Shown here: positions 1 through 64,000 of the stretch, piece by piece
How positions within the stretch are numbered: position 1 is the stretch's first letter
Layout of the letters: each line of letters opens with the position of its first letter
Assembly (NCBI GenBank): GCA_902756345.1
Contig: CACVQR010000001.1
Location: 124,001-188,000 of the forward strand
Reading direction: 5' to 3'
Origin: Fibrobacter succinogenes
Lineage (GTDB): Bacteria; Fibrobacterota; Fibrobacteria; Fibrobacterales; Fibrobacteraceae
Length of the DNA stretch: 64,000 nt
The notes under the pieces: generated by a model
What the model was told of the DNA's origin: nothing
The model's database searches: none
Seen by the model: only the letters and a program-made list of their open reading frames with translations
Made by a program: the position numbers and the translations under genes

Positions 1-2198
1 TAACCAACGGCCCCACCAACATCTTCAAAACCTTTAACAACATTGACCGAGAACGCATTCGTGATCATTGAACCCGTGGAGCCGATCAAGCCGCCCACTT
101 CTTCTTCACCCTTCACTTTACCCGTGGTACCTACAATATTGATTTCGCTTCCGCCGGCCTTACCGATTAAGCCGCCCACATTCATTGATCCTTGAATATC
201 ACCATCAAGCGAGACCACGTTTTCTACAAGGGAATAGTTCACAGCACCAGCCAAGGCGCCAACATACCAATCACCAACTATCTTCATATTCAAAAGCTTT
301 AAATTTTTAATGACCGCTTTTTCCGCATAGCCGAACAAGCCGGAAAAATCTCGATAGGTACTACCAATCTGCATATTCTTGATGGTGTGATTTTTACCAT
401 CAAACGAGCCAGAGAACACATGGACACTATCGCCAATGGGTTTAAAATCGGAGCCCAAGCCATTGATATCGGCCGTCAGTTCGTAATTTCCTGCCAACGG
501 ATAGGCGGGATCATAACCAATCTTCTTAAGTTCATCAAGAGTCGAAATTTCAATCTTATTCGGTACGGCCACGTAACTCGATGTCCCCCAAATGGTATCA
601 CTACCATTCATCATACCGATTCGGTAACCATAATAAAGAGAATCCTTCGAATCATTCGTCTTTATCCAATCAAGCCATTCGCCCACCAGTTTGCCATTTA
701 CTTCTAAAAGCGAGGCCACCTTCGGAGACTCTTGCCATTTTGCCACAGCAGTCGGAGTTGCAATCGGAACAAGCGCTTTTGTCACATGCGGAGTGACAGT
801 CAAATAGGGGAAAGACTTGCCTTCGTCAATACTCCAATAATGGACCAATCCATCTGTTGCTCGATAGCACCAGCCACTATCCAAAACAATTCCATCGCAA
901 GGGTCCTTTTGGATATATTCATATTCCTTGTAGCCTAGAGTATCCCAACCCGAAAAAGACGAGAAAGTCATCATTTGGGACGTCGTAAGTCCTATGCCGC
1001 CAGCACTCGTGTCGAGCCCCGAAATTTCGGTATCCCAGTAAGAATATTCCGTCTCTCCATAATTATTACCGACAAGGCCTCCAACAGTGATGCCTCCATG
1101 AACAATACTTGCCGTGTAGCTGTTTTCTATATATTCCGAATTTTCACCCACCAAGCCGCCAACAGCACTATCACCTTTTACATTACCTATCGCATAGACA
1201 TTTCTCAGCGTATCATCGTTTGATCCAGCAACACCACCAACATTCCACAATCCTTCTACATTTCCTATAAAATAAGACTGTTCAATTTTGCCAGAATTTT
1301 CACCGACAATTCCACCGATATCAGACTCAAGTTTACCAAGGTGCGAATGCATCAGGTCCATCATCGAAACACACTCTAAAACATAGCCCCTGTCAGATGA
1401 TCCGACGATACCGCCAACGCTCGCCGCTTCGCCAACAATCGTTCCTCTCGAAAAAGCACTCCTAACGAAGCTGGAATTTTCTATGTAGCCAACAATTCCA
1501 CCGATATCATAACCTGTAGCCTTGATATTCACCGAAGCAGAAACACTAAGGATATTTCCATTAGATTGTCCAACAAGCCCACCGACATGCTTATCGCCAA
1601 CGACTTCACCTTGGAACGACGCATTTTTCAGGACCGAGCTCCCATAAATTCTACCAGCAATACCACCCACATTAAGTTGGCCTTGAACAAAGCCGTTAGT
1701 CACATGCACATTTTCAATAGAACCATGAAGCAATGCCACAACACCGCCCACATATCTCGATTGAGAAACGCGTCCCGTTACATTAAGGCGTTCAAATTTC
1801 AGATTAGCAATTTTTCCATCCAAAACCGAAATAAAGCCTATATCGTCTTCGCAAGGAAGCCAAATATTCAAATCGCTAATTGTGTGGTTTCGCCCATCGA
1901 TATTGCCCTTAAAATAAGTGCTGCCAGAGGCATCCTTATTCTTACCGATTGTGATAAAGCCATTGCAGGAGCCCCCATCACACATCTCATGGGCGGAAGC
2001 CGAGGCATCGATGTCCTTTGCCAAAGCATAATCCGAAGAATACAGATAGGCGCCTGTACCTATCGCCTTCAAGTCTTCATAGTCTTCAATCAGGAAGGGT
2101 TTTTCTGCAGAACCGTCACCCACCATGGTGCCTTTTGCGGCAAAAGACTGAATCGCAAACAACGACAATACGGCCGAAACAACAAACCTAAATTTCAT
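1..2198 (-). CDS. GLUG-repeat surface protein (3' end outside window)
   Basis: An open frame of about 732 codons runs from an ATG at 2198 to the window edge without a stop. The ATG has a good Shine-Dalgarno sequence (GAGGAG, about 5 nt upstream). A signal peptide (MKFRFVVSAVLSLFAIQSFA) is followed by many short Gly-rich repeats of the type VGGLVG, VGGIVG and IGGIVG with Asn/Ser turns, typical of GLUG motifs (PF07581) in secreted adhesin-like beta-helix proteins. The GLUG blocks fall in two groups split by a region around residues 340-480 containing YWDTEISGLDTSAGG and a WCYRATDGLVHYWS stretch. A surface or secreted role is inferred; ligand unknown. It resembles the larger GLUG protein at 45073-48444. 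Whether it ends in a T9SS-like tail cannot be seen here. Confidence 0.85.
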   Translation of the reverse strand, partial: MKFRFVVSAVLSLFAIQSFAAKGTMVGDGSAEKPFLIEDYEDLKAIGTGAYLYSSDYALAKDIDASASAHEMCDGGSCNGFITIGKNKDASGSTYFKGNIDGRNHTISDLNIWLPCEDDIGFISVLDGKIANLKFERLNVTGRVSQSRYVGGVVALLHGSIENVHVTNGFVQGQLNVGGIAGRIYGSSVLKNASFQGEVVGDKHVGGLVGQSNGNILSVSASVNIKATGYDIGGIVGYIENSSFVRSAFSRGTIVGEAASVGGIVGSSDRGYVLECVSMMDLMHSHLGKLESDIGGIVGENSGKIEQSYFIGNVEGLWNVGGVAGSNDDTLRNVYAIGNVKGDSAVGGLVGENSEYIENSYTASIVHGGITVGGLVGNNYGETEYSYWDTEISGLDTSAGGIGLTTSQMMTFSSFSGWDTLGYKEYEYIQKDPCDGIVLDSGWCYRATDGLVHYWSIDEGKSFPYLTVTPHVTKALVPIATPTAVAKWQESPKVASLLEVNGKLVGEWLDWIKTNDSKDSLYYGYRIGMMNGSDTIWGTSSYVAVPNKIEISTLDELKKIGYDPAYPLAGNYELTADINGLGSDFKPIGDSVHVFSGSFDGKNHTIKNMQIGSTYRDFSGLFGYAEKAVIKNLKLLNMKIVGDWYVGALAGAVNYSLVENVVSLDGDIQGSMNVGGLIGKAGGSEINIVGTTGKVKGEEEVGGLIGSTGSMITNAFSVNVVKGFEDVGGAVG

Positions 2199-2260
2199 AA
2201 TTCTCCTCGCTTATTTTAACAAAAATATACATTAATCCCGCCCGTAATACAATGCCCTAT

Positions 2261-2294
2261 AAAAAGGAACCCCCGGCGATTGCCGAGGGTTTCC
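2261..2294 (-). terminator. Rho-independent terminator of the decarboxylase operon
   Basis: On the minus strand a stem GGAAACCC(T)CGGC / GCCGGGGGTTCC is followed by TTTTTAT. It lies about 65 nt beyond the oadB-like stop codon, in the right orientation to end the three-gene operon before the GLUG gene. Confidence 0.75.
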
Positions 2295-2313
2295 CTTATA
2301 TTCTGTTTTAGTT

Positions 2314-2356
2314 CCTTCGACTCCACGCCTTACGGCGTTTCGCTCAGGATGACACT
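2314..2356. repeat. Dispersed CCTTCGACT...CTCAGGATGACACT repeat
   Basis: A short element with the ends CCTTCGACT and CTCAGGATGACACT around a small palindrome (CGCCTTACGGCG). The same ends recur around 20183-20267, and in weaker form at 56773-56865. It sits between the oadB-like stop codon and the terminator. Confidence 0.5.
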
Positions 2357-2360
2357 CTGA

Positions 2361-3521
2361 CTACGAGAGTCTGGAAATCATGTAACCGGCGCAGACTGCG
2401 GTACCAATCACGCCAGCCACGTTCGGGCCCATAGCGTGCATCAAGAGGAAGTTCTGCGGGTCATACTTGGCACCTTCCACCTGGGAAACACGGGCGGCCA
2501 TCGGCACGGCGGACACGCCAGCAGAACCGATGAGCGGGTTCACAGGGTTGTTGGGAGTGCACTTATTCATGATCTTGGCAAGGAAGAGGCCTGCAGCGGT
2601 CGAGAAACCGAAGGCCACCACACCCATGGCGATAATCATGAGGGTCTGCGGACGGAGGAAGATGTCGGCAGACATCGTGAGACCCACGGAAGTACCGAGG
2701 AAGATAGTCACGATGTTCATGAGTTCGTTAGAGGAGGTCTTCACCAGGCGTTCGACAACGCCGGCTTCCTTGAAGATGTTACCGAGCATGAGCATGATGA
2801 TAAGAGCAGAAGCATCGGGCACCACGAGGATGCACACGATCATCACCATCACGGCAAACACGATGCGTTCGGCCTTGGACACCTTGCGCAGAGCCTTCAT
2901 ACGGATCTTGCGTTCCTTGTCGTTGGTCATGAGGCGCATGATAGGCGGCTGGATCAGCGGAACGAGGGCCATGTACGTGTAAGCTGCCACGGCGATAGGT
3001 CCGATGAGGTGCTTTGCTAGTTTGTTTGCAGTAAAGATGGAGGTCGGACCGTCGGCACCGCCGATGATACCGATAGAGGCAGCTTCACCGAGAGTAAAGC
3101 CACCGAATGCCACGGCGCAGAACATGGTCGCAAACACGCCGAACTGAGCGCCACCGCCGAGGAGCAGTGTACGCGGGTTAGCGATAAGCGGTCCGAAGTC
3201 CGTCATGGCACCCACGCCCAAGAAGATGATGGGCGGGAAGAGTTCCAGGTGGATACCCTGGCTGATGTAGTAATAGAGACCGGCAGTCGGGGTAAACATA
3301 CCTTCGATGCTCCAGCCACCATCGTAGAATCCCGCACTCGGGATGTTCACCGCCAGTGCGCCGAGCGAAATCGGCAAGAGCAGCAGCGGCTCGTACTTTT
3401 TGACAATCGCCAAGTACATCAGGACGAAACTCACGATCCACATCACGATCATCGAAGGGGTGACGTATGCGAATCCGGTGTCGCCTGCGAACTCAACGAC
3501 CGAATTTAAAAGAGAACTCAT
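2361..3521 (-). CDS. oadB: Na+-translocating decarboxylase beta subunit
   Basis: This 386-aa polytopic membrane protein matches the OadB/MmdB/GcdB family, which couples decarboxylation of carboxybiotin to export of Na+. Visible family signatures are the re-entrant-loop motif [10 protein letters not shown] (around residue 165), the upstream [17 protein letters not shown], and [20 protein letters not shown] near residue 330. The length is close to the MmdB/GcdB type (about 375 aa) and shorter than enterobacterial OadB (about 433 aa). It is last in an operon with the biotinyl and gamma-type subunits. The carboxytransferase alpha subunit is not in the window, so the substrate (oxaloacetate, methylmalonyl-CoA or another acid) cannot be decided. 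A GAGG lies about 10 nt before the ATG. Confidence 0.92.
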
Positions 3522-3534
3522 TTATCTGTACCTC

Positions 3535-3894
3535 TTAGGCGATGGTCATGAGAGTCTGGCCGTCGACGACAGTGTCGGTTTCCTTGACGGCAATGGAGTT
3601 CACGGTGCCGGCGCACGGAGCGACGACCGGGTTTTCCATCTTGAGAGCTTCGATGATAGCCACTTCCTGGTTGGCGGTAACGGTGTCGCCGACCTTGACC
3701 TTCAGTTTGAACACGGAGCCAGCGAGCGGGCTCTTGACTTCGGTACCACCGGCAACAGCAGGAGCGGCGGCAGGAGCCGGAGCGGCAGCGGGAGCTGCAG
3801 CAGGAGCGGCGGCAACGGCGGCATTGGAATCAAGAACTTCTACTTCGACATCGTAGGTCTTGCCTTCGAAACTGATACGGACGGTTTTCTTCAT
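3535..3894 (-). CDS. Biotinyl carrier subunit of the Na+ decarboxylase
   Basis: This 119-aa protein has a short N-terminal strand region, an Ala/Pro linker (residues about 25-48) and a C-terminal biotinyl domain. The biotin attachment lysine is Lys85 in EALKMEN. It carries the carboxyl group from the carboxytransferase to the membrane beta subunit. The layout equals the MmdC/GcdC-type free biotin carrier, not the biotin domain fused to OadA. An AGGAAA lies about 8 nt before the ATG. It ends 13 bp before the beta-subunit start, so the two are probably co-translated. Confidence 0.92.
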   Translation of the reverse strand: MKKTVRISFEGKTYDVEVEVLDSNAAVAAAPAAAPAAAPAPAAAPAVAGGTEVKSPLAGSVFKLKVKVGDTVTANQEVAIIEALKMENPVVAPCAGTVNSIAVKETDTVVDGQTLMTIA

Positions 3895-3941
3895 TTTGAT
3901 ATTTCCTGGCTTAAAAGCCTGTTGAGTTTTAAAAGTTTACC

Positions 3942-4790
3942 TTACTTGACGATCGTCCAAGCAGGAGAGTTGATGTTTCTGTAAGCAGTCACGCGGCAGG
4001 GCTGACCGATAGCCTGGGTCGCCGCTGCGGTCACGAGGGCGAGGAACTGGTCGTTGCTCATGCCCGGGTGTTCTTCGAGGGCTGCCACGGCGGCAATGCC
4101 GAGGAAAGCCTGGAGCTGCTTGTTGGTGAAGCCCGGATGGACGCTCTTTGCGTTCGGATCCCAGTCGCAGTGGGCAGGACCGATGGTCTTGGGTGCTGCA
4201 GCGGCGGGAGCGGCGGCCGGGGCAGCCTTAACTGCAGGTGCCGGAGCCTTGTCCTTGTTGAGGCCGAGCTTGGCCATGATGAAGTTCATGAGGTAGCAGA
4301 GCACCGTGAGGCCCACGATAACCACCATCACCACGATAAGACCGGTTGCCTGGAATTCGATCAGGGAGCCGATACCGAAGGTGTCGGAGTCGCCCTTACA
4401 ACCCTGTTCGGTCGAAAATTCGCCCTTGCAGTAGGTCGAGCCCAGCTTGGCCTTGGCGATGGGCAACACCTTGTGGCCGCCGGCGTTTTCGATAGAATCG
4501 CGAACGTCGCGTGCAAGAACTGCCTGATCGTAGGTCTTATAGAGAACCGAATGGTTACCAGCGTGGGTTTCCACGATCTTGTAAACCATGTCGTCATTCA
4601 TACCCGGCATAGAAAGCTGCTCCTGAACCTGGGCGGCATCGGAGGGGAGCATGAGTCCGAGCTGTTCGTCGAACTTGCCCTTCACCTTTGCTTCAGGTTG
4701 CGGTGCAACGAGAGCCGGCTGCTGCACATCCTGGGCCGGAGCGGCGGGAGCCACCTGAGCTTCGGGTGCATTGGTCTGTGTTTCGTTCAT
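3942..4790 (-). CDS. Expanded OadG-like gamma/delta subunit of the Na+ decarboxylase
   Basis: A 282-aa protein placed first in the decarboxylase operon. One membrane helix (about residues 145-172, GLIVVMVVIVGLTVLCYLMN) followed by an Ala/Pro linker fits the OadG/MmdD assembly subunit (PF04277). It is far longer than the usual 80-120 aa. There is an extra N-terminal hydrophilic domain (residues about 35-135) and a C-terminal domain (about 210-282, with FLGIAAVAALEEHPGMS and a CRVTAYRN stretch). The assembly role is family knowledge; the function of the extra domains is unknown. No strong Shine-Dalgarno is seen. Confidence 0.75.
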   Translation of the reverse strand: MNETQTNAPEAQVAPAAPAQDVQQPALVAPQPEAKVKGKFDEQLGLMLPSDAAQVQEQLSMPGMNDDMVYKIVETHAGNHSVLYKTYDQAVLARDVRDSIENAGGHKVLPIAKAKLGSTYCKGEFSTEQGCKGDSDTFGIGSLIEFQATGLIVVMVVIVGLTVLCYLMNFIMAKLGLNKDKAPAPAVKAAPAAAPAAAAPKTIGPAHCDWDPNAKSVHPGFTNKQLQAFLGIAAVAALEEHPGMSNDQFLALVTAAATQAIGQPCRVTAYRNINSPAWTIVK

Positions 4791-4851
4791 ATTGGATTCA
4801 ATCCATTCTTTTGGGTTTCTGTTTTGTAAAAATCAGCGGTGAAAATTTAGA

Positions 4852-4880
4852 AAAAGCGGCGCTTGGTTAGTGCCGCCGAA
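4852..4880 (-). terminator. Terminator after the histidine-phosphatase pair
   Basis: On the minus strand GCGGC...GCCGC closes a short loop and is followed by TTTTTC. It lies directly behind the stop at 4883 and separates the phosphatase operon from the decarboxylase operon. Confidence 0.6.
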
Positions 4881-4882
4881 AG

Positions 4883-6493
4883 CTACATCACCCCGGTTTC
4901 GAGGCCTTTTACGGGAATATATCGCACCGAGCCGTCCGCGGAGATAATCATGGCCACGCCGGCCATGTAATTCACCCATTTCCATTTTTCGTAAAAACGC
5001 ACATTCGCGTGCCCGTTCGTTACATAGGCAAGCAGCGGGACCACCAGATAGTCATGCGTAACCAGGAAGTTCACCCGCCTCATTTTGCCCAAATTCGCCA
5101 AAATTTCATTCTGCAGCAAATCTTCGCTTCGCGTTTCCAAATCATAGAACACATCCGGGTAAGCCCCTAAAAAGGCATACTTGGAACACACGACCCAGCC
5201 GCCGCCATCGGAGTTCGAATAGCTTTCAAATTTCAAGCTGTCTTTCATGTACCAATCGCCATCGAGCCCGGCAAGCACTTCCAAATCGTATTTCGACTGA
5301 CCATAACCCGCGGCAATGTTTTCGCAGGTTTCCTGGGTGCGGGTGTAACCCGAATAGCCGAAGTAGAATTTTTCCTGATTCACGGCAGCAAGGCGCTTTC
5401 CCAAATCCTGGGCGTACTTTTTCCCGTTGTCAGTCAAGTGGCCCTTTGCGCCTGTCTCGCCGGTGCGTTCACTGTGGCGGATAATGAACACGGCCTTTTC
5501 GTCGGCAGCCAAGTTCGCATAGACTTCGACCAAGTCGGTAAAGCCATCGGCCTCTTGCGGGGTAGCAAGTCGCCAGGCGCCGGCATCGAAAATGTAATAG
5601 TTGTCATGGATGACGCGGCCTTCGCGGATTTCCTTGTCGTATTCGCCCGGGCCAAAGCCTACCGTATCTTTTTCCATAGGTTGCGCAAGGCGCCACTGGA
5701 ATCCATTCGCGTCGCAAATAAAGCGCACCGCCGAATGGTCCGACGTTTCGTAATCATTTGCAAAATAAGCGCTCTGGCCCAGGCTCACATGAACGACCGT
5801 TCCTGCATTTGCATCGGTGCAAGGTTCAAAGGCGTAAGCAAGCGGAATAAAGCTGCGCATGTAACTTTCGAAGTTCGGTACGTTCCCGCCGTAGGCCGAC
5901 GTTACGTTGTTCCGAATTTCGCCGTAGCGCCAGTTGCTATCGAGCCCTACAATCCAGTCGGCGACCTGGATTTTCCAGTTAGGGTCATTCCATACGCCAT
6001 CGCCCTTCAGGTCTTCGCCCAAAGTGCCGATAAAGTTCTGCGATTCTTCTTTACTCAAGCGGTTCTGCACCATCGCCGCAATGGCAAGCAACACCGCATT
6101 GGAATCCATCGCATACTGCAGGGAATCCACCCCGAAGGCCGCAAGCGTTTCGTACTTCGCACGTTCCACGGCAGAATCTAACGGAACATGGTTCATCAAG
6201 TGCTGTTCCACACGGGGGCGCGCCAAAAGATCCACTATATGGGCCACCTTGACGGAATCCGCCGAATCGGCGGCGGCGATACGTTCTTCTAGAATTTCAA
6301 AGGTATATAGCGGTGCATAAATCGGTTCAAGCACCTGGACCGCCTGGGTATCGGGCTTTACCTCTGCTGGGTCCCCGTTTGCAGATTCGCCACCATTTGC
6401 GACACCGCCATTATTTTCTGCACTGCATCCAAACAAGAACAGGGCTGCTGCCAGGGCAGCACCCAAACATTCCACACACCACTTTTTTTTCAT
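4883..6493 (-). CDS. Lipoprotein with C-terminal histidine phosphatase domain (copy 2)
   Basis: This 536-aa protein starts with a signal peptide and lipobox (LFLFGCSA). A middle region of about 250 residues has no recognised fold but includes a short repeated W-R-L-A-T/Q-P module (WRLAQPMEKDTVGFGPGEYD, later WRLATPQE). The C-terminal half (from about residue 335) is a histidine phosphatase (phosphoglycerate mutase-like) domain, with the catalytic RHSER motif, HLTDNGKKYAQDLGKRL, and the second histidine in VTHDYLVVPLLAY. It is anchored outside the cytoplasm by inference. The substrate (phosphate ester, phytate or another) is unknown. It lies 7 bp behind its longer paralogue and is probably co-transcribed from the promoter at 8925-8953. 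Confidence 0.82.
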   Translation of the reverse strand: MKKKWCVECLGAALAAALFLFGCSAENNGGVANGGESANGDPAEVKPDTQAVQVLEPIYAPLYTFEILEERIAAADSADSVKVAHIVDLLARPRVEQHLMNHVPLDSAVERAKYETLAAFGVDSLQYAMDSNAVLLAIAAMVQNRLSKEESQNFIGTLGEDLKGDGVWNDPNWKIQVADWIVGLDSNWRYGEIRNNVTSAYGGNVPNFESYMRSFIPLAYAFEPCTDANAGTVVHVSLGQSAYFANDYETSDHSAVRFICDANGFQWRLAQPMEKDTVGFGPGEYDKEIREGRVIHDNYYIFDAGAWRLATPQEADGFTDLVEVYANLAADEKAVFIIRHSERTGETGAKGHLTDNGKKYAQDLGKRLAAVNQEKFYFGYSGYTRTQETCENIAAGYGQSKYDLEVLAGLDGDWYMKDSLKFESYSNSDGGGWVVCSKYAFLGAYPDVFYDLETRSEDLLQNEILANLGKMRRVNFLVTHDYLVVPLLAYVTNGHANVRFYEKWKWVNYMAGVAMIISADGSVRYIPVKGLETGVM

Positions 6494-6500
6494 ACGCGAC

Positions 6501-8900
6501 CTACATCGTCATGGTTCCGGAATCTAGTCCCCTCACCGGAACATAACGAATGGTTCCGTCTTTCCCCATGATGATTGCAAGGCCCGCCAGGTAGTTGATC
6601 CATTGCTTGGTATCAAAGTAGCGCAGGTTCACCTTCTTGTCGGTGAAGTACGCCGTCAGCGGAACCACAAACATGTCGTGCGAAATGAATACACCCACTT
6701 TTTTCACGTTCGCAAATTCAGGCTTGATAATTTCGGCAATAAAGTTTTCGCTGTAATTTTGAAGGTCGTAGAACGCATCAGAGTACGAGCCCTTGTACGC
6801 ATATTCAGAAGCCACGACCCAGCCGCCGCCATTGTTGCTCTTGTACTGTTCGAGTTTGCTGTTGTCCTTCACGTACCATTCGCCATCAAGCGCTTCAATC
6901 GTATTTTCAGAGTAGCTAGCACCGGCACCCTTAGCAATATTTTCACAGGTTTCCATGCTTCGAGTGTAGGTCGAGTTCGCAAAATAAATGTCTTCGCCCT
7001 TCAGCTTGGCGCCCACATCCTGCGACTGGGTCTTACCGTCATCGGTCAAATGTCCCTTCTTGCCGGTATCGTCGCTACGCTTGGCATGGCGCAAGAAGAA
7101 GATGACCTTTTCGCCCGGCTGCAGGCTCTTGTACACGTCTTCGAGATCTTCGAATTCCTGGATGTCATCACTTGTAGCGACACGCCACTTCTTGGTTGCG
7201 TCATCGTAGACATAATACTTTTCTTTATCGACACGGCCGTTCTTGATTTGGCCCGGATATTCGCCCTTGCCATAGCCGTAGGTGTCTTTTTCGACAGCGG
7301 TAGCGGCGCGCCATTCATGCGTTTGCGCATCGCAAATAAAGCGAACCGTCGGGCCCGGCTGATCGTAGCCGCCCCCGCAAAAATAGGCACTCAAGCTGTT
7401 CGTAATGCACTTGACCGTATCGGCATTCTGCGCATTGCAATCGCCAAAGTTATAGGCCCTGGACCAGAAGCGCTTCAAGTGCTTTTCAAAGGCCGGCACC
7501 TCGCCCATATTCCAGCTGGCAATGTTGTTGCGAATCGTCGCGTAAGAACCGCTGGTATCGAGCACCATGAGCCAGTCGGCAAGGTCTGCCTTGGCGTTGT
7601 TGTCGTCCCAGTTGCCGTTACCCTTAATGCGGTCAGCAATGCCTGCGGCATAAGAAGTCATCTCGGAGCCCGAGCCCTTGCGCTGCATCATGATAGAAAT
7701 AGCAAGCAAGGCGCCACTGTATTCGTCGCCGTCAAAGAGTCCAATATCTTCGGCAAAACGGCCATCGGTCGTAAGCTGCTGTTGCTGCTGGCCAAAGCCC
7801 CAACCGCCGCCAAAGCCGCCACCGGTGCTGCCGGAGCCAGAAGATTTATCCCACTGGATTTCGAAACTCGAAAGAATTTCACGCAGCGCCTGAGCCTTGA
7901 CCTTACGGATCGGCTGGTTGTTGCCGCTGTTTTCTACAAGCTTGAGCACGCGACCCGCTTCCATGTGGGTCAGAATATTCACATTCACCGTATCTTTTTC
8001 AGTCACGTCGACCACGGCTTCGAGTGTCACCGGCTTGGGAGAAAGTCCGCCCGTCAGTTCACTGCGGTAATAACCGTTCGCCTTCACGCGCAAATAGGGC
8101 GACACGTAGTCTACGCTATCAAAGCTGTAGTTGCCATCGCCATTCAAAATACAAGTCTTGTGGGTACGCTTGGAATCAGCCAGATGTTGCGTACTGTCAA
8201 GCTCAATCAGCTTAATGGATGTACCGTAGCGGAACGGCCCTTTTTCGGCGACACCCACCAAGTGTGCGCCCACTATACGCGGTTCAGCCGTATCGACAGC
8301 GGCCGTATTAACGGAGTTACCTCCGCCAAAGTTTCCCCAAGGCGAGGTGCTTCCGCCCGTACTCGAGCCCTTGTCGTCTTCATCTTCTACACCCGTGTAC
8401 ATCTTGCCATCGCGGCAAGAAATACCCGTACTCTGGGAGACTTCTTCAGAAGGAACCCACTGGCCCGCCAAGCAGAAATACAGAATATTTTCGCTCTTGA
8501 CCAAGAAGGATTCACCCTCGCTCTGGGCGGTACATTCCGGCAAGGCTTCTACATCGACCACGGCTGTGGTGTCTTCAATAACCGGTTCTTCAACACCAAT
8601 AACGGGCCCTGTCGAAGAACTAGATGTCGTTGATCCGGGTTCGCCCGGTTTATCCGGGTCTGCCGCACTCGAAATCGGACGGCCTAAGGAATCTTTCTGC
8701 ACAACGCCACTGGAACGCTTTTCCCAGCGGGAACCGCTTGAACGACCTCTGTGACCATCGCCATCATCATCGTCATCACCGTATTCGTCTCCAATTTCGT
8801 CAGGGTCAACTTCCTCGTTCGAAGAAGACGAACTACCGGAACACGCCTGCATAGAGAAGGCGAACCAAGCAGAGATTATAATCCAAAACAGGCGATTCAT
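6501..8900 (-). CDS. Lipoprotein with histidine phosphatase domain and acidic/Ser linker (copy 1)
   Basis: This 799-aa paralogue of the downstream gene has a signal peptide with lipobox (SMQACSGSS). It then has an acidic and Ser-rich stretch (residues about 20-105), a small C-x-x-G-Q-W module (FCLAGQWVPSEE), a carboxypeptidase-regulatory-like beta domain (about 205-320) and a Gly/Gln-rich loop (about 350-375). The same middle region as its neighbour follows, then the phosphatase domain with RHAKR, HLTDDGKTQSQDVG and ISHDMFVVPLTAY. AGGA lies upstream of the ATG. The order and spacing point to tandem duplication followed by gain or loss of the N-terminal modules. Exported enzyme by inference; substrate unknown. 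Confidence 0.82.
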   Translation of the reverse strand: MNRLFWIIISAWFAFSMQACSGSSSSSNEEVDPDEIGDEYGDDDDDGDGHRGRSSGSRWEKRSSGVVQKDSLGRPISSAADPDKPGEPGSTTSSSSTGPVIGVEEPVIEDTTAVVDVEALPECTAQSEGESFLVKSENILYFCLAGQWVPSEEVSQSTGISCRDGKMYTGVEDEDDKGSSTGGSTSPWGNFGGGNSVNTAAVDTAEPRIVGAHLVGVAEKGPFRYGTSIKLIELDSTQHLADSKRTHKTCILNGDGNYSFDSVDYVSPYLRVKANGYYRSELTGGLSPKPVTLEAVVDVTEKDTVNVNILTHMEAGRVLKLVENSGNNQPIRKVKAQALREILSSFEIQWDKSSGSGSTGGGFGGGWGFGQQQQQLTTDGRFAEDIGLFDGDEYSGALLAISIMMQRKGSGSEMTSYAAGIADRIKGNGNWDDNNAKADLADWLMVLDTSGSYATIRNNIASWNMGEVPAFEKHLKRFWSRAYNFGDCNAQNADTVKCITNSLSAYFCGGGYDQPGPTVRFICDAQTHEWRAATAVEKDTYGYGKGEYPGQIKNGRVDKEKYYVYDDATKKWRVATSDDIQEFEDLEDVYKSLQPGEKVIFFLRHAKRSDDTGKKGHLTDDGKTQSQDVGAKLKGEDIYFANSTYTRSMETCENIAKGAGASYSENTIEALDGEWYVKDNSKLEQYKSNNGGGWVVASEYAYKGSYSDAFYDLQNYSENFIAEIIKPEFANVKKVGVFISHDMFVVPLTAYFTDKKVNLRYFDTKQWINYLAGLAIIMGKDGTIRYVPVRGLDSGTMTM

Positions 8901-8924
8901 TCGTCGATCCTAAAAACTATTCGC

Positions 8925-8953
8925 AATATAACAAGAAACTACTTTCTTTTCAA
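8925..8953 (-). promoter_or_regulatory. Sigma-70-type promoter of the phosphatase operon
   Basis: Minus strand: TTGAAA (8953-8948), 17-nt spacer, TATATT (8930-8925). It precedes the ATG at 8900 with room for a 5' leader containing AGGA. Confidence 0.7.
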
Positions 8954-9040
8954 CGAAAAAGCCAATAGAATCTGCCAATCGCCCCCACCAGCGCAGAGGC
9001 AATGAGTAGAATCACACAAAAACGGAAAAAATGGAACTTT

Positions 9041-10528
9041 TTAGCGCATTTTCCCGGTTTCGAGGAACCTCGAATGCATTTCGAAAGCCCTTTCCAAGGC
9101 CAGGGGCATGTGCAAGCCCTTCACATGTTTGAGGCTATATTCCAAGAAATCGGTGAGCGGTTCGCGGAAATCCGGGTGCGCGCAATTCTTGATAATCAAG
9201 CGGGCGCGTTCTTCGGCAGCAAGCCCACGCAAGTCGGCAAGTCCCTGTTCCGTCACGAAAATCATGGTATCGTGATCCGTCTGGTCCACATGGCTCACGT
9301 AAGGCACAATCGAACTGATGGTGCCGTCCTTGGCAACCGAGGGCGTCAAGAAAATGCCAAGGTAACAGTTGCGGGCAAAGTCTGCCGCGCCACCGATTCC
9401 GTTCATCATGGCAGAGCCCGTAACAAGGCTGCTGTTCACGTTACCGAAGATGTCGGCTTCGAGCGCCGTGTTCATCGAAATCACACCCACGCGGCGAATC
9501 ACGTCGGGACTGTTGCTCACTTCTTGCTGGCGAAGTACCAAATGCTTTTTCCATTCGGCGGCGTTTTCCACAAATTCTTTCTGTGCGTTTTCAGACAAAG
9601 TAAGAGCCGTACCCGAAGCGACGCCGAGTTTGCCCTTCTTTAAAAGCGGGAACACAGCTTCTTGAATGACTTCGGTATAAAGGTCGATTGTTCCAAGGCG
9701 ACTATCGTCGGACATGGCGCTAAGGACGGCGTTTGCCACCTTGCCTACGCCGCTCTGGAAGGCCATTCCCTTGGGGAGGCGGCCCATGCTTTCTTCATGG
9801 CAAATAAAATCCAAAATGCGTTCGCCGATGTTTCTGGAGACGGCATCCGGTTCTACGAACGGATTCACCTCGTCGAGACGCGAAGTTTCGACAACGGCGA
9901 TGACCTTGCTCGGGTCAATTTTCACGAATTCAGAACCCACGCGGTCGCCGGCGCTATAGATGGGGAGCGGTTTTGCATGCGGCGGGAGTTCCGGGAGCGC
10001 GGTATCGTGAATTCCCATGAAGGAATCTCCCAAGCGCGTATTCAATTCCAGAATGATCTTGGGCGCCATCTCAAGGTAGGTCACCGAGTTTCCGCCCGAG
10101 GTCGAAAGGCATACGCGACCGTCGCTCAATATGGCCGAGACTTCGATGACAGCGACCGTCGGCGCAGGCACAGCGCCCGTACGCACCAGGTAGCCCATCT
10201 TGCCGAGGTGGGCATCGATATACTTGATTTGACCCGCGTTAATCGCCTTGCGCAAGCTCGGATTGCTCTGGTAAGGCATTCTAAGCGACACCGCCTGCGC
10301 CCGGGCTAAAGCCCCGTCGCAGCTGTCGCCAGTCGACGCTCCCGAGAAGAGCGTCACCTTAAAAGGCTTGCCCTCGGCATGCAACTTTTCGGCACGTGCA
10401 GCCAAAGCCGTCGGAACCTCTTTGGGGTAACCCGCCAAGGTAAAACCGGACACTCCCAACACATCACCATCGTTAATCATTGCCGCGGCATCGGCTGCCG
10501 AGCACTTTTTAGAATCAAACCAATTCAT
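9041..10528 (-). CDS. Acetyl-CoA hydrolase/transferase family (succinyl-CoA:acetate CoA-transferase-like)
   Basis: This 495-aa protein has the class I CoA-transferase features of the Cat1/AarC group. The putative glutamate nucleophile lies in TEVIQEA (about residue 288). A GSAMMNGIGGAADFARN stretch and the FVTEQGLADLRG signature lie in the C-terminal half. The length equals AarC/Cat1 (about 500 aa). The expected reaction is transfer of CoA between succinyl-CoA or acetyl-CoA and acetate, succinate or a related acid, which fits an organism that forms succinate and acetate. It appears monocistronic, between an inverted repeat and the phosphatase operon. No Shine-Dalgarno is visible upstream of the ATG. 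Confidence 0.88.
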   Translation of the reverse strand: MNWFDSKKCSAADAAAMINDGDVLGVSGFTLAGYPKEVPTALAARAEKLHAEGKPFKVTLFSGASTGDSCDGALARAQAVSLRMPYQSNPSLRKAINAGQIKYIDAHLGKMGYLVRTGAVPAPTVAVIEVSAILSDGRVCLSTSGGNSVTYLEMAPKIILELNTRLGDSFMGIHDTALPELPPHAKPLPIYSAGDRVGSEFVKIDPSKVIAVVETSRLDEVNPFVEPDAVSRNIGERILDFICHEESMGRLPKGMAFQSGVGKVANAVLSAMSDDSRLGTIDLYTEVIQEAVFPLLKKGKLGVASGTALTLSENAQKEFVENAAEWKKHLVLRQQEVSNSPDVIRRVGVISMNTALEADIFGNVNSSLVTGSAMMNGIGGAADFARNCYLGIFLTPSVAKDGTISSIVPYVSHVDQTDHDTMIFVTEQGLADLRGLAAEERARLIIKNCAHPDFREPLTDFLEYSLKHVKGLHMPLALERAFEMHSRFLETGKMR

Positions 10529-10556
10529 AGTAGCATAAAGATAGTCATTAGTCGGT

Positions 10557-10619
10557 AGAACTTAGACCGCTACGCTCTTAGAACTTAGAATTTGTTTCAC
10601 TTCTAAGTTCTAAGTTCTA
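10557..10619. repeat. Nested hairpin built from AGAACTTAG words
   Basis: AGAACTTAGAA (10580-10590) pairs perfectly with TTCTAAGTTCT (10601-10611). An outer TAGAACTTAGA (10557-10567) pairs perfectly with TCTAAGTTCTA (10609-10619). The two right arms overlap, so the structures are alternatives. It lies between the divergent CoA-transferase and GtrA genes. Confidence 0.7.
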
Positions 10620-10651
10620 TCAACTAAGCTCTATTTCCTACATTTTTCCAC

Positions 10652-11062
10652 GTGAAGCATTTTATCAAATACAACTTGATTGGCGTCATGAACACGCTCA
10701 TTACCCTCGCCTCGGTCTGGATAATGCACCAGATGCTCGACTGGAACCTGGAACTTTCGAATTTTCTCGGGTTCATTTTCGGCGCCATCAACAGCTACTT
10801 GATGAACCGCATCTGGAATTTCAAGAGCCATAACAAAAAACGCACCGAAGTCATCCGATTCATTATCGTGTTCCTTGCGGCCTACGCCTTGAACTTTGTC
10901 ACGCTCGAAGCCTCCGTCTACGTTTTGAACACCGCCTGGTGCAAACCGTTTACCGACTTCATTTCGCAATTCATGAAACCCGGCTTTTTTGCAAACATTG
11001 TCGCGAACGGCGTGTACGTGATTGCAAGCTTTACGCTGTATAAGAAGTGGGTGTTTAGGTAA
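10652..11062 (+). CDS. GtrA-like family membrane protein
   Basis: This 136-aa protein has four predicted membrane helices and the N-terminal pattern FIKYNLIGVMNTLI, with a later NFLGFIFGAINSYLMNRIWNF, typical of GtrA (PF04138). Relatives move or help use undecaprenyl-phosphate-linked sugars in cell-surface glycan synthesis. The start is GTG (10652); the next ATG would remove part of the conserved first helix, so GTG is preferred although no Shine-Dalgarno is seen. It stands alone, with no glycosyltransferase next to it, so its partner is unknown. Confidence 0.88.
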   Translation: MKHFIKYNLIGVMNTLITLASVWIMHQMLDWNLELSNFLGFIFGAINSYLMNRIWNFKSHNKKRTEVIRFIIVFLAAYALNFVTLEASVYVLNTAWCKPFTDFISQFMKPGFFANIVANGVYVIASFTLYKKWVFR

Positions 11063-11330
11063 TTCTGAATTCGGAATTCAGAGTTCGGAGTTGCGATAAT
11101 TCGGAATTCAGAGTTCAGAGTTCGGAGTTACGATAATTCGGAATTCAGTGTTCAGAGTTCGGAGTTGTGATAATTCGGAATTCAGAGTTCAGAGTTCGGA
11201 GTTACGATAATTCGGAATTCAGAATTTGGAGTTCAGAATTGAGATAATTTTGAATTCGGAATTCAGAGTTGAAGGAAGTTACTAGTTCTGAGTTACTAGG
11301 AAATTTCAACTTTCATTTCTAGCAACTCGG
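11063..11330. repeat. Degenerate tandem repeat of TTCGGAATTCAGAG words
   Basis: About 270 bp between the GtrA gene and the OmpA terminator consists mainly of imperfect copies of a roughly 40-bp unit (GATAATTCGGAATTCAGAG plus TTCAGAGTTCGGAGTT), about five copies. It then decays into related words (TTACTAGTTCTGAGTTACTAG, CAACTCGGAACTTAGAAC). EcoRI-like GAATTC cores make it self-complementary. No ORF of note. Similar words flank the terminator at 23605. Confidence 0.8.
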
Positions 11331-11341
11331 AACTTAGAACT

Positions 11342-11373
11342 AAAAAACGCTCGCTAATAGCGAGCGTTTTTTG
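11342..11373 (-). terminator. Terminator of the OmpA gene
   Basis: AAAAAACGCTCGC TAATA GCGAGCGTTTTTT is a strong symmetric stem with A and T runs on both sides, so it could act in both directions. It lies 35 bp beyond the OmpA stop at 11408. Confidence 0.88.
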
Positions 11374-11407
11374 CAGCTAAGCTGCAGTAACTTTTCAAGA
11401 TTTCCGA

Positions 11408-13774
11408 TTAGAACGGTACGAGTTCGACACGGCGGTTCTTGGAGCGGCCCTTCTTTGTCTTGTTGTCGGCAATCGGCTTGTCGGAGCCGAAGCCCACGGC
11501 GCGAACGCGGTCAGAAGAAATACCGTTCTGGATGAAGTAATCCACCACCACCTGGGCACGATCCTGAGAAATCTGCTTGTTGGTTTCTTCGGAGCCCGTA
11601 TTGTCGGTATGACCCTGGACTTCGATGTTAGCGGTGCTGAACTTCTTCATGAGCTTCACGATGTTGTTCAGGGTCTTGTAACTTGCCTTGGTGAGCTTCT
11701 TGGAGCCACTCTGGAAGTTAATACCCTTCTTCAACTGTTCCAAGTCTTCAGCCTTGTTGAGCGGGCAACCCTTCTTGTCGATACGCACGCCTTCGAGGGT
11801 GTTCGGGCACTTATCGAGGAAGTCAGCCACGCCGTCCTTGTCGCTGTCGACCGGGCAGCCAGCGGTGTCAACGGCAGCACCCTTCGGAGTATCCGGGCAC
11901 TTGTCAAGACCGTCGTAAACACCATCCTTGTCAGCGTCAGCAGCGCAACCCAGAGAATCAACAGGCACGCCCTGCTGAGTATTCGGGCACTGGTCAATAC
12001 CATCAGGCACGCCGTCCTTGTCGAAGTCGAGCGGGCAACCGGTATTGTCAACATTCAAGCCAGCCTTCGTATCCGGGCACTTGTCGAGAGCGTCAGGCAC
12101 GCCATCCTTGTCGGCGTCAGCCGGGCAACCCGTAGAATCAACAGCCACGCCCTGTTTGGTGTTCGGGCACTGGTCCTTGGCATCCGGAATACCGTCGCCA
12201 TCGAAGTCGCCTTCGCAACCTTCAGCGTTCACCTGGGCCCCTTCGCTGGTGTTCGGGCACTTGTCCATAGCATCGGGTACGCCATCCTTGTCGGCGTCAG
12301 CCGGGCAGCCGAGGGTGTCAACAGCGAGGCCAGCAGCAGTGTTCGGGCACTTGTCGAATGCGTCGGCAACGCCGTCCTTGTCAGCATCAGCCGGGCAACC
12401 CGTTTCGTCGACCGGAAGACCCGCAGGCGTATTTTCGCACTTGTCGAGACCGTCGTACACGCCGTCCTTGTCGGTATCCTGCGGGCAACCGACAGAGTCA
12501 GTCTTCACGCCTTCGGCGGTGTTCGGGCACTTGTCGAGAGCATCAGGAACGCCATCCTTGTCGAAGTCCGGTTCGCAACCGAGAGAATCAACGCTTGCGC
12601 CACCGCGAGTGTTCGGGCACTTGTCAAGGCCGTCAAAAATGCCATCCTTGTCGGAATCCTGCGGGCAACCGAGGCTATCAACCACTGCGCCGGCCGGAGT
12701 CTTTTCGCACTGGTCCTTGGCATCAGGTACGCCATCGCCATCGCCGTCGGTCTGCACATCCTTGACGTTGCCGCCAAAGCGCCAGGTGAGGGCTGCAGTC
12801 ACAGCGACAGTCGGGGTCGGAGCATAGCCGTAGCTAACCGGGCCAGTCGTGTTGTCGTGATGGATGGTGTGTTCCTTGACATTCTTCATTTCTTCGTCAA
12901 TGTCGTAACCGAGGTTAGCAAGAGTGCGGAAGGCAATGTCTGCACCCAAAGCGAAGTCGATGTGCCACGGCAGGTGGAAACGGAAACCTGGAGTCAGGAG
13001 CATCGGGTCGTCCATCGGGTCGCGACGGTATGAACCTTCTTCGATACGCATTTCGCCGGAGTATTCAACGAAGATGTCCATCCAGTCGGTCGGCATCACG
13101 TTCAAGCCCGTGCCATAAACCAAGGTATTGGTTCCCTTGTCGGCATAAACGAAGCTTGCATGGGTGTTCCACAAGACCGGTACACCAAGTGCGCCGAAGT
13201 TCAAGGAGAGCACCACGGTTCCAGCATAGTTAAATCCACCAGAGGTATACGGGTTGGTATTGCCACCGTCGTCATTCAAGTACCAGGCATGACGCGGACG
13301 GACGCCCACGTTTTCATCACCGGTCGGGAAATAGACATCACCCTGGATAGCGAGGCCAAAGAAGCTCTTGGAGTCACCAATGAGGCCGGCCTTCAACCAA
13401 ACGTTCAGGTCGCCACGGCTAGCTTTCCAGAGATCGCCTTCGCCATCGCCCTTCAAGTTGGCATGGTCATAGTACAGCGGGAGAGCCACACCGAGGTCGA
13501 TGAAATCCTTCAGACCAATTGCAGCGTGAACATTACCGCTAAGAGAACCTGCATTCCTATGGAACAAGCGTTCCTGCGAACCCTGATTGACCACGCCGCC
13601 ACGGGACTGGGACCAAGAGTCCGTAGAGATATCGCCGCCCGTACCGAGTTCGATACCCCACTGACCCAACGTGTAAGCGTTGTGTTGATGTATACCGGAA
13701 GTTCCACCCTGAAGCCCGGACTGGGCAAAGGCAAGACCGCCAGCGACTAGTGACAAAGCAATGATTTTTTTCAT
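11408..13774 (-). CDS. OmpA-family protein with thrombospondin type 3 repeats
   Basis: This 788-aa outer-membrane protein has a signal peptide (residues 1-17). A beta-barrel-like N-terminal domain (about 20-330) is followed by about thirteen calcium-binding type 3 repeats (DKDGVPDALDKCPNT-like, about 340-670) and a C-terminal OmpA domain. That domain has VQGHTDNTGSEETN and the SKNRRVELV end, and binds peptidoglycan in this family. The architecture matches OprF-like/TSP3 OmpA proteins that link outer membrane and cell wall. The 75-bp-scale DNA repetition inside the gene is coding. A GAGGG lies about 6 nt before the ATG. It appears monocistronic. Confidence 0.9.
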   Translation of the reverse strand: MKKIIALSLVAGGLAFAQSGLQGGTSGIHQHNAYTLGQWGIELGTGGDISTDSWSQSRGGVVNQGSQERLFHRNAGSLSGNVHAAIGLKDFIDLGVALPLYYDHANLKGDGEGDLWKASRGDLNVWLKAGLIGDSKSFFGLAIQGDVYFPTGDENVGVRPRHAWYLNDDGGNTNPYTSGGFNYAGTVVLSLNFGALGVPVLWNTHASFVYADKGTNTLVYGTGLNVMPTDWMDIFVEYSGEMRIEEGSYRRDPMDDPMLLTPGFRFHLPWHIDFALGADIAFRTLANLGYDIDEEMKNVKEHTIHHDNTTGPVSYGYAPTPTVAVTAALTWRFGGNVKDVQTDGDGDGVPDAKDQCEKTPAGAVVDSLGCPQDSDKDGIFDGLDKCPNTRGGASVDSLGCEPDFDKDGVPDALDKCPNTAEGVKTDSVGCPQDTDKDGVYDGLDKCENTPAGLPVDETGCPADADKDGVADAFDKCPNTAAGLAVDTLGCPADADKDGVPDAMDKCPNTSEGAQVNAEGCEGDFDGDGIPDAKDQCPNTKQGVAVDSTGCPADADKDGVPDALDKCPDTKAGLNVDNTGCPLDFDKDGVPDGIDQCPNTQQGVPVDSLGCAADADKDGVYDGLDKCPDTPKGAAVDTAGCPVDSDKDGVADFLDKCPNTLEGVRIDKKGCPLNKAEDLEQLKKGINFQSGSKKLTKASYKTLNNIVKLMKKFSTANIEVQGHTDNTGSEETNKQISQDRAQVVVDYFIQNGISSDRVRAVGFGSDKPIADNKTKKGRSKNRRVELVPF

Positions 13775-13924
13775 TGTATCCCTCGCATGTCTTTATTACA
13801 TTTTGTCCTCAATGTAGTATTTTTGCTATAGCAGGGCCCAATGTGACGCCGCTCACACCCGAAAACGCGTACAAAATTTGCGCAATGCAACCAAAAGTTT
13901 ATATTAGGCATCAAAATAGCGCTT

Positions 13925-14674
13925 ATGAACCCGATTTTATCCATACAAAATATCCGCCGTGACTTTAAAATGGGCGAAGAAACGGTCCACGCGCTGCGTG
14001 GAGTTTCTTTTGACATCTATCCCGGTGAATTCGTGACCATCATGGGTACCAGCGGTTCGGGCAAGTCGACCATGCTGAACATTCTGGGTTGCATGGACAA
14101 ACCGACCTCCGGACAGTACATTCTGGACGGGGAACACACCGAAAAACTGAAGCGCGATGCCCTCGCCCGCATCCGCAGCCAGAAACTCGGATTCGTGTTC
14201 CAGAGCTACAACCTGCTCAGCCGCACCACGGCTATCGAAAACGTAGAACTCCCGCTTTTGTACAATTCTAAAATTTCGGCAGCGGAACGCCACCGCCGCG
14301 CTATCGAGGCATTAAAGATGGTCGGACTCGAAAGCCGCATGAACCATGTGCCCAACCAGCTTTCGGGCGGCCAGCAACAGCGAGTCGCCATCGCCCGCGC
14401 GCTCGTAAACGACCCGGTCATCATCTTGGCCGACGAAGCCACCGGAAACCTGGACACGCGCACCAGTTACGAAATCATGATGATTTTCCAGGAGCTGAAC
14501 CGCCAAGGAAAAACGATTGCCTTCGTGACGCATGAACCCGACATCGCGACCTTTAGCGGGCGCACCATTACGCTGCGCGATGGCCTCCTTAAAAAAGACG
14601 TCAAGAACGAAACCGTGCAAGACGCCAAAGCCGCCTTCGAAGCGCTCCCTCCCCCAGAGGAGTTTGAGGAATGA
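13925..14674 (+). CDS. ABC transporter ATP-binding protein (MacB/LolD type)
   Basis: This 249-aa ATPase has Walker [10 protein letters not shown] (about residue 40), Q-loop FVFQSYNLL, signature [15 protein letters not shown], Walker [14 protein letters not shown] and the switch histidine in VTHEPD. These are the classical MacB/LolD/FtsE subgroup features. It pairs with the FtsX-like permease gene 152 bp downstream. Together they form a mechanotransmission-type transporter for lipoproteins, peptides or drugs; the substrate is not predictable. No MacA-like adaptor is next to it. The start region has no strong Shine-Dalgarno. Confidence 0.92.
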
Positions 14675-14826
14675 GGTCGCACCTACGGTGCTTTGAGCAA
14701 CGAGGTCGCGCTTTGCGCTCTGAGCATTTCAAAAAAGAGCCCCATACCTCAAAGGGAGCGTAGCGACCGACCTCACACCTCATACCTAACCACTTCCTAC
14801 TGTCTACTTCTAACTTCCTACTGTCT
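14673..14826. repeat. Intergenic repeats between ABC genes
   Basis: Two successive units beginning GAGGTCGC and ending TTTGAGCA/TCTGAGCA (about 14673-14727) each contain a small hairpin (GCACCTACGGTGC; GCGCTTTGCGC). Then come imperfect copies of CTTCCTACTGTCTA (14790-14826) reaching the permease ATG. The gap splits an otherwise tight ATPase-permease pair. Confidence 0.6.
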
Positions 14827-16032
14827 ATGTCCCCACTAACTCTCATAAAAATTTCCCTCCGCGCTTTGTTGCGTAACCGCATGCGCACCTTCCTTTCGGT
14901 GCTCGGCATCGTCATCGGTGTCGCAGCCGTCATCACCATGGTCGCCATGGGCGAAGGTTCCAAAAAATCCATCAAGGAACAGATGACCGCCATGGGCACG
15001 AACGCCATCATCATCATGCCGAACCGCGACCGTCGCGGCGGCGTGCAAATGGAATCGACCGAATCGCTCGAAGAAGCCGACGTGATTGCTATCCGCGAAA
15101 ACGCCACCTACATTAACGGCGTCTCGCCCATGATAACCGTAGGCGGGCAGGCCATTGTAGGCAACAACAACTCCCCCACGGCATTGAGCGGCGTATCGGC
15201 CGACTACCTGAAAATCCGCAACTACGAAATCGAAGACGGCGTCATGTTCGACGACCAGGCAGACCGCATGGCCAAAGTCTGCGTGATTGGCCAGACTGTC
15301 GTGAAAAACCTGTTCCCCGAAGGCGACCCCATCGGCAAAACTATCCGCTACAAGAGCATTCCGCTCAAGGTCATCGGTACCCTAAAGGCGAAAGGCTCCG
15401 GCGATTTCGGGCAAGACAACGACGACGTGATTTTTACGCCCTACCAAACGGTGATGAAGCGGTTCAACGCCACCACGAACATCCGCCAGATTTACGCGAA
15501 TTCTATTGGCGAAGGCTACGCGGCGCAAGCCACCGAAGAAATCATGGGAATCTTGAAAGAACGCCGCAGCTGGACAAAGCCCACCGACCCCTTCCGCGTT
15601 TTTACCCAAGAAGAAATGATCCAGATGGTCACCAGTACCTCGGACATGCTCTCGCTGGTGCTGACCGCGATTGCAGGAATTAGTTTGTTTGTAGGCGGCA
15701 TCGGTATCATGAACATTATGTACGTGTCGGTGACCGAACGCACCAAGGAAATCGGCCTGCGTATGGCTATCGGTGCACGCGGCCGCGACATTCTGTTGCA
15801 GTTCCTTTTTGAATCGGTCATCATCAGCCTACTTGGCGGCGCCATCGGAATCGCCCTTGGCATTGCCGCTTCCGAGACGGTCAAGATTGCCATGAACTGG
15901 CCCATGAGCGTGTCCATCACGAGCGTTATCGTGAGCTTTGGCGTATGTTTTGCTACCGGCGTGTTCTTTGGATGGTACCCGGCCCGTAAGGCTAGTCGCC
16001 TGGACCCCATCGAAGCACTACGATTCGAATAA
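14827..16032 (+). CDS. ABC transporter permease (MacB/FtsX type)
   Basis: This 401-aa permease has an N-terminal helix (about residues 20-42, TFLSVLGIVIGVAAVITMVA), a large periplasmic MacB-PCD-like domain (about 50-250), and three C-terminal helices with GGIGIMNIMYVSVTERTKEI and the final YPARKASRLDPIEALR. These are diagnostic of the FtsX/MacB family. The missing ATPase domain is supplied by the upstream gene. No good Shine-Dalgarno is seen; the ATG lies at the end of a CTACTGTCT repeat. Confidence 0.92.
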   Translation: MSPLTLIKISLRALLRNRMRTFLSVLGIVIGVAAVITMVAMGEGSKKSIKEQMTAMGTNAIIIMPNRDRRGGVQMESTESLEEADVIAIRENATYINGVSPMITVGGQAIVGNNNSPTALSGVSADYLKIRNYEIEDGVMFDDQADRMAKVCVIGQTVVKNLFPEGDPIGKTIRYKSIPLKVIGTLKAKGSGDFGQDNDDVIFTPYQTVMKRFNATTNIRQIYANSIGEGYAAQATEEIMGILKERRSWTKPTDPFRVFTQEEMIQMVTSTSDMLSLVLTAIAGISLFVGGIGIMNIMYVSVTERTKEIGLRMAIGARGRDILLQFLFESVIISLLGGAIGIALGIAASETVKIAMNWPMSVSITSVIVSFGVCFATGVFFGWYPARKASRLDPIEALRFE

Positions 16033-16067
16033 TATGTAATACAGGTCACAAAAAACTTACATTTTAC

Positions 16068-16097
16068 TTGCAAAAAAAAAACGAGAGGTGCTATATT
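16068..16097 (+). promoter_or_regulatory. Promoter of the GH9 cellulase gene
   Basis: TTGCAA (16068-16073), 18-nt spacer, TATATT (16092-16097). A GGAG (16112-16115) precedes the ATG at 16122. The A-tract in the spacer may bend the DNA. Confidence 0.65.
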
Positions 16098-16121
16098 TCT
16101 TCCATATAACCGGAGAATGAT

Positions 16122-19100
16122 ATGCATCTTAAAAAGTCGACAGGGGTTATAGCCTCTACCTTGGCCGCTCTTTCTGCATCTGCAGCTTTTGCCGCCACCA
16201 CGCCATACGACCTGATTCGCCCGACCTGGCCCTTGAGCTGGGACGCGAAAGTGTTCGAGAATTTTGATACGACGGTCACCAAGAAGATTGGCGTTCTGAA
16301 TATTCCCGCAACACCCGCAAGCTTTAAGGCGGGGGCGATGATGCCCGACACCTTGGACCAGGCCTACCTTGACGCCATCAACACCAAGATTTCGCCGATT
16401 CGCGTGAACCAAGCGGGTTACCTCAAGAGCGATACGGAACGCCAATTCTACTTTGTGGGCACCAAGGCCTCGGAATTCGAAGTCGTGGATGCAGACGGCA
16501 AGTCGCTCAGCACCAAGATAACCGGAACATTCACCACAACCGAAACGGCCACCAAGAGCGACTGGACCATTATTGCTGGTACAGATGCCGCTACAAACGA
16601 CCTGAAGCGTTACAAGGTCGAAATCACCGGACCTGAAGGCAATATCTTTGTCGGCAAAATCCCGCAGAACGTACCTACCGAAAAGCGCCTGCGCATCAAG
16701 GTCGGTGACGAAGTTTCCAGCACCTTCATTGTGAGCGACGACGTTTACACCATGGCAAAGGACGCCACGCTCAAGTTCTTCGGAATCCAGCGCAGCGGCA
16801 ACTCCGAATCCTGGTTCCATGGTCCGAGCCATACCAAAGACGGCGGCGGCGCGATTACTACGGCAGGAGATACTACCTCTTCCTTTGACGCATCTAGGGC
16901 AGGTTCCCTTGCTGGTGGCTGGTACGATTGCGGCGATCACCTGAAGGAATCGCAGACCATGGCGTACGCCTTCATGACCCTTGCCGTGATGCATGCTACC
17001 AACCCCGGTAAAGACGTGGACCACTACGATTACAATCAGGGTGAATTTGTCAAGACCGACGGCGTGCCCGATGTCTTGCGCGAGGCCAAGCATGGTGCTG
17101 ACTTCTTCCTGAAAGCGTACGAATTTGCAAAGGGCGTCGTTGACGACATGCCCGTTTCCGTGGGCAGCTTCGGCAGTGATCACGGCTGGTGGGGACGCCC
17201 CGAAGCTCAGGATTACGTGAATGCCAAACATCGCGGAGGTCCTACCGAACGCACGGTCCGACTTGGCGAACTCGGCTCCAACATCTCGAGTGATATTGCC
17301 GCGGGTCTCGCCATTCTCTCCAAGGACTACGCCAAGTACGACAAGAAATTTGCAGACAGTTGCTTGGTGGTTGCCGAAAAGATGTACGCCTTTGCCAAGG
17401 ACTTGGCCCAAGGCAAGACTTTCAAGAACAACAAGGCTTTCTTCGATACTCCCGCCTACAACAACAACCACGAATACCTTGATGACTTGGCACTTGCCTC
17501 GGTGGCCCTCCTTTACGCTACAGGCAAGAAGGATTACGCCGACGATATGATCCGCACGACGGAACTTTTCAAAGGTCAACGAATCATCGACGGCGCAGGC
17601 TTCTTTGGTGGCGGTTGGTTCGCTGCCGATGCGAGTGGCATGCTTAAAAACCCAAAGAACACCAACTGGGCAAACGCCCATAGTTTCGCGCTGTACGCTC
17701 TGTACAAGTTAATTCTTGCCGACAAGACCAAGGCGACATCTGAATATGGACTTACCGAAGATGAACGTCTCGCGGCCATCGAAGACTGCCTTGCCGACAT
17801 GATTGCCAACCTTGGCGATGTAAGCGGCACAGGGACCGGTTCCATCGTTCTTCCCAAAGGGGACATCAGCTGGACACAAAACACCGTCAGCTACAATCCC
17901 ACTTGGTACACCATGTTTACCGACCAGAAATGGAATTTCAACCATTATCAAGCCGGAAACATCTTTGAAGTTTTGGCATACGCCGACGTGGCCGCCGATA
18001 TCGAAAAGCAGGGCGTCACGCTTCCGGCCATGGCAAGTACGGGCCTCAAGGCAAGCGAAATGCGCCAGCTCGGCATCAACCAGCTGAACTACATGCTCGG
18101 CGTGAATCCGTGGGACGTTTCGTTCGTATACGGCATTGGCGATAAGAACGACGCCCACCCGCATCACCGTGCTTCTAACCCCGAAGGTAAGAACACTCCG
18201 GGTTTTAACTACAAGTATAATTGCCCCGTAGGAGCCCTTTTTGGTGGGACTGTTCCTGGCGATTCAAGCTCGTTGGTTCCAGAAAACGAAACGAGTTGGA
18301 AAGACTGGGAAAAATCAGAAACTTGCCTTTATTCCTCCGCAACACTTCTTTCGGCCCTTACCTTTGTAAGCAACGGCGGCAACGACTACTACGAAAAGAA
18401 GTGCGACAACTGCAAGACCACGGAAACCTCGCCCTTCTCCAACGAAGTTTACGCAACGGCATACCATTATTTCTGGACCGACAGCACGGATTATTTCAGC
18501 ATCAACTTCTATAACGAAACCCTTGAAGATGCTGACAGCGTTGTAGCCTACATTTACTTTGATGCAACCGAAGAAGATGTTGACGCTTGCGGAGCTATGT
18601 TCCTTGTTGACATCTGTCGAGCATACGACATGGACATGGGAGGATTCGACAAGCCTTGTTCTGACGCAATAACAACAATGACAAAGAACATGAGTACACC
18701 GAAAAAGGTCGACGACACCTACAACAAAGACAAAAAGACCTACACCTGGGAGCAGGCCATCAGCATCGGCACCATCGGCCTTGGCGGCAGGCTTCGTCTT
18801 GACATCGGAATTTCTTCTGGAACCAAGGTCGATGGCAAATGCGAAGTACTTCTCACGCCCTCCAAGGTCAAGGTCACTGACAGTTGGAGTTTTACCGCCC
18901 ACTCCGAAACCAAGGACGCCCCGGCTTACGACGGCGCTCCCGAATGGGACAAGGATCAGGGCGATATTCAGCAGGCACCTCAAGATCCGTACATCGTCAT
19001 TCGCAGCAAGGGCAAGCTCCTGTGGGGTTACGGCCCGGGTGAAACCACCAGCGACCGCGTAGGCTTTGTTGCGCCGAAGACAACCATTGCCAAGGCTCGC

Positions 19101-19319
19101 ATGCAGGTGAACAAGAGCAAGCTCTATGTGCTAGCAAGTGCACAGGGCACCAAGACCGTGAAGATCTTTGACATGCTCGGCAACCAGCTGATGGCTCAGG
19201 ACTTCTACGGAACCCGCACCGAAGTGAACCTCGCCAAGCTCCCGCACCGCGGCGCCCTGATTGCAAGAGTCGTACAAAACGGCAAGACGCTTGCAACCCA
19301 AAGCATCAAGGTGAAATAA
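16122..19319 (+). CDS. Secreted GH9 cellulase with T9SS-like C-terminal tail
   Basis: A 1065-aa protein. The signal peptide is followed by a CelD-type Ig-like domain (about residues 85-190, beginning IRVNQAGYLKSD) and a GH9 catalytic domain (about 205-755). GH9 marks are GGWYDCGDHLKES (aspartates near 268-271; usual DAGD is DCGD here), VLREAKHGADFFLKA, HPHHRAS (near 678) and an acidic stretch ENETSWKDWEKSE near 720-733. A region at about 755-985 with Cys pairs (CDNCKTT, CGAMFLVDIC) is a beta-rich module I do not recognise, perhaps for binding. The last 80 residues (VKIFDMLGNQLMAQ ... ATQSIKVK) resemble a Por-secretion (type IX) sorting domain. Role: endoglucanase on cellulose outside the cell. 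Confidence 0.92.
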   Translation: MHLKKSTGVIASTLAALSASAAFAATTPYDLIRPTWPLSWDAKVFENFDTTVTKKIGVLNIPATPASFKAGAMMPDTLDQAYLDAINTKISPIRVNQAGYLKSDTERQFYFVGTKASEFEVVDADGKSLSTKITGTFTTTETATKSDWTIIAGTDAATNDLKRYKVEITGPEGNIFVGKIPQNVPTEKRLRIKVGDEVSSTFIVSDDVYTMAKDATLKFFGIQRSGNSESWFHGPSHTKDGGGAITTAGDTTSSFDASRAGSLAGGWYDCGDHLKESQTMAYAFMTLAVMHATNPGKDVDHYDYNQGEFVKTDGVPDVLREAKHGADFFLKAYEFAKGVVDDMPVSVGSFGSDHGWWGRPEAQDYVNAKHRGGPTERTVRLGELGSNISSDIAAGLAILSKDYAKYDKKFADSCLVVAEKMYAFAKDLAQGKTFKNNKAFFDTPAYNNNHEYLDDLALASVALLYATGKKDYADDMIRTTELFKGQRIIDGAGFFGGGWFAADASGMLKNPKNTNWANAHSFALYALYKLILADKTKATSEYGLTEDERLAAIEDCLADMIANLGDVSGTGTGSIVLPKGDISWTQNTVSYNPTWYTMFTDQKWNFNHYQAGNIFEVLAYADVAADIEKQGVTLPAMASTGLKASEMRQLGINQLNYMLGVNPWDVSFVYGIGDKNDAHPHHRASNPEGKNTPGFNYKYNCPVGALFGGTVPGDSSSLVPENETSWKDWEKSETCLYSSATLLSALTFVSNGGNDYYEKKCDNCKTTETSPFSNEVYATAYHYFWTDSTDYFSINFYNETLEDADSVVAYIYFDATEEDVDACGAMFLVDICRAYDMDMGGFDKPCSDAITTMTKNMSTPKKVDDTYNKDKKTYTWEQAISIGTIGLGGRLRLDIGISSGTKVDGKCEVLLTPSKVKVTDSWSFTAHSETKDAPAYDGAPEWDKDQGDIQQAPQDPYIVIRSKGKLLWGYGPGETTSDRVGFVAPKTTIAKARMQVNKSKLYVLASAQGTKTVKIFDMLGNQLMAQDFYGTRTEVNLAKLPHRGALIARVVQNGKTLATQSIKVK

Positions 19320-19345
19320 TTCGGAGTTCGGAACTAAAAGAATCA

Positions 19346-19372
19346 GCGCCCGAAAGGGCGCTTTTCTTTTTA
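19346..19372 (+). terminator. Terminator of the GH9 gene
   Basis: GCGCCC GAAA GGGCGC followed by TTTTCTTTTT, a tetraloop hairpin just beyond the GH9 stop. Confidence 0.9.
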
Positions 19373-19384
19373 CATTTTTATTTT

Positions 19385-19450
19385 ACAGTCTACTTCCTAC
19401 TGTCTACTGCCTACGGTCTACTTCCTACCGTCTACTGTCTACTGCCTACT
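19385..19450. repeat. Short-word repeat CTACTGTCTACTTCC
   Basis: About five imperfect units of TCTACTTCCTACTG / TCTACTGCCTACGG (period near 14 nt) fill the gap between the GH9 terminator and the eda -10 box. Related words occur at 14790-14826 and 56876-56894. Confidence 0.75.
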
Positions 19451-19455
19451 TTTAC

Positions 19456-19461
19456 TATACT
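19456..19461 (+). promoter_or_regulatory. Probable -10 box of eda (leaderless start)
   Basis: TATACT ends 6 nt before the ATG at 19468 and there is no Shine-Dalgarno. If used, transcription would begin at or next to the start codon. The -35 region falls in the CTACTGTCTA repeat and has no consensus. Confidence 0.4.
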
Positions 19462-19467
19462 ATAGGC

Positions 19468-20097
19468 ATGGAACTGCTAGAATTTTTAAAACCGATGCCG
19501 GTCGTGGGCATTCTCCGCGACATTCCCCAAGGCGCCGAAGAAGCATGCGTCAAAACCGCCGTTGAATGCGGACTCAAGGCGATCGAAGTCACCATGAACA
19601 CCGCAAGCGCCGAATCGATTATTGCAGCCCTCAAGGCCGCGGCAAAGCCTCACGGCATTGCTGTCGGTGCAGGCACAGTCCGCCACGGCAGCGATTTAGA
19701 GAAGGCCATTGCCGCAGGCGCCGAATTTATCGTGACGCCCAATACCCGCAACGAAATCATCCGCCTGTCTGCCACGGCTCGCATCCCGATTATTCCGGGC
19801 GCGCTGACACCCACCGAAGTGCAAAAGGCATTCGACCTGGGCGCCACCGCCGTAAAAATTTTCCCGGTAAACTGCGTGGGCGGGCCCGAATACATTAAGG
19901 CCTTGCGCGGGCCGTTCCGCGACATTCCACTGATGGCATGCGGCGGCGTGAACCCGGAGAACGCCGCAAGCTACTTGAAGGCCGGCGCAAACCTGCTTTC
20001 GTTCGGGGCAAGCATTTACGACCCGAAGCTGATGGCCGCAGGCGACTGGGCAACCATTGCCGAACGCCTGAAGAAACTTCTGAAGTCCATTCAATAG
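19468..20097 (+). CDS. eda: KDPG/KHG aldolase
   Basis: This 209-aa class I aldolase cleaves 2-keto-3-deoxy-6-phosphogluconate to pyruvate and glyceraldehyde 3-phosphate (Entner-Doudoroff and hexuronate pathways), or 4-hydroxy-2-oxoglutarate. Family marks are VGILR (arginine for substrate phosphate/carboxylate), the catalytic glutamate in EVTMNTASA, GAGTV, VTPN, PIIPGALTPTE, the Schiff-base lysine in VKIFPV and the phosphate-binding GGVNPEN. Length is normal. It is a single-gene unit with a terminator on each side. No dehydratase (edd) or KDG kinase is nearby. Confidence 0.93.
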   Translation: MELLEFLKPMPVVGILRDIPQGAEEACVKTAVECGLKAIEVTMNTASAESIIAALKAAAKPHGIAVGAGTVRHGSDLEKAIAAGAEFIVTPNTRNEIIRLSATARIPIIPGALTPTEVQKAFDLGATAVKIFPVNCVGGPEYIKALRGPFRDIPLMACGGVNPENAASYLKAGANLLSFGASIYDPKLMAAGDWATIAERLKKLLKSIQ

Positions 20098-20145
20098 CTG
20101 ATGCTGAACCAAGTTCAGCATGACTCAGGCACGAAAATCAAACAA

Positions 20146-20178
20146 CAAAAAAATCCTGCTTTTAAGCAGGATTTTTTT
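20146..20178. terminator. Bidirectional terminator between eda and the GGDEF gene
   Basis: AAAAAAATCCTGCTT TTAAGCAGGATTTTTTT is symmetric and lies between two convergent genes. A smaller GCTGAACCAAGTTCAGC hairpin (20103-20119) precedes it. Confidence 0.88.
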
Positions 20179-20182
20179 AGAT

Positions 20183-20337
20183 CCTTCGACTCGTTTCACT
20201 CTCCCCAAAGAGGATAACTCAACTTGAGAACTAAAGTTCTTAGTTTCGTATAGCTCAGGATGACACTCATACAATGTGGGATGTGTAATGTGTGATGTTT
20301 AATTACTCATTTCACATTTCTCATCTCACATCACTCA
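20183..20337. repeat. Composite intergenic repeats
   Basis: 20214-20267 is a 54-bp stretch that recurs at 56812-56865 with one difference. It includes the near-palindrome GAACTAAAGTTC. It is preceded by CCTTCGACT. From about 20277 to 20337 comes a hairpin-forming run of GATGTG / CACATC words around TTTAATTACTCAT, similar in composition to 56196-56275. Confidence 0.75.
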
Positions 20338-21201
20338 TCACTTCTTACGCATTTCCTGTTTCATCTTGTACATGGAAACGTCGGCGCTGTGCAGCATGTC
20401 GTCGACTTCCTTGTAGTCTTCGCTGGAATGGGCAACGCCGTAAGCGAAGGACGCCTGCTTATCGACAATCTTGATTTCGGAAACAATCTTTTCCATGCGC
20501 TCCGCACAAACGAAGGCACCCTTTACATCTGTTTCGGGGCAAATGACCATGAATTCGTCGCCGCCCATTCTAAAGAGCTGGTCGGTTTCACGCAAGATAT
20601 CCTTGATTGATGTCGAGACAGAGCGCAAAAGCAAGTCACCCGCCTGATGCCCATAGCGGTCGTTCGTTTCCTTCAGGCCATTCAAGTCAAAATAAATGAT
20701 GGCGAACTGGGTTCCATAACGCTTGGAGCGCGAGAACCATTCGCGCAGCGAGAACATACCATGACGGCGGTTAAAGCAACCCGTCATGTCGTCGGTCAAA
20801 GAAATATCGCGGAGGTTGCGGAGCGATCGGGCCAAGCGAATATGCACATTCACGCGGGCAAGCAGGATTTCGGCAATGGCACTCTTGCTCACAAAGTCCG
20901 ACGCGCCCGCCTGGAAGCCCTTGGTCACGCTGTCGGAATCTTCGCGGTTCGTAAGGAAGATTACCGGCAGGTCGTCGAGGGCATGGCGTTGGCGAATACG
21001 CAGGCAGACATCGAAGCCGTTCATCTTCGGCATGTTGATGTCCAAGAGTACCAAGTCCACCTTGTTTTCGCTCAAGTAATCCAGAGCGTCTTTTCCGGAA
21101 TTGCAGCATTCAACGCTATAGCCGACACGTTGCAAGAGATCCTTGGTCTTGTCCAGGATATCTTCATTGTCGTCAACAACAAGAATTTTTTCTTCAACCA
21201 T
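20338..21201 (-). CDS. Response regulator-diguanylate cyclase (PleD-like)
   Basis: This 287-aa protein has an N-terminal receiver domain (KILVVDDNEDI; phospho-acceptor aspartate in VLLDINMPKMNG; conserved Ser-Lys in VSKSA). The C-terminal GGDEF domain (about 130-285) has an intact RMGGDEF active site and an inhibitory I-site RETD placed five residues before it. It should make cyclic di-GMP when phosphorylated and be feedback-inhibited. The start at 21201 is chosen over an in-frame start at 21216 because GGGAGG lies 7-8 nt before it and homology starts there. No sensor kinase is adjacent. Confidence 0.92.
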   Translation of the reverse strand: MVEEKILVVDDNEDILDKTKDLLQRVGYSVECCNSGKDALDYLSENKVDLVLLDINMPKMNGFDVCLRIRQRHALDDLPVIFLTNREDSDSVTKGFQAGASDFVSKSAIAEILLARVNVHIRLARSLRNLRDISLTDDMTGCFNRRHGMFSLREWFSRSKRYGTQFAIIYFDLNGLKETNDRYGHQAGDLLLRSVSTSIKDILRETDQLFRMGGDEFMVICPETDVKGAFVCAERMEKIVSEIKIVDKQASFAYGVAHSSEDYKEVDDMLHSADVSMYKMKQEMRKK

Positions 21202-21264
21202 AGAAAAACCTCCCATTAAACAACCTTGGGATTCCCTTAAATTAATATTGTTTTTTGACTTTGT

Positions 21265-22080
21265 CTACAAAAACTCTAGGGTTGGCACCCGTTTGATAAG
21301 TCCCAAGGCGGCCGCATGCTCAAAAAACAGCGAAAGCGAGCGTTTGCGTTCATCGGTAAAGCTGTAATCCAGCGCCGAATAGTAGTTTTCTACGACCGTC
21401 CGCGGCAAATCGACGGGGTACCGGGCAAGCCAGCGGTCAAGGCATTTCGAAGGGTCCTCGCGAAACCGTCCAATGCTTTCGCGTGTCGCCTGCAGGTAGC
21501 GGAGTAAAGTTTGTTCTAAACCAGGTTCGAGAGCGCTCTTTGCAATAATCCATGCGCCAAAGACAAACGGCACGTATTGCCAGTCCTGCCAAAGCGCGCC
21601 CAGGTCGTAATCGTAAGCAAAACGGTGGCGTTCGTTTTCTTCGAGCGCCTGGTCACCAATCAGCAAGCACGCGTCATCGCTTGCGGCGTAAGGCGCGGAC
21701 TTGTATTCGGGCGAAAGACCGAACCGCTCTTGCAGCAAGATTTTGAGCAGGTTGATAGACGTCATGCTTTGCGCCGTAAGGCACACCGTCTTGTGTGACA
21801 AATCTTCAATAGGCACCTTGGAGAAAAGCTTTACCGAGCGGACCTCGAACGAACACGAGGTACAAATATCAGGAGCAAGCACAAAGGCTCCCGGCTTTTG
21901 CGCAAACGTAATCGACGACGCCGGAGACAAATGGATTGACCCATTCTTAAGCCCTGCACAATGCGCACTCGGAGGGCCATCCACAAATTCCACGTCGCTA
22001 AATTCGGACTCTCGTCCAAGGAAGTCATGAAAAAACGGCGCACAGACCAAAAAAGGGATTCGTCCAACTCGTAAAGCCAT
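21265..22080 (-). CDS. mqnA: MqnA-like chorismate dehydratase (menaquinone via futalosine)
   Basis: This 271-aa protein has the MqnA/MqnD periplasmic-binding-like fold pattern. It starts LRVGRIPFLVCAPFF. The paired Ser/Cys region NGSIHLSPASSITFAQ and the KTVCLTAQSMTSINLLKILL block match MqnA (PF02621). MqnA converts chorismate to 3-enolpyruvylbenzoate, the first step of the futalosine route, which fits an anaerobe using menaquinone for fumarate reduction. Other mqn genes are not in the window. MqnA versus MqnD was decided by overall pattern and is less certain than the family. Confidence 0.8.
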   Translation of the reverse strand: MALRVGRIPFLVCAPFFHDFLGRESEFSDVEFVDGPPSAHCAGLKNGSIHLSPASSITFAQKPGAFVLAPDICTSCSFEVRSVKLFSKVPIEDLSHKTVCLTAQSMTSINLLKILLQERFGLSPEYKSAPYAASDDACLLIGDQALEENERHRFAYDYDLGALWQDWQYVPFVFGAWIIAKSALEPGLEQTLLRYLQATRESIGRFREDPSKCLDRWLARYPVDLPRTVVENYYSALDYSFTDERKRSLSLFFEHAAALGLIKRVPTLEFL

Positions 22081-22166
22081 GTAAAAAAGTTAATTTTTCA
22101 CCACGACCTACAACAGGGTCGAAAAATAAAATAACCAAAGAATAACCGAAAAATGGCTAAGGTATA

Positions 22167-22457
22167 ATGGCTGTATTTCATGTAAAGAAGACCTCGCTCG
22201 GCGACGACCAGACGTCTCTGGTGTTCAAGGGCAAGATTGTTGAAGGCCCAATTAGCAAGGGCATGACTGTGGAAATCCCCGTCACACAAGAGGCGGTGGT
22301 AAGAATGAAGATTTTTGATGTCGTCCTGTTCGAAAAGCAGAAGGACGAATCGAAGAAGGTCGGCCTGGTTGTTGATTTCAAGGATCTTCCGGATGACATG
22401 GAAGTGATCATGAGCCTGAACATCGCCGAAGAAGACCTGACAATTGTTAACGAGTAA
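22167..22457 (+). CDS. Small conserved-looking protein of unknown function, upstream of GH5
   Basis: A 96-aa acidic protein, rich in beta strands by eye, with no signal peptide. The stretch GKIVEGPISKGMTVEIP resembles a beta-barrel loop of translation factor domain 2 (EF-Tu type), but this is only a resemblance. AAGG lies 4 nt before the ATG. A four-codon frame (ATG at 22152, stop TAA at 22164-22166) ends directly at this start. It is followed after 35 bp by the GH5 gene on the same strand, so they are likely co-transcribed. Confidence 0.7.
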   Translation: MAVFHVKKTSLGDDQTSLVFKGKIVEGPISKGMTVEIPVTQEAVVRMKIFDVVLFEKQKDESKKVGLVVDFKDLPDDMEVIMSLNIAEEDLTIVNE

Positions 22458-22492
22458 GGCAATTCAGCCTTTTCGCACACAGGGATGATACA

Positions 22493-23566
22493 ATGATCAA
22501 TGAAAGACTGCGGGGAGTGAATTTGGGTGGATGGTTCAGTCAGGTAGACTGCATCCAGGAAAAAGATCCCGTAGGGTTTCCCGGGATCATTGAACACATC
22601 AAGACATTCCTTGGGGACAGCGATTTCAAGCGCATCCGCGGTGCGGGGTTCAACCACGTGCGCCTGCCGGTGGACTACTTCAACTTGTTCGACGAAGGAA
22701 CGATCAAGCCTAAAGAAGAAGTTTTCGCTCTGCTGGACAAGGCCATCAAGGACATTCTGGCAAATGACCTGTACGTGATTCTTGACCTGCACAAGTGCCC
22801 GGGCCACGACTTTCACCTCGGCTCTTACCAGGAGCAGCCATTCTTTGTAAGTGCCGATGCCCGCAAGGATACCGCCAAGGTCTGGTCGTTTATGGCCGAA
22901 CGTTACAGCGGCGAGTCCCGCGTGATGATGGAGCTCCTGAACGAGCCCGCTGCGGCCGACTCCCTGGTTTGGGACAAAGTAAAAGACGAAATTTTCTGGG
23001 CAATCCGCAAGCACGCTCCCAAGAACACGATCGTGGTCGGCAGCAACAAGTGGAACAGCGCCCACGAATTCAAGTACCTGACCCCGATGGACGACGACAA
23101 CGCCATCTACAGCTTTCATACCTACACCCCGGTGACCTTTACGCACCAGGGTGCCGCCTGGATCAACGACCCGTTCTTCAAGATTGAACGCCCGTGGCCA
23201 GGCGACTACGCCGCTCCCGAGGCCGGTGCCACCACCCGCCTCAACGTGGAATTCGGCAAGTGGGACAAGGCTCGCCTGCAAGAAAGCATCCAGAACGCAC
23301 TCGACTTCCGCGCAAAGTACGACCTGCCCGTCGCCTGCAATGAATTCGGGGTGTACGTGCAAGTCGCACGCAAATACCAGCTCGCCTGGATGCGCGACTT
23401 CATGGAAATTCTGCGCGATGCAGACGTGGGCTACAGCTACTGGAACTACAAGAACCTGGACTTCGGCATCGTATCGAAGGGCGAATCGCTGCACCAGAAC
23501 TTAAAGCAGTACGACAATCCGGACAGGCTCGACAGCGAGCTGATGGAACTGCTCGCCAAGGGGTAA
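22493..23566 (+). CDS. Cytoplasmic GH5-family glucanase
   Basis: This 357-aa glycoside hydrolase family 5 enzyme has RGVNLGGW at the N-terminus, AGFNHVRLPVDY, the acid/base glutamate in LLNEP (near residue 150) and the nucleophile glutamate in CNEFGVY (near 283). There is no signal peptide, so it should act in the cytoplasm on imported oligosaccharides, unlike the secreted GH9 enzyme nearby. The overall pattern is closest to exo-beta-1,3-glucanase/beta-glucosidase-type GH5, which is a guess at specificity. AGGGATG lies upstream of the ATG. Confidence 0.88.
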   Translation: MINERLRGVNLGGWFSQVDCIQEKDPVGFPGIIEHIKTFLGDSDFKRIRGAGFNHVRLPVDYFNLFDEGTIKPKEEVFALLDKAIKDILANDLYVILDLHKCPGHDFHLGSYQEQPFFVSADARKDTAKVWSFMAERYSGESRVMMELLNEPAAADSLVWDKVKDEIFWAIRKHAPKNTIVVGSNKWNSAHEFKYLTPMDDDNAIYSFHTYTPVTFTHQGAAWINDPFFKIERPWPGDYAAPEAGATTRLNVEFGKWDKARLQESIQNALDFRAKYDLPVACNEFGVYVQVARKYQLAWMRDFMEILRDADVGYSYWNYKNLDFGIVSKGESLHQNLKQYDNPDRLDSELMELLAKG

Positions 23567-23587
23567 GCCCGAATTCAGAATTCTGAA

Positions 23588-23666
23588 TTCGGAGTTCAGA
23601 GTTATTAAAAAAGCACCCAAACATTGTTTGGGTGCAATTCTTTTTTTCCGAATTCTGAATTCCGAA
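23588..23666. terminator. Bidirectional terminator nested in a GAATTC-word stem
   Basis: The core hairpin GCACCCAAACA/TGTTTGGGTGC (23613-23635) has an A-run before it and a T-run after it, between two convergent genes. Outside the core, TTCGGAGTTCAGA (23588-23600) can pair along its whole length with TCTGAATTCCGAA (23654-23666), with one G-U pair, giving an extended stem. Confidence 0.85.
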
Positions 23667-23673
23667 ATCCGAA

Positions 23674-24144
23674 TTACTTTCCGGCGGTGCGCTTCTGCAT
23701 TTCGCGGCGCTGGGCTTCGGCAAGCATACGAGCCATTTCAAGACGGCTGTCTTCCTTTTCCTTGCGCTTGGTTTCTTCCTTGCAGTTCACGCACTTGGTG
23801 GCCGTAGGCACGGCAATCAGGCGGGCCTTCGGAATCAGTTCGCCGCAAACCTTGCAAATACCGAAAGTTCCCTTCTTGATGCGCTTGAGTGCTTCTTCGA
23901 GGTAAACCAGATACTTGCCTTCGCGGGCTGCCAAGGAGAAGTTCGTTTCGAGAGCGTTATAGTCGGTTGCTAGGTCGGCACTGTTCGATTCGCCACCTTC
24001 ACCCGCCTGCGCCTGATTCTTGAACGTTTCGGTCTTGTCAAAATCGGTCTGCGCCGTTACAATCTGCCTACGTTTTTCAATCAACATATCCTCAAAAAAC
24101 TTGAGGTCAGCATCGCTCATTTTTACAGGTTTCTTTTCAGCCAT
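23674..24144 (-). CDS. dksA: DksA/TraR-family zinc-finger transcription regulator
   Basis: This 156-aa protein has a coiled-coil N-terminal half (about 20-110) and a C4 zinc finger (CKVCGEL ... KCVNCKEE). The length is close to E. coli DksA (151 aa). DksA binds the RNA polymerase secondary channel and, with ppGpp, tunes rRNA and amino-acid promoters. The coiled-coil tip residues (ADLATDYNALETN) partly resemble the DxxDxA tip. The start at 24144 is preferred over the in-frame 24183 because AAGGAG lies about 6 nt before it. It could also be a TraR/YocK-like member. Confidence 0.85.
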   Translation of the reverse strand: MAEKKPVKMSDADLKFFEDMLIEKRRQIVTAQTDFDKTETFKNQAQAGEGGESNSADLATDYNALETNFSLAAREGKYLVYLEEALKRIKKGTFGICKVCGELIPKARLIAVPTATKCVNCKEETKRKEKEDSRLEMARMLAEAQRREMQKRTAGK

Positions 24145-24228
24145 GGTTTTCTCCTTGGTTGCGATTATACTCGTTTGTACCAATAAAGTGATAAATAACT
24201 TTTTTTTCGCGAAAAGGGTAAACTTTTT

Positions 24229-25146
24229 TTAGAAAATATCAATATTAATATTCAAACCGCTCTTTTTGATGTCATTCAGCAGGGCATCGACGTCCTGAAG
24301 CAGCTTATCCAACCCCTTGTTGAACGGGGAATCCAGACCAATAATCAAACCGGCGGTATTGTCGTCTTGCGTAAGTTTGCCCAAAACGGAGGCGGACTGT
24401 TCCTTGAGGGCCTTGACCGTTTCCAGCAGTTTGCGGGTACGGTCGACCAGGCTTCCCAGGTCGTGAACCTTGGCAGCACCGGTTTGGGCAATAGCCTCCA
24501 GGGCCGCCTGGGCATTACCCAGGCTGTGATTGCATTCATCCAGGAGCGAATCGACCTGAGTTTTCCAGCTGTTCACGTTCACCTTGGTCTTGCGGACAAC
24601 GTTCTTGGCCTTTTTGGAAACGCGATCCAGCTGTTCGCCGGCCTGGCCGTTCGAAAGAGAATCCATGACCGAGCGGGCAGAATCCTTCAGTTCGGCAAGG
24701 TCCGCCATAATGGCGCCCACCTTTTTGCCAAAACCGCTCATACCCTGATCAAAATGACCAATCAGCGTATCTCCCTGGTGAACAAGTTCCTTGGAATCGC
24801 CCGTAAGCACGCACATTTCGCGTTCACCCATCAGGCCTGCGGTAATCAGGCGGAACTCGGAGTTCTTGGGAATGATTGTTTCCGCAAGGACTTCGACCGT
24901 CACAAAGACAGCATCGTCGGTCAGCTGCACCTTGGTAATCTGGCCGCACGGAATACCGCGCACCTTAACCAAGTTCCCCGGAGAAAGCGTACCGATAGCA
25001 TCGTAAGACACCACGAAGGTATAACGTTCATGGAACGGACTAGACGGATGGAAAAAGAACCATGCCGCAGAACATGACGCCACGATAATGGCGAACACGA
25101 TAAACGGAAAAAGGTTCTCTTTAATGCGTCTTGTGACCCTATTCAT
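24229..25146 (-). CDS. MlaD/MCE-family lipid-transport protein
   Basis: This 305-aa protein has one N-terminal membrane helix (about residues 14-32), then an MCE domain (about 40-125, with YDAIGTLSPGNLVKVRGIPCGQI) and a long helical C-terminus. It resembles MlaD/YrbD-type proteins that form hexameric rings and carry phospholipids between membranes. No MlaE permease, MlaF ATPase or MlaC is adjacent. Its ATG overlaps the hprK stop by 8 nt, so it is translationally coupled to the regulator block. It could be an orphan subunit of a system encoded elsewhere. Confidence 0.87.
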   Translation of the reverse strand: MNRVTRRIKENLFPFIVFAIIVASCSAAWFFFHPSSPFHERYTFVVSYDAIGTLSPGNLVKVRGIPCGQITKVQLTDDAVFVTVEVLAETIIPKNSEFRLITAGLMGEREMCVLTGDSKELVHQGDTLIGHFDQGMSGFGKKVGAIMADLAELKDSARSVMDSLSNGQAGEQLDRVSKKAKNVVRKTKVNVNSWKTQVDSLLDECNHSLGNAQAALEAIAQTGAAKVHDLGSLVDRTRKLLETVKALKEQSASVLGKLTQDDNTAGLIIGLDSPFNKGLDKLLQDVDALLNDIKKSGLNINIDIF

Positions 25147-26170
25147 AGTAAGACCAGTTTTGATTGTCGAAATCTAACAAATCATCGACATACTCACCCT
25201 TGGCCTTGGCCTTAATCTTTTGCATTAGGGACTCATTGAAGTCCTGAGCCACGTTCTGACCGTTATATTTCATCAAGGTATTCATGGCAATGACCTCGGA
25301 AATCACGGTCAGGTTCTTGCCAGGAGCCACAGGAATCACGACTTTGGGGATTCTGACCCCCATGACCTCTTCTTCCTGCTCGTTCAAGCCTGTGCGGTCG
25401 TAACCGCCGTCGCGCTGCCATTGCTGCAGTTCTACGATGGTTTCGATCTTTTTTGCCTTGCGGATGGCATGAATACCGAACATGGAGCGGATATCGAGGA
25501 TGCCCACGCCGCGGATTTCCATGTGGTGCTTGATCAAGGGGTCCGGACGTCCGATAATGGCACGGCCCACGTTACTGATGTGGACCACGTCGTCGGCCAC
25601 CATGCGGTGTCCGCTTTCCACGAGGTCCAGTACGCATTCGGACTTACCCACGTTGCTGTCGCCCACATAAAGCATACCGACGCCATAGACGTCGACCAGG
25701 CTTCCGTGAATAATGGCATGTGGAGCAAAGAATTCTTCAAGAATACGCTGGGCGATCTTGTTGAATTCATACGTGTGAAGCGTGGTCGAGAACAGCGGGA
25801 TGTTCAAGCGGTCACACATGGCCTTGAGTTCGGGGTGCGGCATCTGCGAATGCGTTACCACCCACATCGGGGCCTTGAATACAGACAAATTCTCAAAGAC
25901 TTTCGCACGGCCTTCGGGGCCAATCGATTCCAAGTAGTTCCATTCCGTGTGCCCGACTACCTGGATCTGCTGCGAACTGTAAACCTTGGTGTAACCTGCC
26001 ATGGCAAGGCCCGGGCGGTGAATACCGCTTTCGGCAATAGGGGCGTCCAAAGCAGATTCCGGAGAATGGCAGGCCATTTGCAGGTCCCTGCCGTAATGCA
26101 AAAAAAAGTCCCGCACCAGGAGACGTTCCCGGTGCAGGATCTTTATGTCTTTTAATCTAGACTCAGCCAC
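25139..26170 (-). CDS. hprK: HPr kinase/phosphorylase
   Basis: This 343-aa protein has the HprK Walker A variant GDSNVGKSE (around residue 165), ADDVVHI, and the HprK signature EIRGVGILDIRSMFG. It phosphorylates or dephosphorylates HPr (or a relative) on serine in response to glycolytic intermediates. Many Gram-negatives keep hprK next to rpoN and hpf, as here. The start is GTG, 12 bp after the hpf stop. No ptsN or ptsH is in the window, so its target is elsewhere or replaced. Confidence 0.92.
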   Translation of the reverse strand: MAESRLKDIKILHRERLLVRDFFLHYGRDLQMACHSPESALDAPIAESGIHRPGLAMAGYTKVYSSQQIQVVGHTEWNYLESIGPEGRAKVFENLSVFKAPMWVVTHSQMPHPELKAMCDRLNIPLFSTTLHTYEFNKIAQRILEEFFAPHAIIHGSLVDVYGVGMLYVGDSNVGKSECVLDLVESGHRMVADDVVHISNVGRAIIGRPDPLIKHHMEIRGVGILDIRSMFGIHAIRKAKKIETIVELQQWQRDGGYDRTGLNEQEEEVMGVRIPKVVIPVAPGKNLTVISEVIAMNTLMKYNGQNVAQDFNESLMQKIKAKAKGEYVDDLLDFDNQNWSYYE

Positions 26171-26182
26171 GATTGCAACCGG

Positions 26183-26500
26183 TTATACAACTTCGGAAAC
26201 AGGCTGGGCACGGTGATCGTTCTGCTTGTCGTTTGCCTTCTTGAGCTGCACCTTGATGCGTTCAAGGGTTACATCAACTGCCTTGCCCATGTTTTCTTCG
26301 TCGGCGGAGGCTACAACCTGGGAGCCGGTAATGTTCACAGTAATTTCGCAATGGCGCTGATGTTCAACTTCATGGTCAAGGATAACGGAGGCACTGGTGA
26401 TATTCGGATAGAATCGAGCTAATTTGTCCATTTCTTCTTGAATACGATCCTGGAGTCCGGCAGAAGCATTAAAGTGACGAGCAGAGAACTGAATATCCAT
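26183..26500 (-). CDS. hpf: Ribosome hibernation promoting factor (short HPF)
   Basis: This 105-aa protein has the HPF/YfiA fold pattern (MDIQFSARHFNASAGLQDRI, then basic helices ending ERIKVQLKKANDKQNDH). It is the short form without the C-terminal dimerisation domain. It binds the 30S decoding centre in stationary phase. The start at 26500 is set by an excellent AAGGAGG 8 nt upstream and by homology. A plausible promoter (TTGTTT, 17 nt, TATATA) lies upstream near 26565-26595. The 178 bp to rpoN contains palindromes ATTCCAAATTGGAAT and GCCGAAAATTCGGC. Confidence 0.92.
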   Translation of the reverse strand: MDIQFSARHFNASAGLQDRIQEEMDKLARFYPNITSASVILDHEVEHQRHCEITVNITGSQVVASADEENMGKAVDVTLERIKVQLKKANDKQNDHRAQPVSEVV

Positions 26501-26678
26501 AATATTAACCTCCTTAAAAAGGGTTTTCGTATGTATTGCAGAGCTTTTTGCTCTACGTCTAGAGTATATACATCTTTTTTTGTTCAAAAACAAAGGGTTT
26601 TTCAAAAATTTTCAAAAAAAGTTATTCCAAATTGGAATAATGGCCGAAAATTCGGCTTTTTGGAGCTAAAACCGCCTA

Positions 26679-28304
26679 TTATATAAGTTTTTTGCGTTTG
26701 CTGGCGGGCAATAAATGCAGCTCTTCTTCGCGGTATTTTGCCACCGTACGGCGCGCCACCTTGATTCCCTGTTCCATCAGTTTGTCTGCAATGGCCTGGT
26801 CCGAAAGAGGCTTCTTCTTGTCCTCTTCGTCCACGAGTTTTTTGATGGCATCCAGGATGGTTGCGGAACTGAGTTCTTCGCCATCGGGCGAGGAATCTTG
26901 CTTGACACCCGAAGTAAAGAACTGCTTGAGTTCGAAAATGCCGTAGGGCGTATCGACATACTTGCCGTTGACCGAGCGGTTCACGGTACTCACGTCGCGC
27001 TTGATGTCGTCGGCAATGTCCTGCTGCACCATGGGCTTAAGGAATGCCGGGCCCTTGGTAAAGAAATCCTTTTGGCGTTTGAAAATCGCCCGCATCACGA
27101 GTTCCATAGTCGTGTAGCGGTTATCGAGCGCCTTGATAAATTCGACAGCCTTAAAGAGGTGCGTGCGCACGTATTCCTTATCGGACTTGGAGGCACCCTT
27201 GTCGTCGAGAATCGCCTTGTAAGTCTGGTTTACGCGCAAGCGTTTTTGCATCGAAGAACGCACGGATTCGACTTCCATGCGACCATGCTTGTCGATCACC
27301 TTGAGATCGGCGGCAACGGTCTGCACGCGGGAATTGGAAAGTTGGAAACCCGGATGCGGGTTGAGTTTTGCAAAGCTTGCAACGGCACGCTGCACGTCTT
27401 CGGTCGAAACGCCCAAGGACTTTCCGATTTTTGCATAACGGAGCGCAAGCAAATCGTCGTAGCATTCTTCGAGAATCTTGATGCCGAGCGGCGGAAATTG
27501 CGGGAGCGCATAAGCCTGAATCAAAAAGCATTCGCGCTGGTTGCGGGCCCCAATTCCACGCGGGTTAAAACCCTGCAGCACATGAACCGCCTCGCGCACA
27601 GGAAGTGAGCATTTCTCTAGCGGAATCTCGTTACGGAGCATGGATTCAATTTCGTTGATGCAAGGGTCGCTCGACAAGCGCACCGGAGCCACCTCGACAG
27701 ATACTTCTTGCAAAAAGCCGTTTTCGTCGAGAGAATCGATCAGGTATTCCACCAGCGAACGGAATTTCTTTTCGGAGCAATTGCTTTGTGCAAGCTGTTC
27801 CAGCTGTTCGCGGGTGCCCGACCAAAGCGAAAGCTGGTCGCGCAACTGGTCTTGCAGGCTTTTGCCACGATCTTTAATGGGGCGGTCCCATTCGTCATCG
27901 GAATCGTTACCCACATTCAAGTCCTTGAAAGGCGCGTCTTCGTTCATGGAGCCGTCTTTCAAGTACTGTTCGTAATTGATATCGTTGCTGCCGTCCAAAA
28001 GGCTGCTGTCGCCCATGGCGCTGTCTTCGAGGCTAGAATAGTCGCCCGAATCGTAGTCGTCAAAATCGTCTTTGACTTCGCGCAGTTCGGCTCCGGAATC
28101 CGGAAGTTCGTCTTCGTGAACTTCGCGCTCTTCCATCGGGGCGGCATCGTCCAATTCCAGAAGCGGATTGCTTTCGAGTTCTTCTTTGATGGCGGTATCG
28201 AGTTCCAGGGAATTCTTCTGCAGAATGGTTACAAATTGCCTCAGCTGGGGCGAAAGATTTTGCTCCAGCCGTTGGTTTGTACCTATTTGCAGTCCGATAT
28301 CCAT
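26679..28304 (-). CDS. rpoN: RNA polymerase sigma-54 factor
   Basis: This 541-aa protein has the Gln-rich activator-interacting region I (about 1-50, QIGTNQRLEQNLSPQLRQFV), an acidic region II (about 60-150), the core-binding domain and the C-terminal DNA-binding domain. The RpoN box is ARRTVAKYREE near residue 517. It directs transcription of enhancer-dependent genes. AGGAT lies 6 nt before the ATG. It follows lptB by 2 bp, so it is co-translated with the LPS export genes. Confidence 0.95.
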   Translation of the reverse strand: MDIGLQIGTNQRLEQNLSPQLRQFVTILQKNSLELDTAIKEELESNPLLELDDAAPMEEREVHEDELPDSGAELREVKDDFDDYDSGDYSSLEDSAMGDSSLLDGSNDINYEQYLKDGSMNEDAPFKDLNVGNDSDDEWDRPIKDRGKSLQDQLRDQLSLWSGTREQLEQLAQSNCSEKKFRSLVEYLIDSLDENGFLQEVSVEVAPVRLSSDPCINEIESMLRNEIPLEKCSLPVREAVHVLQGFNPRGIGARNQRECFLIQAYALPQFPPLGIKILEECYDDLLALRYAKIGKSLGVSTEDVQRAVASFAKLNPHPGFQLSNSRVQTVAADLKVIDKHGRMEVESVRSSMQKRLRVNQTYKAILDDKGASKSDKEYVRTHLFKAVEFIKALDNRYTTMELVMRAIFKRQKDFFTKGPAFLKPMVQQDIADDIKRDVSTVNRSVNGKYVDTPYGIFELKQFFTSGVKQDSSPDGEELSSATILDAIKKLVDEEDKKKPLSDQAIADKLMEQGIKVARRTVAKYREEELHLLPASKRKKLI

Positions 28305-28306
28305 AT

Positions 28307-29044
28307 TTATCCTAAACTGAAGGAATCTCCTAAGTAGATGCGGCGGGCTTCGGGGTCGTTCGCCAAATATTCCGAAGAGCCTTCAGTAAGCACCTGGCTC
28401 TTGTACATAATATAGGCGCGGTCAGTAATCGAAAGCGTTTCGCGCACGTTGTGGTCGGTAATGAGCACACCCATGCCGCGTTCCTTAAGGCCCGAAATAA
28501 TGGACTGAATATCGGCCACGGCAATCGGGTCAATGCCTGCAAACGGTTCGTCGAGCAGCAAGAACGAGGGGTCGCTTGCGAGGGCGCGAGCAATTTCCAG
28601 ACGGCGGCGTTCACCGCCCGAGCAGCTCATGGACTTGGTTTTGCGAATATGCGTAATCTTGAATTCTTCAAGCAATTCTTCGAGGCGGCGCTTACGTTCG
28701 GAACGCTTCATGTTCTGCGTTTCAAGAATTGCCATAATGTTGTCTTCGACGCTGAGCTTGCGGAAAATCGAAGCTTCTTGCGGCAAGTAACCGATGCCGA
28801 GGCGCGCGCGCTTGTACATGGGCTTGTCCGTCATCTCGATGTCATCGAGGAAAATGTGTCCGGACTCCGGGCGTACCATGCCCACGATCATGTAGAACGA
28901 AGTCGTCTTGCCGGCACCGTTAGGGCCGAGGAGTCCGACAATTTCGCCCTGCGACACGCGAATGGACACGTCGCTCACCACTTGGCGACCGCCATAGACC
29001 TTTCTCAGGTGTTCCGTGCGTATGGTACTAACAAGATTCTTCAT
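28307..29044 (-). CDS. lptB: LPS export ABC transporter ATP-binding protein LptB
   Basis: This 245-aa ATPase has Walker [13 protein letters not shown]-loop YLPQEASIF, signature [16 protein letters not shown], Walker [14 protein letters not shown] and the switch histidine in [10 protein letters not shown], all typical of LptB. It powers LPS extraction from the inner membrane with LptF/G (not in the window) and passes it to LptC/LptA encoded just upstream. Confidence 0.95.
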
Positions 29045-29055
29045 ACTCTCCCAAT

Positions 29056-30345
29056 TTACAAATCTTTCGGCGGTGCGATTGCCTTTTCACGGGCTTTTCG
29101 CATTATATCCAATTTGCTTTTTAAGTTACCGGCTTTTTTATTATCGTCGGATTCGTTCTTTTTGTCAATATCCTTATTTGCCGCCTTGGCAGCCTCAGCC
29201 TCTCTCTTGAGGCGTTCCGTCTTTTCCATGTCAATGTAGCGACCGCTTGCCATGGTTGCGCTGCCCAAGAGTTTAAGCGACTTGACAGCGTTCTTTTGAG
29301 CGTCGAACAGAATGTGAATGGTATCGCCGGCGGCTTCGTTCTTGCCCGAAACGGAGCGGTCCTTTTTCACGTAGAAATACGTACTCTGAGCCTTGCCCGA
29401 CACCACCGCCTTGTCCATCTTCCCTTGATTGAAATACAGGTCTAGGCGATCGCCGTCCATCAAGTTGCGGTAATCCTTGAGGTCTGTTTCGTAGAAGAAT
29501 CCGCGGGCGTTCAAATTCACGTAAAGGCGCTCGATTTTGTCGTTATTGAATTGCGCGTAAAGGGTATCGCCAAAAGCTTCGGTCACACTGCCGGGGGCGC
29601 CCCGCTTGGGATCTTCTTGCTGCACGCCGTGGGCATTGCGAATCACGAGTGCCGACTTGAGAGACTTGCCCGCAGAATCCAGCACCAAGAAAATGGAATC
29701 GCCCGTAAGGTGGTAATTCTTCATGTCGCAAGTCGGGTGGCCCTTCATGCTGAGCCAGTTGTTCTTGCGGTCGAAATAGCCCGTATCGCAAGTGACAACC
29801 ATGTCGTTCTGCGTGACCTTTACCGAATCAAAAGCTTGAGCGAAGGAATCTTTCTTGTTGTAGATAATGCGCTTGGCCGAAATCGTCACCGTATCGATTT
29901 TGCCGCTTTTCATTTTTTCGTACTGGTAAAGCTTGGGCTTTTGCGGCATGGTGAGGATTTCGTTTTCGCGGTCATATTCCAGATATTCGCCCGTGAACAG
30001 GTAGGAGTTTGCCGAGTCGCCGGCGTGTACATCGCTCGAAGCGGTCGCGATTCCGACTTTTTTGCGGTACAAGCCGTTTACCGCCTTAATGTAGCCCGAA
30101 GGGTGCGTAAAGAGGAAGCCGCCGTTGCACTGCACGCTTTCGTCATTCTTGTTCCAGAAGGCGCGCTGGGTGCGGAACTGGATGCTGTCGTGAATGAAAT
30201 GCACTCGCCCTTGCAGCAAGAGCGTTCCGCGCTTGCGGGCGACAGCAAGGCTGTCGGCATGTTTCATGATCAAGGGCGAAGTCTGCGCAGCGGCACTTGT
30301 CGCAAGCAGTGCGGCAAGCAACAGAGGTAAAAGGCGCAAAATCAT
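29056..30345 (-). CDS. lptA: LptA/OstA-like LPS transport protein, long form
   Basis: This 429-aa protein has a signal peptide (residues 1-20), then a beta-jellyroll OstA/LptA pattern ([38 protein letters not shown]). The C-terminal 50 residues are charged. It is more than twice the length of E. coli LptA (185 aa) and may hold two OstA-like units. It is expected to form the periplasmic LPS bridge. Its start overlaps the lptC stop by 4 nt. Confidence 0.82.
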
Positions 30346-31205
30346 TCGGCATCCCTCTGCTTTGCTTTGGCGCGTTCACCCCGGTTCTTGATCTTTTTGA
30401 ACAAGTCCATTTCTATCTTGGTAGCGGCCTTTGTGGCCGCCTTCTTCAAGGAATCCGATTCTGCAGGCTTTTCAGCAGGCTGCGTCGCCGAACTCGAAGC
30501 AGGAGCCGTGCTAGGAGCAGACTTTGTAGCAGGCGCAGAATTTATAGGAGAATTCGTCGGAATAGGAGCCGCCTGAGTTGGAGTGGGCGCGGGATTTGCC
30601 GCCTCCACGCTGTCGCGGGTTTCGATTTCTTTGGCCTGGTTCTTGTCTTCTTCTTTTAAGCGGCGGGCTGCATCTTGAAAGATGCCTGTCACATCCGAAA
30701 GAATGCGCCAGTTGTCCATGTGGGCATCGCTCACAAAGCCGCGACCCTGTAACACGTCGCCTTCTTCACTCACCACACGTACGTAGCTTTCGGTGGTCAC
30801 CTGGTTGTCTCCCTTGTTCCAAATCAAGGAGTCCGAGCGCACCGAGGCGCCCTTAGGCGTAAGGGCGTAAACATGGCCGTAGGCATACACGTAAGTAAAC
30901 TTCAAATCCATGCGGCCAGAATCAGCTCGCAAAAAAGCAGTACGTTCTCCGAGAGAATCGTAAATATCTACCAGCACCGGGCGCACAAACACGACTTCCT
31001 TGTCGCTCCAGCGTTCCAAATAGGCTGTTTTGAGTTTCCAGGCCAGCACACCCTTGTCGTAACTATCCATGAGGGTGGTGTCAGTAAAAAGCATTTCGGG
31101 GCGCTCTACCTGCAGCCAGGGCTTTTCTTCTTCAATTTCTTCGCAAGCGGTCACAATGAGACCGGTCAGCAATAAAGGTATCAACGCCCACTTTTGAAGA
31201 ATCAT
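30342..31205 (-). CDS. lptC: LptC-like LPS export lipoprotein
   Basis: This 287-aa protein has a short signal with lipobox (LIVTACEE) and an LptC-like beta domain (about 25-185, with YAYGHVYALTPKGASVRSDSL). A low-complexity Ala/Pro/Ser tail (about 200-265) ends in a basic stretch. Position before lptA and lptB supports LptC. The start at 31205 is chosen because it opens on the signal peptide and lies 6 nt after a TATATT; a longer frame to 31634 would run through the divergent gene. Confidence 0.8.
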   Translation of the reverse strand: MILQKWALIPLLLTGLIVTACEEIEEEKPWLQVERPEMLFTDTTLMDSYDKGVLAWKLKTAYLERWSDKEVVFVRPVLVDIYDSLGERTAFLRADSGRMDLKFTYVYAYGHVYALTPKGASVRSDSLIWNKGDNQVTTESYVRVVSEEGDVLQGRGFVSDAHMDNWRILSDVTGIFQDAARRLKEEDKNQAKEIETRDSVEAANPAPTPTQAAPIPTNSPINSAPATKSAPSTAPASSSATQPAEKPAESDSLKKAATKAATKIEMDLFKKIKNRGERAKAKQRDAE

Positions 31206-31211
31206 AGGCCA

Positions 31212-31217
31212 AATATA
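31212..31217 (-). promoter_or_regulatory. Probable -10 box of the lpt-rpoN-hprK operon
   Basis: TATATT on the minus strand ends 6 nt before the lptC ATG; no Shine-Dalgarno is present. A weak -35 (TTAAAA) lies 17 nt upstream. The divergent gene starts 28 bp away, so both promoters share this gap. Confidence 0.4.
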
Positions 31218-31244
31218 CATAATTTGATTTTCTATTTTAAACAC

Positions 31245-33278
31245 ATGAAACTTACTATTCTCGGCTTTTTGAAGAAAGTGGCGGCAAGCGTTGCCCCCTT
31301 TCAGAAACTGGTGCTGATATCGCTTGCAGCATGGCTTACTCACATTATTCTGCGCGTTCTGCTCCTGTTCCGCAGCAACCCCTACGGATTCCCGTTTGTA
31401 AGTAAGCCGGACTGGTTCATTTTCCATGCGGTGTGCATCGATTTCATGTGGATTGTGAACGCCCTTGTGGTGTTCCTGATTTTGGGCGGCATTGTTTACC
31501 GCATTACAGCCGGCAAGGCGACACTCAAAGCAGTCGTCGTGAAAATCACCACTGTACTCTATGCCGTTTTTCACACTGCGATTCTGCTTTTGACCTTGCT
31601 CGACAACGAAACCCAGCGTTTCCTGGGCGGCCACCTGACTTTTGGACTTGTCGACACCTATAAAGACACTTCGTCTATCATTGTTTTCTACGATTACGTA
31701 GCGAACGATTTGTCCGTACCGTACTTGCAGTTTGTAGTGCTCGCGCTCATGCTCCCGCTGACTTACGGCGTTTACAGATTACTTTGCAAGTGGTACCGCC
31801 CCAGTGACGGATTCTACGTCAAGAAATCCGTCATTGCGATGATTATTTTCTACATCGCCTCTTACCTGTTCGTTTACTTTATCTGGACTGGAAACGCCCG
31901 CATGACAAAGCTCCGTCCGGTTGTTTCGCTAATCTATAATGACTTGTTTGTTGCAAAGAAAATCGTTGGCCTCACGGATGCCGAGCTTGGCAATTACCGC
32001 ACCGCTTACCAGAACTTGTGGCAAAAAATCGAAGGCGATTCCGATTGGGAATTCTCTGACGCCAAAGAGGGCAACGGACTCCCGCTTTACCGTGTGCCGA
32101 GTGCAGAACTCCTGAACAGCGAAAAACTCAAGGTCCAGCGCGAAATGCAGCCCAACTTTATCCTGGTACTCATGGAATCGCAGCGCGGTTGGAATACCGG
32201 CTACATGAATCCGCAACTCCAGCCCTCGCCCACTCCGTTCATGGATTCGCTCGCCGCCCATTCCCACGTGTGGATGCGCATGCACACGAGCGGCGTGCCC
32301 ACTACCGGCGGCGTACTCTCGACGCACATCGGCATTCCGCACCATTCCAGACTCGCGCAGGCAACAGACCTTGCCCACGTAACGCTCCCGAGCTTTGTGC
32401 AGGTACTGACCGAAAACGGCTACAGCACGCATTACATGTCCGCCGCCGACCCCGCCTGGGATAATCTGGGCGTTTGGATGTCCAAGTGGTACACCGCCGA
32501 ACATTATAACCGCGAACGCGAAGACGACTCCACCTTCATCGACAATGCGATCGAATACGTACGCGACACCCTTTCTAAAGAAGGCAAGCCCTTCCTTGCC
32601 ACACTCATGACGCGCTCCAATCATTACCCGTTCAACTTTGCCGCGGGCATGACCGACGAAGAAAAGAACCGTCCGTTGCAGGAACGCATCAACGTAACCA
32701 TGGGTTACGCCGACAGGCAAATCGCCCGCTTTATTCGTGCAGTCGAAAACGAGGAATGGTACAAGAACACCTACGTGATTATCATGGCCGACCACGGATT
32801 CCCCCTGGGCGAAAACGGCGTTTCTACCATGAACGGCGGCGGTTTTTCGAACGTGAGCTGGATTCCGTTCTTTATTCATGGGAAGGGGCTTGACGCCGTC
32901 CGTGACACGACTCCAGCCGCTCAGATTGACATCGCGCCCACGGTGCTTGAACTTGCAGGTTTCGCCGTACCGAATATATTTATGGGACACAACTTGCTGC
33001 GCGAACATATGGCCGATTCCGTGCCGGAACCACTCGCAGGTCTTTCGCTCGGCGCATACTCCGGTTACGCTGCCATCGGGCTTGACGGTTACCGCTTTAT
33101 CGCGAAGTACCCCGCACAAGACGAAACACACATCTTCGCCGACGGCGACACCCGCCAGGAAAACGAACTCACCGGCAAATTGCAAAATGAAGAAGGCCGC
33201 CCAATAGAAACTTATTTAGGTGCGACCCTCGATACATTGCTCAAGATTTCGGATTACTCGCTCGAACGCGGGCTTTAA
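31245..33278 (+). CDS. LTA-synthase-like sulfatase-fold transferase (1)
   Basis: This 677-aa protein has about five N-terminal membrane helices and a large periplasmic alkaline-phosphatase/sulfatase domain (from about residue 290). Metal and nucleophile motifs are FILVLMES, SGVPTTGG (threonine nucleophile, near 362), and MADHGFPLGE. It resembles LtaS/MdoB-type enzymes that move phosphoglycerol or phosphoethanolamine onto surface glycans or lipids. In this Gram-negative setting an envelope decoration role is likely. The ATG at 31245 is preferred over 31194, which would overlap lptC. Confidence 0.85.
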   Translation: MKLTILGFLKKVAASVAPFQKLVLISLAAWLTHIILRVLLLFRSNPYGFPFVSKPDWFIFHAVCIDFMWIVNALVVFLILGGIVYRITAGKATLKAVVVKITTVLYAVFHTAILLLTLLDNETQRFLGGHLTFGLVDTYKDTSSIIVFYDYVANDLSVPYLQFVVLALMLPLTYGVYRLLCKWYRPSDGFYVKKSVIAMIIFYIASYLFVYFIWTGNARMTKLRPVVSLIYNDLFVAKKIVGLTDAELGNYRTAYQNLWQKIEGDSDWEFSDAKEGNGLPLYRVPSAELLNSEKLKVQREMQPNFILVLMESQRGWNTGYMNPQLQPSPTPFMDSLAAHSHVWMRMHTSGVPTTGGVLSTHIGIPHHSRLAQATDLAHVTLPSFVQVLTENGYSTHYMSAADPAWDNLGVWMSKWYTAEHYNREREDDSTFIDNAIEYVRDTLSKEGKPFLATLMTRSNHYPFNFAAGMTDEEKNRPLQERINVTMGYADRQIARFIRAVENEEWYKNTYVIIMADHGFPLGENGVSTMNGGGFSNVSWIPFFIHGKGLDAVRDTTPAAQIDIAPTVLELAGFAVPNIFMGHNLLREHMADSVPEPLAGLSLGAYSGYAAIGLDGYRFIAKYPAQDETHIFADGDTRQENELTGKLQNEEGRPIETYLGATLDTLLKISDYSLERGL

Positions 33279-33362
33279 ATTCTAAACGCGATGCCGCAGA
33301 ACCGAAGCTGTACAATTTAACTACAGTCAAAGTCAGAAGCGAGTATAGCAAGGTCCTCACCT

Positions 33363-33456
33363 ATGTTTTGTTACGGAAACAAGTTTCCGACAAAACATGG
33401 TAACGACATCCTTCGGCGAACGGTTGACCAAGTCAACCTCCTGCGCTAAAGCGCAG
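33363..33456. repeat. Cluster of three hairpins in a 225-bp gap
   Basis: A long stem ATGTTTTGT(T)ACGGAAAC / GTTTCCGACAAAACAT (33363-33398), then GGTTGACCAAGTCAACC (33422-33438) and CTGCGCTAAAGCGCAG (33441-33456). They lie between two convergent genes; none has a clear T-run. No ORF is seen in 33279-33503. Confidence 0.7.
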
Positions 33457-33503
33457 AGCCTCAGTAGCCGCAGCGACGCAGCTATGCGAAGTTTATAACT
33501 AGG

Positions 33504-36146
33504 CTACTTCTTTTTTAGCCATGAACCGCACAAATACATCGTAAAGATGATGCTTGTAATGAGGAACATCGCGATGCTGATGCATGCGAGGTCGCCGATG
33601 CCCTTCAGGCCGCGGTGCGTCGTGAACAGGAACCCGACAAAGCCCGCGATGGTCGTGGTGGAACTTGCCATCACGTTACGGCCGGTGGTATCCATCAACT
33701 GACGGAGCGTCAGGTTCTTGTCACTCATCCACGAGGTAATCATGTGAATCGTGGAGTCAATTCCGATACCGAGCGCCATCGGGATAACAATCACGTTGTA
33801 GATGCTTATCTTCCCGAATTCAAACATGTCGGTGAGGAACCCGAGAAGCCCGAGGGTGAGGAGTGTTCCCATGCCAAAGGAAATGCAGCCTGCCAAGAAG
33901 AGTTTCGGCTTGCGGAAAGAAATAACCAGCGTGCCGAAAATCACGAGGATAATGACCAGAGCCAAGCGGAAACTATCCTGCTTTACTGAATCAATCACGT
34001 CAGAGAGGATGAACTGCGAAGAGAAGGTGCGCAGGTCTTCGCCGTCAAAGTTCCAATGGCCGTAGCGTTCCTGGAATCGGTGCAACGCGTGGGCATCCCA
34101 GCTGGGAAAATCACCGTAGATAAAGCCGATTTTTCCATAGCTGCCGTCCTTTTCTCGCAACAGGTCAAGAGTCCAGCTCGGGACATCTTCGGCGGTAAAG
34201 GTTTTCTCTACAGAGGATAGCTTGCGCAGGTTCGCAATATTCACGGAATCTTCGCCCTCGGCACGATCAAACACGCGGGCCTCTACAAGGTCGCGGATTT
34301 CTTCGATGATTTCGAGGCGGGCTTCCTGGGAATCTTTTGGCGGAACGAAACTCTTGAGGGTGAGGAAACTCCCGAGGGTTGAATCGTGTTCCACGTGCAG
34401 GCGCACCATCAGCGTGTCATAAAGCTTGTCAAGCTGTTCGGGCTTGCTTCCCATCACGGCGGCCGGTGTCGACGTTACCGCCTTACCTGTAGCACGCGTC
34501 ACCTTCGTAGAAATCTTGTTCTTCGAGGCCGATACGTTCGTCGAGACGCGACGCAGGTTACGGAGGTTGTGTTCGAAGTCCACATCCTGTGCAAACCAAA
34601 TGGAAACTGCACCGAGCGCAAAGCTCGCAAAGGCCGCATACTTGAAGAACTTGAGGATTTTCGCCTCGTCCCAGGACTTGGGCAACAGGGAATTTTCCGG
34701 AGCCTTCGGGATTCCGCCTATGCACTTGATAAAGACGGGGAGCACAAGCACAGAGGTAAGCATGCTGAAGAATACGCCTACGGAGGCCACCACGCCGAAC
34801 TCATAGAACCCACGGAAGTGCGCAGCGAGAAGAGTCAAGAAAGCTGCAATCGTCGTGAAGCTTGCGAGCAAGAAGGGTTTGAGCATCTTCCTCTGGGCGT
34901 GTTCCAGCACTTCTTCGAGGGTCGCGTACTTGTGCAGCAGCTTCTGCGAAGTGCCTAGGATATGAATCGAGTAGTCGATACCGATGCCCAGAATGATGGA
35001 GGCTACAAACACTGTGAACGGGTTCAGCTTTCCGTAGAAGAGGGCCGTAAACGCAAGCGTCGGGAGACAGGCGTACAGCACCGAAGCAGTCACCAGAATC
35101 GGGCCCTTTACGCTCCTGAAGAAGAATATGGTGAGGAAGATGATAAGCACCAGGCTGATGGCGAAGGAGAAAACGGAATCGTTGGCCACTTCATCCACTT
35201 CCTTGAGGCCTTCGTAAGTGCCTTCCACCGTAAAGCGGGTCGGCACCGGGTACGTCTTGCTGCTGAAATAGGCCAGCAGGGAATCGGTGCGGGCCAAAAT
35301 ATGCGTCACGAACTCATAGTCGGTAGAGGGCTTGATGAGTTTCGCGTTCACCACGCCGTTATAGAGAATCTTGCCAGTGCTGTCGGGGCGCGGGGAACCG
35401 ACCAGGCGGTTCTTGAGTTCAGAAGGAATCGTCGACTTGGAATCCCATTCCACCTCTTCGTTCGAGGCGGCCTTCGCATCGATTGTGTCGCCCTTGGATT
35501 TCTTGAAGAATGCGTCAAAGGCACTCACCGCTTCGTCAGGGAGACCCAATTCCTGCGGCAGGTTCTCGTCAAACCACACGCGTTTCTTTTTCGCGGGAGC
35601 ATTTTCTGCAGACGCGGCGCTGTCAACCCCTGCGCTTGTCGAATCAGTCGAGGCGTCGCCCAGCAAATCCACAACGAGCGGGCCGTTCTTGCGGCCAATT
35701 TCCAGTTGCAAATCCTCAAGGTTGTCGCGGATATTTTCGAGGTGCTTTACCGGCAGATAAAGGAGCGCGTTGTCCTTGAAAAACTGGTTGTCGTTATCCA
35801 CCTGGGTCGAAACGAAGTCACCCTGCCAGTTCTTGTGGATGTAATCGGCAATAGAATCTTGCAGGGCCACCACCAAGTTCAAGTCTTCGCTCTGGATTGC
35901 GATCATGAACTTGTCGGTGGAACCGAAACGCTGGTACGATTCCTCGAGCGCCTTCACGCTCGGGGTGCCCTCGGGCAGCAAGTGGGAAAGGTCGGCATCT
36001 AGCTTGAGTCCCGGCTTGAATAAAATGGGAATCGCAAAAAGTAGCGCCAAAATCAGGTAAAACGCAAGTGCCTTGTACTGGTGCTTGCAAATCAGCGGAA
36101 TGTACCAATTAGAAAATCTTTCGGGAATCGTCTTTTTTGTAGCCAT
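33504..36146 (-). CDS. RND/MMPL-type exporter
   Basis: This 880-aa membrane protein has two halves. Each has a helix, a large periplasmic domain, and a five-helix bundle (about 330-470 and 730-870) with the sterol-sensing-domain-like IILGIGIDYSIHIL and MALGIGIDSTIHMI motifs. This is the MMPL/HpnN-like family (COG1033), which exports lipids or other hydrophobic compounds to the outer membrane. It lies between the polysaccharide genes and an LTA-synthase-like gene, suggesting envelope lipid or glycolipid export. The start is ATG with no strong Shine-Dalgarno. Confidence 0.87.
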   Translation of the reverse strand: MATKKTIPERFSNWYIPLICKHQYKALAFYLILALLFAIPILFKPGLKLDADLSHLLPEGTPSVKALEESYQRFGSTDKFMIAIQSEDLNLVVALQDSIADYIHKNWQGDFVSTQVDNDNQFFKDNALLYLPVKHLENIRDNLEDLQLEIGRKNGPLVVDLLGDASTDSTSAGVDSAASAENAPAKKKRVWFDENLPQELGLPDEAVSAFDAFFKKSKGDTIDAKAASNEEVEWDSKSTIPSELKNRLVGSPRPDSTGKILYNGVVNAKLIKPSTDYEFVTHILARTDSLLAYFSSKTYPVPTRFTVEGTYEGLKEVDEVANDSVFSFAISLVLIIFLTIFFFRSVKGPILVTASVLYACLPTLAFTALFYGKLNPFTVFVASIILGIGIDYSIHILGTSQKLLHKYATLEEVLEHAQRKMLKPFLLASFTTIAAFLTLLAAHFRGFYEFGVVASVGVFFSMLTSVLVLPVFIKCIGGIPKAPENSLLPKSWDEAKILKFFKYAAFASFALGAVSIWFAQDVDFEHNLRNLRRVSTNVSASKNKISTKVTRATGKAVTSTPAAVMGSKPEQLDKLYDTLMVRLHVEHDSTLGSFLTLKSFVPPKDSQEARLEIIEEIRDLVEARVFDRAEGEDSVNIANLRKLSSVEKTFTAEDVPSWTLDLLREKDGSYGKIGFIYGDFPSWDAHALHRFQERYGHWNFDGEDLRTFSSQFILSDVIDSVKQDSFRLALVIILVIFGTLVISFRKPKLFLAGCISFGMGTLLTLGLLGFLTDMFEFGKISIYNVIVIPMALGIGIDSTIHMITSWMSDKNLTLRQLMDTTGRNVMASSTTTIAGFVGFLFTTHRGLKGIGDLACISIAMFLITSIIFTMYLCGSWLKKK

Positions 36147-36171
36147 ATCAGGATTTCAATAAAAAGGTGTA

Positions 36172-37002
36172 TTAGAATTCTATTGCTTTTTTAGATTCGT
36201 AACCATTCAAGACATCATCAATCGTCTGCTTGGGCTTGAAAGACTTTTGGATGATAATCGGCAAGCGCCTAAAGAAGCGCCCGATTCTGTGGGACAGCGG
36301 TCGCCAGCTTCCGCTGGTAACATGAATGGCCACGGGTTTGTAATCGACATCGTCGCAACTGGGCAAGAATATCTTGCTCGGGTAAATGGCCATATCGTCT
36401 TTCAAGTTCTGCATCTGGTTCTTATAGACAAAGCCAAAGTCCATTGCCATGTGCGCATAAACAAACGGAGCGATATTTTCGATATTCAGTTTACCGTTCG
36501 GCAAAACGAATTTCTGATTTTCGTAGTACGACATGCACTTCTTTAAGAACGGGTGATTCGCTTCGCCACCGAAAATAGCAGCCTGGAAAGCAAGGCCCGG
36601 CAAAGGAATTTCGTCCTTGTTCTTTTTGGTGCCGTCTTCGTTCAACTTTTTCCAAGATTTATTTCTCTTGAAATGAGTCGTAAACTCGATATTCGTAAAG
36701 TAGCGGTGGTCGAGGAACCTGTCAAAACTCTGGTACAGGTAAACATCGCTGTCCAAGTAGATACCGCCCTCTGTTGAAATCGCATAAAGGCGAATGTAGT
36801 CGCTTGCGAAAGCCCACTTACGGAGTTCAACCGCTTCGCGGACGAACGGAACGTTCTTGATAATCTGTTCGCACTTGGCCATGTCCCAATGGATAATTTC
36901 GTAATCCGGACAATGACGTTTCCAGCTTTCAATACACAGCTGAGGAAGCTTCGGCAGCGGATCGTTAGAAAGCCAAATGTAATGAATTTTCTTGGGAATC
37001 AT
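36172..37002 (-). CDS. Glycosyltransferase with DXD motif (Gly_transf_sug family)
   Basis: This 276-aa protein starts MIPKKIHYIWLSNDPLP and holds GGIYLDSDVYL, the DXD metal and nucleotide-sugar site of the OCH1/capsular glycosyltransferase family (PF04488). It has no membrane helix, so it should act on the cytoplasmic side. It follows the flippase by 6 bp and precedes the RND exporter in the same direction. Acceptor and sugar cannot be predicted. Confidence 0.88.
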   Translation of the reverse strand: MIPKKIHYIWLSNDPLPKLPQLCIESWKRHCPDYEIIHWDMAKCEQIIKNVPFVREAVELRKWAFASDYIRLYAISTEGGIYLDSDVYLYQSFDRFLDHRYFTNIEFTTHFKRNKSWKKLNEDGTKKNKDEIPLPGLAFQAAIFGGEANHPFLKKCMSYYENQKFVLPNGKLNIENIAPFVYAHMAMDFGFVYKNQMQNLKDDMAIYPSKIFLPSCDDVDYKPVAIHVTSGSWRPLSHRIGRFFRRLPIIIQKSFKPKQTIDDVLNGYESKKAIEF

Positions 37003-37008
37003 AGTCTT

Positions 37009-38445
37009 TTACTTTTTGTTTGAAATAGCGCTTACAGAAAAATACTTCTTTACGAGTTTCCAGTAAAGGCCAAGCAGGCCCACAATCACCAAATATGCGA
37101 CAATCTTTTGCCATAACACCATGGGCAACTTCCCTGTATTCACGGCAATATAGAATGCAACCAGGGCCACAATCCAAAGCACCTGCGAAATAAGCTTGGA
37201 CGAATAAAGCCTAAAGCCCATTTTGTAAAGGTAACCGTTATTGACGATTGCAGAGAACAGCGTAGAGCTCAACATGGCAAGCGCCGCCCCCACAAGGCCG
37301 AATCTCGGAATCAACAGATAGCCCATTCCAAGCGTCAAGCCAAGGGAAATCGTATCCATAATCAACGTGTAAAGGCTTTTGCCCATACCCTTCAAAACAA
37401 GTACGGAAAGTCCGCCAAATCCGGTACCCAAGTGCACCAAGAGCAAAATACCCAAAGCTTCGGGCTGCACGATAAAGTCCTTACCCGCAATGCTCAAGAT
37501 TTCGCTCGGGAACAAGACGATAAAGAAACCGATCAAAAGTTGGATCAGCGTCACCATGAACACGCAATAGCTATAGACGAATTTCAAGTCCGTGCTCAAG
37601 CGCTGTTTTTCCATGCCGGCAACAACCGGAGTCAAAATCGGTGTAAAGCCCACGTGAATCGTCTGGAGAGCATTCGAAATCGTCACCATGATACCGAAGG
37701 CGCCCGCCTTTTCGGGACCAAGGAACAGCATGACCATCCAGAGGGCAGAACGAATCAAGAACGAAGCGACGAATTCACCAAAGCCCAGCGGAAGCGAATA
37801 CTTCAAAAGAACCATGGGCACACGCAAGGCCGGGTGAAGCGGCATGTCGGGGAACTGACGGCGCACCAGCACAAAATGCACAATGAATCCAGCCATCTGG
37901 CCTACAAACAAGCCCAACGGAAGCGCATGGGGAATATCCAGGAAGTGTAGCGCAATCGACACACCCGGGGCAAGCGTTACCGTAAGGAAGGAATTTACGA
38001 ACACGGCGTTTTGTGGACGGCGATTGCCTTCGGAAGCTGTGCTAAAGACGAATGTGCCCACGTAGAACAAAAGCGAAATACCATACCAAGGCAGTTCCTT
38101 GGAAATGTAGGGCGTAAAGGAACCCACAAAAATCACGAGCGAGCAGAAAAGCGCAATCAGAGCCGACACCCAAAAGGAATTCATGATGCCGTCATAAGCC
38201 GGGCGGCCATTCAGCTTGTTTTGCGGGAGGTACCAATACAGGCCCTTATCGAGCCCAAGCGTTGCCGAGTGGGCAATGGTCAAGAGAAGCGTTTGCGCAG
38301 AGACAAAAATGCCAAATTCAGCGGCGCCAAAAACACGCGCCATCAAAAAAGTCAAAAGCGGGCCGCAAACCTTGAGAATCGCCCCCACCACGTTGATAAT
38401 CACAGCCTTCTTTAAAAACTTGCTGTCTGCTTCCAGATTACTCAT
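37009..38445 (-). CDS. Polysaccharide flippase (MOP/Wzx-like)
   Basis: This 478-aa protein has about 14 predicted membrane helices, starting AVIINVVGAILKVCGPLLTF with GLDKGLYWYLPQ after the second helix. It resembles RfbX/Wzx and MurJ-related flippases that turn lipid-linked glycans across the inner membrane. Neighbouring glycosyltransferases support a surface-polysaccharide role. The ATG at 38445 is chosen over a TTG at 38457. A TATATT lies 10 nt before this ATG. Confidence 0.87.
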   Translation of the reverse strand: MSNLEADSKFLKKAVIINVVGAILKVCGPLLTFLMARVFGAAEFGIFVSAQTLLLTIAHSATLGLDKGLYWYLPQNKLNGRPAYDGIMNSFWVSALIALFCSLVIFVGSFTPYISKELPWYGISLLFYVGTFVFSTASEGNRRPQNAVFVNSFLTVTLAPGVSIALHFLDIPHALPLGLFVGQMAGFIVHFVLVRRQFPDMPLHPALRVPMVLLKYSLPLGFGEFVASFLIRSALWMVMLFLGPEKAGAFGIMVTISNALQTIHVGFTPILTPVVAGMEKQRLSTDLKFVYSYCVFMVTLIQLLIGFFIVLFPSEILSIAGKDFIVQPEALGILLLVHLGTGFGGLSVLVLKGMGKSLYTLIMDTISLGLTLGMGYLLIPRFGLVGAALAMLSSTLFSAIVNNGYLYKMGFRLYSSKLISQVLWIVALVAFYIAVNTGKLPMVLWQKIVAYLVIVGLLGLYWKLVKKYFSVSAISNKK

Positions 38446-38481
38446 AATTACTCGCAATATAGAAAATTGGGACCTAATTTA

Positions 38482-40500
38482 CTAAGGCATCATAATATCA
38501 TTTCGCAGCACAGAGCGCACGGCTTTTGCAGCACCCACCGCTTTCTTTTTCCACGCAAGATCATTTGCATCGGTCGTGATTGCATAAGGGCTTTCGCCGC
38601 CGACACCTGCTCGGTAAACATCTTCGTTTTCGAGGCCGCCCGTAAGCACATGGTCACGGAAGCCCAAGTAGTACGCGTTTTGCGAGAAGAACACCGACGG
38701 TTGACTTGCAGGGCGTTCCTGCGCGAGCAAGTCATAACCCCAGAAATGGTTCGGTTCACGCACCTGCGCAAGATCAAAAATCGTCGGGCCCAAATCGAGC
38801 TGCGATGCCACATCTTCGCGAACGGTAAGTCCGTTAAACAAGGCGGAATCTGCCGAGAAAATTCCGATAAAGATCTGCGATGCCGAAAGGCCAAGCGGTT
38901 GCGGCACTCTGTAATCGATAGAATCTACAGGGGTGTCGTGGTCGCCCAAGACAATGACTACCGTATTCTTGAAATCGGGACGCTTGGAAAGCGAATCGAA
39001 GAATCGGCCGAGTTGCTTGTCGGTATAGCGAACGGCATTGCGGTAACGAACCATGGCGTCGTCAGGCTTTTCAGCAAAATCACTGGGATAGCCGTAGAAC
39101 GGTATGTGCGACGCAATGGTGTTGAAAGAAATCTGCCAAGGTCTATCGGTCGGCATTTTGGCAAGCACATCGATAGCGAGGCTTGCACCCAAGCTGTCGG
39201 CAGTGCCTTCGCTTTTTTCTTCACCAATCAAGTGCCAATCTTTTTCGAAGAACTTTTCGATAAAGGGCAGCGTATGGTCAAAAATCGGGTTCGAAACCGT
39301 TGCATACGCGCGCTGATAGTTTGTCAAAAATTCAGGCCAGCCCTTGAACTTGTTTGCAGCATAAAAACTCGGCACATCGCGGTTCGGGTGCGAAGGAAAT
39401 CCCATATAGGTTGCCATTGTACCGCGTACCGTGGGGTAACCACCGCTAAAGGCATGCTTGAACCAGAGGCCGCCACCCAGCGAATTGCCGGCGGAATCTT
39501 TTTCATAGTAGCCGCCGTTTGCAAGTTTCCAGATATTCGGCGCCACAGTCGTATCGCCTTCGAGCATCTTGTTAAAGATACGGCCCTTGAACGATTCGCC
39601 CATAATGAACACGATGTTGTAAGGCTTTTTCGCCCTGTATTCGTGCGTCGGAGCGTTCCGGTACATCGGAAGTTCAAGGGAATTCTTGCGGCCTGCCGCA
39701 AAATCCTTCGGCAAGAAGGCATCCAAATCACTCACCAGCTCTTCGGTGATTTTGGCGTTGTCGTGTATGAATTCAAAAGTTTCAACCGCGGCAATGTGCA
39801 GAATCGGCGCCGTCAGCGTGTGCTTGCCGAGCGTAAAGCGCATGTCCACTTTCGTGTGCGTCACGGGGATTTCAATCCACCCGCGTGTTCCCGTAAGGAA
39901 CAGCACGAGTGGCACCAGCGAGAGTGCCATACCTACGGCAAACATCACGCCGGGAACCTTACGGGAAGCGGGCTTCCAGGCGCCACCCGCATTATTCAAC
40001 ACGAGCGTGCGGCGCTGTTTACGGAGCCTAAGCGAGTAGACGGTTACAAATGCAATTGCGCCCGCAAGGCAGAGGACTACCATCGTTACCCAAAGCACCG
40101 TCCCGAGCATGTCGCCACCGAGAGTCGAAACCGTCGTGGCATCGGTGATGTTTGAAATATGGAAATACGTGCGCAAGAAAGAGAAAGAAAGGCGCTGGTG
40201 CGAAAAACGGAAAACATCGTAGTCCGCCACCGCGGCAAAAAAGTAGAGCCCGTAAAAAATCGCAAGACCGCGCGGAGCGCGCGCAAAGCCGAAGAGGCCC
40301 GCCATGGCAAGCACCGCACCGAAAGCCATAAAAATCTGCCAGAGAGTCTTGCCTTCGAACATTTCGGACATCGAAAGACCCAAGGGATCGGGCAAGCTAT
40401 AGAAGAAAATCAACAGTACGCTCTGCACCACCAGGGCCACAAGCGCCATTACTAGGTAAGGATTTTTCAGAAGGTTCTTCAATTTATTAAGCAGGCTCAT
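38482..40500 (-). CDS. LTA-synthase-like sulfatase-fold transferase (2)
   Basis: This 672-aa protein has about five N-terminal membrane helices and a periplasmic sulfatase-fold domain from about residue 290: NIVFIMGESFKGR, the nucleophile region GGYPTVRGTMA, and VVIVLGDHDTPVD. It is related to, but clearly different from, the enzyme at 31245-33278. Likely a phosphoglycerol or phosphoethanolamine transferase for surface glycans. The ATG at 40500 is preferred over a GTG at 40527, which lies in a palindromic repeat. It is in line with the glycosyltransferase genes upstream. Confidence 0.85.
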   Translation of the reverse strand: MSLLNKLKNLLKNPYLVMALVALVVQSVLLIFFYSLPDPLGLSMSEMFEGKTLWQIFMAFGAVLAMAGLFGFARAPRGLAIFYGLYFFAAVADYDVFRFSHQRLSFSFLRTYFHISNITDATTVSTLGGDMLGTVLWVTMVVLCLAGAIAFVTVYSLRLRKQRRTLVLNNAGGAWKPASRKVPGVMFAVGMALSLVPLVLFLTGTRGWIEIPVTHTKVDMRFTLGKHTLTAPILHIAAVETFEFIHDNAKITEELVSDLDAFLPKDFAAGRKNSLELPMYRNAPTHEYRAKKPYNIVFIMGESFKGRIFNKMLEGDTTVAPNIWKLANGGYYEKDSAGNSLGGGLWFKHAFSGGYPTVRGTMATYMGFPSHPNRDVPSFYAANKFKGWPEFLTNYQRAYATVSNPIFDHTLPFIEKFFEKDWHLIGEEKSEGTADSLGASLAIDVLAKMPTDRPWQISFNTIASHIPFYGYPSDFAEKPDDAMVRYRNAVRYTDKQLGRFFDSLSKRPDFKNTVVIVLGDHDTPVDSIDYRVPQPLGLSASQIFIGIFSADSALFNGLTVREDVASQLDLGPTIFDLAQVREPNHFWGYDLLAQERPASQPSVFFSQNAYYLGFRDHVLTGGLENEDVYRAGVGGESPYAITTDANDLAWKKKAVGAAKAVRSVLRNDIMMP

Positions 40501-40509
40501 CTTTACAAA

Positions 40510-40543
40510 CAAAGGAGATCCCGGCACAAGGCCGGGAGGACAT
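40510..40543. repeat. Palindromic repeat (AAAGGAG...hairpin...GACA type)
   Basis: AAAGGAGAT followed by the stem CCCGGC / GCCGGG and then AGGACATT. It fills the 47-bp gap between the GT4 stop and the next start. The same layout recurs at 58948, 63019, 63060 and 63237. Confidence 0.7.
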
Positions 40544-40547
40544 TGGG

Positions 40548-41711
40548 TTAACGTTTTAAAATAAAATCAATGGTATGTTCAAGGTCTTCATTCTGGCGGG
40601 CATGAACCTGCGCGTAACGCTTGGGCGCACGGGCCGCATACTCGTCGTAAATCTTGGAATCGAGCAATTGCACCAGGCGGTTCTTGATTTCGCTCACGGA
40701 ATACGGGTCAAAGTACAGCACCGCATCGCCGCAGACTTCGGGAATCGATGTCGTACCGCTTGCCGCCACAGGCACGCCGTAGCGCATGGACTGCACCGGC
40801 GGGTAGCCAAAGCCCTCGTTCAGGCTCGGGAATACAAAAGCGTAGGCGTTCTGGTGCAAGAATTCCAGTTCCCTGTTTTCGACATAGCCGAGCAGCACAA
40901 AGCGGTCTTTGTGTTTGAGGTGACGCAGATACGCCCTGGTGTTTGCCGCCCCGGTAATGACCATCTTGAAATCAAACGGTTTGCCCTGCGATTCGTACAT
41001 GCCGACCAGTTCATCGAAAGCCTTAGCCGCACGCAGGTTGTTCTTTTCCCAGCGGGCACCGCTCGTGAGCAAGAAATACTTTTTCGCAGCGACTCCCGGC
41101 GGCAAGAATCCTTCGGGTTCGTATGCCGTCATGGGGCTATAAAATACCGGAATTTCCAAATCCAGAAGTTCCGGGAAGAACGACTTGATCGAGGCGCGGC
41201 TGTGTTCGCTCACTGTAATGGTACGGGCTTTGCCTTCGGCCATGCGGGCCGCGAGCGCCTGGTACTTGGGCTTGTAGAAGTACTTTTTCCAACTTTCGCG
41301 GTAGCGTACCAAAGCTTCGAATTTTTGTCCGAGCTTTTTGGCGAAACCGACGCCCGCCCAGCTGTACTGCATTTCAAGCGCACGCACACCATGCCAGGTA
41401 AACACGAAATCCTTCACATTAATGTCCCACTTTTTTTCGAGCGAATAAAGCGGGGTGTAAAAGGAGTCAATCTGATTTTCGTCGATAATCTGCTGCGGCG
41501 TTTTTTCGTTGATGTCGAACAGCGGAATGTTCTGCGTTTTGCAGGCATCGAGAATCATCGGATCCAGATACTTGCGGCTATCGTAGGCGCAGCTGAACTG
41601 CACGCCGCGCTTGACCAGCGCCCAGAAAATCACTTCGCCGTAAGAGCCGCCGCCATGGAACTTGGCGCTATGAATCGGCTGTACCGCGACCAAATTGAAA
41701 AGCAGGTTCAC
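40548..41711 (-). CDS. Glycosyltransferase, GT4-like
   Basis: This 387-aa GT-B enzyme has a Rossmann C-terminal half with LLTSGARWEKNNLRAAKAF, ITGAANTRAYLRHL, FVLLGYVENRELEFLH, the PSLNEGFGYPPVQSM motif and GTTSIPEVCGDAVLYF. These are GT4/mannosyltransferase signatures with the EX7E-like acidic residues. It acts in the cytoplasm on lipid-linked glycan by family knowledge. The start overlaps the upstream stop by 4 nt. Confidence 0.9.
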   Translation of the reverse strand: MNLLFNLVAVQPIHSAKFHGGGSYGEVIFWALVKRGVQFSCAYDSRKYLDPMILDACKTQNIPLFDINEKTPQQIIDENQIDSFYTPLYSLEKKWDINVKDFVFTWHGVRALEMQYSWAGVGFAKKLGQKFEALVRYRESWKKYFYKPKYQALAARMAEGKARTITVSEHSRASIKSFFPELLDLEIPVFYSPMTAYEPEGFLPPGVAAKKYFLLTSGARWEKNNLRAAKAFDELVGMYESQGKPFDFKMVITGAANTRAYLRHLKHKDRFVLLGYVENRELEFLHQNAYAFVFPSLNEGFGYPPVQSMRYGVPVAASGTTSIPEVCGDAVLYFDPYSVSEIKNRLVQLLDSKIYDEYAARAPKRYAQVHARQNEDLEHTIDFILKR

Positions 41712-42745
41712 TTGCGGCCCCCGCGATTATCCTTCCCGAGAAGCGTTCCCAAAATTCTCAGCGGAAACACGAGGAACGGCATCTTCTTATAAATCCAGGC
41801 GAGCGATTTGGCGAAGGCGTAGCTGCGGATAATGTAGGCGCCCGCCGCCCCCACCTTGCGGGTCTGGAATTCAAATTCTTCCTTGGCGTGGGCAATCACG
41901 TCGTCGTAGTACTCGTTAATCGTAATGCTCTTGTCGGCGTTGACTTTTACCGGAATGTTCTTCAGGTTCGTGTAGAAGTCCTTGCGTAAAATCTTGGGCA
42001 AGAACAAGTCCATGCTGGCAGGCACCTTGTGGCCGCGGGTATCGATGATGCGAGAACCGAAGAAGTGCAGCACCTTTGCCGTGGGCAAGAAGCGGTTGCC
42101 GTAAGCCAGCTGGCAGTTCCAGCCGCCGGGCATTTTCTTGGTGATGTAATTAAACTTGAAGTTCGTCTCGGCGAGGCTTGCCATGTCGTAGGGGAAATTC
42201 TTGGACACGCAATAGAGCCAGAGTTCGTGCCAAGTCTCAAAAAATTTGCGGGCTTCGGGAGTGTCTGCGGCAAACATCACTCCCCCGTTAAAGATTTCAT
42301 CGTTCAGAATCGGCGAGAAGCCCATCATCTTCGCGTTGTTCAAAACCTTCTTGCGGTTGATGGCCTTCGAAAGGTTCGTGTGGAAGTCAAGCACCGCGTA
42401 AATGCCGCCCTTCCATTCCTCGGGAATCGAGAGGTCGCCCACAATCGCGATGTCGGAATCCATGTACAGAAAATCGCCGTCGACCACATTGCGCATGACC
42501 GTCTTGAGGTAGCGGGAACGCAGCATGGGCGTGAACTTTTCGTCGAGGGTGAGTACCTTGAGTTCGTCGACCGCTTCTTTAAGGACCGCGCGCGGGCCAG
42601 TGAGAGTCGCCGCCGTCTTGTCGTCGGTCAAGAGCGTCACAAAGGCGCCCGGGTTATGGACGCGGAGCGACGCAATCGCCACCAGCGTCTGTTCGCAGAA
42701 AAAATCCTTCGGGGAACTCGTCAGAACAAAAAGGTACTTTGTCAT
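41708..42745 (-). CDS. Nucleotide-sugar glycosyltransferase (GT-A type)
   Basis: This 345-aa protein has a GT-A pattern: YLFVLTSSPKDFFCEQTLVAI, TLLTDDKTAA and the DXD-like YMDSDIAIVGD (near residue 97). Then come NDEIFNGGVMFA and the His in VLHFFGSRI. It looks GT8-like. There is no signal or membrane helix. It is the first gene of the glycosyltransferase operon, coupled to the GT4 gene. A TATATT ends 6 nt before the ATG and no Shine-Dalgarno is present. Confidence 0.82.
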   Translation of the reverse strand: MTKYLFVLTSSPKDFFCEQTLVAIASLRVHNPGAFVTLLTDDKTAATLTGPRAVLKEAVDELKVLTLDEKFTPMLRSRYLKTVMRNVVDGDFLYMDSDIAIVGDLSIPEEWKGGIYAVLDFHTNLSKAINRKKVLNNAKMMGFSPILNDEIFNGGVMFAADTPEARKFFETWHELWLYCVSKNFPYDMASLAETNFKFNYITKKMPGGWNCQLAYGNRFLPTAKVLHFFGSRIIDTRGHKVPASMDLFLPKILRKDFYTNLKNIPVKVNADKSITINEYYDDVIAHAKEEFEFQTRKVGAAGAYIIRSYAFAKSLAWIYKKMPFLVFPLRILGTLLGKDNRGGRK

Positions 42746-42751
42746 GGGTCA

Positions 42752-42757
42752 AATATA
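42752..42757 (-). promoter_or_regulatory. Probable -10 box, leaderless start of the glycosyltransferase operon
   Basis: TATATT (minus strand) ends exactly 6 nt before the ATG at 42745. A TATAAT lies about 12 nt further upstream and could be an alternative. Confidence 0.4.
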
Positions 42758-42775
42758 CCTTTATTATAAGAAAAA

Positions 42776-42802
42776 CTCCGATTCCCGAGCCGGAAATCGG
42801 AT
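42776..42802 (-). terminator. Terminator after the coiled-coil gene
   Basis: Minus strand TCCGATT(T)CCGG / CTCGG(G)AATCGGA followed by GTTTTTCTT, about 25 nt beyond the stop at 42826. Confidence 0.75.
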
Positions 42803-42825
42803 AAATTGCAAAAACAAGAGGTTAA

Positions 42826-43167
42826 TTAGCCTGCCTGGGCGGCTTCGAGCTTGCTGATTTCGCCGGCCTGCTTGTCGCAGACATTCTTCAGGTTGTTGAT
42901 TTCGGCGTCTTTCTTTGCAAGCTGGTCCTTAAGATCTTCGCACTGGGCAGCGTAAGTCTGCTTGGCTTCGGTCTGGGTCTTGAGATCGTTCAGCAAGCTG
43001 TCGGCAGAGTTGCGCAGGCTCTGGACGGTGTCTTCGGCATCCTTGAGCGCGGCATCGTTGTCGCAAGAATCATCTTCGTCGTCGCACATGGCCTTGAGTT
43101 TTTTAGAGGCGGCAATAGCAGCAACAGCGCCCAAGGCAAGACCAGCAAAAAAACTTGATGCTTTCAT
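42826..43167 (-). CDS. Small membrane-anchored coiled-coil protein
   Basis: This 113-aa protein has an N-terminal hydrophobic helix (SSFFAGLALGAVAAIAASKK), an acidic cluster (CDDEDDSCDND) and a heptad-rich helix to the end (about 40-110). It resembles YtxH-like or envelope spacer proteins in layout but I do not recognise a family. The start at 43167 is fixed by AAGGAG 8 nt upstream. Its four cysteines (two in the acidic cluster) could form disulfides if exported. Confidence 0.75.
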   Translation of the reverse strand: MKASSFFAGLALGAVAAIAASKKLKAMCDDEDDSCDNDAALKDAEDTVQSLRNSADSLLNDLKTQTEAKQTYAAQCEDLKDQLAKKDAEINNLKNVCDKQAGEISKLEAAQAG

Positions 43168-43228
43168 TTTTAAGCTCCTTGAAAAATCTTTTCCTATAAT
43201 ATCCATTCTGAAAATAGAAAAATCAAGT

Positions 43229-43256
43229 AAAAAAAGACCCAAAGAGGTCTTTTTTT
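43229..43256. terminator. Bidirectional terminator between the coiled-coil gene and the toxin-antitoxin unit
   Basis: AAAAAAAGACC CAAAGA GGTCTTTTTTT. On the minus strand it would end the toxin-antitoxin transcript. Confidence 0.85.
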
Positions 43257-43299
43257 CGGATTTTTAGGGGCAAATCCATGAAAAACTCGCGTTCCATAC

Positions 43300-43370
43300 C
43301 CTTAATACACAAAAGTCATAGGACTTTTGCAACTGCAATTACATTTTTCATAGGACTTTTTGTGTTAAGG
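43300..43370. repeat. 71-bp palindrome with internal direct repeats
   Basis: The ends CCTTAATACACAAAAGTC (43300-43317) and GACTTTTTGTGTTAAGG (43354-43370) are inverted copies. Inside, TCATAGGACTTTT occurs twice (43316-43328 and 43348-43360), and AAAAGTC/GACTTTT forms a smaller hairpin. It lies just behind the antitoxin stop. Confidence 0.7.
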
Positions 43371-43382
43371 AAGGATTTTCCC

Positions 43383-43691
43383 TTACGCAGATTGCTTGGT
43401 CAGACTTACGCAACGACGGCCTTTCCGGGCGACAAGTTCATAGCCTAGAGAGGAAAGCAGGGCATTCAGCGTTTTCAGCGTGATGTTTACGGGCTGCATG
43501 GCGCGCAGGTTCTGAATCACCGAGGTCGAAATGCCCGACGCCTTTGACAAGGCACGCACACTAATATCCTGCTCGGACATTGCATCCAGCAGAAGTTCTG
43601 ACAGCAAAAAGTTCGCGTATTCCTTTTCAAACGACTCTTTCTGTTTCGGGTCTTCCATGATCCTTTCAAAAGTCGATTTAGTCTTTTTCAT
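43383..43691 (-). CDS. XRE-type antitoxin (HigA-like)
   Basis: This 102-aa protein has a helix-turn-helix in its second half: DISVRALSKASGISTSVIQN followed by LKTLNALLSSLGYELV. It is typical of HigA antitoxins that bind both toxin and operator. It overlaps the 3' end of the toxin gene by 14 nt, in the toxin-first order of higBA modules. Confidence 0.85.
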   Translation of the reverse strand: MKKTKSTFERIMEDPKQKESFEKEYANFLLSELLLDAMSEQDISVRALSKASGISTSVIQNLRAMQPVNITLKTLNALLSSLGYELVARKGRRCVSLTKQSA

Positions 43692-44064
43692 AGTATTCGT
43701 CCTTTAAAATCCGTTCGTTGTAGTTTTGCATGGCAAGTTGAGCCCGTTCTTTTTCTTCTTCTGGCAATTTCTGCGACTTTTTGCGAAAAGCGTTAGTCAC
43801 GATGATTTTCTTGCCCGTATAGAAGAAGGACAAAAATCGATCCGGCTGTGGCTTGAACGCGAATATCTTGTCGCCCTCGTTCCTGAATTTCGTAATATCC
43901 GAAATCCTTCCAAAATCGCCAATCCGCTTAAAGAGCATCAGCACTTTGCGCTTCTGAACATCACTCAATCCATTAAAATATTCTAAAGCCTGGCTAACTC
44001 CTTGTTCGTTATAGAACCATTCTATGGTAAAGCATGGGCCTTCATAGGCGACATATTCCTTCAT
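43678..44064 (-). CDS. HigB/RelE-type toxin
   Basis: This 128-aa protein contains the Gp49/HigB-like (PF05973) core: LEYFNGLSDVQKRKVLMLFK, IFAFKPQPDRFLSFFYTG and KKIIVTNAFRKKSQKLP. It is expected to be an mRNA interferase acting on the ribosome. The start at 44064 is set by AAGGAG about 12 nt upstream and by the start of homology; the longer frame to 44142 lies in an inverted repeat. It is co-transcribed with the antitoxin. Confidence 0.87.
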   Translation of the reverse strand: MKEYVAYEGPCFTIEWFYNEQGVSQALEYFNGLSDVQKRKVLMLFKRIGDFGRISDITKFRNEGDKIFAFKPQPDRFLSFFYTGKKIIVTNAFRKKSQKLPEEEKERAQLAMQNYNERILKDEYYEKD

Positions 44065-44113
44065 TCCAAATGTATCTCCTTTTTGATACAGTGTCAAGAG
44101 TAAAAAACAAAAA

Positions 44114-44175
44114 AAGCCGGCTTTTGATATACGAAATCCCAATATTCATTGGGGATATAATCAAAAAGCCGACTT
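44114..44175. repeat. Long imperfect inverted repeat upstream of the HigBA module
   Basis: AAGCCGGCTTTTGATAT (44114-44130) and ATAATCAAAAAGCCGACTT (44157-44175) are inverted copies around an inner ATCCC/GGGGAT stem. It may be the terminator of the upstream surface-protein operon and/or part of the toxin-antitoxin control region. Confidence 0.65.
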
Positions 44176-44251
44176 TATTGTCGAACGTGGCTTGTAGGCG
44201 GGAATCCGCTACCAGTGCCTGTCAGGAAATAATATACAAAAAAAGAGGAGA

Positions 44252-45052
44252 TTAGTGAGTCCACATAAGTTTCAATTCTTTAAGATTCGCTCCATTAATC
44301 GAAGAAGCATATGTAAAACTCAGTGTATAATTCTGGGAGTCATATGTTGCAGAACAAGTAACGGAAGCCGTTCCTATGCAAGACCAACCATACTTAGCCA
44401 AATCATTTTTAACCACATTCAAAGATTTGGATGTCATTAACGAGCTCATATACACAAATCCATTCTTATTAGATATTGTACACAAATCGGCTCCAGCCCA
44501 GACATCTGATGCTAAAGCGTCAGGCGGCAACAGAACCGGACAAGCGGGAGTTACAAACCTCTCCTGCAAGACTTTTTCGTCCAATGGACTTGGAACCGAA
44601 CGGAAATTACCGACAAATGTTCCCATCATATAGGTAAAAGCCAACGTGTCATTAACGGCAACAAGCATTGTATAATCTGGAGTCTCTCTTACATAACGAT
44701 AAGATTCCTGAACCAGTTCCTCTTTTTGAAAGCCCGCTGCAATCAGCAATGTATCAAACTTCAGCATTTCGTCCAAGGCAATTTGTTGTTGGGCTTCACA
44801 GCCACCACTGAAAGTCGGCTGCCAAGCGAGAGAAGACGCAGGAAGCTTCTGAGTTGCCAAATCACATTTTGAAGCGTTAGAAGCAACAGGAATTACGCCT
44901 GAATCCGAGGAATCCTGAGTTGCACACGATTCACCAATGCAGGGCTGAGCCGGATTGGCCTCGTCCTTAGAATCGTCACCGCAAGCGGCAAGGCACACTG
45001 CCATGCTCACGAAAAAAACGAGAGATGCGATATTTTCTTTCTGAAATTTCAT
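44252..45052 (-). CDS. Lipoprotein of unknown function
   Basis: A 266-aa protein with signal peptide and lipobox (VCLAACGDD), an Asp/Ser/Cys-rich linker (about 25-60, CIGESCATQ) and a beta-rich domain of about 200 residues with several cysteines. I do not recognise a family. It is the last gene of the surface-protein operon, 20 bp behind the GLUG protein, with AAAAGGAG before the ATG. Cell-surface location is inferred. Confidence 0.75.
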   Translation of the reverse strand: MKFQKENIASLVFFVSMAVCLAACGDDSKDEANPAQPCIGESCATQDSSDSGVIPVASNASKCDLATQKLPASSLAWQPTFSGGCEAQQQIALDEMLKFDTLLIAAGFQKEELVQESYRYVRETPDYTMLVAVNDTLAFTYMMGTFVGNFRSVPSPLDEKVLQERFVTPACPVLLPPDALASDVWAGADLCTISNKNGFVYMSSLMTSKSLNVVKNDLAKYGWSCIGTASVTCSATYDSQNYTLSFTYASSINGANLKELKLMWTH

Positions 45053-45072
45053 TGAATACTCCTTTTAGTAAA

Positions 45073-48000
45073 TTATCGAAGCATTACCATTTGGCATGCA
45101 CCATTTACACGAATGATATAGCTGCCGGATGTTTGCATAGTAATTGCAGTTGTCCCCGTTGCCGAGAGCGGTTTTGAAACAACCAAATGGCCGAGCGCAT
45201 CAAAGATGCGGACATTCCCGCCCTGAGTATTGGAGAGCGTAATCGTCATGCCATTCACCGCAAGGTTGAATGTTTTTTGCGGGGGTGCCATCACCACCGT
45301 CGTATGTTCTTCGGAGGAACTACTTTCCTGCTCCGCGGAACTCGAAGAAGATTGCTCAGAAGACGAGGACTTCGCCGAAGAGGACTCATCAGAAGAACTA
45401 GATGCAATCACAGAACTGCTACTCGGCATCTGTGACGAACTCGATGCAACGCTTGAGGAACTTTCAACGACAATACTTGCAAAATGCGCATAGTAATTTA
45501 TATCTGAAGAAACTGCCGCAACAAGAGGTGTCCATCCATCAAAGACATAATCGGCATTGCCACTAGACGGTTTCTGTCCCCTGTATTCAGGTATTTTCCC
45601 GTAAGCGAGATTTTCCATCTGTAAAACTTCCGATCCGTTCATAAAAGATATCTTGTATAAAATCGGCTCATATTTTGCATTTAGTACGGACAAACCATTT
45701 GGAATAATTTTTGTACCTGTAGTACCCACAAACTGGTCACCATTGTACCATCCAATAAACTCGTAGCCTGTTTTAGAAAGCGCACTCGGCAACGAAATTT
45801 CTGTAGTCTTGTCATAAATAGCATAACTTGTGCGAATATCGCCATCTTGATTGAATACCAAAATTTCGGGAGGCGATTTTTTTGACACGTAGAAGGCATA
45901 CACAGAAAACTCATTAAGGATTACAGTATTTTCATCTATAATATCATTTCCCACAGCCCAATAGCCGAATTTCAAGTCTTCATCGGCATCGCTTGGATTC
46001 GGCGATTCAGGCATATGGATAATTTTTCCAGTATAATCCGTAAAGCTTTCACCGACTATGTAATCTTTGACATTTATCACCTTGGACGAATCCCTGAATG
46101 TAATTTTTCGTATTGCACGATTATCCAAATCTGCGTGAATCGGATAATTTTCACCACGCTGACTCCAATAACCATTATTCTTGATTTTGCCGTTACATGT
46201 ATTCAAACGCCACGCAAATTCCTCAGTTTGCATTTCAGCTGCCGATACGCCAAATCCAAGCGAATCATCCTCTACCAATAAAGCATCTTTATCAAAGAAA
46301 GAACACATCGCGACGGTGTCCTTGTCAGCACGCCGTGTAGAGCCTGCTGTCAGTCGACCGTTATTGACAATGGAATCAGACAACGAAATACTACCTGCCA
46401 TGGCTCTTGCCGAAGTCGTAGTCCCAAACAAAGGATAAACATGTCCTACACCGCCATCCACCGCAACAGTTCCTTTATTGATGTTTCCTCCCATTTTAAA
46501 ACGTGATGACGAAATCACACTTACCGTTATGCCGGCAACATAACACTTTGCAGCAGTTGAACTCGTTGCATGCGCGACCACACGTCCTTCATTCAACGAA
46601 AGCAGCGTACTTGCAGTCCCACCAATTCCGCCAGCGCAAATCTGACCACCTTTAGCATTTGCCGTAATTGTTCCTTTATTAATACACCTTTCTGCATGAC
46701 CGCCATAACCAGCAATACCGCCTACATGCGGAGAAGCAATCGATGTGGTTATGTTTCCATAATTTCTACAATTTTTTGCTGTTCCATAATTACCTATTAT
46801 GCCCCCAACATTTGCTATTGAAGAAGAATCCGTAGACTCAACTAAAATTTCTCCATAGTTTTCACAATTTGTGGCAACGGCATTAGAACCACCTGTTGCA
46901 CCAAGAATACCGCCAACGTCAGATTCGTCGCCCGCAGTAATTTTCCCTCTATTGGCGGAATTTTTAACATTAACTGTAGGAGCATTCTTATTTATGCAAG
47001 AGATAAAACCCGCCGTATAGCTCCCGAGTCCAGAAATATCGCCATCATTTATGCTATGGTCAATAGTAACTTTTCCGTATGTAACCCCAACAAAACCGCC
47101 TACTTTGGGGCCAACAATGTTTCCCGTATTTCGGCTATAATCAATGTAAGTTAAATGGCTCGATACATAACCAACAAAGCCCCCTACATATTCCTTCCCG
47201 CTCACTTTACCTGCATTTTCAGAAGCAGTAATGCTCTGCTTTGTGTAAAAGGCGCCTCCCACAAATCCACCGGAACTGTGAGGCGAATAAACATAACCTT
47301 TATTTATGCAATACTCAAAAGAAACCTCAATCGTATCAGAATCCTTATCTAAACGGGACTGGCCGACAAATCCCCCCGCATAAGCCAACGATGACGCAGT
47401 CATCTTAACAGTTCCTTCGTTCGTAGATTTTGAAAACGACAGGTTTCCTTCATTTTTGCCCACAAAACCAGCAACATTATTAGATGCTCCCAAAATATTA
47501 CCCCGATTTAGACACCCAACAAAATCAGCAGCGGCCCTAACAGTCACTCGTGTCACATACCCACCCAAGATATAAGGATAACTGCCCAACTTCATATTAA
47601 TATCGTTGGTATCGTTTTCAAAATAGGCATACGCGGAGTCGATTCCGATAAATCCCCCCACATACCCCCTTACGTCAGTGCTATCCACACTTCCTGAAAC
47701 ACGACTATTCAAAATCCTTACGGAATCCAACACCAGCGCAGCGACACCACCAGCAACTTGTTTTGTAGAATATACAATATATTCGTTATATTTTTTTGCT
47801 TTTCCTACAAAGTAAACATCGCCCCTAAAGCCGTCAATATAAGCCTTGCTCTTGATAATGGCGGCAAGACCTCCTGCATATGTGGTATCCGAAACAGTTC
47901 CCGCAACAGAAACATTAATAACGGAATCTCCAGAGAACATACTAGACAGCAGGCCTGCTCTAGATGTTACTCCAAAATAACTTTGAACCAATGCATTTTG

Positions 48001-48444
48001 AAGATTTAGATTTTTAATAACCGCGCCAGGTCCAATAAACCCGAAGAAACCTGCATACTTTGCATTTGAATAAACTCCCGAAATCGTATGCCCATCACCG
48101 TCAAACACACCCTTGTAACTAACACTATCTGCATCTCCAATCGGCGTCCATTTGACTGAATTCGCCCCCACAGCAGTGTCCACAATGGCAATATCTCTTT
48201 TCAAGACTGCGTTATAACCGGTATTACCCTTATTTATCTGCGTCGCAAACCACGCTAGATTTTCGGCTGACTCGATTTCATAGAATGTCTTGCCATCTTT
48301 TTCGATAATCGAGGGCTTTTTTACACCACCATCCCAATCTGCATATAGCATGGTTGGTAAAGAAAGCCCTGCCAACAAGCAGAGAACTATTGTCTTGAAA
48401 GCCGAGAAGCGGCTCGGACGGAAGGGGCGGATCTGGGTAGTCAT
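45073..48444 (-). CDS. Large GLUG-repeat surface protein with T9SS-like tail
   Basis: This 1123-aa protein has a basic N-terminus with a hydrophobic signal (about residues 17-36), then many GLUG-type repeats (VGGFVG, AGGFVG, VGGIAG; about 45-700) that should form a beta-helix. An InlB B-repeat-like segment (GYEFIGWYNGD; YVFDGWTPL; about 850-985) follows, then a Ser-rich linker (about 990-1040). The last 80 residues (VRIFDALGHLVVSKPL ... CQMVMLR) resemble a type IX sorting domain. Adhesion or substrate binding is likely by family. The start at 48444 is set by GAGGATAAG just upstream. Confidence 0.87.
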   Translation of the reverse strand: MTTQIRPFRPSRFSAFKTIVLCLLAGLSLPTMLYADWDGGVKKPSIIEKDGKTFYEIESAENLAWFATQINKGNTGYNAVLKRDIAIVDTAVGANSVKWTPIGDADSVSYKGVFDGDGHTISGVYSNAKYAGFFGFIGPGAVIKNLNLQNALVQSYFGVTSRAGLLSSMFSGDSVINVSVAGTVSDTTYAGGLAAIIKSKAYIDGFRGDVYFVGKAKKYNEYIVYSTKQVAGGVAALVLDSVRILNSRVSGSVDSTDVRGYVGGFIGIDSAYAYFENDTNDINMKLGSYPYILGGYVTRVTVRAAADFVGCLNRGNILGASNNVAGFVGKNEGNLSFSKSTNEGTVKMTASSLAYAGGFVGQSRLDKDSDTIEVSFEYCINKGYVYSPHSSGGFVGGAFYTKQSITASENAGKVSGKEYVGGFVGYVSSHLTYIDYSRNTGNIVGPKVGGFVGVTYGKVTIDHSINDGDISGLGSYTAGFISCINKNAPTVNVKNSANRGKITAGDESDVGGILGATGGSNAVATNCENYGEILVESTDSSSIANVGGIIGNYGTAKNCRNYGNITTSIASPHVGGIAGYGGHAERCINKGTITANAKGGQICAGGIGGTASTLLSLNEGRVVAHATSSTAAKCYVAGITVSVISSSRFKMGGNINKGTVAVDGGVGHVYPLFGTTTSARAMAGSISLSDSIVNNGRLTAGSTRRADKDTVAMCSFFDKDALLVEDDSLGFGVSAAEMQTEEFAWRLNTCNGKIKNNGYWSQRGENYPIHADLDNRAIRKITFRDSSKVINVKDYIVGESFTDYTGKIIHMPESPNPSDADEDLKFGYWAVGNDIIDENTVILNEFSVYAFYVSKKSPPEILVFNQDGDIRTSYAIYDKTTEISLPSALSKTGYEFIGWYNGDQFVGTTGTKIIPNGLSVLNAKYEPILYKISFMNGSEVLQMENLAYGKIPEYRGQKPSSGNADYVFDGWTPLVAAVSSDINYYAHFASIVVESSSSVASSSSQMPSSSSVIASSSSDESSSAKSSSSEQSSSSSAEQESSSSEEHTTVVMAPPQKTFNLAVNGMTITLSNTQGGNVRIFDALGHLVVSKPLSATGTTAITMQTSGSYIIRVNGACQMVMLR

Positions 48445-48455
48445 CTTACTTATCC

Positions 48456-48557
48456 TCAATAAATTGTTGTTTTAAAATCTTCGGCCCATTTCAACGTCGG
48501 CAACCAGTGGCCCTGTTCCTTGTAAACATATGGCCAGAATAGTATAGTCTTGGGCAT
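48456..48557 (-). pseudogene. 33-codon ORF resembling a glycosyltransferase N-terminus
   Basis: A short frame with good AAGGA 8 nt before its ATG reads KTILFWPYVYKEQGHWLPTL near the N-terminus. The GHxxPTL pattern is typical of the first loop of GT1 (UDP-glycosyltransferase-like) enzymes. It stops after 33 codons, 11 nt before the GLUG start. Either a truncated remnant left by recombination or a short leader peptide coupled to the GLUG gene. Confidence 0.5.
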
Positions 48558-48571
48558 AGAACGATTCCTTT

Positions 48572-49741
48572 TTAATTTTTTATGCAACGTACTGCGGCAA
48601 ATTGTTTATCCCCAAATTGCATATAATTAATTTCATTGTCGACAATCATTATCGTGTTATCACCCGGTTGTGATTTTCTATCAAAAATAAAAGCAACAAC
48701 AGGCGTACCCTGCTCATATATAGAATTGAAGCCTTTTCCTCCACTATAATAACCAGAAGGAACTGCAGAAAAACCTGATTGATTCGTAGCTTCATCAATA
48801 TCCCAATAAATAGGATTATCTATTCTCATTTTATTCGCCGCATCATCTTCGAGAAAAGAAATAAATTCTTGATATTGCGCTTTTGTAGGAAGTGACCAAC
48901 CATCTGGGCAAATCGCTTGTGTATATTTTTTTATAGAGGCAAAATCTTCTTCATACAATCTTCCGTATATTTCACAATCGCCTTCAATTTTCGTTCTCCA
49001 CTCCCCTCCTCCACATAGAGTTCTTCCCGCCCAAATAGTACCAACAGTGTCGTTTGGAAGATAGTTTAAGTTCACCGACATCCAAATTTGAGCGCCAATA
49101 GTTACAGTTTTATAGACTTGACCATCACGCAGATCTGTCAGTGTATTATGAACAGAATCGTACGCGCTATTTAAAGATGAAGAACTCACCACCGATGAAG
49201 AAGACTTGCTATCGCTGGAAGAACCCTCCGCCGATGAGGAAGACTTGCTATCGCTGGAAGAACTCTCCGCCGATGAAGAAGACTTGCTATCGTTGGATGA
49301 ACCCTCTGCCGATGAAGAAGACTTGCTATCGCTGGAAGAACTCTTCACTGATGAAGAAGACTTACTTTCGCTGGATGAACTCTCCACCGACGACGAGGAT
49401 TCTGTAGGTTTTACGCTAGATGAGCTTTCTACCGACGAGGACGATTCCATCGGTTTCGTTTCGCCGCTGCTAGATTCTACAGGTTTGTCAGAACTAGACG
49501 ACTCATCAGTTTTTTTTGAACTCGATGATTCTTCCGTTTTTACAGAACTAGAGGCCCCCTCCGTTTTAATCGAACTTGAAGAAATGTCTTTTTTCTCCGA
49601 ATTAGATGACTCTGCGGAACTTGACGACTCTTCGACTGTCACCGAATTAGACACGCCAGACCCATCGTCTCCGCAAGACGACAGGAAAAAGGCTAACAAA
49701 AAAATTGGACCAATGAATCTAACAAGTGGCATTGCTTTCAT
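48572..49741 (-). CDS. Ser-rich lipoprotein with F. succinogenes major paralogous domain
   Basis: This 389-aa protein has a signal peptide and lipobox (LSSCGDDG), a long Ser/Glu/Lys linker (about 30-190) that contains five 13-residue repeats, and a TIGR02145/PF09603 domain (about 195-389). The domain starts LTDLRDGQVYKTVTIGAQIW and has CPDGWSLPTKAQYQEF and a final FAAVRCIKN. Such proteins are very numerous in Fibrobacter and probably lie on the surface; function is unknown. Its ATG is 1 nt after the upstream stop codon, so the two genes are tightly coupled. Confidence 0.88.
   Translation of the reverse strand: MKAMPLVRFIGPIFLLAFFLSSCGDDGSGVSNSVTVEESSSSAESSNSEKKDISSSSIKTEGASSSVKTEESSSSKKTDESSSSDKPVESSSGETKPMESSSSVESSSSVKPTESSSSVESSSSESKSSSSVKSSSSDSKSSSSAEGSSNDSKSSSSAESSSSDSKSSSSAEGSSSDSKSSSSVVSSSSLNSAYDSVHNTLTDLRDGQVYKTVTIGAQIWMSVNLNYLPNDTVGTIWAGRTLCGGGEWRTKIEGDCEIYGRLYEEDFASIKKYTQAICPDGWSLPTKAQYQEFISFLEDDAANKMRIDNPIYWDIDEATNQSGFSAVPSGYYSGGKGFNSIYEQGTPVVAFIFDRKSQPGDNTIMIVDNEINYMQFGDKQFAAVRCIKN
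49194..49388. repeat. Coding 39-bp tandem repeat, five copies
   Basis: Units starting GATGAAGAAGACTTGCTATC at 49194, 49233, 49272, 49311 and 49350 encode the 13-residue SSSSDSKSSSSAE repeat in the lipoprotein linker on the minus strand. Copies differ by a few bases. Copy number changes would keep the frame. Confidence 0.85.
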
Positions 49742-49742
49742 T

Positions 49743-50411
49743 TTACCGATTCTCCAAATACCAGTTTTTCATTTTTTCTGCATAGCGTTCCAAAACAGCT
49801 TTTGGACTTTCCGTTAATCGTTTTCCAGAAGACGAACAGGTCAAATGCAATTCTGGGGATTCTTGACATTTTACCAAGTGGCGGGACAACGTCCAGCCTT
49901 CTGCATTGCAGTTTTTCTCAAAATCAGCATAATATTTTTCGCAGGAATACTCGTCATAGTAGAATCCATCTAGCTTTTCGTGGTAGGCAACACCTTCGCT
50001 ATCAGCCGTAAGGAAGAATGTTTGATCATAACCAACGATTCCATTCGGAATATACCCTATCGCCTTTACCCCATATTCCGATGGATATATACGGACATCG
50101 CAATAAGAATAAGGGTTTTCTTCTTCGTAAGCGAAAAAGTTTTCATGTTCGCCGCTGAACCTAATTTCGAACCAGAACCTGGTAGTATCCCTTTCATAAT
50201 CGTCAATATCTGCCGGTATGCCATCAACAAAGTTCTTGACAGAATCAACTTGATGTTCTAGAATCAACTTTTCATCCGCAGAAATTTCTGCCACAGAATT
50301 ATCATCTACAGTTGCACCCGCCGTAGATTTTTCGGAACATGCGGCAAGTCCCAACAAGGCGCCGCACAAAGCAAGCCAAAGCGCAACATTTCCAAGCATC
50401 TTACTTTTCAT
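49743..50411 (-). CDS. Lipoprotein of unknown function
   Basis: This 222-aa protein has signal and lipobox (LLGLAACSEKS), then an acidic region and a Tyr/Cys-rich domain (SYCDVRIYPSEYG, YYDEYSCEKYYADFEKNC). No family is recognised. Its start at 50411 overlaps the TIGR02147 stop by 11 nt; a later ATG at 50399 is also possible. It sits between the TIGR02147 gene and the TIGR02145 lipoprotein in a single operon. Confidence 0.78.
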   Translation of the reverse strand: MKSKMLGNVALWLALCGALLGLAACSEKSTAGATVDDNSVAEISADEKLILEHQVDSVKNFVDGIPADIDDYERDTTRFWFEIRFSGEHENFFAYEEENPYSYCDVRIYPSEYGVKAIGYIPNGIVGYDQTFFLTADSEGVAYHEKLDGFYYDEYSCEKYYADFEKNCNAEGWTLSRHLVKCQESPELHLTCSSSGKRLTESPKAVLERYAEKMKNWYLENR

Positions 50412-51237
50412 CGTTTGCACCTTCTATTTTCTGAGTCAACGGGAACAGTTGCAAATTCAGGCGCAGCACTCGATCCACCTTGTCGTCATTCGCAATGATT
50501 TCTAGAACCTGATTACGGCACTGTTTCAAGGTTTCGACAATTTTTTCGAAGGCACCATCCGAGACACCCATGGTAACCCCTGCAACATAACGTTCATCCG
50601 CAGCAAAGCGGTCAAGTGCATCTACCGCAAAGGTGGCCATTTGCCTGTTCATGGAACGCACTGCCAAAGACATCGACTGCGTGTCGCCACCCAGCAGCTT
50701 ATCTGTCTGCGAATAATTACCGTCATCCGTCTTTTTAAGAATTCCCGCACGGACCTGGAACTCGATAGATTCCTTCACTTCTTTCGCAGAAACTTCATGA
50801 ACGCACTTGCCTGCGATTTCTTTTGGCATAGCCCCCGGCATGGCAGGCGCCAATTCACGCACTACCGGGTGCACCCAAGAGTCGTAATACTTGTATGCAT
50901 CGACACCGATGAGGTTTACCTTGCTCGCCTTCGCAATGGACTGCATTTCGGCATAAGCGAAACGTTTCTTGTCATCGGTCTTCGCCTGCGCAAACATCAC
51001 CAAACTGAAGAAGTACTCTCGCTCGATACCGATAAAATTAAACGCATCAGCCACCTTGACGGTGGCCTTTTTGCCAAGATTTGCCTTACCCTCGCAAACC
51101 TGTTTCATGAACACCGGCGAGGTAAACCCCGCCATTTTTGAATAATCACGCCACGAAAAAGCCGAAGTACGCTTTTTCCAATCGTAAAAGTCTTGTAGAT
51201 AACGACGAAAATCTTGATATTGCAAAATAGGAGCCAT
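50401..51237 (-). CDS. TIGR02147 family protein
   Basis: This 278-aa soluble protein matches the TIGR02147 (Fsuc_second) pattern: YQDFRRYLQDFYDWKKRTSA, FSWRDYSKMAGFTSPVFMKQ (resembling a helix-turn-helix), then a helical C-terminal domain (about 110-270). This family was defined from paralogues in F. succinogenes and related bacteria; its role is not established. The helix-turn-helix-like N-terminus suggests regulation. It heads a five-gene surface-protein operon. The start at 51237 has no Shine-Dalgarno; TTGACG and TATAGA lie upstream with a short 15-nt spacer. Confidence 0.85.
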   Translation of the reverse strand: MAPILQYQDFRRYLQDFYDWKKRTSAFSWRDYSKMAGFTSPVFMKQVCEGKANLGKKATVKVADAFNFIGIEREYFFSLVMFAQAKTDDKKRFAYAEMQSIAKASKVNLIGVDAYKYYDSWVHPVVRELAPAMPGAMPKEIAGKCVHEVSAKEVKESIEFQVRAGILKKTDDGNYSQTDKLLGGDTQSMSLAVRSMNRQMATFAVDALDRFAADERYVAGVTMGVSDGAFEKIVETLKQCRNQVLEIIANDDKVDRVLRLNLQLFPLTQKIEGANDEK

Positions 51238-51409
51238 TAGTGTAAATCTATACAACCTCAGCCAATGCGTCAATATTTTTGATACAAAAAGTGATTTTTT
51301 GCACATTTAAGCAATGTTTTTAGGGTAGTTTTTCAAATTTCAAAAATTTGAATACGATTTGAATACACCTAAAGGAGCTTATTCGTGACCACCCCTGACT
51401 TTAAGAAAG

Positions 51410-51443
51410 CAAAAGACCCTCCGGATTGCTCCAGAGGGTCTTT
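51410..51443 (-). terminator. Terminator of tRNA-Ser
   Basis: AAAGACCCTC / GAGGGTCTTT hairpin immediately downstream (minus strand) of the tRNA 3' end. Confidence 0.85.
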
Positions 51444-51447
51444 GCAG

Positions 51448-51536
51448 CGGGAAGAGCGAGATTCGAACTCGCGATAGGATTAAGTCCTATACGTCCTTAG
51501 CAGGGACGCGCCTTCGGCCAGCTCGGCCATCTTCCC
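51448..51536 (-). tRNA. tRNA-Ser (anticodon GCT)
   Basis: The minus strand folds as a class II tRNA of 89 nt: acceptor stem GGGAAGA/TCTTCCC, D-loop with AGCTGGCC, anticodon loop CTGCTAA (GCT, reading AGC/AGU), a long variable arm (TATAGGACTTAATCCTA) and T-arm TTCGAAT. Discriminator base is G, as in other tRNA-Ser. CCA is not encoded. Confidence 0.95.
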
Positions 51537-51673
51537 ATCTTGGGGACACAAATTTTAGATAAAATTCGGTAATTTTTCAAGGGTAAAGACGCAAAAATGG
51601 CAAATTTAGCCCCAAAATGGCACTTTTTTTTACATTACATGGAGCAAAAAACCAAATTTTCTAAATTTTATAC

Positions 51674-54600
51674 ATGCGTCTCTTCTCCAAATTGTTCAAA
51701 ATCGTGGCTGCTTTCGCTTTAGTCGGCCTCATTTGTTGCATTCCCGCCTATATCGTCGTATTCAAGATACTCCCGACCCAGGATCCAGACAACCAGTTCA
51801 ACCGTTCCACCATTCTGCAGGTGCTTTCGGGCGAAACCCGCGTCTATTATAACGATGGCGAAGAACTTTTGGGCGCCTTCTTTGACGCAAACCACCGCGT
51901 GTACGTGCCTTACGGCGACATTCCGGCAAACATCGTGAACGCCTTGATTGCCGCCGAAGACGCCGGCTACTGGACTCACTCCGGATTCAGCATTTACGGC
52001 TTTACCCGCGCCATGATTTCGAACATCAAGAGCGGCCACATGCGTCAGGGGGGGTCAACCCTTACCCAGCAGGCTGTGAAAAACATTTTCGGTCGCGAAG
52101 AACGCAGCATCAAGGAAAAGGGCAAGGAGCTCATTAACGCGCTCCGCATGGAAAAGCACTTTAGCAAAGAAGACATTCTGGAATTCTACCTGAACCAGTT
52201 CCACGTTTCGGGCACCGGCAAGGGTGTCGCCATTGCGGCCCAGTACTTCTTTAACAAGGAACTCAAGGACCTGACGCTTGCCGAATGCGCCTTTATTGCA
52301 GGCTCGGTAAAGGGCCCGTTCAACTACGACCCGTTTATTCAACGTAGCGCCGAACGCCGCGAAAAGGCTCTTGCCCGCGGCAAGGAACGCCTGGAATACG
52401 TGCTTGGCCGCATGGTCGAAGAGAACTACATTTCTGAAGAAGAAATGAGCGAAGCGCTGGCTAAGCCGTTGGAATTCAACCACGGCAACTTCCGCTTTAG
52501 CGTGAGCACCATGCTTGAACGCATCGAAGAAAAGCTGGACGGCGAATTCTTCCAGAAAAAGTTTGAAGCCGAAGGTATCGAGGACTGGCGCAAGGCCCAG
52601 CTTTCGATTACGACGACCATTGACGCCCGCAGCCAGGACGCCGCCAAGACCGCTTTGCAGGCAAACATCAGCGGGCTCCAGATGCAGCTCGGCGGTTTTG
52701 TACTCCCGAAAGCACAGTTTGCAAACCGCGCACAGACCGCACGCAAGGGCGACTACCTGTACGGCACTGTCGACAGCATCATGGTCGATGACCAGGGAGG
52801 CCTCAAGGCATTGACTCTCAGCTTCGGCCAGCTCAAGGGCTTGGTTTCTGAAGCATCGGTCAAGGACTTCGCGAAAAAGGCCGGCGGCGACGTGAACAAG
52901 ATTTTGGCCCCGCAGCTCAAGAAGGGAGCAATCCTCTTGGTGAGCATCATGGACGATAAGCTTGTAGACGGCTTTGCCCCTTGCCAGATTGAAACGGAAC
53001 CCGTGCTGCAAGGCGCCCTGTTCGCCATTCAGAACGGCAACGTAATCGCAAGCCAGGGCGGTTTTCACAACACCGGATTCGACCGTAGCTTTAAAGCTGT
53101 GCGCCAGCTGGGTTCTAGCTGGAAACCGATCCTTTATGCACTCGCCCTCAAGTACCACTGGAATTACCTGGACATGCTTGAAAACGACTTCAACGTTTTC
53201 CAGTTCACCAATCAGTTCTATTTTCCGCGTCCGGACCACAAGAACAAGGGTGACGTCGTAAGCATTGCCTGGTCTGCAACTCGTTCTGAAAACATTGCAA
53301 GTATTTGGCTTCTGGAGCACTTGCTCGACAAGCTTTCGCTCGAAGAATTCAACGACATCGCCGCCGTGAACGACATGGCACGCCACGAAGACGAAGACAC
53401 CAAGAAGTTCTTTGAACGCCTGCGTGACAAGTACGGTTTGATTTTGAAAGAAGACACCAAGCGCGAAATCGAATTCACCAAGGCACGCGACGCCCTTGCC
53501 GAACGCTACAGGCTCGAAGGTAAAGACGCCAAGGCTCTCGACGTGCTGAACCTGCGCTACGGAACCTTTAACGATATCGCCGTGAAGCAGTCCAAGAAAG
53601 ATGCGAAGACTCTCGGATTCATCAAGCACAACTATAAGCGCTATTCCGAAATCTTGCGCGAACGCCAGGCACAAGAACTGGACCCGTCGATTGTGCTCCC
53701 GCCGCTGGATTCCGTGGTATTGCTCAACCACTTTACACTCGCCGACATGAAGCGCCTTTCGACCATGATCGAACCGGTGGACAGCGAAGTGGATTACCTG
53801 GATGCCGAACACCTGCGTTACTGGCCCGATTACAGACGTTCCTTGGCCTTTGCCGAATACGCACGTTTTGCCAAGGAAATCGGCATCAAGCAGAAGTTGC
53901 AGAAAGTGTTCAGTATGCCGCTCGGCGTGAACGACATTACGCTCGCCGAAATTTCGACTGCCTACCAGACGCTTTTGACCGGCAAGGTGTTCAAGTGCCT
54001 GGACGGCGACTGGACCGACCCGTGCTTCATCAAGGAAATCAAGAACCGCGACGGCAAGGTGATTTTCAAGAACAAGACCGAAAGCAAGGTAGTGCTCGGC
54101 GACACGATTACCTCGCAGATAGCAGTGATGTTGCATTCCGTGTTCGTAAACGGTACGGCACGCAGCCAGTACACGCACATTACGGTGACCTCGCCGGATA
54201 ATGCCATTACGCTGCGCTACCCCGCCCTCGGTAAGACCGGTACCACCAACGATTACCGCAACGTGGCGTTCCTCGGCGCGCTCCCGACTTACGTGAACGA
54301 GAAGAACGGCATTTCTACTGATTCCGTGATTGCCATCGGCAGCTACGTGGGCTTTGACGACAACAAGCCGCTGAAATCGGGCCGCACGCGTATTGCAGGC
54401 GCGAGCGGCGGCCTTCCGCAGTGGGCTGACTTTGCGAAGAAAGAAATCGATATTTTGGGACTGCCTGAAAAGATTGACTTCCTCGATATTTCGATGCTTG
54501 CCGCGGGCGAAGTTCCGCTGGTACTCCCGAATGAACGCGGCCAGCTGACGGTTGACCCGATGACCGGAAGCATTATCGCAGGCGGTAGCGCCGAACAAGG

Positions 54601-54931
54601 CCGCCCGCTCCCGTGGATTGAGGTTCCGGGATTCACGCCGCCGCAGGTACACGCCGCAGCTGCAGAAACCGCCGCCGAAAACGGAATCATGGTCAGTTTG
54701 CCCATGCCGGCCGCAGCACCCGCCGCCACCGCAGATTCTGCCAATGCAGCCGGCGCCGCCCCGAGTGCTCCTGCCGAAGGCACTACCTCGGAAGGCGCCG
54801 CAGTGGCCGTGCCCGCACAGCCCGCACAACCGGCCCAGCCGAAGGCTGCCGCCATGCCCAAGGACGACGATTGGGATTTGCCTGAAGGCTTTGATAGCAA
54901 GAGCGCATTCGTGCCTATCGAAGCGGATTGA
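51674..54931 (+). CDS. Bifunctional penicillin-binding protein (PBP1A-like)
   Basis: This 1085-aa protein has a signal-anchor helix (about 9-33) and a GT51 glycosyltransferase domain with the catalytic glutamate in AAEDAGYWTHSGF (near residue 95) and GGSTLTQQ (near 126). Its transpeptidase domain has SxxK in GSSWKP (near 480), SxN as SEN (near 538) and KTGTTNDY (near 853). It polymerises and cross-links peptidoglycan. About 315 residues separate SEN from KTG, much more than in usual PBP1A, with a charged helical insertion at about 550-700. The C-terminus has an Ala/Pro-rich tail (about 995-1070). No Shine-Dalgarno; TAAATT ends 6 nt before the ATG. Confidence 0.93.
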   Translation: MRLFSKLFKIVAAFALVGLICCIPAYIVVFKILPTQDPDNQFNRSTILQVLSGETRVYYNDGEELLGAFFDANHRVYVPYGDIPANIVNALIAAEDAGYWTHSGFSIYGFTRAMISNIKSGHMRQGGSTLTQQAVKNIFGREERSIKEKGKELINALRMEKHFSKEDILEFYLNQFHVSGTGKGVAIAAQYFFNKELKDLTLAECAFIAGSVKGPFNYDPFIQRSAERREKALARGKERLEYVLGRMVEENYISEEEMSEALAKPLEFNHGNFRFSVSTMLERIEEKLDGEFFQKKFEAEGIEDWRKAQLSITTTIDARSQDAAKTALQANISGLQMQLGGFVLPKAQFANRAQTARKGDYLYGTVDSIMVDDQGGLKALTLSFGQLKGLVSEASVKDFAKKAGGDVNKILAPQLKKGAILLVSIMDDKLVDGFAPCQIETEPVLQGALFAIQNGNVIASQGGFHNTGFDRSFKAVRQLGSSWKPILYALALKYHWNYLDMLENDFNVFQFTNQFYFPRPDHKNKGDVVSIAWSATRSENIASIWLLEHLLDKLSLEEFNDIAAVNDMARHEDEDTKKFFERLRDKYGLILKEDTKREIEFTKARDALAERYRLEGKDAKALDVLNLRYGTFNDIAVKQSKKDAKTLGFIKHNYKRYSEILRERQAQELDPSIVLPPLDSVVLLNHFTLADMKRLSTMIEPVDSEVDYLDAEHLRYWPDYRRSLAFAEYARFAKEIGIKQKLQKVFSMPLGVNDITLAEISTAYQTLLTGKVFKCLDGDWTDPCFIKEIKNRDGKVIFKNKTESKVVLGDTITSQIAVMLHSVFVNGTARSQYTHITVTSPDNAITLRYPALGKTGTTNDYRNVAFLGALPTYVNEKNGISTDSVIAIGSYVGFDDNKPLKSGRTRIAGASGGLPQWADFAKKEIDILGLPEKIDFLDISMLAAGEVPLVLPNERGQLTVDPMTGSIIAGGSAEQGRPLPWIEVPGFTPPQVHAAAAETAAENGIMVSLPMPAAAPAATADSANAAGAAPSAPAEGTTSEGAAVAVPAQPAQPAQPKAAAMPKDDDWDLPEGFDSKSAFVPIEAD

Positions 54932-54979
54932 TAGTTAGCAGTTAGTAGTCGGCAAAACTTAGCGAAAGAAGAAAATAAA

Positions 54980-56191
54980 ATGAGAATCAAGTTTTTTAGT
55001 TTGTTATCAGCAAGTGCTTTTGCACTGACGGCTTGCGTGGGCAATGCTCCCGCTCCCGAAACAGAACCGACTAACGTTTCTGCAAACGTTTCTTCTGAGC
55101 AAGAGCAGCCCAGCACGCTGTCAAGCGACACGTCGCATCTGAACACGCAGGAACCGGGCTCCCCATCGGGCGCGATTTTCAATTCGCAAGCTCTCGACGG
55201 CTACCGCCTGGCCACCCCGGAAAACATTCCGACGGCACCGGAACACGAACCCGCAGCTAGCAATAGCAAAACGGCAGCCGCGATCGCAGACCCCTACACC
55301 GCAATCCCCGCGATTGTCCAGAGCATTTTTGATTACGCCAACACCTTGTACAACGCCGGCTACACCGATTCTGCAAGCGCTTACCTGGAACGTTTCCGTG
55401 TAATCAAGCCCTTATGGGAACAATGGGAATCTAAAGCCGATTCCATGTTGAATGAATTCGGAAAGATTCGAGCCGAAAAGGCGAAGGCTTACGAGCCGAT
55501 GGTGTTCCAGATCCAGAACATGAACCGCGCAAATTCCGACTACGACCTTGTAGCAGAAACCGCCGATAGTTTGATTGCTCTTGCTCCGGGCGATTCGCTG
55601 ACCCAGTGGGCAAAGGCACAGAAGGGGGTTGCCTACAAGAATACGTTCTCCAAGGCAAAGAAAGAATACGCCGCCATCAAGGACCTAGCCGACAACCAGG
55701 CGCAATTTGCCGAAGCAGAAAAGCAGGCTCTCACGTTCCAGATGCGTTACCGCGACTTTGAAAACGACCTCCATATTCAGGCGCTCATCGACCACATTCG
55801 CGAACTTGCGCAAACAAACGACGCCGAAGCCACCAAATACTGGGAATCTCATGACCCGGCGCCGGCTCTTGCCAAAGCCGACACGCTCTTGCAAAAAGAA
55901 AAGTTCAACGAAGCCAAAGAACTTCTGATGAAACTGAGGGCGAGCAAGCTACGCAAAGAGGCCAACGAGCTTTACACAAAGCTTGCAAACAACTTCTGCA
56001 CCAAGCAACGCAAGACAACGAGTCAGATGTTCGCCAAGGCCCAAAAGCAAAAAGATGCGGCCAAGAAGAAAAAGCTGTTGAACGAAGCAATCGCCCCGCT
56101 GGACAAGTGCCTGACAGAATATCCGGACAATCCGCAGAAGCAGAAAGTCGAAGAGAACAAGAAGTTCCTGGAACAAGAATTAGGGAAGTAA
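54980..56191 (+). CDS. Lipoprotein with helical repeats, unknown function
   Basis: This 403-aa protein has a signal peptide and lipobox (FALTACVG), a Ser/Thr/Pro-rich stretch to about residue 100, and then a mainly helical, lysine-rich region that looks TPR- or coiled-coil-like (for example ADTLLQKEKFNEAKELLMKL and LDKCLTEYPDNPQKQKVEEN). It lies 48 bp behind the PBP gene and is probably co-transcribed. An outer-membrane cofactor role for the PBP, like LpoA, is an attractive but unproven idea. Confidence 0.78.
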   Translation: MRIKFFSLLSASAFALTACVGNAPAPETEPTNVSANVSSEQEQPSTLSSDTSHLNTQEPGSPSGAIFNSQALDGYRLATPENIPTAPEHEPAASNSKTAAAIADPYTAIPAIVQSIFDYANTLYNAGYTDSASAYLERFRVIKPLWEQWESKADSMLNEFGKIRAEKAKAYEPMVFQIQNMNRANSDYDLVAETADSLIALAPGDSLTQWAKAQKGVAYKNTFSKAKKEYAAIKDLADNQAQFAEAEKQALTFQMRYRDFENDLHIQALIDHIRELAQTNDAEATKYWESHDPAPALAKADTLLQKEKFNEAKELLMKLRASKLRKEANELYTKLANNFCTKQRKTTSQMFAKAQKQKDAAKKKKLLNEAIAPLDKCLTEYPDNPQKQKVEENKKFLEQELGK

Positions 56192-56195
56192 ATCA

Positions 56196-56275
56196 GATGT
56201 GCGATGTGAGATGTGCGATGTGAGATGTGAGATGTGAGATGAGTAATTACACATTTCACATCAGTCATTGCACAT
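56196..56275. repeat. GATGTGAGATGTGC words and hairpin
   Basis: A run of near-copies of GATGTGAGATGTG (56196-56240) is followed by TAATTACACATTTCACATC, which pairs with the run. The same words and the TAATTAC centre occur at 20277-20337. It lies between two convergent genes and may serve as a terminator-like structure. Confidence 0.7.
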
Positions 56276-56280
56276 TGTTT

Positions 56281-56739
56281 TTACAATTCTACTAATATGC
56301 CGGCTTGCACGTAGGCGTAGCCTTTGCCTTCGTGATCAAGGAACTGGTAGCCTCCCATCAACATAATTGACGAATAGTCGCCGTTCTTGATGTCAAAGCC
56401 GCCGCCGGCGCGCCAGAACATCTGATGGTTCGAGCCAAAGAGATAGCCCCAGTCACCGGTTGCTACCGGGAGCGCCGTGCTACCGATGGGCAAGCGAACC
56501 CACACACTGCCCGAAACCGGAATCAAGCTCACGTTGTCGATTTCTTGATAGCCCGAGCCGATGCCGAAAAAGAGCATCTGGTCAATGGGATACCAAAAGT
56601 GACCGAAAACGTTCAAGTTGAACTTGCCGATTTCGCTCACATGATTGACGACACCACCCTGCACATCCATGGTAAAGGCACTTGCCGGTACCGCGGCAAA
56701 CGCAAAAGCAAACAGAATAGATGTCAGAAACTTTTTCAT
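56281..56739 (-). CDS. Small outer-membrane beta-barrel-like protein
   Basis: This 152-aa protein has a signal peptide (about 1-21, ending SAF) and alternating strands with aromatic girdles (FNLNVFGHFWYPIDQM, GYAYVQAGILVEL). The predicted eight-strand layout suggests a small barrel. No family is recognised. A TATATT ends 6 nt before its ATG and there is no Shine-Dalgarno, hinting at a leaderless mRNA. Confidence 0.7.
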   Translation of the reverse strand: MKKFLTSILFAFAFAAVPASAFTMDVQGGVVNHVSEIGKFNLNVFGHFWYPIDQMLFFGIGSGYQEIDNVSLIPVSGSVWVRLPIGSTALPVATGDWGYLFGSNHQMFWRAGGGFDIKNGDYSSIMLMGGYQFLDHEGKGYAYVQAGILVEL

Positions 56740-56745
56740 ATCTAC

Positions 56746-56751
56746 AATATA
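56746..56751 (-). promoter_or_regulatory. Probable -10 box, leaderless start
   Basis: TATATT (minus strand) ends 6 nt before the ATG at 56739. No clear -35. Confidence 0.35.
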
Positions 56752-56772
56752 ACTTAAAATTCACTAAAGATT

Positions 56773-56894
56773 CTTCGACTTTCGACTTCATTGCACTACT
56801 ACCCAAAGGGCATAACTCAACTTGAGAACTAAAGTTCTTAGTTTCGTATAGCTCAGAATGACACTTCTAACCGACTACTGTCTACTTCCTACTA
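56773..56894. repeat. Second copy of the 54-bp intergenic repeat plus CTACTGTCTA words
   Basis: 56812-56865 matches 20214-20267 at 53 of 54 positions. It is preceded by CTTCGACT and followed by CTACTGTCTACTTCCTACT (56876-56894). It is the whole gap between the barrel gene and the GT2 gene. Confidence 0.8.
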
Positions 56895-56897
56895 AAA

Positions 56898-58049
56898 TCA
56901 CTCATCGCTGCGGGTTTCGCGGGCCCAACCGCCGCTCTTTTCAGGCTTGAAGGCCATAAAGAAACCTTTAAGCATGGCGTAGTTCATCGAGAGGAAGTAG
57001 TAGCCGCTCGGCACAATCTTGAAACCGGCCACCAACAGCGAAAGCGTCATCACGCCAAAGAAAATCTGGTAGAAGAGTCCGCTCGTGAGCAGGCAAGCGT
57101 TGGCGACAAACAGCAAAATCAAGATGTGCGGCGAGAACCAGCGTAGAATCTTGTGCGAGAAGAACAAGTAAGCAAGCAACGGGTGCAGCGGATTCAACAG
57201 CGGCAAGTAAGAGAACAAGAAATTAAAATTCGCGCGGCCGATACGCACCTTACGGCGGAATTCACCGCTAGACTCCTTAGACGTCTGTTCAGTGCCGATA
57301 GCGCTTGTCACGAACGTGCAGTAGTAACCCTTTTCAAGGACCTTGGTCGTCACAAAGAAGTCATCCATGACGCTCTTCTTGACCGGCAGTTCCGTATACA
57401 GTTCGCGGCGTATTGCATAGAGGGCGCCGTTACCGCCGATTAGCATGTCAAGAATGCCTTCGAACTTTTTGATTTCGGATTCCAAATCCCAGTAGGAACT
57501 CTCACCGCGACCCAGCGTAGAGCCGCTCTTGTCCGACAGAATCAAGTGACCGCATGCGCAACCGATTTTCTTGTCCTGGAACGGAATCACGAGCTTGCGC
57601 ACTACATTCGGGAAGAACATCGTGTTTGCATCGCAGAAGAGTAAGATGTCGTTCTTTGCAATCTTGTTCAGGCGGTTCAGCATGGCAGCCTTGCCCGCAT
57701 TCTTGGGCGCCTTGACCAGCGTAATTCCCTTGTCGGCATAGCGGGCAACGATTTCGGCGGTCTTGTCGGCAGAGCCGTCATCACCGATCAAGACTTCAAG
57801 TTTGTCCTTGGGGTAATCGAGTTCCAGAATGTTCTGGATTTTGCGTTCAATTACAGCCTCTTCGTTGTAGGCCGAAATCAGAATCGACACCGTTGGCAGT
57901 TCAACGTCACCTTGTTCCGGAGACTTGCGACGCTTGAAGATTTCACTCACGAACGGGAGCGTCATCGGGAACAGCAGGTAGCAATGCACCAGCAAGAAAA
58001 TCATCAGCCAAAAGACAATCTGCGCGTAAAAAAGGATTTGTTCATTCAT
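56898..58049 (-). CDS. Membrane glycosyltransferase family 2
   Basis: This 383-aa protein has an N-terminal helix and a GT2 catalytic domain (about 45-280): VSILISAYNEEAVIERKI, IGDDGSADKT, the DXD-like CDANTMFF and a basic GEFRRKVRIGR motif in place of the usual QXXRW. About three C-terminal helices follow. It is like processive or polyprenyl-linked glycan synthases. The start at 58049 overlaps the thioredoxin gene's TGA (ATGA), with GGAG 12 nt upstream. Confidence 0.87.
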   Translation of the reverse strand: MNEQILFYAQIVFWLMIFLLVHCYLLFPMTLPFVSEIFKRRKSPEQGDVELPTVSILISAYNEEAVIERKIQNILELDYPKDKLEVLIGDDGSADKTAEIVARYADKGITLVKAPKNAGKAAMLNRLNKIAKNDILLFCDANTMFFPNVVRKLVIPFQDKKIGCACGHLILSDKSGSTLGRGESSYWDLESEIKKFEGILDMLIGGNGALYAIRRELYTELPVKKSVMDDFFVTTKVLEKGYYCTFVTSAIGTEQTSKESSGEFRRKVRIGRANFNFLFSYLPLLNPLHPLLAYLFFSHKILRWFSPHILILLFVANACLLTSGLFYQIFFGVMTLSLLVAGFKIVPSGYYFLSMNYAMLKGFFMAFKPEKSGGWARETRSDE

Positions 58050-58543
58050 CGAGCCATCCACTCCTTCTCTTTTTCAAGGAACTGGTACAGCATGTATTGC
58101 AGTTCTTGCGGCGACATAGAGTCAGTCACCGTCAAAATGCTCATTCCCTTCGGGGCAACAAGCACAAAAGCCGGAAGCGCATTCAGTTCCCATACATCAA
58201 AATAACAACGTTGCACCGTTTTCTTTTGACCATCGCACATGATGGTATCTTGTGAATCGGCATTGAGCTTAACGGCATAAAAACGCGTGTTCAAAAGCGA
58301 GGCCACCGTGGGGTCGCTGTACACGTTCGCATCCATCACGCGGCAGGGAATGCACCAGTCCGCATACAAATCCACAAAAATCAGCTTCGGCCCCGTCTTC
58401 GCCTTTTCAAGCGCTTCATTGTAGCCCATCCAATGTACCATGGACTTTTTAGCAGCCTTCTTGGCAGGCACCGCATCGTTCAGGGGGGCAGCAAAAGTAA
58501 CCGAAATGCAAAGCGCTACAAGCATCAACAAACGTAAAATCAA
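58046..58543 (-). CDS. Secreted thioredoxin-fold protein
   Basis: This 165-aa protein has a signal peptide (about 1-19) and a thioredoxin-like domain with YADWCIPCRVMDANVY (CIPC active site) and the cis-proline loop ALPAFVLVAP. It resembles DsbD-gamma/thioredoxin_7 proteins that reduce disulfides in the periplasm. The start is TTG at 58543, supported by GGGAGG 7 nt upstream and by overlap with the upstream TGA; the next ATG would cut the signal peptide. Confidence 0.85.
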   Translation of the reverse strand: MILRLLMLVALCISVTFAAPLNDAVPAKKAAKKSMVHWMGYNEALEKAKTGPKLIFVDLYADWCIPCRVMDANVYSDPTVASLLNTRFYAVKLNADSQDTIMCDGQKKTVQRCYFDVWELNALPAFVLVAPKGMSILTVTDSMSPQELQYMLYQFLEKEKEWMAR

Positions 58544-59025
58544 TGTACACCTCCCTTGTGGGCGGGCATCTGGTTTTGCGGCGCCGGAATCTTCGGCAGG
58601 CGCGCCTTTGGACCATTACCCTTTTGAAGAGCCTCTTTTGCATCTACTGTCGCGGCCTGCGGAGGTGTCAGCAGAGAATCGATGCGGGCGTTTACCGCCT
58701 TCTGGAACGGCACCCACTGGCGCTCGTCATTCAAGATTTCGTCGGTTTTGGCGAGGAACTGTTCGCGGGTATAGCCCGCCGCCTTCAAAGCGTCTTGGCG
58801 CACCAGGCGACCCATCGGAGAATCCTTGCCATAAGTAATTTCGGCCACGCGCAGTTCGACAAACAAGTCTACGAACTTCTGGTCGACCGAAACTTCGCCG
58901 CTACAGCCGAAGAGACTTCCACAAAGCGCAAAAGAAATCAAAACGTAAAGGAGATGCCGGGACAAGCCCGGCATGACATGATCGGGGGCCACTATGATGT
59001 TTGCTTCTTTTTCGCTAAACTTCAT
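58540..59025 (-). CDS. Lipoprotein, possibly DUF4296-like, with embedded palindrome
   Basis: This 161-aa protein has a hydrophobic signal and lipobox (CGSLFGCSGE) preceded by an unusually long N-terminal stretch of about 25 residues. It then has a helical domain (about 50-125, KFVDLFVELRVAEITYGKD) and a Lys/Pro/Gln tail. The helical part recalls DUF4296, but this is uncertain. The N-terminal extra codons come from a palindromic repeat (58948-58980). It starts 12 nt behind the ftsY stop. An in-frame ATG at 58974 could also start a normal signal peptide. Confidence 0.75.
   Translation of the reverse strand: MKFSEKEANIIVAPDHVMPGLSRHLLYVLISFALCGSLFGCSGEVSVDQKFVDLFVELRVAEITYGKDSPMGRLVRQDALKAAGYTREQFLAKTDEILNDERQWVPFQKAVNARIDSLLTPPQAATVDAKEALQKGNGPKARLPKIPAPQNQMPAHKGGVH
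58948..58980. repeat. Palindromic repeat inside a reading frame
   Basis: AAAGGAGATGCCGGG, a short loop, CCCGGCATGACATG. It belongs to the same family as the elements at 40510 and 63237. Here it is translated (minus strand, in frame) as part of the lipoprotein N-terminus. Confidence 0.75.
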
Positions 59026-59037
59026 AAGGTCCCGTTA

Positions 59038-59958
59038 CTATTCCTTTTCTTCCAGAGCGTTTTCGAAAAGGCCTTCCACGTATTCGGCCTTGCTGAAAGG
59101 CACCAGCTGGTCAATGCGTTCGCCCATGCCTATCCAGCGGATAGGAATCTGGAGCGAGCTTGCAATCGAGAGCACCGCACCGCCACGGGCCGTACCGTCG
59201 AGCTTGGTCACCACGAGGCCGGTGAGCGGGAAACTCTGGTTGAAAATTTTCGTCTGGTTGATGGTGTTCTGTCCGGTATTGCCGTCGATCACGAGCCACA
59301 TGTCGTGCGGCATGTCGGGACTCACCTTCTTGATCACGCGGACAATCTTCTTGAGTTCTTCCATCAAGTAGTCTTTGTTGTGCAGACGGCCGGCGGTATC
59401 GATAAGGACCACGTCGCAGCCGCGGGCCACTGCAGCATTGCAGGCATCGAACGCCACTGCCGCGGGGTCACTTCCTTCCTGGTGCTTCACGAATTCGGCA
59501 CCACTACGCTCGGCCCAAGTTTCAAGCTGGTCGATGGCTGCAGCGCGGAACGTGTCGCAGGCCGCAATCATCACCTTCTTGCCTTCGCCTTTGAGGCGTG
59601 CGGCAAGCTTACCGATCGTGGTCGTTTTGCCGGCGCCGTTCACGCCAATCACGAGCACCACATGCGGCTTACCCTTAAGTTCAAACGGCGGCGGGTCCTT
59701 CAAGAGGCGTTCCGCTTCGCTTCGCATAATGCCTAGCACCTGTTCGGTCGTGAGCGACTTGCCCAGCGCCTGTTCACGAAGCGCATCGGTCAACAGGAAC
59801 GCCGCTTCGACACCCACGTCGGCCTTGATCAGGTGTTCTTCGAGTTCCTCAAGAGTGTCGTCTGTAATTTTGCCTGCACCGACAATACCCTTGAGTTCGC
59901 CCATCAAGGCGTCGCGGGTCTTGGCTAGGCCACTCTTAATGGCAGAAAAAAGTCCCAT
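59038..59958 (-). CDS. ftsY: Signal recognition particle receptor FtsY
   Basis: This 306-aa SRP-type GTPase has an N domain (about 1-90) and G domain with [25 protein letters not shown] and TKLDG. It has no long acidic A domain. It receives ribosome-nascent chains from Ffh at the membrane. It is followed by a lipoprotein, a thioredoxin and a GT2 gene with tight overlaps. Confidence 0.95.
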
Positions 59959-59979
59959 TCGAAAATTTCCGTAAAATCG

Positions 59980-60561
59980 TTAAACGATGCTTTCGACCTT
60001 GTCGACCAGGCCGTAGGCCTTGGCCTCTTCGGCACTCATAAAGTTGTCGCGTTCCGTGTCGCGGTCGATTTCTTCCATGGTGTGGCCAGAAGTTTCGGCG
60101 AGAATCTTGCCCGTAATGTTGCGGATGCGCAGCATTTCTTCGGCCTGAATCTGGATGTCGCTTGCCGGGGCGACAATTTCACCGTGAATGAGCGGCTGGT
60201 GAATCATGATACGGGCGTTCGGCCATGCATAACGCTTGCCCTTTGCTCCCGAAGTCAAAAGTACCGCACCCATGGATGCAGCCTGACCGCAGCAAACCGT
60301 GACCACGTCGCTCTGGATAGCGTTCATGCAGTCGTAAATGGCAAGGCCGCTAGAAATCACGCCACCCGGGCTGTTGATGAAGAAATAGATATCGTCGTGA
60401 TTCAAGGAATCCAGATACAAAAGTTCCTTCACGATGCGCTCGGCACTTTCGTCGTCGACACCGCCCCACAAGAAAATCTTACGCTTGGAGGCAAGGAATT
60501 CTTCAGCCTTCTTCATGATCTCGGAAGGGGCGTTCTCTTTCTTTTCGTTGCAATCTGCCAT
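59980..60561 (-). CDS. clpP: ATP-dependent Clp protease proteolytic subunit
   Basis: This 193-aa serine protease has Ser96 in GQAASMGA, His121 in MIHQP and an aspartate near 172 in ERDNFMSAEEA, the usual triad. It forms the ClpP barrel used with ClpX or ClpA. No long propeptide. AAAAGGA lies upstream of the ATG. No clpX is adjacent; ftsY follows after 21 bp. Confidence 0.95.
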   Translation of the reverse strand: MADCNEKKENAPSEIMKKAEEFLASKRKIFLWGGVDDESAERIVKELLYLDSLNHDDIYFFINSPGGVISSGLAIYDCMNAIQSDVVTVCCGQAASMGAVLLTSGAKGKRYAWPNARIMIHQPLIHGEIVAPASDIQIQAEEMLRIRNITGKILAETSGHTMEEIDRDTERDNFMSAEEAKAYGLVDKVESIV

Positions 60562-60604
60562 AATAAATCCTTTTTGTTCGGGTACAATTTAGAAAATTCA
60601 ATAT

Positions 60605-60633
60605 ATTATCGTCTTTTCGCCCCCATTTGTAAA
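60605..60633 (-). promoter_or_regulatory. Promoter of clpP
   Basis: Minus strand TTTACA (60633-60628), 17-nt spacer, GATAAT (60610-60605), about 45 nt before the ATG. Confidence 0.6.
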
Positions 60634-60766
60634 GCAAGGATTTTAAAGGATTTGCTTGCGTTTCTGGTATAAAAATTTTTTCAGCAAAAACAGGGGATAA
60701 AAACAGACACTTTGGCCCTTTTTGGCGTGTATATAAAGAGGAGGTCATAAAAAACAAAAGGACAAT

Positions 60767-60835
60767 ATGAATACGAAAAGTGACTCGCAAAACTTGAATA
60801 TGTTGACAAATTCAAATTCTTTACCTATATTCTAA
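60767..60835 (+). CDS. 22-codon leader ORF upstream of the toxin gene
   Basis: An ATG at 60767 with AAAAGGA about 5 nt upstream opens a frame of 22 codons, rich in Asn and Ser, ending TAA at 60833-60835, one base before the toxin ATG. The promoter at 60803-60831 lies inside it. It may be a leader peptide or chance; an intact start and good ribosome site favour translation. Confidence 0.4.
   Translation: MNTKSDSQNLNMLTNSNSLPIF
60803..60831 (+). promoter_or_regulatory. Consensus promoter of the second toxin-antitoxin unit
   Basis: TTGACA (60803-60808), exactly 17 nt, TATATT (60826-60831). The ATG at 60837 is 5 nt after the -10 box, so transcripts would start at or within the first codon (leaderless). 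Confidence 0.7.
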
Positions 60836-60836
60836 T

Positions 60837-61133
60837 ATGAAGTTCACTGTAGAAAAGTTGCCTGCCGCCGCTGCCGAAATTAACGCCTTGGAGCAATCTC
60901 AGAAAGAACTTCTGAACAAGGAGTACGAAACAATTGAAAAACAGGGACTAGAATATGTTCGTGTAAGACCACTTCAAAAAGAAATTTTTGAAATCAAGTC
61001 GAATGAACTACGGTCTTTGTTTAAGTACAAGGCAGGAGCGATTATTGTAATTGGAGTTGTCTTCGTAAAAAAGACACAAAAAACTCCGAAAGAAAAGATT
61101 AAACTCGCCATAAAGCGATTGAAGGAGGTTTAG
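60837..61133 (+). CDS. HigB/RelE-like toxin (Gp49-like)
   Basis: A 98-aa basic protein with the Gp49/HigB-like core LQKEIFEIKSNELRSLFKYK, IIVIGVVFVKK and a lysine-rich end. It is expected to be a ribosome-dependent mRNase. It ends TAG directly followed by the partner ATG; the partner's AAGGAGG lies within the toxin 3' end. Expression could come from the leaderless promoter or by coupling to the 22-codon leader. Confidence 0.85.
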   Translation: MKFTVEKLPAAAAEINALEQSQKELLNKEYETIEKQGLEYVRVRPLQKEIFEIKSNELRSLFKYKAGAIIVIGVVFVKKTQKTPKEKIKLAIKRLKEV

Positions 61134-61436
61134 ATGCCGTATGTTTATGTGAAAGATTCCGAAGGATTCGTATTCAAGAAAAAAGAATCGGATGTCGCTG
61201 CAGATGAAAAGATTATCTCGGAAAAAGAATATCTGAAAAAATCGGGCATTGCCCTTTACGTAAAAAAGTTCGGGCACGGCGGTGCGCGCGAAAACGCTGG
61301 TAGAAAGACAAAGTTCAGCTCCCCGTTGAAATTTCAGATTCGCGTCACGAAAGAGGAAAAGGAATTTCTTGCATTCGCAAGGAGCAACAAGCTCAATTTC
61401 GCAACTTTGATGAACCTTGCCGCGAAACTAGATTAA
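61134..61436 (+). CDS. Putative antitoxin with GGARxxAGRK motif and ribbon-helix-helix-like C-terminus
   Basis: A 100-aa protein. The N-terminal 45 residues (MPYVYVKDSEGFVFKKKE) are unknown. Around residue 50 comes GGARENAGRK, a motif seen in several phage and mobile-element proteins. The end, LKFQIRVTKEEKEFLAFARS, has the strand-helix-helix pattern of Arc/MetJ/CopG repressors. Position directly behind a toxin gene supports an antitoxin role; no XRE domain is visible, unlike usual HigA partners. Confidence 0.65.
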   Translation: MPYVYVKDSEGFVFKKKESDVAADEKIISEKEYLKKSGIALYVKKFGHGGARENAGRKTKFSSPLKFQIRVTKEEKEFLAFARSNKLNFATLMNLAAKLD

Positions 61437-61471
61437 TACTTTTCTAATTTTCGGATTCTAGGAGGTCTTCC

Positions 61472-62587
61472 ATGAAAAAGATTTTTGCGTTATTGTCTCT
61501 TTTAGCCCTGCTCGCAGCATGTGGCGATGAATCAAGTAGCTCCGCTCCCGATCCAATCGGTGAAATCTCGTCGAGTAGTAATGACGATAACGATTCTGCA
61601 TCCTCGTCTTCTCAGAAAGATTCTAAAAAATCTAGTTCCTCGGTTGCTGAAAAGAATTCTTCTAGTTCTGTAAGTGGTAAGAATAGTAGCTCGAGTGTGG
61701 TAGAGTCAAGTAGTAGTGCGCGGAATTCTAGCAGCAGTTCTGCTATTCTGTTTAAACAATGTGAAGAAGGTGATACTGTTATAAGTGAAATGGGGTTAAA
61801 TGTGTTTTATTATCGTTGCCACGATAATGAATGGGTTCTTGATTCTACTGTGAATGTTGTAAAACCCAAGGTTTATCCGAACATGGATAGCGTATTTAAT
61901 CCGGCTGTGACTTATGGTTCTTTTAAAGATCCTCGTGATGGAAAGGTTTACAAGACGGTTCAATACTATATGGAGGTCCAAAGTGGCAACACTACTGTCA
62001 TTGATTCTTTTACGGTGATGACTCAGAATCTGAATTACGCTGATACGATAATCGATAGTACAACGACGGTTTTTGATGATTCGAAGGTTGAAAAACGTTG
62101 CTACCAAGATGACCCTTGGTATTGTGACAATTATTTCGGAGCACTTTACACTTGGAGCGAAGCGTTGGGACTTCCCAAAGTGTGTGACAGCGTCGGTGTT
62201 GCAGATGACTCAAGATGTAACATAAAGCTTGGTTACGATGCTAAAGTGCAGGGTGTTTGCCCGGAAGGTTGGCATGTGATGAACGAGACTGAGTGGAAAC
62301 ACTTTGCGTCACCTCGGGGAATAGATGCTAGTTATACTATGTTGTCTCGTGCTGTATGGGAAAACGAAAAAAAGACTAATTCCAGTGGAATGTCATTACT
62401 GCCTAATGGGGATGAAAATCCGAGTAATGGTCTTGCTACGTTTTGGTTGCCTGAAGAAAAAGCTGATGATGGCCTAGGCGCCATAATAGTTAACATTTCG
62501 TCTTCTCTTATCATTTCGCCGACTTATAAGAAGGGTGCACTTCCGGTTCGCTGCGTAATGGACGAAGGCGATACATTCGTTAAGTAA
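61472..62587 (+). CDS. Ser-rich lipoprotein with F. succinogenes major paralogous domain
   Basis: This 371-aa protein has a signal and lipobox (LLAACGDESS), a Ser-rich linker (about 22-92), a small C-x-W module (CHDNEWVLDST) and a TIGR02145/PF09603 domain: FKDPRDGKVYKTV, FTVMTQNLNYAD, GVCPEGWHVMNETEW and the final LPVRCVMDEG. It is a paralogue of the lipoprotein at 48572-49741. It follows the toxin-antitoxin pair by 35 bp with TAGGAGG before the ATG and is noticeably more AT-rich than its neighbours. Confidence 0.88.
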   Translation: MKKIFALLSLLALLAACGDESSSSAPDPIGEISSSSNDDNDSASSSSQKDSKKSSSSVAEKNSSSSVSGKNSSSSVVESSSSARNSSSSSAILFKQCEEGDTVISEMGLNVFYYRCHDNEWVLDSTVNVVKPKVYPNMDSVFNPAVTYGSFKDPRDGKVYKTVQYYMEVQSGNTTVIDSFTVMTQNLNYADTIIDSTTTVFDDSKVEKRCYQDDPWYCDNYFGALYTWSEALGLPKVCDSVGVADDSRCNIKLGYDAKVQGVCPEGWHVMNETEWKHFASPRGIDASYTMLSRAVWENEKKTNSSGMSLLPNGDENPSNGLATFWLPEEKADDGLGAIIVNISSSLIISPTYKKGALPVRCVMDEGDTFVK

Positions 62588-63380
62588 AAATTTTAACAAA
62601 AAAACAAGTTAGTGATTTCGATAAATGCGTAAGGCGAGTGAAACAGGATTGCTTGCAAGCCTATTTCCGAGCCTAGCATTTAGTACGTAGTACAATCCGT
62701 GTGGCCTTTTTAGCATGCATCAAAGGAGGTCCCACCTTGGTGGCCATGCGCACTAAGCACTAAAAGTGCTAAGTGCTGTCCGCCCGGCCTTCGCCGGGAA
62801 GACAACGGGAGTGGCATGCCCAAAGGCGGAAGAAGATAAGTCGTTGAGCGAACATTCGTCGGCCGAAGGCCGAGGCCATGTGAGCTTAAAGCCCCATGCG
62901 TTAAGCTGGGGCTGTGGCGAGAGTGAGGCGAAATCGACTATTCTTTTTTGCGATAGAGCCGAACGGTCTTGATGGCGTGCGGAGCAGGCTGAGCCGGAGC
63001 GCTTTTTTTTCGGACATGAAAAGCTGATGCCGATTTCCATCGGCATGACGCGGGCGGGGAAAGGAGGTGCCGCATCGAGTGCGGCAAGACAGTGAGCAAT
63101 TCATTCCACACGGCTCATTTCTGGAGCCGTGGGCATTTTGAATTTGGGGTCTTAGGGGCAACGCCCCTAGGCGAGAAGGTAGCGGATGCCGCACACGGCA
63201 GAAGCGAGGGAGAGACTTCTCCCTTTTCATGCATCAAAGGAGGTGCCGGGTCTACGCCCGGCATGACAGCGGGCAGAACCCCTCCCCCCCTTCAACATAA
63301 GCATATTTTTTTCAGTTTTATGTTCCACTGCCCATAAAAAATATACATTATGGGTGTAAACCCTTATTTTTAGGACACTT
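62588..63380. other. Gene-free region dense in hairpins
   Basis: About 790 bp without a convincing gene. It holds a 61-nt hairpin (TAAATGC 62622-62628 to GCATTTA 62676-62682, with a CTTGCAAG tip). Further stems are GCACTTAGC-type (62751-62777), CCCGGC/GCCGGG (62782-62798), AGCCCC/GGGGCT (62890-62914), ATGCCGAT/ATCGGCAT (63027-63046), GCCGCA/TGCGGC (63069-63085), CACGGCTC/GAGCCGTG (63108-63132), AGGGGC/GCCCCT (63153-63168) and GCCGGG/CCCGGC (63244-63262). A 17-bp CATGCATCAAAGGAGGT occurs at 62714 and 63228. Minus-strand frames here read palindromes and look spurious. Confidence 0.75.
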
Positions 63381-64000
63381 ATGGCATTTATTCGTGCAAT
63401 TTTCTACTACTTGTTCATTGGAGTAGGGCTTTTCGTTGTCGGTCTTCCGTTCATGTTTTACAAGGGCGTGCTTTGCAGGCGCTGGGCAGACAGCACCCGC
63501 ATATGCATCCCGTTTTTCCAGGTTTTGTTCAAGTTGTCGGGAATCAAGGTCGAAATCGAAGGCAAGGAGAACATTCCGGACCACAAGAAGTTCGTGCTCA
63601 TAGCCAACCACCAGAGTTTTTTGGACATCAACGTCATTTGGCCCTCGATTACCATGACCTCGTTCATTGCGAAGGCGGAACTCTGGAAGATTCCCGTGTT
63701 CGGCTGGGTCTTGACTAAAATCGGCTGCATTCCGGTGCACAAGAACCCGCGCAAGAACCTAGGCATGGGTGCTGTCGTGAAAAAGCGCCTCGAAGACAAC
63801 GTGACCATTTCGGTGTTCCCCGAAGGACATCGCAGCAACGACGGGCACATGCTCCCGTTCCAGAACGGCATTTTCCGCATGGCCAAGGAAAACAAGTTTC
63901 CGCTCCTGCCGGTGACGCTTGTGGATACGGGCAAGCGGCTTTCCAAGACCAAGTGGGCGCAGACCCCGGGTGTGGTAAAGATTGTGGTGCACCCGCTCCA
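63381..64000 (+). CDS. plsC: 1-acyl-glycerol-3-phosphate acyltransferase (PlsC-like), 3' end outside window
   Basis: A frame from ATG 63381 to the window edge (206 codons). After an N-terminal hydrophobic helix (IFYYLFIGVGLFVVGL) come the acyltransferase motifs NHQSFLD (NHX4D, near residue 77) and VFPEGHRSNDG (near 147), with GCIPVHKNPRKN between them. It should add the second acyl chain in phospholipid synthesis at the inner membrane. AGGAC lies just upstream of the start. Confidence 0.9.
   Translation, partial: MAFIRAIFYYLFIGVGLFVVGLPFMFYKGVLCRRWADSTRICIPFFQVLFKLSGIKVEIEGKENIPDHKKFVLIANHQSFLDINVIWPSITMTSFIAKAELWKIPVFGWVLTKIGCIPVHKNPRKNLGMGAVVKKRLEDNVTISVFPEGHRSNDGHMLPFQNGIFRMAKENKFPLLPVTLVDTGKRLSKTKWAQTPGVVKIVVHPL

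Follow-up and report, generated by a model that had tools for sequence, protein, structure and literature searches.

The stretch of DNA analysed here (the window) comprises 64,000 nucleotides from Fibrobacter succinogenes. On its minus strand, following ftsY (59038–59958, identified by Pfam as an SRP54 GTPase), lies an open reading frame of 161 codons counted from its first ATG (58540–59025), which encodes a lipoprotein with the lipobox LFGC, located by eye. No Pfam family was found for the 161-residue protein. Its codon score is 0.24 where the training set averages 0.22, the score being a crude, home-made one trained on the 36 longest non-overlapping reading frames of the window, chosen by length alone. 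Near the 5′ end of the gene is a palindromic unit of 32 nt, running on the minus strand from 58978 down to 58947 with the sequence TGTC-ATGCCGGG-CTTGT-CCCGGCAT-CTCCTTT, in which the two arms form an 8-bp stem around a 5-nt loop (58954–58974). Folded as single-stranded DNA the unit reaches -9.6 kcal/mol (z -5.3), a value that none of 200 shuffles equaled. Its codons (58977–58948) are read in frame as VMPGLSRHLL. The preliminary description of this DNA had placed a translated palindrome at 58948–58980, adding about ten residues to the lipoprotein; the repeat and its translation in an open frame are borne out, while the edges given by BLAST of the locus are 58947 and 58978. At the gathering threshold Rfam provided no family for the repeat, a tRNA being its sole match in the window, and a PinT hit over the locus (E 1.6, 14.3 bits vs. 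a cut-off of 60) was taken as chance.

We used 136 nt of the locus as BLAST query against 80 genomes of the genus. Elsewhere than at the locus, all matches listed (E ≤ 0.001) overlap query positions 68–99, which are the unit; most end near its edges and some reach up to about 19 bases into a flank. Pattern search found three further copies in the window, all on the plus strand and intergenic: at 40511–40542 (stem CCCGGC/GCCGGG), at 63060–63091 (stem GCCGCA/TGCGGC) and at 63236–63268 (33 nt). The first and third had been noticed from the start, at 40510 and 63237, as hairpins lying between genes, which holds, and the second had been missed; no convincing reading frame covers any of the three, and the neighboring frame would reach into the first if started from a GTG at 40527. 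The last two copies belong to a cluster of hairpins at 62776–63268 that also contains other palindromes, ending GACA or GACG, near 62799 and 63045.

The genome searched measures 3.36 Mb in 27 contigs, and in it the pattern AAAGGAGRTN{16,30}GACA has 33 matches, compared to one for the reversed control. Omitting L058, which has no matching stem, and three identical duplicates left 29 distinct copies for alignment. With a covariance model at least 62 copies were found in the genome at E ≤ 0.01, 32 of them seeds or their duplicates and 30 neither; the number is a lower bound because the best 150 of 2699 candidates were scored, yielding 70 matches at E ≤ 1, of which the 62 at E ≤ 0.01 were classified. 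All 80 genomes of the genus have at least one model match at E ≤ 0.01, with copies per genome ranging from at least 1 to at least 99 (median at least 43.5; best ~90 scored candidates, under stricter filters). At E ≤ 0.001 there are matches in 76 of the 80, vs. five of 46 other genomes of the class, these five with one to four copies each.

Across the 29 aligned copies, 99.0% of the 203 cells in seven stem pairs are paired, 45 of the 203 have changed on both sides, and the covariation score is 0.543; none of 500 shuffles reached any of these values. Sliding the structure by one to three columns leaves only 36.5–52.7% pairing. Two of five covariation measures fell within the shuffles, namely the number of pairs with a double change (213/500) and the number of further pair types (452/500). 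Stem pairing is not a product of how copies were selected, since the pattern fixed the ends and not the stem, with the exception of the excluded L058. The hairpin is maintained by compensatory change between copies.

Five in-frame start candidates precede the lipobox cysteine: ATG 59025, GTG 58992, ATG 58974, TTG 58965 and TTG 58941. No Shine-Dalgarno-like 4-mer was found upstream of any of the five; such a 4-mer precedes 16 of the 46 first ATGs of kept reading frames in the window, where 6.0 are expected. The second ATG (58972–58974, minus strand) lies within the palindrome and as an alternative start would lead to MPGLSRHLLYVLISFALCGSLFGC, its product having 23 residues before the Cys (MPGLSRHLLYVLISFALCGSLFG-C). 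It had been suggested that a start at 58974 would leave the repeat mostly outside the coding part; this has the direction inverted for a minus-strand gene, and the stem is translated from either ATG. TTG 58965 would cut the unit, and TTG 58941 is the only listed candidate that excludes all of it. The distance from first ATG to Cys is 40 residues in the window and 29 in the close repeat-free type, and in distant repeat-free orthologs it is 35 (L019), 36 (L018), 42 (L021), 22 (L033) and 15 (L036). From these counts the repeat does make the N-terminus longer than in near relatives, as first proposed, yet the idea of an unusually long n-region is only half borne out, since long ones occur without the repeat.

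The lipoprotein was matched in 78 of the 80 genomes of the genus, the window's own included; at locus L017 the frame retrieved was that of ftsY instead of the lipoprotein. In the alignment with orthologs, eight of the 13 closest species are without the unit (G005, G078, G079, G057, G063, G030, G010, and G035); it is carried by the window's own genome and by G003, G037, G049, and G020, and in the latter four the same CGT codon precedes it. The covariance-model scores of the carriers are 52.8 bits for the window copy, 37.7 for G049, 28.3 for G037, 25.4 for G020 and a weak 15.8 (E 0.078) for G003. The remaining 11 of 16 lipoprotein loci gave no model match at E ≤ 1, and a sixth match was the opposite strand of the G049 copy. 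The hairpin still folds in G037 (z -2.9) and G049 (z -5.7). In G003 (L008) the stem is broken (z +0.56) and in G020 (L014) a 24-nt piece is nested in the loop (z +0.23), the frame being open in both. The nested piece of G020 (L014:1467–1522) is a second repeat-like sequence that keeps the frame, and a 6-nt in-frame duplication lies upstream; the core of the piece occurs at three sites of the G020 genome including the lipoprotein site (at most two mismatches) and at none in the window's genome. The repeat-bearing and repeat-free types align poorly over their hydrophobic cores, which blurs the precise position of the empty site, and the flanks of the window copy have no clear likeness to either type.

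On a tree of ftsY from 20 species, in which G078 is absent because our script found no ftsY there, the presence of the repeat takes four changes, at least three of them forced by supported branches. A single origin of presence was not supported on this tree, clustering being no greater than with shuffled labels (170/500). Among repeat-free genes the N-terminal 98 nt are 96.9–100% identical in five species pairs, with just 74.4–89.3% identity in the mature part; such high identity in the N-termini of L010, L015, L108, and L109 points to exchange of the segment or to constraint on its DNA. Exchange of N-terminal segments between species seems to have occurred and would partly explain the scattered presence on the ftsY tree. 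The first base of the unit is C in the four other carriers (CAAGGAG or CAAGAAG), and the window copy, which reads AAAGGAG, lacks this shared C and may therefore be a separate insertion.

We examined where the 62 classified copies lie, a count suggested in the preliminary description, and found eight in convincing genes. By the same codon score, coding sequence makes up about 83.5% of the window, so genes are strongly avoided (binomial P about 4e-34). A copy was called genic when a reading frame with a codon score of at least 0.11 lay over it and the copy did not sit immediately ahead of a more probable start, a decision made by eye; the latter rule removed L049 (score 0.23) and L069, and frames scoring below 0.10 were not counted (e.g., L048, L079, L087, L088, L089, L092, L106). 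The hosts are the lipoprotein, a topB-like topoisomerase (Topoisom_bac), an HrpB-like helicase, an APH-like kinase, an acyltransferase, an Eco57I-like methylase and two Fib_succ_major proteins; the Pfam cut-off is reached in six of the seven other than the lipoprotein, and the seventh (L094) falls slightly below it (31.0 vs. 33.9). All eight genic copies are free of stops, in four combinations of orientation and frame. The unit has no special openness for translation: an average of 4.72 of six frames are open in the 58 full-length copies, compared to 4.54 in shuffles.

Among known repeats the unit resembles the CGTC/TGTC-tagged REPs. Where the source defines this class, one end is an unpaired tag, CGTC (or TGTC, CCTC), followed by a stem of 8–9 bp with A-T at the first and second positions, a loop of 4 or 5 nt and an unpaired tail of 3 nt, mostly CCA; its members are described there as lying mostly between genes, with some in frame inside them, and as having no associated transposase genes, and RPE-4 and RPE-6 of Rickettsia conorii are counted among them (PMC3733652). 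The Fibrobacter unit likewise has the TGTC tag, a stem of about 8 bp, mostly a 5-nt loop and T-A as second pair, lies mostly between genes and in some copies in frame within one, and had no Y1 transposase adjoining it in a search with PF01797. The tag (GACA on the other strand) is present in all 29 aligned copies, but was demanded by the seed pattern, and is found in 61 of the 62 model-found copies, the remaining one having GACG. The second pair is T-A in 29/29 copies, and the first is A-T in 10, G-U in three and unpaired in 16; the window copy has both A-T pairs in its 8-bp stem. Judged by length, 39 of the 62 copies fit a 5-nt loop and nine a 4-nt loop, 10 would have 6 nt and four are partial. 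The tail departs from the 3-nt, mostly CCA form of the class, being the 7-nt CTCCTTT (AAAGGAG on the other strand). Because the tag agrees and the loop mostly does, while the first A-T pair is found in just 10/29 and the tail differs, we call the unit a variant resembling this class and not a member.

The likeness to Rickettsia palindromic elements drawn in the preliminary description is apt in that RPE-4 and RPE-6 have been placed in the tagged class that the Fibrobacter unit resembles (PMC3733652). In both genera a palindromic unit stands in frame inside unrelated genes, as seen here in the eight stop-free genic copies and the repeat-free lipoprotein orthologs. The Rickettsia elements are given as about 95–150 bp long with a conserved peptide (PMC10969869, PMC2267715) and nearly half of the copies as genic (PMC10969869) in the portions of these papers that describe them, unlike the Fibrobacter unit, which has 32 nt, no conserved peptide over its four orientation/frame combinations in eight genic copies, and only 8/62 copies in genes. 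With the GTAG REPs that accompany RAYT genes the unit shares being a short, dispersed, tagged hairpin; it differs in its tag, in a genome without a match to PF01797 (Y1_Tnp) and in the absence of any copy from four PF01797 loci of relatives, so that neither the GTAG tag nor a RAYT gene flanked by the repeat was found. A GTAG-tagged 11-bp hairpin does lie near two PF01797 genes of relatives (L114 near 1355, L115 near 2003), a possible REPtron. The word "fibrobacter" occurs nowhere in the main texts of PMC3733652, PMC12306157, PMC10969869, and PMC2267715, and no description of Fibrobacter palindromic repeats was found in the titles and abstract openings of the open-access papers listed by the searches.

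We conclude that the palindromic unit very probably belongs to a family of REP-like repeats, 32 nt long, TGTC-tagged and spread across the genus, and was inserted in frame and free of stops at the 5′ end of the lipoprotein gene. The insertion would have fallen just ahead of the hydrophobic core of the signal peptide. The unit is presumably a non-autonomous element, mobilized in trans by an enzyme that is encoded elsewhere and may recognize it as a folded single strand, as the covarying stems and invariant ends suggest. Most insertions into genes would be purged by selection; the one in the lipoprotein may have escaped this fate through a suitable length and frame, and through an n-region that could tolerate or even use the added R and H. 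Any role of the hairpin in the lipoprotein gene would be hypothetical; the frame is open where the hairpin has decayed (G003) or is interrupted (G020).

Other accounts of the palindrome can be set against this reading. Residues such as L, R, and H suit an n-region, and a signal peptide might by coincidence, or under demands of the protein, be encoded by a palindrome; this we give practically no credence, being refuted by recurrence of the unit at unrelated sites across the genus and opposed by the eight of 13 close orthologs without it. A second account puts the repeat in the 5′ untranslated part, with the real start downstream and the hairpin as an mRNA control element. In passages of one survey, many REPs at the N-termini of reading frames are considered possibly extragenic and some are suggested to be control elements of mRNA (Di Nocera et al., 2013, PMC3733652), and the want of a Shine-Dalgarno-like 4-mer at every start candidate, where 16/46 first ATGs of the window have one, would fit as well; but the sole listed start beyond the unit, TTG 58941, gives a product (LISFALCGSLFGC) with 12 uncharged residues before the Cys and no positive charge, the hairpin is decayed or interrupted in two relatives with the frame still open, and the same genome has copies deep within coding regions, all of which makes this account improbable. 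We are similarly disinclined to believe that the unit is moved by a RAYT-type Y1 tyrosine transposase occurring in the genus. PF01797, a family that also takes in IS200-type enzymes, has matches in 27 of the 80 genomes, and GGAG followed by a palindrome is reminiscent of REP tags; yet PF01797 has no match in the window's own genome, the four PF01797 loci of relatives hold no copy of the unit (two of them having the GTAG hairpin, of other sequence), and copy number is the same with or without PF01797 (median 44 vs. 40, p = 0.95, the counts being at-least values from the best ~90 scored candidates). As mover, a RAYT-type enzyme was thus unsupported on all three grounds.

More serious, though still unlikely, is the possibility that the window copy came along with its N-terminal segment by recombination or gene conversion and was not inserted in this lineage. 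Segments of this kind seem to move between species, G005 and G010 being 100% identical over the 98 N-terminal nt with 78.4% in the mature part, and G003 and G010 being 96.2% identical in ftsY with 57.6% at the N-terminal segment of the lipoprotein. Against it, no donor for the window flanks appeared among the matches listed from the 80 genomes (E ≤ 0.001), all of which overlap the unit. Within the preferred reading of an in-frame insertion, we regard it as a rather doubtful extension that the repeat was recruited, at least two independent insertions in the same orientation and frame, ahead of the hydrophobic core of this one lipoprotein, now providing a start codon and a basic n-region (MPGL-x-RHLL). 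All five carriers retain the unit's in-frame ATG, the four other than the window's genome share their first base C, the window copy is the most intact of the five (52.8 vs. 15.8–37.7 bits), and the repeat-free type has an inner ATG (ATGGGGGCGCGT) that carriers, by eye, lack ahead of the repeat, each of which would favor recruitment. The upstream ATG is, however, likewise present in 5/5 carriers, and translation of the upstream part is hinted at by the 6-nt in-frame duplication of G020, which lies between that ATG and the repeat.

The range of translated palindromic repeats, of which those of Rickettsia are the best known, would hereby come to include Fibrobacter, in a family with covarying stems, a median of at least 43.5 model matches per genome and no adjoining Y1 transposase where one was sought. 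With a single orthologous region available in the empty, filled, decayed and nested condition, the fate of a repeat-born peptide should be traceable. The mobilizer of CGTC/TGTC repeats, left open in those sections of PMC3733652 that deal with the class, may be approachable in a genus with 80 comparable genomes.

Variation of this sort extends to another host gene, topB, where the model matches in 17 of 30 orthologous loci within the 181-residue stretch searched. The topB linker (L116–L145, e.g., L065:109–2925; 22 of the 30 loci could be parsed) resembles a hot spot, with translated, in-frame repeat-like stretches at two adjacent sites, among them KGDSRSEAGMT from the TGTC-tagged family, NVILSEASAKSKDPD and TKDERRETREL. 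In the Eco57I-like methylase (L102:1126–3030), the TGTC-tagged copy is directly preceded by NVIASEAKQS, which we take to be another repeat-like peptide.

Follow-up and report, generated by a model that had tools for sequence, protein, structure and literature searches.

A hairpin-packed intergenic island in Fibrobacter succinogenes as a probable mosaic of small palindromic elements, one of which lies within the hairpins of others

The hairpin-packed island downstream of a lipoprotein gene in Fibrobacter succinogenes is very probably (we put the probability at about 0.88) an intergenic mosaic, which grew as small, non-autonomous palindromic elements of DNA arrived repeatedly 3' of that gene. 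Its modules belong to dispersed families that occur in locus-specific combinations and are present or missing at orthologous sites; their hairpins are maintained by compensatory changes; and one of them, element B, is found within hairpins belonging to other families, 3' of CC(C) and in a single direction relative to the REP it occupies. The island lies in a 64-kb stretch of the genome, referred to here as the window.

Results

Extent and content of the island

The gap is bounded by the stop codon of the lipoprotein ORF (61472-62587) and, at 63381, by the start of a plsC-like acyltransferase gene. The original prediction described this interval as gene-free and packed with at least nine separate stem-loops, and both descriptions are borne out. 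Counting perfect, non-overlapping hairpins with a stem of at least 6 and a loop of 3-10, we found 11 in the 793-bp gap, compared with 1.4 ± 1.1 (maximum 7) in 300 dinucleotide shuffles of it and five in the runner-up 793-bp tile of the window. The MFE z-scores against 60 shuffles were -4.3 for the plus strand and -7.1 for the minus strand. A credible gene is absent from the island: its small ORFs, the longest of 109 aa, have no Pfam match and overlap repeat sequence.

The coordinates 62588-63380 are correct for the gap, and the nest proper is narrower (approximately 62602-63289). The remainder at the 3' end, some 90 bp (63290-63380, plus strand), is the leader of the plsC-like gene; it is conserved in relatives (L050-L053), among them those without the insert, and no further copies of it were found in the same genome. 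An AT-rich hairpin at 63331-63354 falls within this leader, outside the nest.

Dispersed modules

A search of the same genome gave about 60 matches to the island, and when the matching loci were aligned with it, each base from 62602 to 63274 proved to be duplicated at least once elsewhere in the genome. The match boundaries recur at fixed points, and modules A to F were defined from them, with copy numbers derived from genome searches and retrieved stretches. Every hairpin of the nest could be assigned to a dispersed family, in agreement with the earlier suggestion of a nest of palindromic elements. Of 41 Fibrobacter genomes, 39 contain the modules; a class-wide sample showed them more thinly in some sister genera within the family and, beyond it, weakly in one of 15 sampled genomes.

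Module A (62619-62681, plus strand) is a 63-bp imperfect palindrome with variable stems and the conserved motifs AAGGCGAG..CTTGC..CGAGCC; six copies from this genome were aligned and many more occur across the genus. The linker GTACGTAGTACAATCCGTGTGGCCTTTTTAGCATGCATCAAA (62682-62724, plus strand) is found again at other loci, including the orthologous locus of relative G005. REP 1 (62725-62804, minus strand) is split by element B (62734-62785, plus strand), so that the REP halves flank B. Module C (CATGCCCAAAGGCGGAAGAA...GGCCGAAGGCC; 62795-62885, plus strand) has seven aligned copies from this genome, which usually adjoin a REP directly, and is followed by module D, a 92-bp unit (62879-62970, minus strand). 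Module E (62975-63135, plus strand) is a composite of a T8-bearing hairpin, REP 2, REP 3 and a CACGGCTC/GAGCCGTG hairpin, and has one 98% identical counterpart (C10:135258-135416) as well as further partial ones. The module F hairpin GGGGTCTTAGGGGCAACGCCCCTAGGCGAG (63143-63183, plus strand; eight aligned copies from this genome) is a target of B insertion in other genomes. The AGGGAGAGACTTCTCCCT hairpin (63207-63224) is common to C19:58420-58720. A further hairpin type, GGGCGTTCCCC..GGGTCGGGCTATATT, was seen at several loci (L058 minus strand, approximately 2000-2100) and is also a B target; it may resemble motifs from Bacteroidales. Several contigs of this genome (C2, C7, C8, C10, C19, C23 and C26 of G000) end in or near these repeats, which therefore probably break the assembly.

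CGTC-tagged REPs are defined by a CGTC or TGTC tag, an 8-9-bp stem that almost invariably starts with AT and a 4-5-nt loop; their tails are unpaired and most, not all, fit CCA (PMC3733652). They are present in many copies, extragenic and mostly 3' of genes, and the five phyla listed for them do not include Fibrobacteres (PMC3733652). The island contains four REPs of this type. REP 2 (CGTCATGCCGATGGAAATCGGCATCAGC; 63023-63050, minus strand) agrees exactly in stem and loop, with a CGTC tag, an 8-bp stem starting AT and a 4-nt loop, and REP 3 (TGTCTTGCCGCACTCGATGCGGCACCTCC; 63063-63091, minus strand) and REP 4 (TGTCATGCCGGGCGTAGACCCGGCACCTCC; 63239-63268, minus strand) deviate a little in the outer pair or in the loop. 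REPs 1, 3 and 4 carry the TGTC tag. The island tails are short, CTCC or CAGC (ACCTCC in REP 1), where most published tails fit CCA. Judged on sequence, the four hairpins thus fit the CGTC-tagged superfamily by its main defining features, the usual tail excepted. A strict REP pattern had 24 matches in this genome against one in a reversed control; these are mostly canonical GGAGAT..ATGACA hairpins with a few other hairpins among them, giving about 20 strict copies, and the REP stems differ widely in sequence while complementarity is kept. Elsewhere in the window, a solitary canonical CGTC-type REP (GGAGATGCCGGGACAAGCCCGGCATGACA; 58950-58978) overlaps the start region of a minus-strand ORF (58540-59025).

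Module D and the orientation of repeats relative to genes

Module D consists of a constant half and a covarying two-part hairpin, and tandem, head-to-tail copies are found elsewhere. A covariance model (R1), built from 13 copies with the island copy (92.9 bits) among them, has 53 hits in this genome. Covariation is 0.270 compared with 0.110 in shuffles, none of 500 shuffles being as high. One reading of the island copy resembled a C-terminal tail, but the idea that D encodes the end of a protein was rejected because the frame is interrupted or different across copies and the unit comes after stop codons.

The covariation could also reflect a role at the RNA level, and such a role for module D is possible because several copies start at a stop codon in sense with the gene. 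More broadly, some modules, D above all, might be 3' UTR elements that act in mRNA stability or termination, having been retained for this function while duplication spread them. This would agree with the copies of D that begin at, or within a few bases of, a stop codon and are mostly sense to the upstream gene, with the covarying hairpin and with the tandem arrays. However, we consider it unlikely, because other D copies come after terminator-like hairpins or antisense genes, the island copy is antisense to both flanking genes and element B shows no orientation bias. Relative to the gene with the nearest 3' end, B is on the same strand in 26 cases and on the opposite strand in 27, which speaks against B acting as a strand-specific RNA. 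The gene pairs around B sites are tandem in 29, convergent in 24 and divergent in 7 of 60 cases, so that B-carrying sites are depleted between divergent genes; these gene-context counts are approximate, as ORF-based calls are rough in repeats and 29 B copies were called inside ORFs.

Element B lies within the hairpins of other repeats

Element B is a net insertion of 51 bp in most copies and 52 bp in the island. It is laid out as ACCTTGGTGGCCATGCGCACTA, a variable stem-loop-stem and TAAGTGCTGTCCGCCC, and comprises a CCACC/GGTGG hairpin, a covarying hairpin and a terminal CCGCCC. A strict pattern finds 11 copies in this genome. The 18-base core of B, searched across approximately 85,000 species genomes, yielded 102 stretches, nearly all from Fibrobacter; 18-mers in Planctomycetota, Chitinophaga, Bacteroidetes and Acidobacteriaceae were set aside as chance matches, the remainder of B being missing. 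A complete B inside a REP-like hairpin was also present on a contig of a rumen Treponema MAG (L080:3727-3777), presumably through either lateral transfer or mis-binning. A long autonomous relative of B was also sought among left ends of B that lacked a right end nearby, in all retrieved loci, but these proved to be small nested insertions, truncated copies, a related variant or matches due to chance.

B sits in a hairpin belonging to another repeat at 88 of the 92 distinct sites (REP or REP-like hairpins at 64, F- or GTTGCGGGG-type hairpins at 21 and a GGGCGTT hairpin at three), and its left neighbour is CCC, again at 88 of the 92. Among joined sites, 93% have a paired junction, compared with 61% of control CCC sites, and the REP tag lies to the right of B in 67 cases and to the left in none. 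Covariation of the B hairpin is 0.213, against 0.099 in shuffles (0 of 500 as high), and is also above that of all slid versions of the structure. Covariation, which had been proposed as a check, is found in the stems of single modules, both B and D. The nesting extends to three levels: an element of approximately 50 bp, H, lies inside B at L059 (1591-1690), L155 (1016) and L156 (minus strand, 1399), and module A does so at L146 (minus strand, 3753), in each case in the loop of a B that is itself within a REP.

The invariant direction of B relative to the REP tag would also be expected if B and REP moved as one composite, their constant position going back to one ancestral insertion, after which the two spread together. 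This seems improbable, since B also occurs in at least two unrelated hairpin families, the stems of its host REPs differ, and an RHS-type gene of relative G025 (a 397-aa ORF) carries B in frame (L047:1502-1552), adding 17 residues compared with its paralogues. Furthermore, orthologous sites have REPs without B. In the alignment with G005, an uninterrupted REP lies exactly at the position of B in the window; at another locus G003 and G005 are empty, G010 has an inverted REP, G030 a REP and this genome a REP with B; and at a second locus this genome has a REP with B where G033 has the REP without B, between flanks that are 98% identical.

The locus in relatives

The island is part of a variable segment between clpP and plsC (60645-63299), which contains toxin-antitoxin-like genes, a FISUMP lipoprotein gene and the island itself. 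The toxin-antitoxin-like pair comprises a Gp49/RelE-like toxin (PF05973) and a small partner that matched no family. Comparison of the same locus in other Fibrobacter strains, a further check that had been proposed, showed the whole insert to be missing in G003, G030 and G010 (L050, L051 and L052), where the clpP and plsC flanks abut; this absence is compatible with gain or loss. In G005 (L053) the filling is different: an Rpn-family nuclease/putative transposase gene (PF12784/TIGR01784; L053:711-1499), another lipoprotein gene and a different mosaic of the same modules. The original prediction had placed the island beside a toxin-antitoxin and a lipoprotein, and these do share one variable segment with it, but there is no sign that the genes move with the repeats.

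These comparisons bear on whether the island is one large gene for a structured non-coding RNA made up of tandem stem-loops, as had also been proposed. Both strands fold strongly and the stems of modules B and D covary, yet we regard a large RNA as very unlikely: the modules are solitary and reordered at other places, the segment is missing from the orthologous locus in three relatives, and the lack of orientation bias of B to genes also stands against it. In the island the best Rfam score was 14 bits where 40 were required, and no sigma-70 promoter- or terminator-like site was found; in the whole window only a tRNA (51448-51536) exceeded its gathering score.

A last suggestion makes the segment an integron-like cassette, in which the hairpins would be attC sites next to the toxin-antitoxin-like and lipoprotein genes. 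It fits a variable segment with such genes and palindromes, but is highly improbable, as the hairpins are short dispersed REP-type units and no integron integrase was found above cut-off in this genome (IntI, TIGR02249; best 76.7 bits against 265). Thus, the idea of the island as a recombination target survives in that its hairpins serve as landing sites for other hairpins, and not as an integron-type target. RAYT and IS110 origins were likewise searched for in this genome and none was found: there was no match to the Y1 tyrosine transposase (PF01797; RAYT/IS200), for which 5 of 14 control genomes were positive, or to the IS110 transposase (PF02371), which 2 of 21 genomes searched possess.

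Discussion

The mosaic reading suggests a stepwise build-up, in which non-autonomous palindromes would arrive downstream of genes and their hairpins would become targets for further hairpins. A trans-acting enzyme may recognize the folded form of the target, whether single-stranded or cruciform. Regions after stop codons would collect such elements, presumably because insertion there does little harm. Transcription of the gene could then give a 3' end bearing hairpins that may affect mRNA stability; this is a putative consequence, and we do not claim it as their function. As a tentative proposal, with a real but minority chance of being right, Fibrobacter may possess a hairpin-in-hairpin transposition system, in which palindromes of approximately 50 bp would be inserted directionally into the folded stems and loops of other palindromes by a putative enzyme outside the Y1, IS110 and integron types, producing nests at least three levels deep (REP, then B, then H or A).

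The REP literature leaves open by what means CGTC-type REPs spread, given that no transposase is known for them (PMC3733652). As B is sharply defined (51 bp, 3' of CC(C), one direction, in hairpins) and has filled and empty sites in close relatives, its enzyme could be sought. For annotation, such islands should be taken neither for single RNAs nor for genes, and they tend to break assemblies. A literature search with little coverage of subscription journals found no paper on such repeats in Fibrobacter.

Several known systems resemble parts of what is described here. The very small mobile repeats of cyanobacteria (SDRs) are tens of bases long, are inserted in otherwise identical sequence and are in some cases nested; B shares these traits but differs in lineage, in sequence and in its directional hairpin-arm target. 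Rickettsia palindromic elements (RPEs) sit in coding frames, and B is like them in being a short palindrome and, in the RHS-type gene of G025, in its coding-frame location; however, B is 51 bp and prefers the hairpins of other repeats, and the likeness drawn here is one of description. Two types of RPE are themselves CGTC REPs (PMC3733652). The Fibrobacter REPs are like the CGTC REPs in tag, AT-initiated stem, short loop and tail, apparent location 3' of genes and lack of a dedicated transposase (Di Nocera et al., 2013, PMC3733652), but differ in having a CTCC or CAGC tail rather than CCA and in hosting other inserted elements. Finally, the mosaic intergenic regions based on dRS3 in Neisseria (cited in PMC3733652) and enterobacterial BIMEs also have REP-type hairpins clustered between genes and interspersed with repeats of other families, although in the island the non-REP modules are largely specific to Fibrobacteraceae and hairpins are inserted inside hairpins. 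The island therefore acts like, and partly consists of, REP mosaics; what sets it apart is the set of Fibrobacter-specific modules and the hairpin-in-hairpin insertion of element B.
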